This document shows, piece after piece, positions 1-20,654 of a stretch of 20,654 bases of DNA. The notes under the pieces were generated by a model that saw nothing but the letters and a program-made list of their open reading frames with translations, was not told where the DNA came from and did no database searches. The position numbers were made by a program, and so were the translations under genes. Every line of letters starts with the position of its first letter. Position 1 is the first letter of the stretch. The DNA is from a virus. The stretch covers positions 1 through 20,654 of the IMG/VR virus record IMGVR_UViG_3300006919_008388; one strand, written 5' to 3'.

Positions 1-447
1 ATCATCAACTACGTTGAACTACCCCCTGATACTATTACTGTCCCTATAAACTGGTATTTTTACGACACAACCTACGTATACACAACAGACACTTTAATTG
101 AATACTCTTACGAGTACGATATGGTAGAAGTTGATTGCGAAACAGGAAGCCCTTGTATAAGCCCATACGAAGGATGTGATATATACATACCTAATTCTTT
201 TACACCAGATAATGATGGTGTCAATGACTACTGGGGTGCATATACTGATGACAGCTGTTGGATATCTTGGATATTAAAAGTTTTTTCTAGAAGTGGTGAG
301 GTTGTTTGGGAGGGCTTTCATCCTGATGACATATGGATCGGAGGGGATGAATATTATTTACCTTCTGACGTTTATGTATATAGACTTCAGTGTGAGGGCT
401 ATGGAGAGTCCTATGTTATAAACGGTCATGTCTCTTTGATCCGATGA
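1..447 (+). CDS. C-terminal part of a surface/fibre protein with a type B T9SS (CHU_C) domain, partial
   Basis: The frame is open from base 1, so the gene begins left of the window; 148 codons are visible. Visible residues 1-40 are a Thr/Tyr/Asp-rich beta-type linker (DTTYVYTTDTL) of the kind that precedes sorting domains in Bacteroidota surface proteins. From about base 190 comes the hallmark IPNSFTPDNDGVND, then VFSRSGEVVWEG, a W-x-G segment, DVYVYRLQ and a terminal HVSLIR. This is the full layout of the gliding-motility-associated C-terminal (CHU_C, type B T9SS) domain, which normally directs export through the type IX system and attachment outside the cell. The stop overlaps the next start (ATGA), which places it in the phage operon rather than in a host flank. 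It may be a virion fibre that uses the domain as a beta-sandwich cap, or a protein exported from infected cells. The domain call is secure; the role is inferred. Confidence 0.88.
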   Translation: MINYVELPPDTITVPINWYFYDTTYVYTTDTLIEYSYEYDMVEVDCETGSPCISPYEGCDIYIPNSFTPDNDGVNDYWGAYTDDSCWISWILKVFSRSGEVVWEGFHPDDIWIGGDEYYLPSDVYVYRLQCEGYGESYVINGHVSLIR

Positions 448-1187
448 AGAGTGTTTGTTTTTTTATGGTCTATCACAAAAGGTTTTCTTTGACAAGAATG
501 TCAATATCGCACATGAGCGATGTCATAGAAGACTTTAAAAAAGATGGATTTGAAGCTACTGGAATTGTAATTGGTGACGACAAAAGACAAGAGGAGTTTT
601 GTTCTGACAGAGGAATAAAGCACTACATGTACCCTAACGATCCTCTTTCTTATAAGTTTCAGTTTTCATGGTTGACTTCTATTCACGCTCAAAAAGACTA
701 TATCTGTTGGATGGGCAGCAACAACCTTCATAGCCAGGAATATTGGGACAAGTGTAAAGAGAAGTTGTCTGGAAAAAAGACAGCTACGTTTGGGTCAAAT
801 AAGTTTGTTGTAATGAGTACTGACCCCAACAAAGATGAGACTTGCGTTTTCAATACAAGAGGAAAATATCTGGTTAGTTCTGGACAATTCTTCCTTACGT
901 ATTCTCTAGAAAATTCAGTAGACTTATTTAAGGTCTACAACAAGGATCAAACATTTGATTTTGACGGAAAAATTTTAGAGGAGATGACCAATAAGTGGGG
1001 GTGGGATATAATCGATTTGATATCAGAAGATCCAGAAGATTGTCTTGACATAAAAGACGATCTTAATATACATAGCTACGAATCTTATATTAGTAAAACT
1101 ATTTACCCTAGGTATCTAAAAAGATCAGAGTTAATTAAAAAATACGTTCGCTTGCAAGAGTTGATTCAAGGTAAGTACGATGAATGA
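444..1187 (+). CDS. Glycosyltransferase-like (GT-A type) protein
   Basis: 247 residues. The N-terminus (MVYHKRFSLTRMSISHM) followed by an amphipathic helix and GFEATGIVIGDD resembles the nucleotide-binding half of small GT-A glycosyltransferases, which open with a strand, an Arg/Ser-rich loop and a helix. DYICWMGSNNL at residues 85-95 sits where this fold has its metal-binding acidic motif (typically G-S-D-D), but here both acids are Asn. Other segments seen are LVSSGQFFL (143-151), FDFDGKILEEM (171-181) and LDIKDDLNIHSY (201-212). The start overlaps the CHU_C gene by 4 bases and the stop overlaps the terminase gene by 8, so the three are probably co-translated. It could glycosylate virion or host surface material, or be a fold relative without catalysis. 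The family call rests on pattern recognition only. Confidence 0.5.
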   Translation: MKSVCFFMVYHKRFSLTRMSISHMSDVIEDFKKDGFEATGIVIGDDKRQEEFCSDRGIKHYMYPNDPLSYKFQFSWLTSIHAQKDYICWMGSNNLHSQEYWDKCKEKLSGKKTATFGSNKFVVMSTDPNKDETCVFNTRGKYLVSSGQFFLTYSLENSVDLFKVYNKDQTFDFDGKILEEMTNKWGWDIIDLISEDPEDCLDIKDDLNIHSYESYISKTIYPRYLKRSELIKKYVRLQELIQGKYDE

Positions 1188-3279
1188 AGATGTTATTAAA
1201 ATTGATCCCAACGGTACGGAAGGAGAAATCATTGATGTCGGTGGACTACAGATTATGCTTCCCAAGAAGCCGCCGAAAAAAGAGATCCTCTTTAGCGAAA
1301 AAACCAAAGATCTGCAAATGTGGGAAAGGATACCTATGCCAAACGAGCTGCGTAGGATTAAGTCTATGGATGAGTGGGGGGAGATGCCAAGGGAATTCCG
1401 TGAACGTTTCAGTCCATACATCGAAAAAGAGTTTAGGCGTAGACGTGATGGCGTTTGGTTTTACAACAACGGTGTGCCTACGTACATTACAGGTAGACAC
1501 TACATGGCCCTACAATGGACCAAGTTCGACATAGGTTACCCTAATTTTCTTGACTTTCAAAGAAAAATATTTATACACCTGGCGGCATGTGAAGCGGACC
1601 AAAGATGTCTAGGACAGCTATATACTAAGTGCCGTAGAAGCGGATACACCAACATATGTTCTTCAGTAATTGTAGATGAGGCTTCTCAGGTTAAAGAAAA
1701 ACTTCTTGGAATACAAAGCAAGACGGGTAAAGACGCACAGGAAAATATATTTATGAAGAAGGTTGTTTCTATGTTTAGAAATTATCCATTCTTTTTTAAA
1801 CCTATTCAAGATGGAACCACAAACCCTAGAATGGAGCTGGCTTTTAGAGAGCCTTCAAAAAAGATTACAAAGAAAAACAAAACAGCTCAGGTCGGGGATG
1901 CTCTTAACACAGTAATTAATTGGAAAAACACCACTAACAATGCGTATGACGGTGAAAAACTTCACATGTTATACTTAGACGAAGCAGGAAAATGGGAAAA
2001 ACCTACAGACATAAGAGACGCCTGGAGGATTCAGAGGACATGTTTGATAGTCGGGCGAAAAGTAATCGGAAAGGCGCTCGTAGGAAGCACCGTAAATCCA
2101 ATGAACAAAGGTGGAAAGGAGTACAAGGACCTATGGGAGGACTCGAATCCTATGGAGAGGAATTCGAATGGGAGGACTAGATCTGGGCTGTATAGGCTTT
2201 TTATTCCAGCTCAAGAATCATTAGAGGGCTTCTTTGATAAATATGGAAATCCAGTGTCAGAAGACCCACCTGATATTGTAGAGGGGTTAGACGGTGAGGG
2301 GATATCTATTGGGGCTAAGACGTATTTAAAGAATGAAAGAGAAGCTTTTAAGCAACAGCCATCTGAACTCAATGAGATTATAAGGCAATTTCCTTTTACC
2401 ACAGACGAGGCGTTTAGAGACAGCATAGAAGGAAGTCTGTTTAATATCGGTCAGATATATGAACAGATAGATCACAACGACAACTTATTCCCTAACCCAG
2501 TTGTACAAGGAAATTTTGTATGGAAAGAAGGTCAAAAGGACACAGAGGTGCTTTTTAGGTCAGACCCTACTGGGAGATTTTACGTCTCTTGGCTACCCCC
2601 TAAGCATCTAAGAAACATTAAAAAGGAGTCATATGGAAAATTAATAGCTCCGAACGACATTATCGGATGTGGTGGAGTTGACAGCTACGATATAGACGCT
2701 ACGGTAGACGGGAGAGGATCTAAAGGTGCACTCCATATGTACAACAAATTTCACATGGAGCATCCTTCAAACATGTTTGTTGTGGAGTATGCGTCTCGAC
2801 CTCCGTTAGCTAAAATATTTTATGAAGACGTATTGATGTGTGCTTTTTTCTATGGATACCCTCTTCTTATTGAGAATAATAAATACGGAATAGCTAGGTA
2901 CTTTGAAGAAAGGGGCTATGACGGATATCTTTTAGATAGGCCTAATCACCTTAAAGTTCCTGGGTCTACATCAAATGTTCGGACAAAAGGAGTTCCTTCT
3001 AACTCTAATGACGTTATTCATTCCCATGCTCAATCTATTGAAGCTTATATACACAACCACGTAGGTATAAACAGAGAAACAGGAGATACAGGAAAAATGT
3101 ATTTCAATAGAACCCTAGAGGACTGGATAGGATTTAAAATAACAGATAGAACTAAATACGACCTCACTATTTCTTCTGGTCTTGCTCTTTTAGCGGCTCA
3201 AAAAGAAAAAACAAAAGAGGCTGCAAACTTTTCAGAAAAGAAGTTTTTTAGAAGACATAAGCCTATACGCAGAGTTTAA
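1180..3279 (+). CDS. terL: Terminase large subunit (packaging ATPase/nuclease)
   Basis: 699 residues, the usual size for long terminases of crAss-like and related phages. The motor docks on the portal, pumps DNA into the prohead with ATP, and cuts the concatemer. The N-terminal ATPase domain has a P-loop-like segment at 149-157 (TKCRRSGYT), a Walker B strand with acidic pair at 263-268 (MLYLDE; D267, E268) and a coupling motif at 302-304 (GST). The C-terminal RNase H-like nuclease domain follows: GGVDSYDID (D501, D504) as first acidic strand, LLIENN (E565) as second, and TKYDLTISSGLAL (D661) as a likely third. The P-loop lacks the usual Gly-Lys-Ser/Thr ending. The start was taken at 1180 because it overlaps the previous stop by 8 bases, like other coupled genes here. 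The stop codon lies next to the promoter box of the portal gene. Confidence 0.88.
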   Translation: MNEDVIKIDPNGTEGEIIDVGGLQIMLPKKPPKKEILFSEKTKDLQMWERIPMPNELRRIKSMDEWGEMPREFRERFSPYIEKEFRRRRDGVWFYNNGVPTYITGRHYMALQWTKFDIGYPNFLDFQRKIFIHLAACEADQRCLGQLYTKCRRSGYTNICSSVIVDEASQVKEKLLGIQSKTGKDAQENIFMKKVVSMFRNYPFFFKPIQDGTTNPRMELAFREPSKKITKKNKTAQVGDALNTVINWKNTTNNAYDGEKLHMLYLDEAGKWEKPTDIRDAWRIQRTCLIVGRKVIGKALVGSTVNPMNKGGKEYKDLWEDSNPMERNSNGRTRSGLYRLFIPAQESLEGFFDKYGNPVSEDPPDIVEGLDGEGISIGAKTYLKNEREAFKQQPSELNEIIRQFPFTTDEAFRDSIEGSLFNIGQIYEQIDHNDNLFPNPVVQGNFVWKEGQKDTEVLFRSDPTGRFYVSWLPPKHLRNIKKESYGKLIAPNDIIGCGGVDSYDIDATVDGRGSKGALHMYNKFHMEHPSNMFVVEYASRPPLAKIFYEDVLMCAFFYGYPLLIENNKYGIARYFEERGYDGYLLDRPNHLKVPGSTSNVRTKGVPSNSNDVIHSHAQSIEAYIHNHVGINRETGDTGKMYFNRTLEDWIGFKITDRTKYDLTISSGLALLAAQKEKTKEAANFSEKKFFRRHKPIRRV

Positions 3280-3287
3280 TATATTTG
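3280..3287 (+). promoter_or_regulatory. Bacteroidota-type -7 promoter box upstream of the portal gene
   Basis: TATATTTG followed by CA matches the Bacteroidota sigma-A -7 consensus TAnnTTTG. It begins one base after the terminase stop codon and 26 bases before the portal ATG. No clear TTG element was found 17-23 bases upstream. The same TATATTTGC word recurs at three other unit boundaries in the window, which raises confidence. Confidence 0.7.
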
Positions 3288-3305
3288 CATTTCATAGGAA
3301 ATAGT

Positions 3306-5705
3306 ATGGCAAATAAATATTCTTCTAATTTTCCTGATCCACTTCTCCCAAAAGAAAAAAAAGAGATGAAGGAGTACGGCCTTAAATATGCTAAGGCTAT
3401 ACAATCTCAGTGGGGCAATGGGAGCGACTATAATTCTTTATTTAGAAAGAGAAGAAAGGTTTTTGACAGAAATAGAGATTATGCTAATGGAACACAAGAC
3501 ACAACCATTTACAAGCAAATTCTTACATCTCTTGATCCTAACAACGGTGACGGCAGCCTTATTAATCTTGATTTTACCCCTGTCCCTATTTTATCGAAGT
3601 TTGCTAGGATTGTTGTCAATAAAATCTTATCTAGAGACCCATATCCAAACCTTGAGGCGGTAGACCCTCTTTCTTCTTCTGAAAAGAATAGAAAAAAGAA
3701 GAAAATTAACCTTCAAGTTCAAGCTAGAGAGCAGTTAAAAAAGCTTAAGGAGCAGACTGGAATGGTCATAGATATGGACCCAGATAAAGTTCCAGAAACC
3801 CTAGAGGAGGCAGAAATACTATTTGACACTAACATCAAGACGGACGCAGAAGTAGCGGCTCAGATTGGAACAAACATGACGTTGGAGTGGAGTGATTTTA
3901 ACGACTCTACGTATAGAAGGTGTGTTAATGATCTTGTCGCTCTTGGAATGGCTGTGACAAAAAGAAGCAACGACCCTACATACGGCATTTCAGTAGAGTA
4001 CGTAGACCCAGCCAACTTTATACATAGCTATACGGAAGACCCTTCTTTTTCAGATCTTATATATGCAGGTCATGTAAAAAGAATAAGTATTGCAGAACTA
4101 AAAAGACTTGCAGGAGATCAGTTTTCTGAAGATGAATACAAGAAGATACAGACCCTGGCAACAAGGAACAATACAAGCGGAGGACCATACGACTCCACCT
4201 ATGATAGGCTCTCAGAGAGATACAACATGGGGTATGACGAGTATATGGTAGAGATACTAGAGTTTGAGTTTACGTCTACGGACACCAACTACTACGAAGA
4301 AAAAAGAAACCGATTCGGTAACACAAACTTCTACGACAAAGGAAGTAGCTATAAAGAAAAGACAAACAGTGTGTTTTCTAGGACTCCACACAAAATGGAG
4401 ATAATGAATGTGTATAGCGGGACCTATATCATGGGGTCTGACTACATATTTGATTATGGTCTAAAGACCAATATGCCAAGAAATGTACACGATATAAGCA
4501 AAACCAACCTTTCATTTTCTCCTGTTGCAACAAACATCAGGAATATGATTCCTAAATCAATGGTTGACGGGTGTGTAGGCTTTGCAGATATGTTGCAACT
4601 GACCCACCTTAAAATACAACAATCTATAGCTAAGGCAAAGCCTGATGGTCTCATAATTGATATTGAGGGCTTAGAAAATGTTCAGCTTGGAAAGGGTGGT
4701 GAGTTGGAACCTCTTGATCTTCATGACATTTACGAACAAACAGGTGTCTTCTATTATAGAAGTAAAAATCCTGAGGGCGGATTCCAAAACCCGCCAGTTC
4801 GAGAGATTGGAAATAGCATCAGAAACATTAACGAGCTTATTGGGCTGTATAATCATTATCTTCGCATGATTCGTGATGCCACTGGTATAAATGAGGTTAT
4901 GGACTCATCTTCTCCTAAGAGTGAAGCTCTAGTTGGCGTTCGTGAGCAAGCACTAGCAGCTGCAAATAATGCCATATATGACATAACTAACGCGGCATCT
5001 ATACTTTATAAAAAGGTTTGCTCAGACATAGTTAAGTGTCTTCAAATACTCCCAGAAGACTCTGTTGTTTCAAATCTTTACAAGAACGCTATTGGAAAAA
5101 AGAATGTAGAAATTCTTAGCTCTTTCAGTATGCTGCCCATGTACAATTTTGGAGTTACGGTTCAAAAAGAGATGGAGGATACAGAGAAAGCATACTTGGA
5201 GCAAAACATACAAATCTCTTTGTCTCAAAAAGAATTAGATATTGAAGACGCCATGTCTATTAGGTCAATGAAAGACATAAACCAGGCAGAAAGGCTTTTA
5301 ATTCTTAGGAGAAAAAAGAGAATGGCTAGAAATCAGCAGATAGCTCAGCAAAATATTCAAGCTCAATCTCAGGCCCAAATAGAGGCGACTCAAGCTCAAT
5401 CTCAAATGAAAGCTCAAGAAATGCAGCTTGATTCTCAGCTTACAGCTCAGGAGTTGCAGCTAAAAAATCAGCTTGAGATTCAACTTGAAACTGTTAAGCA
5501 TGAGTTTAGAAAAGAAATTGAGACTATAAAAGCTCAAGCCACTCTTGGATTTAAGGAGGATGATCAAGAGTTTAGACAAAAGCTGGAAGTCCTTAAAGAA
5601 GAAGGGAAGGATCGTAGAATAGACAAGCAATCTGACAATCAGCAAGAAATGATGGAAAAGAAAGAGGGATCGGAAACAGAAAACATTATGGAATATGGCG
5701 AATAA
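3306..5705 (+). CDS. Portal protein
   Basis: 799 residues from the ATG at 3306. A longer reading from TTG at 3285 was rejected because that TTG lies inside the promoter box. The portal is the twelve-subunit ring at the packaging vertex that docks the terminase and later the neck. The N-terminal region carries the motif RNRDYANGTQD (residues about 55-65) with a preceding basic helix, typical of long portals. The middle is mixed alpha/beta with many short motifs around DPANFIHSY. From about residue 676 the chain becomes a Gln-rich, then Lys/Glu-rich coiled coil of roughly 110 residues (AQSQAQIEATQAQSQ). A long portal with such a tail directly after terminase is typical of crAss-like podoviruses. 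The last 11 bases overlap the next gene. The identification rests on position, length and motif; no alignment was done. Confidence 0.8.
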   Translation: MANKYSSNFPDPLLPKEKKEMKEYGLKYAKAIQSQWGNGSDYNSLFRKRRKVFDRNRDYANGTQDTTIYKQILTSLDPNNGDGSLINLDFTPVPILSKFARIVVNKILSRDPYPNLEAVDPLSSSEKNRKKKKINLQVQAREQLKKLKEQTGMVIDMDPDKVPETLEEAEILFDTNIKTDAEVAAQIGTNMTLEWSDFNDSTYRRCVNDLVALGMAVTKRSNDPTYGISVEYVDPANFIHSYTEDPSFSDLIYAGHVKRISIAELKRLAGDQFSEDEYKKIQTLATRNNTSGGPYDSTYDRLSERYNMGYDEYMVEILEFEFTSTDTNYYEEKRNRFGNTNFYDKGSSYKEKTNSVFSRTPHKMEIMNVYSGTYIMGSDYIFDYGLKTNMPRNVHDISKTNLSFSPVATNIRNMIPKSMVDGCVGFADMLQLTHLKIQQSIAKAKPDGLIIDIEGLENVQLGKGGELEPLDLHDIYEQTGVFYYRSKNPEGGFQNPPVREIGNSIRNINELIGLYNHYLRMIRDATGINEVMDSSSPKSEALVGVREQALAAANNAIYDITNAASILYKKVCSDIVKCLQILPEDSVVSNLYKNAIGKKNVEILSSFSMLPMYNFGVTVQKEMEDTEKAYLEQNIQISLSQKELDIEDAMSIRSMKDINQAERLLILRRKKRMARNQQIAQQNIQAQSQAQIEATQAQSQMKAQEMQLDSQLTAQELQLKNQLEIQLETVKHEFRKEIETIKAQATLGFKEDDQEFRQKLEVLKEEGKDRRIDKQSDNQQEMMEKKEGSETENIMEYGE

Positions 5706-6183
5706 AATAAACCTTGACGTATCAGAAAGGCTTGATATTACTTGCCGAAAAGGTGACACCTTTAGGTTTCAGATAACTATATCTAACTCAGAAAATACAT
5801 CAAAAGAGGATTTGACTTTAGATAAGTTCTCTATGCAGGTCAGAGGAAAGGCTAATCAAGAAGGTCTAACTGGTCTGCTTCTTTCTACTAATCCAGAGCA
5901 AGTTTCTGTAGATAGCGGACCTGATAATCCAGCTCTTCCTCTTAAAGGTATTACTTTGACGCCTGGCGTAATCCCGATAAGCCTTGATAGAGGTTCTAAT
6001 GTTGTAAGCTCGGCAACTTACGGTGTACTTTCCATATCAGTTGACGCTAACCTAATGTCAGATGTTGTATCTGGAAGATACGTGTATGACATTCAAAGAA
6101 GCAGTAATCTATCTGGAGAACAGAAGACTATACTTCAAGGAAACTTTACTGTAAACGACGATATATCTGAGGTTGGTAACTGA
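5695..6183 (+). CDS. BppU-N-like beta-rich fibre/baseplate adaptor protein
   Basis: 162 residues, predicted all-beta. It opens with a Ser/Leu strand, then the turn KGDTFRF (residues 19-25), a Leu-Thr segment ([12 protein letters not shown]), a segment GVIPISLD, and ends GRYVYDIQ (127-134) and [10 protein letters not shown] (147-156). That order (GDTF, polar loop, Y-x-YDIQ, G-x-F-x-V-x-D) is the pattern of the N-terminal domain of phage baseplate upper protein BppU and related fibre adaptors, which bind a fibre to the particle. It overlaps the portal gene by 11 bases and precedes the collagen-like fibre by 11 bases, so it is a candidate base that holds that fibre. In crAss-like phages head-fibre genes also lie next to the portal, so a head-fibre base is as likely as a tail part. 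No catalytic residues were seen. Confidence 0.55.
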
Positions 6184-6194
6184 TAATTATTGCG

Positions 6195-8348
6195 ATGTCT
6201 TCTATAAACGTTACCTCTCCATCTACATTAAATGTAAATATAACTTCTTCTGGATCAAACAGAGTTAATGTTTCTTCATCTAGTCCTGAAAACGACTTAG
6301 AGATAATTTCCAGTGGGTTTTCTGGTCAAAGAGGATCCACAGGAGTCACTGGTCCTACTGGTGCCACAGGTGCCACAGGTGTTGGTGCGACTGGTGCTAC
6401 TGGTCCGACGGGCCCCACTGGACCCACGGGGGCTACTGGAGCTGATTCTACGGTTGCAGGCCCCACGGGTCCCACGGGTCCCACGGGCTCCACAGGCCCT
6501 ACAGGCGCTACGGGTGCAGCAGGCACGAACGGTACGGATGGAGCTACTGGTCCCACTGGCCAAACAGGTCCGACGGGCCCCACGGGAGCCGCAGGCACAA
6601 ACGGGACCAATGGCGAGGACGGAGTCACAGGCCCAACTGGCCCCACTGGACCCACTGGACCGACAGGTGCTGCAGGCACGAACGGTACCGACGGAGCCAC
6701 TGGACCGACAGGCCCTACAGGCCCCACAGGCGCTACAGGTGCGGCTGGAGCTGATTCTACGGTTGCAGGTCCAACAGGCCCTACTGGCGCTACAGGCGCT
6801 ACGGGCGCGGCTGGCACTAATGGAACAAACGGTGTTGACGGAGCTGATGGAGTGACTGGCCCCACAGGTCCTACTGGTGCATCTGGCACAAACGGCACTA
6901 ATGGTGTTACAGGCGCTACGGGACCAACTGGTCCAACGGGGGCTGCTGGAACAAACGGAACAAACGGCACTGACGGAGCCACGGGAGCCACGGGTCCGAC
7001 TGGTCCGACAGGTGCCGCAGGCACGAATGGCACTAATGGAGTAGACGGAGCTACAGGCCCAACAGGCCCGACTGGACCTACTGGGGCTGCGGGATCCAAT
7101 GGAACAAACGGTACTGATGGAGCTACAGGCCCTACGGGTGCTACAGGTCCGACTGGTGCTGCAGGTACGAACGGCACCAATGGTACCGACGGAGCCACGG
7201 GAGCCACGGGACCCACGGGTCCGACGGGTGCTGCAGGTACAAATGGCACCAATGGTGGCGATGGATCCACAGGGGCTACTGGCCCTACGGGCCCTACGGG
7301 TGCCGCTGGTGCAGACTCTACTGTAGCAGGTCCGACTGGTCCGACTGGTCCGACTGGTCCGACAGGTGCTGGGGTTACTGGTCCGACGGGACCTACTGGC
7401 CCATCAGGAACAATACTAAACTACGCCCGTCTTAGGATGAGTAGCACCGTCCTTAATGGAGGCGCTAGTGCTCAGGACTTTAACAGCACGACTTATGTGG
7501 TGGCTAAGTTTGACGTGGAAGAAGACAACGAGGGTACAGAGCTAACAAGCGACACGGTAACAGACAATAAGATTACTGTAGCAAGCGCTGGTCACTATAG
7601 GATGTCAGCAGCTATAACATTTACGTCGTCATCTGCGCGTGTTACCCCCTCAGTTTCATTTAACATTAATCAAGTTAGGATTATTGGTGAGGCGTATGGA
7701 TACATTCGTGCGACAAACGGGCAGAACGAAAATGCTTGTAACATTACTAGAGTTATAGCCCTTAGTGCTGGCGATGAGATACAGGTATGTGCTCACGATA
7801 CATCTACTGTAAATGGATCTTGCTTTGCTGTTGAGGCAATCTTTGAGGTTGAAAAACTAGCCCCTGGAATAGTGGGGGCTACAGGAGCGACAGGGCCAAC
7901 GGGTCCAGCAGCGGGCTTAGCAGGGGAAGTTCTTGAAATAGAGCTATCAGATGTAGCCTTAACAAACGGAGTTTATGAGGGTCTCATAATGAAGTATGGG
8001 TCTTCTACTTTGTCTAGTACTGTTGGAAAAGTTTATGTCTACACATCTAGCGGATGGTCTGCAGCCGATGCATCAGCGGCGTCCACTACAAAAGGAACTC
8101 TCGGGTTGAATCTAGGAACTAACTCAGGAACGGATGGGTTGATTACCCAGGGGTTTATAACAACAAGCGCTTACAACACTGCTGGCTGGACAGCTGGAGA
8201 TGTTTTATACTTAGACGTTAACGCTGAGCAAATGACAAATGATGTTTCTTCATTTGTCCAGAACGATTGCGTTAGGGTGTTAGGGCAATACATTGGTTCA
8301 GGATTGGTGCACTTTAATCCATCAGCTGACTACATTGAACTTGCGTAA
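6195..8348 (+). CDS. Collagen-like phage fibre with C1q-like C-terminal domain(s)
   Basis: 717 residues. Residues 1-43 are Ser/Asn/Val-rich beta-type sequence, probably the attachment end. Residues 44-405 are about 120 almost uninterrupted Gly-X-Y triplets, mostly [12 protein letters not shown] and GTD, which should form a bacterial-type collagen triple helix. Thr in the Y position replaces hydroxyproline. Residues about 408-555 form a beta-rich domain ([34 protein letters not shown]) like C1q/TNF trimerising heads. A short second Gly-X-Y segment ([11 protein letters not shown]) follows, and residues about 580-717 form another beta domain ending in [25 protein letters not shown]-type sequence common in phage fibres. 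The protein should be a trimeric rod with globular tips used for adsorption. It lies directly after the BppU-like adaptor and abuts the propeller gene (TAATG). Confidence 0.85.
6324..7409 (+). repeat. Gly-X-Y coding repeat (collagen-like), GC-rich
   Basis: A run of 9-base codon triplets GGN-CCN-ACN, GGN-GCN-ACN and GGN-ACN-AAY inside the fibre gene, clearly richer in G and C than the flanks. A super-repeat of the type [21 protein letters not shown] recurs many times, and the interruption ADSTVAG occurs three times (nucleotides near 6441, 6750 and 7311). Third codon positions are widely scrambled, so DNA identity is low although the peptide is uniform. The exception is 7329-7364, where GGTCCGACT is repeated three times exactly and a fourth time with one change. 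Confidence 0.9.
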
Positions 8349-9634
8349 TGCCAGATATAAACGGATACAACGGAATCGACATGGCAAACATTGCATCTAT
8401 AAATGGACAAACTGTAGAAACAGGAGGAGGCGGTTATGCTACATCAACAACAGGTCTTCTTGTTTGGGGCTATGATGGCGCTCCGAGTGAACCAATTTCC
8501 GCTGACTTGTTTGTAGGGGGTGCACCCCCTCCATCTAGCTATCAAGTATGGACTGGAAGTAGTTACCCTGTAAAGAAAATGGATTTTACAAGGTATGGTA
8601 GCTACATCCTTGATACAAACGGAGACTTATATAGTGCTTCTCCAAGCACTAGTTATAACTACATTGGCAGGAATTCTAGCACTGGCAGTGCTACAAGTTT
8701 TCAATTAGCAAGAACAGGTGTAGATGATATGGCTGCAACTATTCAAGGGTGCATAACGATTGAATCTGGTGAATTGCACTACACTGGTGCTAACATGAGG
8801 TACTACCTCGGTACCACAGTGAACTCATATCAAACCTGGACTCAGCTTGGAACCGACACAGACTGGATCTCTATTGATACTCAGACTGCTTTTCCTTACG
8901 GAGTAGCTGCAGTTAAAGGACCAACTGCTACTACAGGAAAGCTATACGTTAGTGGGTACCATAATAATGGTAGGCTTGGAAACGGCCTTACAAGTGGAAC
9001 TACAGAAACACCCGCCTTAAGCAAAACAGATGCTACAACAAATTTTGAAGAGTTTGTAGCTCGAGTTTCTTTTGGTCAGCACAACCTAGGTGTTGTTACG
9101 CAAAGTGGCGAATTCTATACCACTGGGTGGGGAAACTATGGAAATACAGGAAGCGGAGTTTCAACTAATAATATATACATGACGCAAATTGGCACTGACA
9201 CAAACTGGGAGTCGTGTTGGATGGGAAACTTTGGGGGAATCGCTATTAAAGGTGGCCAGCTCTATGGCTCATCATCTAGTACATCCTATCTAAGAATTTA
9301 TACTGGAATGACCGCAAATAGAACATTTCAACTTATTAATAGTGACACTGATTGGGAAGAGATACAGGGCTTCAGATTTACATATACTTACGATGGCGAC
9401 TTCCAAGGTTGCTTATTTAAAAAGAACGGTGTCTGGGGAATTCAAGCTAGGAACGATGGGTGGAATGGAGATAAAGTAGATAACGATACGATGAATTCAT
9501 TTACCTCATTTCAAGATGCAACAAAAATCACAAATGCAATTGGTTCAGGATTGACTGTAGATCATGCAGGTATAATATACAATCAACAAAGTCCTAACTC
9601 ACAAAAGGTAGGCATTGTACTTCACGTAAGATAA
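8348..9634 (+). CDS. RCC1-like beta-propeller fibre protein
   Basis: 428 residues, starting at the ATG of TAATG shared with the previous stop. The N-terminus (INGYNGIDMANIASINGQTV) is a short repetitive segment often seen at the base of marine phage fibres. The body has regularly spaced blades with a Gly-x-Leu/Phe-Tyr strand and a following Gly: GDLYSA (92), GELHYTG (141), GKLYVSGYHNNGRLGNG (197-213), GEFYTTGWGNYGNTGSG (254-270), GQLYGSS (303). Between them are DTDW / DTNW / DTDW turns (about 170, 284, 334). That is the repeat pattern of RCC1-type seven-bladed propellers. Propellers in phage fibres usually present variable loops for receptor or glycan binding, so a receptor-binding or fibre-tip role is inferred. 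It follows the collagen-like fibre and precedes a small acidic protein. No signal peptide was seen. Confidence 0.7.
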   Translation: MPDINGYNGIDMANIASINGQTVETGGGGYATSTTGLLVWGYDGAPSEPISADLFVGGAPPPSSYQVWTGSSYPVKKMDFTRYGSYILDTNGDLYSASPSTSYNYIGRNSSTGSATSFQLARTGVDDMAATIQGCITIESGELHYTGANMRYYLGTTVNSYQTWTQLGTDTDWISIDTQTAFPYGVAAVKGPTATTGKLYVSGYHNNGRLGNGLTSGTTETPALSKTDATTNFEEFVARVSFGQHNLGVVTQSGEFYTTGWGNYGNTGSGVSTNNIYMTQIGTDTNWESCWMGNFGGIAIKGGQLYGSSSSTSYLRIYTGMTANRTFQLINSDTDWEEIQGFRFTYTYDGDFQGCLFKKNGVWGIQARNDGWNGDKVDNDTMNSFTSFQDATKITNAIGSGLTVDHAGIIYNQQSPNSQKVGIVLHVR

Positions 9635-9888
9635 TGGCAAGCTATACAATAACAATATCCTCAGAGGAAGATCTGCAAGAGTTTTGGTACGATGCCAGCG
9701 CTCCGAATTTTTCTTTTTCTTATAATGAGCAGTCTTTAGAAGAGTGTTCTCAACAAGGAGATGGGACTTGGACAGCAACGTATGAAACAATAGAGCTAAC
9801 TGAGATAAGCACGTTCACTTATCTTGTTGATGGCTCTTCAGACACAACGATTACTTTATATCCAGGAGAGTATGGCGTAAAGCCTTGA
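9634..9888 (+). CDS. Small acidic protein of the fibre cassette, unknown function
   Basis: 84 residues, starting at a TAATG overlap with the propeller gene. The sequence alternates short polar strands (YTITISSEEDL, SFSYNEQSL, GTWTATYETIEL, STFTYLVDGSS, TTITLYPGEYGV) and is acidic, suggesting one small beta-sandwich. I do not recognise the family. Position directly after a fibre gene and tight coupling suggest a fibre-associated part such as a cap, an assembly factor or a small decoration subunit. It is the last gene before the second promoter box, so it ends a transcription unit of portal and fibre genes. The absence of membrane segments or catalytic motifs gives no further hint. Confidence 0.6.
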   Translation: MASYTITISSEEDLQEFWYDASAPNFSFSYNEQSLEECSQQGDGTWTATYETIELTEISTFTYLVDGSSDTTITLYPGEYGVKP

Positions 9889-9923
9889 CATTAGTCTCAC
9901 TAAAACTCTTATTGTTTTGTTTT

Positions 9924-9931
9924 TATATTTG
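9924..9931 (+). promoter_or_regulatory. Bacteroidota-type -7 promoter box before the small-basic-protein cluster
   Basis: TATATTTG, then CATTT and the ATG at 9937. It matches TAnnTTTG and lies in the only gap (about 48 bases, T-rich) between the fibre genes and the small genes. With only five bases between box and start codon, a transcript begun at the usual distance would be leaderless or nearly so. No TTG at normal -33 spacing was found. Confidence 0.75.
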
Positions 9932-9936
9932 CATTT

Positions 9937-10245
9937 ATGAAATGTAAAAAATCTTACAAATCTGGGGGGAAAACTCCTGCATGGACTAGGAAAGAGGGGA
10001 AGAACCCTTCTGGAGGCCTGAATAAAAAAGGTGTTGCTTCATATCGACGAGCAAATCCTGGTAGCAAACTTAAAACAGCGGTTACTACAAAGCCTTCTAA
10101 ACTTAAAAAGGGAAGCAAAGCTGCATCTAGAAGAAAGTCTTTTTGTGCAAGAATGACAGGCATGAAGAAAAGAAGAACTAGCGCTAAAACCGCCCGCGAC
10201 CCAAACTCACGAATAAATAAATCACTTAAAAAGTGGAACTGCTAA
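9937..10245 (+). CDS. Small Lys/Arg-rich phage protein (DUF6321-like)
   Basis: 102 residues with 23 Lys and 10 Arg against one Glu and one Asp. Motifs PAWTRKEGKNPSGGLN (14-29), GVASYRRANPGSKLKTAV (32-49), CARMTGMKKR (70-79) and SAKTARDPNSRINKSL (82-97) match a family found in many aquatic phages that I recall as DUF6321. Its function is unknown. The strong positive charge, scattered Gly-Lys segments and three Cys suggest nucleic-acid contact, for example an internal virion protein that neutralises packaged DNA. The start is an ATG five bases after the promoter box, without Shine-Dalgarno sequence. It heads a five-gene coupled set. The family resemblance is clear; the role is inference. Confidence 0.75.
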   Translation: MKCKKSYKSGGKTPAWTRKEGKNPSGGLNKKGVASYRRANPGSKLKTAVTTKPSKLKKGSKAASRRKSFCARMTGMKKRRTSAKTARDPNSRINKSLKKWNC

Positions 10246-10460
10246 TGATAAACCCTGACGCCCTTACACAGTTTGAGCTGCTTACTATGGTTGGCGCCTT
10301 AATAGGAATGTGGTTAAAATTTCAAAACGATTTTACGACCTTGAAGTCTAGAGTCAAGGTTTTGGAGATGGATCACGGCGATCTCAAGGCAAACATTGAA
10401 ACCCTGCTTAAAGAGCTTCAAGAGATTAAGCTTTTGCTTGCAAAAAACCAAGTGCAGTGA
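10245..10460 (+). CDS. Small membrane/coiled-coil protein, possible holin or membrane anchor
   Basis: 71 residues from ATG 10245, which overlaps the previous stop (TAATG); a GTG at 10233 would extend into the upstream gene and was not used. Residues 10-26 (FELLTMVGALIGMWLKF) form one hydrophobic helix, followed by a heptad-patterned helix from about 30 to 66 (FTTLKSRVKVLEMDHGDL, then ETLLKELQEIKLLL). This layout, one membrane helix plus a coiled coil, occurs in small XhlA-type holin accessories and in many phage membrane proteins. Here it sits among DNA-binding-like small proteins rather than beside a visible endolysin gene, so a holin role is only a possibility. An oligomeric membrane anchor is the alternative. 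Confidence 0.6.
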   Translation: MINPDALTQFELLTMVGALIGMWLKFQNDFTTLKSRVKVLEMDHGDLKANIETLLKELQEIKLLLAKNQVQ

Positions 10461-10642
10461 ATGCCGTCAAGAAAAATAAAGGTGGCAAGCTTGATGTAAG
10501 CAACAAAAAAGTATCTGTACCTCCTCCAAGCGGTTATCACTGGATGGAGGATAGAGGTAGGTATTTCCTGATGAAAGGGGACTACAAACCTCATCCTGGG
10601 GCAGTAGAGAGTGCTCACTTTAAGATAGTAAATCACTCATGA
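10457..10642 (+). CDS. Small basic phage protein with GYHWM motif, unknown function
   Basis: 61 residues starting at GTG 10457, which overlaps the previous stop as GTGA. The ATG four bases later is out of frame and gives only a 12-residue peptide, so the GTG is preferred. The N-terminal 22 residues are Lys-rich (NAVKKNKGGKLDV). The rest contains VPPPSGYHWMEDRGRYFLM and DYKPHPGAVESAHFKI, matching a short family common in marine phages with the pattern PxGYHWM...YxLM...P-H-x-GA. No function is known to me. It is coupled on both sides (GTGA and ATGA) within the small-gene cluster, which suggests a fixed ratio with its neighbours and a virion or assembly role. Confidence 0.65.
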   Translation: MNAVKKNKGGKLDVSNKKVSVPPPSGYHWMEDRGRYFLMKGDYKPHPGAVESAHFKIVNHS

Positions 10643-10803
10643 GGGTAAAGAAGTACAAGAAGGGAGGTACCGTCAAGGACGCTTGCTACCACAAGGTAAA
10701 GGCTGGCGAAAAGGTTTTCCCGTCAGCATACGCCAGCGGTAGGATTGCTAAGTGCAGGAAGATGGGCGCTTCAAACTATGGTAAGGGCAAAAAGAAAAAG
10801 TAA
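10639..10803 (+). CDS. 54-residue basic protein with KDACYHKVK motif (DUF5872-like)
   Basis: Short gene starting at ATGA overlapping the previous stop and ending at TAATG. The product has 15 Lys and 3 Arg in 54 residues, against one Asp and one Glu. Its core, KDACYHKVKAGEKV then FPSAYASGRIAKCRKMGA, is a well-conserved motif of small proteins in aquatic phages and large eukaryotic viruses, which I place near DUF5872. The C-terminus is a poly-Lys tail (GKGKKKK). The two Cys in the core are conserved in such proteins. Function unknown; the charge suggests nucleic-acid binding. The conserved motif and the coupling on both ends make this a real gene despite its length. Confidence 0.8.
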   Translation: MRVKKYKKGGTVKDACYHKVKAGEKVFPSAYASGRIAKCRKMGASNYGKGKKKK

Positions 10804-11084
10804 TGGCAGTACGCAAGACTGAGAAGGGTGCAGCCCTGAGAAGGTGGTTTAAGGAGGAGTGGAAGACCCCGAAAGGCAAGGAAGGGTACAGCGGATCTGA
10901 CAGGACGTTTCGCCCTACAAAGCGCATCAGCAAAGAAACTCCTACAACTTGGTCAGAGCTAACCCCAGGTGAAAAGAGAGCGGCAGCCAAGGAGAAACGA
11001 GAAAAGGGTAGGGTCTCTAGATACAAGAAAAAAAATAAGACTGCGCCAAAAGCCAAGTCGGGTATGAGAGTTATCAAAAAATAA
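10803..11084 (+). CDS. Small basic protein, RRWFKEEW motif (DUF5872-like)
   Basis: 93 residues from the ATG in TAATG. It begins VRKTEKGAALRRWFKEEWKT (3-22), continues with a Gly/Ser/Arg-rich middle (GYSGSDRTFRPTKRISKETP) and TTWSELTPGEKRAAAKEKRE, and ends in a Lys-rich tail. The opening resembles the LxxWFxEEW start of DUF5872-type small viral proteins, so with the upstream 54-residue gene it may represent two halves or two members of the same family. No catalytic motif was seen. It closes the small-gene cluster, six bases before the next promoter box. A packaged, DNA-associated protein is plausible but unproven. Confidence 0.7.
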   Translation: MAVRKTEKGAALRRWFKEEWKTPKGKEGYSGSDRTFRPTKRISKETPTTWSELTPGEKRAAAKEKREKGRVSRYKKKNKTAPKAKSGMRVIKK

Positions 11085-11089
11085 CAACA

Positions 11090-11097
11090 TATATTTG
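11090..11097 (+). promoter_or_regulatory. Bacteroidota-type -7 promoter box before the capsid genes
   Basis: TATATTTG followed by CA, directly after the stop of the small-gene cluster and 19 bases before ATG 11117. The intervening leader (AAAAATAAATAACTAAAA) is A-rich without Shine-Dalgarno sequence, as is usual in Bacteroidota. No TTG was seen at -33 distance. It should drive the head genes including the major capsid protein. Confidence 0.75.
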
Positions 11098-11116
11098 CAA
11101 AAATAAATAACTAAAA

Positions 11117-11524
11117 ATGGCTACCACAACCGCAACTCTTACGCTTAGCAGTGCTGACCTCACTGGAGATGCACTGTCGCTCTCAACGACCGCTACTCTG
11201 ACTCAAGCGGGCAACACCACTGGCTTGGATCAGACAACAGGTGTGGCTCGTAAAACTTATGCAACGGCTCAAACGGCTGCAAACCTCTTGGCTGCAGCTG
11301 ACTACAGTGACGATCTTGCCCATAAGGTTTATATTAAAAACATCAGCACCAATGCGGCTGAGTTCATTACCATTGAATTCGATGGAGCAACTGATGTACT
11401 TAACATGGGTCGTCTTTATGCTGGAGACTGGGCTTTCTTCCCTTGGGACGCAACTACTGATATTGATATTGACACCTCAGCAACGAACATGACTGTTGAG
11501 TACGCAGTAATTTACCAATCGTAA
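11117..11524 (+). CDS. Small virion protein, likely capsid decoration
   Basis: 135 residues, Thr/Ala-rich (ATTTATLTLSSADLTGDALS, TTATLTQAGNTTG) with later strands KVYIKNISTNAAEFITIEFD and MTVEYAVIYQS. The composition and strand pattern resemble small beta-sandwich decoration or head-associated proteins; the segment VYIKN...EFITI recalls phage proteins that present a measured value in a beta-barrel. It is the first gene of the unit that encodes scaffold and capsid. Both Arg codons are CGT, as in the capsid gene, which suggests high expression. No specific family was recognised, so decoration is an inference from composition and location. Confidence 0.6.
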   Translation: MATTTATLTLSSADLTGDALSLSTTATLTQAGNTTGLDQTTGVARKTYATAQTAANLLAAADYSDDLAHKVYIKNISTNAAEFITIEFDGATDVLNMGRLYAGDWAFFPWDATTDIDIDTSATNMTVEYAVIYQS

Positions 11525-11589
11525 TGAATAACGTCTTTAAGCTTGATTCAGCAAACGAAGCAGGCGGGTCGTTTCATCTGTTTATGTAA
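11524..11589 (+). CDS. Candidate 21-codon micro-ORF between virion and scaffold genes
   Basis: ATG overlaps the preceding stop as TAATG, the same arrangement used by seven other starts in this window. It encodes 21 residues (starting MNNVFKLDSANEAGG, ending FHLFM) and ends 19 bases before the scaffold ATG. The family is not recognised. It may be a coupled leader peptide that affects scaffold translation, a tiny virion part, or a chance reading after a stop. The coupling is the only positive evidence. Confidence 0.35.
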   Translation: MNNVFKLDSANEAGGSFHLFM

Positions 11590-11608
11590 AATCAATTAAT
11601 TAAATACA

Positions 11609-12754
11609 ATGGAAGATAATAACAATACTGCTCCAGAGCAGACCGTGGATCAGGCATCTCCAGAGCAAGAGACCCAACCGATTCAGTTCTTTGACAATGT
11701 TCAAGATCTGGCTGAATCAATGAGTGAAGCTCCTAAGACGTCAATTTCTGATGCGTTATCAGATGAGGTGGCTCCACCAGCAGAAGCTCCTACGCCCGAA
11801 GAAATAGAGGCCTCTCCATACACAGAGGAACAAGTCTTGGGTCCGTCAGAGCAGAAACCTGAATCAGAATATACACAAGAAGACGTAGAAAATGCGGTAC
11901 TGAATTATATGAGCGAAAGGCTCGGAGTTCAGGTCACCAGTTTTGACGACTTTATAGATGACGGAGAGGACCAGGGTGTCTACGAAATGGACGAACGAAT
12001 TCAAGCTATTGCTAATTTCGTTGAAGAAACAGGTAGAACTCCTCAGGACTGGTTTGCATATCAATCGTTAAACCCATCCGAAATGGATGATTTTACGGCT
12101 GTTCGTGTAAACATGGCTTCTGAATACCCAGGACTCAATGTTGATGAGCTTAATACGCTCATATCAAGTAAGTACAATATGGATCCTGACTCTACTTCTG
12201 AAGAGCAGGTCCGTCTTGCACAGATCCAACTTAAAGCTGACGCAACTAGAGCCCGACAGGCGATTGAAGATATCCGAAACGGATACGCCGCCCCAGAGGT
12301 TCAACAGCAAAGCGTTGATGAAGATCGATATGTAATTGACGATAACTGGGTAAGTCAAATGTCTCAGGAAGTCGGTTCTCTTACTGGGTTAGAGTTTGAC
12401 TTGCCAAATGGTAAAACTTTTACTTATGGTATTGATGACAATTACCGAAGCCAACTCGTTGATCGGAACGCCCGTATTGACGAGTTTTTTGATTCGTATG
12501 TTGACGATAGCGGCCAATGGGACTACGATAGCCTGGCCTCTCATATTACTGTAATAGATAAAATCGACGAAATTGTCGGGTCAGTCTATAGACAGGGTTT
12601 GAGTGATGGCCAGCAAGGCGTAGTACAGAACGCGGCTAATGTTAAATCGAATCAATCTCCGAAACAATCGGAGAAACAAGAAAACCCACTCTCAGCACAA
12701 CTTAGACAAATCGTTGGGGGAGGGGATAACAGTCTTATGACATTTAACATCTAA
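11609..12754 (+). CDS. Capsid scaffolding protein (inferred)
   Basis: 381 residues, strongly acidic and low in hydrophobic segments. Residues 1-90 are disordered-type Glu/Pro/Gln-rich (EQTVDQASPEQETQPI, PPAEAPTPEEIEASP). The centre is helical (VENAVLNYMSERLGV, DERIQAIANFVEE, ARQAIEDIRNGY). The C-terminus is Gln/Asn/Ser-rich with a last helix SAQLRQIVGGGD. An acidic helical protein directly upstream of the major capsid gene is the standard location of the scaffold, which fills the prohead and is removed or digested before packaging. No protease motif was seen. The A-rich leader (AATTAATTAAATACA) lacks a Shine-Dalgarno sequence. Similarity to a particular family was not established, so the call rests on position and composition. 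Confidence 0.65.
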   Translation: MEDNNNTAPEQTVDQASPEQETQPIQFFDNVQDLAESMSEAPKTSISDALSDEVAPPAEAPTPEEIEASPYTEEQVLGPSEQKPESEYTQEDVENAVLNYMSERLGVQVTSFDDFIDDGEDQGVYEMDERIQAIANFVEETGRTPQDWFAYQSLNPSEMDDFTAVRVNMASEYPGLNVDELNTLISSKYNMDPDSTSEEQVRLAQIQLKADATRARQAIEDIRNGYAAPEVQQQSVDEDRYVIDDNWVSQMSQEVGSLTGLEFDLPNGKTFTYGIDDNYRSQLVDRNARIDEFFDSYVDDSGQWDYDSLASHITVIDKIDEIVGSVYRQGLSDGQQGVVQNAANVKSNQSPKQSEKQENPLSAQLRQIVGGGDNSLMTFNI

Positions 12755-12765
12755 AAACTAAAACA

Positions 12766-14124
12766 ATGGCAACTATTGGATTGGGGAGCGGCGCATCGAC
12801 TGCGCAACCTGGTTTTACAACCACTCCCGACAAATACACAACTATAGACCAGCTTCTGGAATATAACAAGCCCGACAATCGGGATCTTTTGATTAAAACC
12901 TACGGTGATCAGGGTATCACGGGGTTTCTTAAACTGACTGGAGCTATCAAGAATGGCGGCCAAGCTGACAACATCCAATATTGGGAGGAGCAGCGCCGTC
13001 ACAGATTGGTTGACATCGGAGCCAATACCTTCTCAGCAAACTCTTCTACTGCAGGAGTGGTTACTTTGGGTACACCACTCACTGGTGCTGATTTGATTGA
13101 GCTTCAGACAGTTGTAATGAATGCCACTACTGGAGAGGTGTATATCTGCACCACAGCAGGAACAACGTTTGCTACTCTTAGTGGGGCAACTGGAACAGAC
13201 TGGGTGGCCTCCGATAAACTGATCATCCTTGGAAACATGTATGACCAGGGTACAGATCAGCCAAGTCAGTTCATGAAAACGGACCCAACTAAGCGTACTA
13301 ACCAGTACATGATCATCAAGGATCGTTACGAGGTGAATGGTTCTCAGGCTACAAACATCGGATGGGTAAACGTTGGTGGTGACTACCGCTGGTACGTCCA
13401 CGGTGAGCAGGAGACCCGCAAGCGTTTTGAAGATCGCCGTGAGCTGATGATGCTCTTTGCTGAGAAGACTGGAGCGGCAAACGCTACGATTTCTGGTCTT
13501 TCTGGTGCTGTTGGCGGTTCTGAAGGCTACTTCTCTGCTGTTAACGATCGCGGTATTGTTGTGAGCAATGCATCTACTAACCCTCTGGATAGCTTTACTG
13601 AGTTCGACTCCATCATTTTGGAATTGGACCGCCAGGGAGCTCCTAGTGAGTACGCCATGTATGTCAACAGAAATCAATCTCTGGCTATTGACGACATGCT
13701 TGCTTCGGGTATCGCTACCAACGTAACGGCTGGTCTGGCTGGTCAGTTCGGTGCGTTTAACAACGATGCTGACATGGCTGTACAGCTTGGATTTAAGAGC
13801 TTCACCCGTGGTGGATACACTTTCCACAAGCACGACTGGAAGTTGATGAACGACCCAACTCTCTTGGGTGCTTCTACCAAGTATATTGGCGCTATGGTAC
13901 CAATGACACGGGTCACCGATCCAGTTAGTGGTGCTAAGGCTCCAGCTTTGGAGATGAACTACAAGGAGTCTAACGGCTACAGCCGTGAGATGGAGCACTG
14001 GGTGCGCGGTGGCGGTGTTCTCGGACACAATGAGCTGACCGAAGACATCTTGGAAATGAACTATCGTTCTGAGATCGCTTTGGTTACTCGCGCTGCTAAC
14101 CAGCACGTTATCATCAAGGGCTAA
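12766..14124 (+). CDS. Major capsid protein
   Basis: 452 residues from ATG 12766, preceded by an A-rich leader. The protein forms the icosahedral shell. Characteristic pieces are the N-terminal arm (TIDQLLEYNKPDNRDLLIKTYG), GITGFLKLTG, the long spine region QTVVMNATTGEVYI, DYRWYVHGEQETRKRFEDRR, the segment ITFDSIILELDRQG-like strand (TEFDSIILELDRQ), MYVNRNQSLAIDDML, a Gly/Phe-rich loop and the C-terminal EMNYRSEIALVTRAANQHVI. These agree with HK97-fold capsid proteins of Bacteroidota phages, including crAss-like ones. 17 of 19 Arg codons are CGN and other codons often end in C, in contrast with neighbouring genes, as expected for a very highly made protein. It follows the scaffold and precedes a strong hairpin. 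No prohead protease is visible in the window. Confidence 0.85.
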   Translation: MATIGLGSGASTAQPGFTTTPDKYTTIDQLLEYNKPDNRDLLIKTYGDQGITGFLKLTGAIKNGGQADNIQYWEEQRRHRLVDIGANTFSANSSTAGVVTLGTPLTGADLIELQTVVMNATTGEVYICTTAGTTFATLSGATGTDWVASDKLIILGNMYDQGTDQPSQFMKTDPTKRTNQYMIIKDRYEVNGSQATNIGWVNVGGDYRWYVHGEQETRKRFEDRRELMMLFAEKTGAANATISGLSGAVGGSEGYFSAVNDRGIVVSNASTNPLDSFTEFDSIILELDRQGAPSEYAMYVNRNQSLAIDDMLASGIATNVTAGLAGQFGAFNNDADMAVQLGFKSFTRGGYTFHKHDWKLMNDPTLLGASTKYIGAMVPMTRVTDPVSGAKAPALEMNYKESNGYSREMEHWVRGGGVLGHNELTEDILEMNYRSEIALVTRAANQHVIIKG

Positions 14125-14137
14125 TAACTAGGTTTGC

Positions 14138-14162
14138 GAGGGGAGGCGCTTGGTCTCCCCTC
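14138..14162 (+). terminator. Strong hairpin after the major capsid gene
   Basis: Arms GAGGGGAG (14138-14145) and CTCCCCTC (14155-14162) pair perfectly over 8 bp and can extend inward by a G-U and a C-G pair to a five-base loop, GCTTG. It lies 13 bases after the capsid stop. No T-run follows (the sequence is A-rich), so on this strand it is not a classical terminator. It may protect or process the 3' end of capsid mRNA, or act as a partial terminator that lowers downstream expression. Confidence 0.5.
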
Positions 14163-14184
14163 AAAAACCATAAAAAAATAAATC

Positions 14185-14601
14185 ATGGGATACAACTCAA
14201 TTCTTATTCCTGACGGGGCTAACGAAGCCATTACTACGAGCACCAGCACGGCACCTCTGAATCCTGACGGGGCTCTCGTAATTGAGCTTACTGGAAGTGG
14301 CGGTGTGGATGTCGCCTCTTTGCCAGCTCCCAATAAGTACACCACCAAGGCTACTGAAACACCTGCTGACACGACTCCTTACACGGAGCTTAAGACGTAT
14401 GTCTACCCAGATGTTATTATTGGTCAGCTGTTGTTGGTTACGGCTGCGGCTATTTCAGGTGGGTCTATTACCATTTCAGCTACTAATGAAACTGGAACGG
14501 CTGTTACCTACGAATACAATGCTACTGGAGATACTCTCCTTTTGGAAGCTCAGGCTTCTGGATACAAGGTGCTTTTTAATAACTCTGTAACTGTAACGTA
14601 A
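14185..14601 (+). CDS. Virion-associated beta-rich protein, unknown
   Basis: 138 residues after an A-rich leader. The product is Thr/Ala/Ser-rich with no Arg: ILIPDGANEAI, GALVIELTGSGGVDVASLP, YTELKTYVYPDVIIGQLLLV, GGSITISATNETGTAVTYEY, NATGDTLLLEAQASGYKVLF. The alternation of strands and turns suggests an Ig-like or jelly-roll decoration protein. It lies directly downstream of the major capsid gene and hairpin and is joined by TAATG to the next virion gene. I do not recognise a specific family; a capsid auxiliary or decoration function is inferred from place, size and composition. Confidence 0.6.
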   Translation: MGYNSILIPDGANEAITTSTSTAPLNPDGALVIELTGSGGVDVASLPAPNKYTTKATETPADTTPYTELKTYVYPDVIIGQLLLVTAAAISGGSITISATNETGTAVTYEYNATGDTLLLEAQASGYKVLFNNSVTVT

Positions 14602-14897
14602 TGAAGAAGTTTATTTTTGGAAATAACGTTTTTACTCCACTAGACACTGTCCTTGGCATTGACTGTGGAACAACCGATCAAATACACGTAACCTGTCTTA
14701 ATCACAATAAAGAAGCTGGAGGAGCGACTGGTGGTCTAAACAACAGCGAATATGTGATTACCGTTACAGCGGGATCAAATATCGAGGTAGCCACTGCTTT
14801 GATTGAAACTATGAATTTTGGAAAGCTTGAGATCATTGATCTATCGGCTTTTAATAGTAAGGTTTCTTCAGTCACGTTCGCCGCGACCCCATCATAA
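14601..14897 (+). CDS. Small virion protein, possible paralogue of the LamG protein N-terminal domain
   Basis: 98 residues, TAATG-coupled at both ends. It begins MKKFIFGNNVFTPLDTV, continues with VLGIDCGTTDQIHVTCLN, then a Gly/Asn turn and YVITVTAGSNIEVATALIETM, KLEIIDLSAF and a last strand. The next gene starts MKKFFLFRREQITLLST and has an equivalent block ISVSCKEGKEMNLMESVMN at 72-90, suggesting that both carry the same small domain. The repeated MKKF start, same order and adjacency support duplication, but overall identity is low by eye. Function unknown; likely a capsid-associated subunit sharing a binding surface with its neighbour. Confidence 0.6.
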   Translation: MKKFIFGNNVFTPLDTVLGIDCGTTDQIHVTCLNHNKEAGGATGGLNNSEYVITVTAGSNIEVATALIETMNFGKLEIIDLSAFNSKVSSVTFAATPS

Positions 14898-16135
14898 TGA
14901 AGAAGTTTTTTCTGTTTAGGAGGGAGCAAATTACACTGCTGTCAACAAAATCATCTGATGATGGTGTAGGCCTAAGTGTGATTGCCCTTCCTGCAGATAA
15001 ACTTTCATTTATGACCTCAACACTGGGGAAGGTTCATTTTAACTTTGACGACGCTAGTATATACGACTATGCGACACTTTCTGAAGGAAAAGTAATTGAC
15101 AAAACAAACATTTCTGTATCCTGCAAAGAAGGAAAAGAGATGAATCTTATGGAGTCTGTCATGAACTTTATGTCTGCTAATGACAAAAGAAACGTACTTA
15201 AGTTTGACTCCGTAAAAAAAGAAGCAACTCTAAAAGACGCTAAAATAGAGGGCTTCGAAGATGTGTCCACTATCATCAATGCAACTCCTGTAGACATAGT
15301 AACTCAAAAGTCAACGGGGTCTGGAGATAGACAAGTTGGAATTCCAACTGTTATAGCGGACATAGATTTTCTGTCAGAACAAAATGTCCCAGAGTTAGAT
15401 TTCAACGAAGTCAACCTGCCCTCAAGTGCTGGTCAACACATAGCAAGCTGGGAAAACTCTGGACTATTAGGGGCAACCCATAGAGCGTCTGATGAAGGTG
15501 TAAGTAATACTTTGACCGTCGCATCGAATTCGGTATCGACCCTGTCAGCAGACATAGTGCCAGGAAACTACTTTAGCCTAGCTAATACATATACATCTGG
15601 AGCAGATTATACTATTTACATTGCATTTGGACTAGAAAGCTACGTAAACATATATGAGTTTTTTGGTGGGAGTGAGTGCAAGGGCTTTGCTAATGGCGTT
15701 AGCGACATTTTCTCTATTAGGCATAAAGACAGGTTCGGAGCTCCAGCATTCGTAAACACAAACAACAATAATGAAAACACCCTTGAGTATAGGTTCCCAA
15801 GCCCTACCCTTGAAACATCTAATACAAGAGAGAAGCAAACAATGTATGTCTTTGTAATAAGAAGAGACAGAGACAACAACATTTTCATGCATAACTTTAG
15901 GGGAGATGTAGTAGGTGTTATACCCGCAAAAACAGGAGGATCTAATACAACTAGCGGAAGAACAGACGGTGCCCTAGAAATAGCTTATTTTGCAGGAATT
16001 TCTGGAGAATATTCTTTTCAAGGAAAATTGGCTAGATTTGGTGTAATAGCTAGGGATATAGGGGCTAATTCCGCCCGAACACTGTCTCAAAGTCTATACA
16101 AAAAATACGCAAACAATTATTCAAGTTTTAATTAA
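14897..16135 (+). CDS. Virion protein with LamG/concanavalin-like C-terminal domain
   Basis: 412 residues. Residues 1-120 form an alpha/beta domain (MKKFFLFRREQI, then KVHFNFDDASIYDY, ISVSCKEGKEMNLMESVMNF, VLKFDSVKKEATL) that may also make up the preceding gene. A linker to about 176 follows. Residues about 177-412 are beta-rich: SSAGQHIASWENSG, NYFSLANTYTSGADYTIYIAF, TMYVFVIRRDRDNN, and EYSFQGKLARFGVIARDIG (371-389) with a terminal helix LSQSLYKKYANNY. That end is typical of LamG / concanavalin A-like jelly rolls, which bind glycans. It would decorate the capsid or a fibre and bind polysaccharide. It starts at TAATG with the upstream gene and lies 7 bases before the AT-hook gene. Confidence 0.65.
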   Translation: MKKFFLFRREQITLLSTKSSDDGVGLSVIALPADKLSFMTSTLGKVHFNFDDASIYDYATLSEGKVIDKTNISVSCKEGKEMNLMESVMNFMSANDKRNVLKFDSVKKEATLKDAKIEGFEDVSTIINATPVDIVTQKSTGSGDRQVGIPTVIADIDFLSEQNVPELDFNEVNLPSSAGQHIASWENSGLLGATHRASDEGVSNTLTVASNSVSTLSADIVPGNYFSLANTYTSGADYTIYIAFGLESYVNIYEFFGGSECKGFANGVSDIFSIRHKDRFGAPAFVNTNNNNENTLEYRFPSPTLETSNTREKQTMYVFVIRRDRDNNIFMHNFRGDVVGVIPAKTGGSNTTSGRTDGALEIAYFAGISGEYSFQGKLARFGVIARDIGANSARTLSQSLYKKYANNYSSFN

Positions 16136-16142
16136 ATAAATA

Positions 16143-16955
16143 ATGACACAAACAAAGAGGGCTCCTGGTAGGCCTAAAGCTACCAGCCAAACAGCTTCAA
16201 ATAAGACTGAAGTAAAAAAACAATTCAAGCGCAGAGTTGATGCTCCTACTCACAAGGTGTACCAGCTTGTTAACGGTGGAGGCATTGTTTATATGCTTCA
16301 GACTAAAGGAATCTCCATGTACGATGAGGAGACTGAAACTATGCGAGAGCTTAGGTACTGCCCTTCAGAACACGCCATTTGGGCTGATGAGCAGACGGAC
16401 AACGCAGTAAGAAAACCGATTCTTTTTAGAGATGGAAATCTTCTTGTGAAGAAGGAGGAGCCAAATCTTATGGCCTATCTTGATAAGCATCCTCAGAACG
16501 TAGCCAACGGTGGCAGTACGTTTAAAGTCCTTGACAAGAAACTTGATGCAGAGAAAGAGATGCAAACAGAGTTTAAGCTTCTTGACGCCATATCAATGGT
16601 CAGAGACAAAGACATCAATGATCTTCTTCCTGTTGCCGTTTTCTTTAATGTAAACGCGAATGCGGGAAGTTCTGAGATCAGACACAACTTGCTTCGCATA
16701 GCAAAAAAGTCACCAGATAAGTTTATATCTGCATTTGACGATCCTTCAGTTAAGGCAAAGTCTCTAATTTATCAGGCAAAAGAATACAACATACTGAAGA
16801 TTAATGAAGAGGGAGCTTACTGGTTTGACAGTGACAAAATGATTATTGCCAATCCGTCTGGGGCAAACTGTATAGACACTTTAACCAAGTATTGTCTTAC
16901 TGAAAGAGGATCTACTGTTCTTTCTGCTTTGGAAGAGCACATAGATAAACTTTGA
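16143..16955 (+). CDS. Conserved phage protein with N-terminal AT-hook-like motif
   Basis: 270 residues. The first 35 residues are basic and flexible, with KRAPGRPK (5-12) matching the core of an AT-hook (Gly-Arg-Pro flanked by basic residues), then KKQFKRRVD. After this comes a folded part: THKVYQLVNGGGIVYMLQTKG, ELRYCPSEHAIWADEQ, an alpha-rich middle (KVLDKKLDAEKEMQTEFKLL), INDLLPVAVFFNVN, and helices AKSLIYQAKEYNIL and TKYCLTERGSTVLSALEEH. A minor-groove-binding tail suggests contact with DNA, possibly an internal or head-completion protein. It is the last gene before a terminator, so it ends the capsid unit. I do not recognise the folded part. Confidence 0.6.
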   Translation: MTQTKRAPGRPKATSQTASNKTEVKKQFKRRVDAPTHKVYQLVNGGGIVYMLQTKGISMYDEETETMRELRYCPSEHAIWADEQTDNAVRKPILFRDGNLLVKKEEPNLMAYLDKHPQNVANGGSTFKVLDKKLDAEKEMQTEFKLLDAISMVRDKDINDLLPVAVFFNVNANAGSSEIRHNLLRIAKKSPDKFISAFDDPSVKAKSLIYQAKEYNILKINEEGAYWFDSDKMIIANPSGANCIDTLTKYCLTERGSTVLSALEEHIDKL

Positions 16956-16973
16956 TCTATTACTAAATAGTGC

Positions 16974-17008
16974 AAAGAGAGAGGGGCCAATAGCCCCTCT
17001 TTCTTTTT
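16974..17008 (+). terminator. Rho-independent terminator after the capsid unit
   Basis: Arms AGAGGGGC (16980-16987) and GCCCCTCT (16993-17000) flank the loop CAATA. The stem can extend outward to about 14 bp (AAAGAG with TTTCTTT, one G-U pair), followed by a T-rich tract TTCTTTTT. It lies about 20 bases after the stop of the AT-hook gene and ends next to the following promoter box, marking a clean unit boundary. Confidence 0.85.
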
Positions 17009-17009
17009 G

Positions 17010-17017
17010 TATATTTG
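17010..17017 (+). promoter_or_regulatory. Bacteroidota-type -7 promoter box before the neck genes
   Basis: TATATTTG followed by CTTT and the ATG at 17022. It matches TAnnTTTG and the same word seen at 3280, 9924 and 11090. The box starts within the terminator T-tract region, so no separate -33 element fits because the terminator stem occupies that place. Only four bases separate box and start codon. Confidence 0.75.
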
Positions 17018-17021
17018 CTTT

Positions 17022-17759
17022 ATGATTAGTGTTATAGAGATATTTAATGTAGTCAGAGACATTGCAAACAAAGAGCAAAAAGGCTTTGTTACGCCTGAGG
17101 TATTTAATACTTTTGCTGACATAGCTCAAAAGAATATCTTTAACGAGATGTTTAAAGAGCTTCTGTTGGGTCAACAGGTTAGGAGGCAGGGAATAGATCC
17201 AGGTCGATACAAAGGGGCTAAAAAAAATGTGCTTGAAGATCTATCTAGATATATTCAAGAGCAAGTACTGATCGGAGGCGGCGGCAACGTACTCGCTAAT
17301 GAAGACGTCACCCCTTTTGATAAGCCGCAAGATTTCGCTAGATTGATATCTCTTAGGACAGAAGCGAACGTGACGGTTGAAGTAATGCAGGACACAGAGA
17401 AGGTGTCTAGAATCTTAAACAGCAGGCTGTCATACCCTACAGAAGAATTTCCTGTGGCATCAATACAGGATGATATTAGGGTTTACCCAGGCGGTCTAGA
17501 CGTTATAATAAGGTATTACAGGCAGCCAACCTCTTTGAATAACGGTGTCTTAGACGTAAATTCATTGCCCACTTACTCTGTTAGTACGTCTGCTTTTGAT
17601 CCAGGGACTTATATAGTCAACCCTTTAGACATTAGAGATTTTGACCTTCCAAACCACTACAAGAGTGAAGTAACAACAGAGATTCTAAAGCTGATTGGGG
17701 TTAGGCTTAGAGATTCTGACATATTTAGCTACACCAACTCTGAAGACGCTGCAGAATGA
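17022..17759 (+). CDS. Neck/ring protein (crAss-like type)
   Basis: 245 residues from ATG 17022; a longer reading from TTG 17007 includes the promoter box and was rejected. The N-terminus (VIEIFNVVRDIANKEQKGFVTPEVFNTFADIAQ) is a helical motif with Asn-Lys, Gly-Phe/Tyr, Pro and Phe-Asn that I associate with ring/stabilisation proteins next to the portal in crAss-like phages. Later come PQDFARLISLRTEA, VSRILNSRLSYPTEEFPVA, and GGLDVIIRYYRQPT. Such a protein would sit between portal and tail in a short-tailed virion. The last 4 bases overlap the following gene (ATGA). It begins the unit after the terminator, together with the second neck gene. The family call is by pattern only. Confidence 0.55.
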   Translation: MISVIEIFNVVRDIANKEQKGFVTPEVFNTFADIAQKNIFNEMFKELLLGQQVRRQGIDPGRYKGAKKNVLEDLSRYIQEQVLIGGGGNVLANEDVTPFDKPQDFARLISLRTEANVTVEVMQDTEKVSRILNSRLSYPTEEFPVASIQDDIRVYPGGLDVIIRYYRQPTSLNNGVLDVNSLPTYSVSTSAFDPGTYIVNPLDIRDFDLPNHYKSEVTTEILKLIGVRLRDSDIFSYTNSEDAAE

Positions 17760-18580
17760 ATTATACTCCATTAAGAAATATTATAGACGACTACATTATT
17801 ACTCTTGACACTGACGACTTTGCCAGCGGGGGCTCTGATGTAGCAATTAGAAATTTCGCTCTTAGAGGAATAAGAGAGATAGGTTTTGATGTGACCCCTA
17901 GAATAAAGTCACTAAAATTACCTGTTACTACTCAAGACGAGGTTGTCCTGCCAGAAGACTTTGTAGACATTGTCAAGATTGGTGTAGTAAGTAGTGACAA
18001 CATACTTTATGTATTTGGAAACAACAAGAACATAAACAAGTCTAGAAGCATACCTAACCCAGCCGCTGAGGCGGTGTCTGCGGCGGGGCCGTTAGACATT
18101 GCTGAAAACATTGTGGCAGACAAGATTGATGACAAGGGTGCAACTCTTGGATTTGACACCTCAACAAACAACAGTTGGGACTCATATCTATTTAGAAATT
18201 ACATATACGAGGGGCAAGTAGGAATGATGTATGGCGTGGGTGGTGGACACCTGTACGGAGAATACAGAGTGAATCTTGATCAAAATAGGATTGAATTGTC
18301 TACAAACAATTCTTTTTCTGAAGTGGTATTGGAGTATATAGCAGACGAAGCAAGAAACACAGACCCCATGGTCCACGTGTACGCCGAAGAAGCCCTTAGG
18401 TGCTACATCTATTACAAAATGTGTGAAAGAAAATCTAATGTCCCTGCAAACGAAAAGGCCAGGGCTAGATCTGAGTTTTACAACGAAAGAAGAAAGGCTA
18501 AGGCTAGGCTGAACAACTTTACCAAAGAGGAGGCCATGAAGGTTATTAGAAAGAACTATAAGCAATCTCCTAAGTACTAA
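17756..18580 (+). CDS. Neck/head-to-tail connector protein (second ring type)
   Basis: 274 residues. The N-terminal part (LRNIIDDYIITLDTDDFA, DVAIRNFALRGIREIGFDV) is helical; the middle is beta (IKSLKLPVTTQDEVVLPEDF, NNILYVFGN-like, GGHLYGEYRV). The C-terminus EEALRCYIYYKMCERK, KARARSEFYNERRKAKARL, FTKEEAMKVI is a basic helix set, as in P22 gp4-like and tail-tubular-type connectors that sit under the portal. All 18 Arg codons are AGA or AGG, in contrast with the capsid gene. It overlaps the first ring gene by 4 bases and shares TAATG with the next. Helices plus a beta core and position between a ring gene and a muzzle-type gene support the connector role. The exact subtype is uncertain. Confidence 0.6.
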   Translation: MNYTPLRNIIDDYIITLDTDDFASGGSDVAIRNFALRGIREIGFDVTPRIKSLKLPVTTQDEVVLPEDFVDIVKIGVVSSDNILYVFGNNKNINKSRSIPNPAAEAVSAAGPLDIAENIVADKIDDKGATLGFDTSTNNSWDSYLFRNYIYEGQVGMMYGVGGGHLYGEYRVNLDQNRIELSTNNSFSEVVLEYIADEARNTDPMVHVYAEEALRCYIYYKMCERKSNVPANEKARARSEFYNERRKAKARLNNFTKEEAMKVIRKNYKQSPKY

Positions 18581-20654
18581 TGATAGACAAGAGGCTTCCT
18601 AGATATCTAAATAACTCTTTGGACTCTAGAATAAGAGGTGTCGATGAAATGATCGACGCTTTAAACGTCCTTATAACTGGAGATTCTGGTTTTTCTGCTG
18701 ACGGAAACACTACTGGAGACGCAGGAGTTTTAAAGCCAATAAAAGGAAACGGAGTTGTTCCTAATATAAATAACTACTTCGAACCTCTATATCAAAAGGT
18801 TGTTATAGGAGCGGTAGAAGACGTTAAGTATGGATACATATACTTCTTTTTGTATTCCCAGCTGGCATCAGAAATGGGTGTCTACAGAATTCCAATTATA
18901 GGAGATGATGCTGGGGCAATGCAAAGGGTTTTTTCTAGCGCTCAATTTAATTTTGACGCTGACGGCTTTGTAAAGGCCGATATTGTACATATAAATCCTC
19001 AGAATGCAAGCGAAGAGGAGAGGACGATATTATATTTTACAGACAATAAGAACGAGCCAAGAAGACTCGATGTAAACAGAGTGTTAGCAGATCAATGGGG
19101 TGTTGATTATGATCAATTTGACATAGAAGATGCAATATGCGCCTGCCCCAAGTCTCCAGTTTATCCTCCAACATGGAACTTTACTCTTGATCCAGATAGG
19201 GATAAAAGTTTGTTTGAGGGGGCGGCTCCTTTCCAATACGCTTATCAAAATATATATTATAGTGGAGAAGAAAGCGCCATAAGCACGTACAGTACTTATG
19301 CTGTTCCTCCGTCTGAGTTGAATCAAGGGAATTCAACAGACATAGTTGTAGAGAATACTTGCACTATAAGAGTTCCAAGAGAGGGATATTCGAGGGAGGT
19401 AGAGTACATTAGGCTGCTTGCTAAAAACTTTGAAACAAAAACTTTTTACATAATAGATGAAGTAAGGGCCGACGTTACTGACGGAGCTAACTTCACTGAA
19501 TTCACGTTTTTTAACGACAGAATACTTACGGGAGTACCAGAGTTTGAGGTGACTAAGCAGTTTGACAACCTGCCTAGAAGAGCTCTCGCACAAACAACTA
19601 GCGAGAACCGACTATTCTACGGAAACTACGTTGAAGGGTTTGATCAAATCGAGGTGGACGCAAAATTAGCAGTTGGTTATAGAGAGCGTGGTCAAGACTT
19701 TCAGAACTCTACAATAAAGTTAGAGCCCAAAGTTTTTAATGTATCTGACCCTAGCTTTTTAAATCAGGGGGAGATAACAAATGTCGCTTCAGGATTTCGT
19801 ATTAGTCAGCTGAACTTCCCCGCTACAGTACCAGCAGGAACTATTATAAACCTGAATGTTGTAATATATCCGAAAAAAAACTTTGCGATATACGATGGAA
19901 GAACTAGCTTTCATCCTATTCCATTAGAAGGAAATACAGAAAGTATTCCAGGTAGTAATGCAGTTATTGGTGACCCGAATGTTTCAGTGTCTTCTATATA
20001 TCTAGATGCTCCTAATGGGGCGTCTGATCTTGACGGAATGCCGTCTGTTTTGTATGCTGGATGTTTTAACAATGAACCAACAAGAAATCTTTCTAGCTTT
20101 GGAGGCTCATCATCGGCGACATGGCACGTTGAGGCTGGAGACTTAGCAGGGACAGCTGTAGCAGCAGCTTACGGGACGTCTTCAGAAAATGCACTTATGA
20201 TAAAGGGGACATCCCTTAACTTTTCTCTTTCAGTAGAGGTTAATACCCCCATCACTTCTGCTAATGCAAACCTTCCAGGAATGCTTATAAATGCGTTAAC
20301 TGGAAATCAAGTTCCGCAGTTTAACGTAATAGAAAACAGCACTACATACTCTTACTCTTACGACCTAAATATACCTAACAAGGCGGTAATAGACTATACA
20401 GATAGCGAGTATTCTTTAATATCAGGGGTTGTTCGTGGAGGGTCAAATCTTAACGGAACCAGCACCCCAATAAAGCAGCCCCCACTGGGCTCTATTATTG
20501 TAAACTCTGCTGACGTAAACTTTAGAATAGTCAAGAGTGTTAGTGATCCAGTTGCTTTTGTTCTGGACGTAGTAAGCATTGACAATGTAACTACAAAGAC
20601 CTGTATTCCAGACCTTCTAATAGATAAAAGCAGCTCACAGGGGGAATTAGCAAA
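18580..20654 (+). CDS. Tail stabilisation / muzzle-type protein, 3' partial
   Basis: The frame runs open for 691 codons from the TAATG start to the window edge with no stop, so the C-terminus is missing. The N-terminus MIDKRLPRYLNNSLDSRIRG and VDEMIDALNV is the start seen in P22 gp10-like and crAss-like stabilisation (muzzle) proteins, followed by a Gly-rich turn and VLKPIKGNGVVP. The rest is mostly beta: KYGYIYFFLYSQ, GVYRIPIIG, ILYFTDNKNEPRRLD, FQYAYQNIYYSGEESAI, EVEYIRLLAKN, NRLFYGNYVEGFDQIEVD. It follows two neck genes, where such a protein closes the nozzle of a short tail. NEPRRLD with TDN is a propeller-like strand motif of these proteins. The role is inferred from order and N-terminal motif. 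The full length cannot be seen. Confidence 0.6.
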   Translation, partial: MIDKRLPRYLNNSLDSRIRGVDEMIDALNVLITGDSGFSADGNTTGDAGVLKPIKGNGVVPNINNYFEPLYQKVVIGAVEDVKYGYIYFFLYSQLASEMGVYRIPIIGDDAGAMQRVFSSAQFNFDADGFVKADIVHINPQNASEEERTILYFTDNKNEPRRLDVNRVLADQWGVDYDQFDIEDAICACPKSPVYPPTWNFTLDPDRDKSLFEGAAPFQYAYQNIYYSGEESAISTYSTYAVPPSELNQGNSTDIVVENTCTIRVPREGYSREVEYIRLLAKNFETKTFYIIDEVRADVTDGANFTEFTFFNDRILTGVPEFEVTKQFDNLPRRALAQTTSENRLFYGNYVEGFDQIEVDAKLAVGYRERGQDFQNSTIKLEPKVFNVSDPSFLNQGEITNVASGFRISQLNFPATVPAGTIINLNVVIYPKKNFAIYDGRTSFHPIPLEGNTESIPGSNAVIGDPNVSVSSIYLDAPNGASDLDGMPSVLYAGCFNNEPTRNLSSFGGSSSATWHVEAGDLAGTAVAAAYGTSSENALMIKGTSLNFSLSVEVNTPITSANANLPGMLINALTGNQVPQFNVIENSTTYSYSYDLNIPNKAVIDYTDSEYSLISGVVRGGSNLNGTSTPIKQPPLGSIIVNSADVNFRIVKSVSDPVAFVLDVVSIDNVTTKTCIPDLLIDKSSSQGELA

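Follow-up and report, generated by a model that had tools for sequence, protein, structure and literature searches.

A phage protein family with mosaic type B sorting domains, probably exported by the type IX secretion system of the host

The stretch of DNA analysed here, hereafter the window, comprises all 20,654 bases of the IMG/VR virus record IMGVR_UViG_3300006919_008388. This record begins inside a gene, here called the cargo gene, the 5′ end of which lies outside the record; frame 1 of the plus strand reads without interruption from the first base to a stop codon at 445-447 and encodes 148 residues. The cargo gene and the following ORF are joined by an ATGA overlap with the start at 444, this ORF in turn overlaps the terminase gene, and the portal gene comes after terminase. 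The following features were assigned at this end of the window:

1 to 447, plus strand: 3′ part of the cargo gene, the last 148 codons and the stop; the 5′ part is seen in the near-identical locus L003 (9176 or 9212 to 10447)
1 to 183, plus strand: end of a DT-rich stalk with three D-[ST]-[AILVMT] sequons (DTI, DTT and DTL)
43 to 75, plus strand: stalk motif PINWYFYDTTY, invariant as protein and with varying codons across the aligned relatives
184 to 444, plus strand: type B sorting domain (CHU_C / TIGR04131) of the type IX secretion system (T9SS), with the C-terminus ...SLIR
444 to 1187, plus strand: ORF of 247 residues with a 4-bp overlap with the cargo gene; accessory, present in only some relatives
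1180 to 3279, plus strand: terminase large subunit (phrog_6681, E 4.6e-203), overlapping the 247-residue ORF

Further downstream in the structural region, an ORF of 717 residues at 6195-8348 carries long collagen-like GPTGPTG repeats.

The original prediction placed a type B (CHU_C) sorting domain in bases 1-447, and this was borne out by profile searches. In the Pfam search residues 62-133 matched PF13585 (CHU_C) with 40.5 bits (E 3e-10, cut-off 27), and in the NCBIfam search residues 62-148 matched TIGR04131 with 33.8-34.5 bits (E 2.8e-8), just below the cut-off of 35. The latter match is full-length, covering profile positions 2-85 of 85, although the motif NRWG reads SRSG in the window; with this change and that of WDG to WIGG, the C-terminal domain (CTD) of the window represents a divergent subtype. 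Five conserved CTD motifs (A-E) are needed for secretion of T9SS type B substrates. TIGR04131 was matched by 24 of 24 aligned relatives, several of which passed the cut-off (L013 48.0, L033 45.6 and L019 45.5 bits). The sequence match was stronger than that of a generic Ig-like fold, and a chance or generic Ig-fold match was ruled out by the PF13585 and TIGR04131 scores and by the terminal position of the domain.

Structure prediction yielded a full-length model of low confidence (mean pLDDT 55.6), in which the sorting domain mostly reached 66-84 by block. The modelled CTD aligned with the T9SS substrate in the translocon structures 8glk (Z 8.0, rmsd 2.3, 73 of 75 residues) and 8gl8 (Z 7.6) as well as with PorZ 5m11 (Z 8.2). 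Compared with the CTDs of NucA, RemZ, PorZ, RgpB and mirolase, Z scores of 7.2-8.2 over 70-88 residues were obtained, and unrelated beta-sandwiches such as beta-glucuronidase domains reached Z 9. Since such folds score this high, the predicted fold supports but does not prove the identity as a T9SS CTD and confers no specificity. Modelled alone, the N-terminal domain (N-domain) gave a pLDDT of 66.2 and a pTM of 0.70; its assignment to the FnIII fold was rejected, as only weak fibronectin-like matches (best Z 5.1) were found, which were unusable. A sequence search against solved structures returned nothing beyond chance matches (E 0.099).

To describe the whole protein, relatives with complete ends were used. 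A search of viral contigs detected 36 loci, two of them 100% identical to the stretch in the window. In the near-identical L003 the protein is composed of a Sec signal peptide, a conserved domain of ~195 residues, a D-T-x stalk and the CHU_C domain; by the shorter start, its signal peptide is MILLFILSVILKGFPMHAQ and the mature protein starts with QCDLE. Signal peptides, called by hydropathy together with a cleavage-site pattern, were found in L003 and in complete N-termini of the family. The predicted cleavage sites read AQC, GQC or SQC, which do not fit the lipobox consensus, and the residue after cleavage is a glutamine that is invariant in 41 aligned sequences. A glutamine at this position is described for Bacteroidota signal peptidase I substrates as the Q-rule (PMC5837995, PMC10653852). 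At the other end, CHU_C is found at the C-terminus of every member that is complete there, and 47 of the 48 distinct C-termini with CHU_C end in [FLVI]-R, the remaining one being cut by the contig end.

The original prediction had left two uses of the domain side by side, a borrowed host secretion signal or a part of a virion fibre. The former is supported, as predicted signals for both steps of T9SS export, Sec and sorting domain, are present, while the latter is disfavoured by the Sec signal peptides of the complete N-termini. As a fibre or decoration protein, CHU_C would be a structural beta-sandwich on a particle assembled in the cytoplasm; Ig-like folds are common on phage particles, the gene lies among packaging and connector genes, and the fold comparison scored unrelated beta-sandwiches as high as T9SS CTDs. 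Cleavage sites following the Q-rule and the confinement of CHU_C to the extreme C-terminus speak against this. Moreover, no PHROG virion family was matched, and close relatives differ in whether they carry the gene at a variable site beside terminase, which sets it apart from core virion components. Virion assembly is thus quite unlikely.

The region between N-domain and sorting domain is dense in D-T-[VILT] and is enriched in the motif D-[ST]-[AILVMT], with 5-20 occurrences per stalk against means of 0.5-3.6 in shuffles, which ignore repeat structure, so that duplication of repeat units may account for part of the excess. In the N-domain and the sorting domain the motif occurs 0-1 times. As D-[ST]-[AILVMT] is the Bacteroidota O-glycosylation motif (PMC12871550), the stalk is probably O-glycosylated, as far as its sequence can tell. 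Within the stalk, a conserved DNA element behind PINWYFYDTTY was ruled out by the synonymous variation of its codons. The 247-residue ORF, which we take by eye to resemble a GT-A-type nucleotide-sugar enzyme, had no significant family match among the Pfam and PHROG profiles. It was dismissed as a glycosyltransferase for the stalk, given this result, its presence in few relatives and its occurrence also without the cargo gene.

That the gene belongs to the phage, as originally proposed, is upheld by the overlaps at 444 and 1180 and by the sequence upstream, which in L003 and its relatives holds phage genes and no host chromosomal genes. A host chromosomal origin was ruled out, as in several backbones the neighbours on either side are phage genes. 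The start of the window record inside a gene could also be read as the mark of an assembly chimera or of a host gene misplaced in a viral contig; with 81 contigs carrying the family, flanked on both sides by phage genes in several backbones, this is extremely improbable.

The cargo family occupies at least five gene contexts: directly upstream of terminase, as in the window (A); between homologues of the window genes 16143 and 17007 (B); flanked by genes on the minus strand of a third backbone, where L095 has the same terminase and portal families (C); in contigs of 110 kb that also hold queuosine and thymidylate synthase genes (D); and at L100 and L123 (E). Most loci fall into A and B. The capsid protein of the B-type phages is ~33% identical to that of the window, yet the cargo N-domains of L013 and L003 are 85% identical, which suggests, as judged from these identities, that the gene has passed between distant phages. 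In the 110-kb contig L090 (2476-7425) the cargo gene adjoins a signal-peptide-bearing M43-type metalloprotease gene, among queuosine genes and close to a gene for a fasciclin-domain protein. In some phages the cargo gene is bordered by genes for tRNA-Ile (tat) and tRNA-Arg (tct) (L080 7457-7764, L118 7539-7842, L025 9116-9190); a tRNA-linked integration was rejected, as tRNAs lie beside some loci only.

Upstream of terminase the cargo gene lies at an accessory site. Of the close terminase relatives, sampled through peptide patterns, 67 extended far enough upstream; 4 of these matched the sorting-domain profile among the matches listed, giving a rough frequency. The site otherwise holds unrelated genes, named by eye as GroEL-like, glycosyltransferase-like and small lipoprotein-like ORFs. 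A 519-codon frame resembling a GroEL-type chaperonin is located there in L141 (2405-3961), L142 (837-2393) and L143 (645-2201). L139 is without the cargo gene, and in L133 only the last ~44 cargo codons are left (2174-2305), directly before the 247-residue gene and with both flanks aligning to L003; from this alignment, the remnant is read as a deletion or recombination scar. The N-terminal part can also vary, as a stalk and sorting domain of this kind are joined to a divergent N-domain in L206 and to a different N-terminal region in L004 and L140.

To delimit the family, viral contigs were searched with an alignment of the N-domain; this gave 78, and three more from the first locus search bring the family to 81 IMG/VR contigs. 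Two scans covering 84,980 species of bacteria and archaea, prefiltered on short exact peptide patterns that distant relatives could escape, gave no relatives, and plasmids gave none either. In 50,697 deposited phage records no full-length relative was detected; only short CTD matches were obtained, in uncultured or metagenomic phage records. The viral protein A0A516LPX6 (UniProt/BFVD, 397 residues) is 55% identical to the N-domain and, by this likeness, is a deposited member of the family. The N-domain thus appears to be virus-specific within the sequences searched. Where the hosts of terminase relatives are known, they are Flavobacterium, Cellulophaga, Maribacter and Tenacibaculum, which points to the host of the window phage indirectly.

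N-domain and sorting domain differ in their conservation. L003 and L021 share 92% identity in the N-domain and 42% in the sorting domain, and for L003 and L013 the values are 85% and 41%. At the codon level, the N-domains of L003 and L008 gave a dN of 0.05 versus a dS of 0.85, and across N-domain pairs dN was 0.03-0.16 versus a dS of 0.5-2 where dS could be estimated; in close pairs the sorting domain showed the same low dN relative to dS. As dN is well under dS in both, both parts are maintained. By these sequence comparisons, the family is a mosaic, and putatively a display module, in which a conserved N-domain is joined to divergent sorting domains.

A second T9SS module was detected in part of these phages. 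In 9 of 26 records searched, a type A (TIGR04183) protein is encoded in frames of ~700-910 residues, 8 of them above the cut-off. In the loci L126-L128, from three of these phages, the type A cargo has a 4-bp overlap with the gene for a signal-peptide protein of 344-345 residues with a barrel-like C-terminus, followed by a 94-residue protein and a 121-residue protein with weak thioredoxin similarity. The module, a cargo of ~800-895 residues with Cys-rich repeats and a putative outer-membrane barrel gene, is located at:

4880 to 8982 in L126
5476 to 9848 in L127
3844 to 8223 in L128

In L127 (7167-9848), L128 (3844-6531) and L129 (9594-12272) a phage protein domain, phrog_7595 in L128, precedes the type A ORF as an in-frame fusion. 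The signal peptide would thereby be internal unless an ATG within the frame serves as the start, whereas the gene opens directly with the signal peptide in L126 and L026. The type A module was not seen in the available part of the window phage.

Taken together, bases 1-447 of the window are likely to encode the C-terminal part of a phage protein that serves as a substrate for the host T9SS, an export route that we hold with good confidence on the basis of sequence features. For export we count the signal peptide, the glutamine after cleavage, the terminal CHU_C, TIGR04131 in 24 of 24 relatives, purifying selection, sequon enrichment and the second, type A, cargo; against it count the divergent CTD of the window and its TIGR04131 score just below the cut-off. 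In the proposed sequence of events, Sec would export the precursor, signal peptidase I would expose the glutamine, and the host would O-glycosylate the threonines of the D-T-x stalk in the periplasm. The host SprA translocon would then take the C-terminal type B domain and pass it to a PorP/SprF-type shuttle of the host, so that the virus-specific N-domain would end up outside the cell on a glycosylated stalk.

According to published work, the pairing of type B sorting domains with PorP/SprF shuttles is specific; a substrate whose gene has no shuttle gene beside it relies on a shuttle encoded elsewhere, and CTDs that resemble each other can cross-talk (PMC12618676, PMC9143113). In 18 phage records no match to TIGR03519 for a PorP/SprF shuttle was obtained, in a search of which the control gave no match either, and the shuttle is expected to come from the host. 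In F. johnsoniae, overproduced type B fusions were not secreted without an extra shuttle (PMC12618676). This TIGR03519 result and the divergent CTD motif of the window member would also suit a protein whose Sec signal works but whose CTD goes unrecognised, and which acts in the periplasm or outer membrane, for example in lysis. Such a role does not require the CTD, which is under purifying selection and present in every complete member, and is therefore unlikely.

Under export through T9SS, the mosaicism of 92% identity in the N-domain and 42% in the CTD fits the published specificity between CTD and shuttle (PMC12618676), and exchange of sorting domains could, as a hypothesis, suit the phage cargo to the shuttles that each of several hosts provides; alternatively, the CTD may have diverged without host matching.

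The position of the gene in the packaging and structural region suggests late production. Displayed at that time, the protein would alter the surface of the infected cell, masking or occupying phage receptors, which would block superinfection and also keep progeny from sticking to spent cells; the main alternative use would be adhesion. Receptor masking or superinfection control is a guess at the final function with somewhat less than an even chance of being right. By the same export route, the gene could serve as a moron for host fitness or spread, through adhesion, aggregation or attachment to particles or algae. Its movement between phage backbones at accessory sites, the different N-terminal region that L004/L140 combine with this stalk and CTD, and the neighbouring M43 metalloprotease gene of the 110-kb contigs would agree with this. 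On the other side, no relatives in bacterial genomes means no sign of stable prophage residence, and a late-operon position would leave little time for host benefit in a lytic infection; the moron remains a tentative reading. Equally tentative is the comprehensive picture of a shared phage display module, in which a conserved N-terminal effector, carried by an O-glycosylated stalk, would bring about late closure of the cell surface to other phages, the type B domain being swapped to match host PorP/SprF shuttles; in some phages it would act beside a type A cargo and an outer-membrane barrel that the phage encodes.

Provided that T9SS does export the protein, phages would use the signature secretion system of Bacteroidota to place a protein of their own on the infected cell, comparable to the small lipoproteins that other phages insert into the outer membrane. 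The family would then offer a natural matched cargo set with different type B domains for testing the pairing of CTD and shuttle, and would be a concrete candidate for the control of superinfection by phages of marine Bacteroidota.

The original prediction took display of a phage protein through T9SS to be new. In principle this does not hold, as Cryophage was described as encoding three type A cargo proteins for T9SS, for which superinfection exclusion was one of the suggested roles (Bellas et al., 2020; PMC7468147), and a paper of 2019 had mentioned T9SS domains in crAss-like phages (PMC6949934). Like the window family, the Cryophage proteins carry a T9SS sorting domain and were proposed to hijack the host system for secretion, competition or superinfection exclusion. 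They differ in that type A domains are attached to enzyme-like cargo (endoglucanase, GH39, PA14) in one phage pan-genome, whereas the window family has type B domains, an apparently virus-specific N-domain and a sequon-rich stalk and is found in many phages of several backbones. The crAss-like phages likewise encode T9SS sorting-domain proteins near head genes of Bacteroidota phages, but these were mentioned in passing together with BACON domains, and no common N-terminal domain was shown. A Sec signal peptide and a TIGR04131 CTD are shared with SprB, Fjoh_3952 and the orphans Fjoh_1123, 1720 and 4934 of F. johnsoniae (PMC12618676, PMC9143113), the orphans also having no adjacent shuttle gene, as in the phage family; these substrates are chromosomal, whereas the phage N-domain was not found in the bacterial genomes searched. 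Phages of P. gingivalis encode proteins with signal peptides that likewise follow the Q-rule, suggesting envelope modification (PMC10367356), but no T9SS domain was described for them. What is new in comparison with these systems is a dedicated type B family that appears to be specific to viruses and occurs in several phage backbones with mosaic sorting domains.
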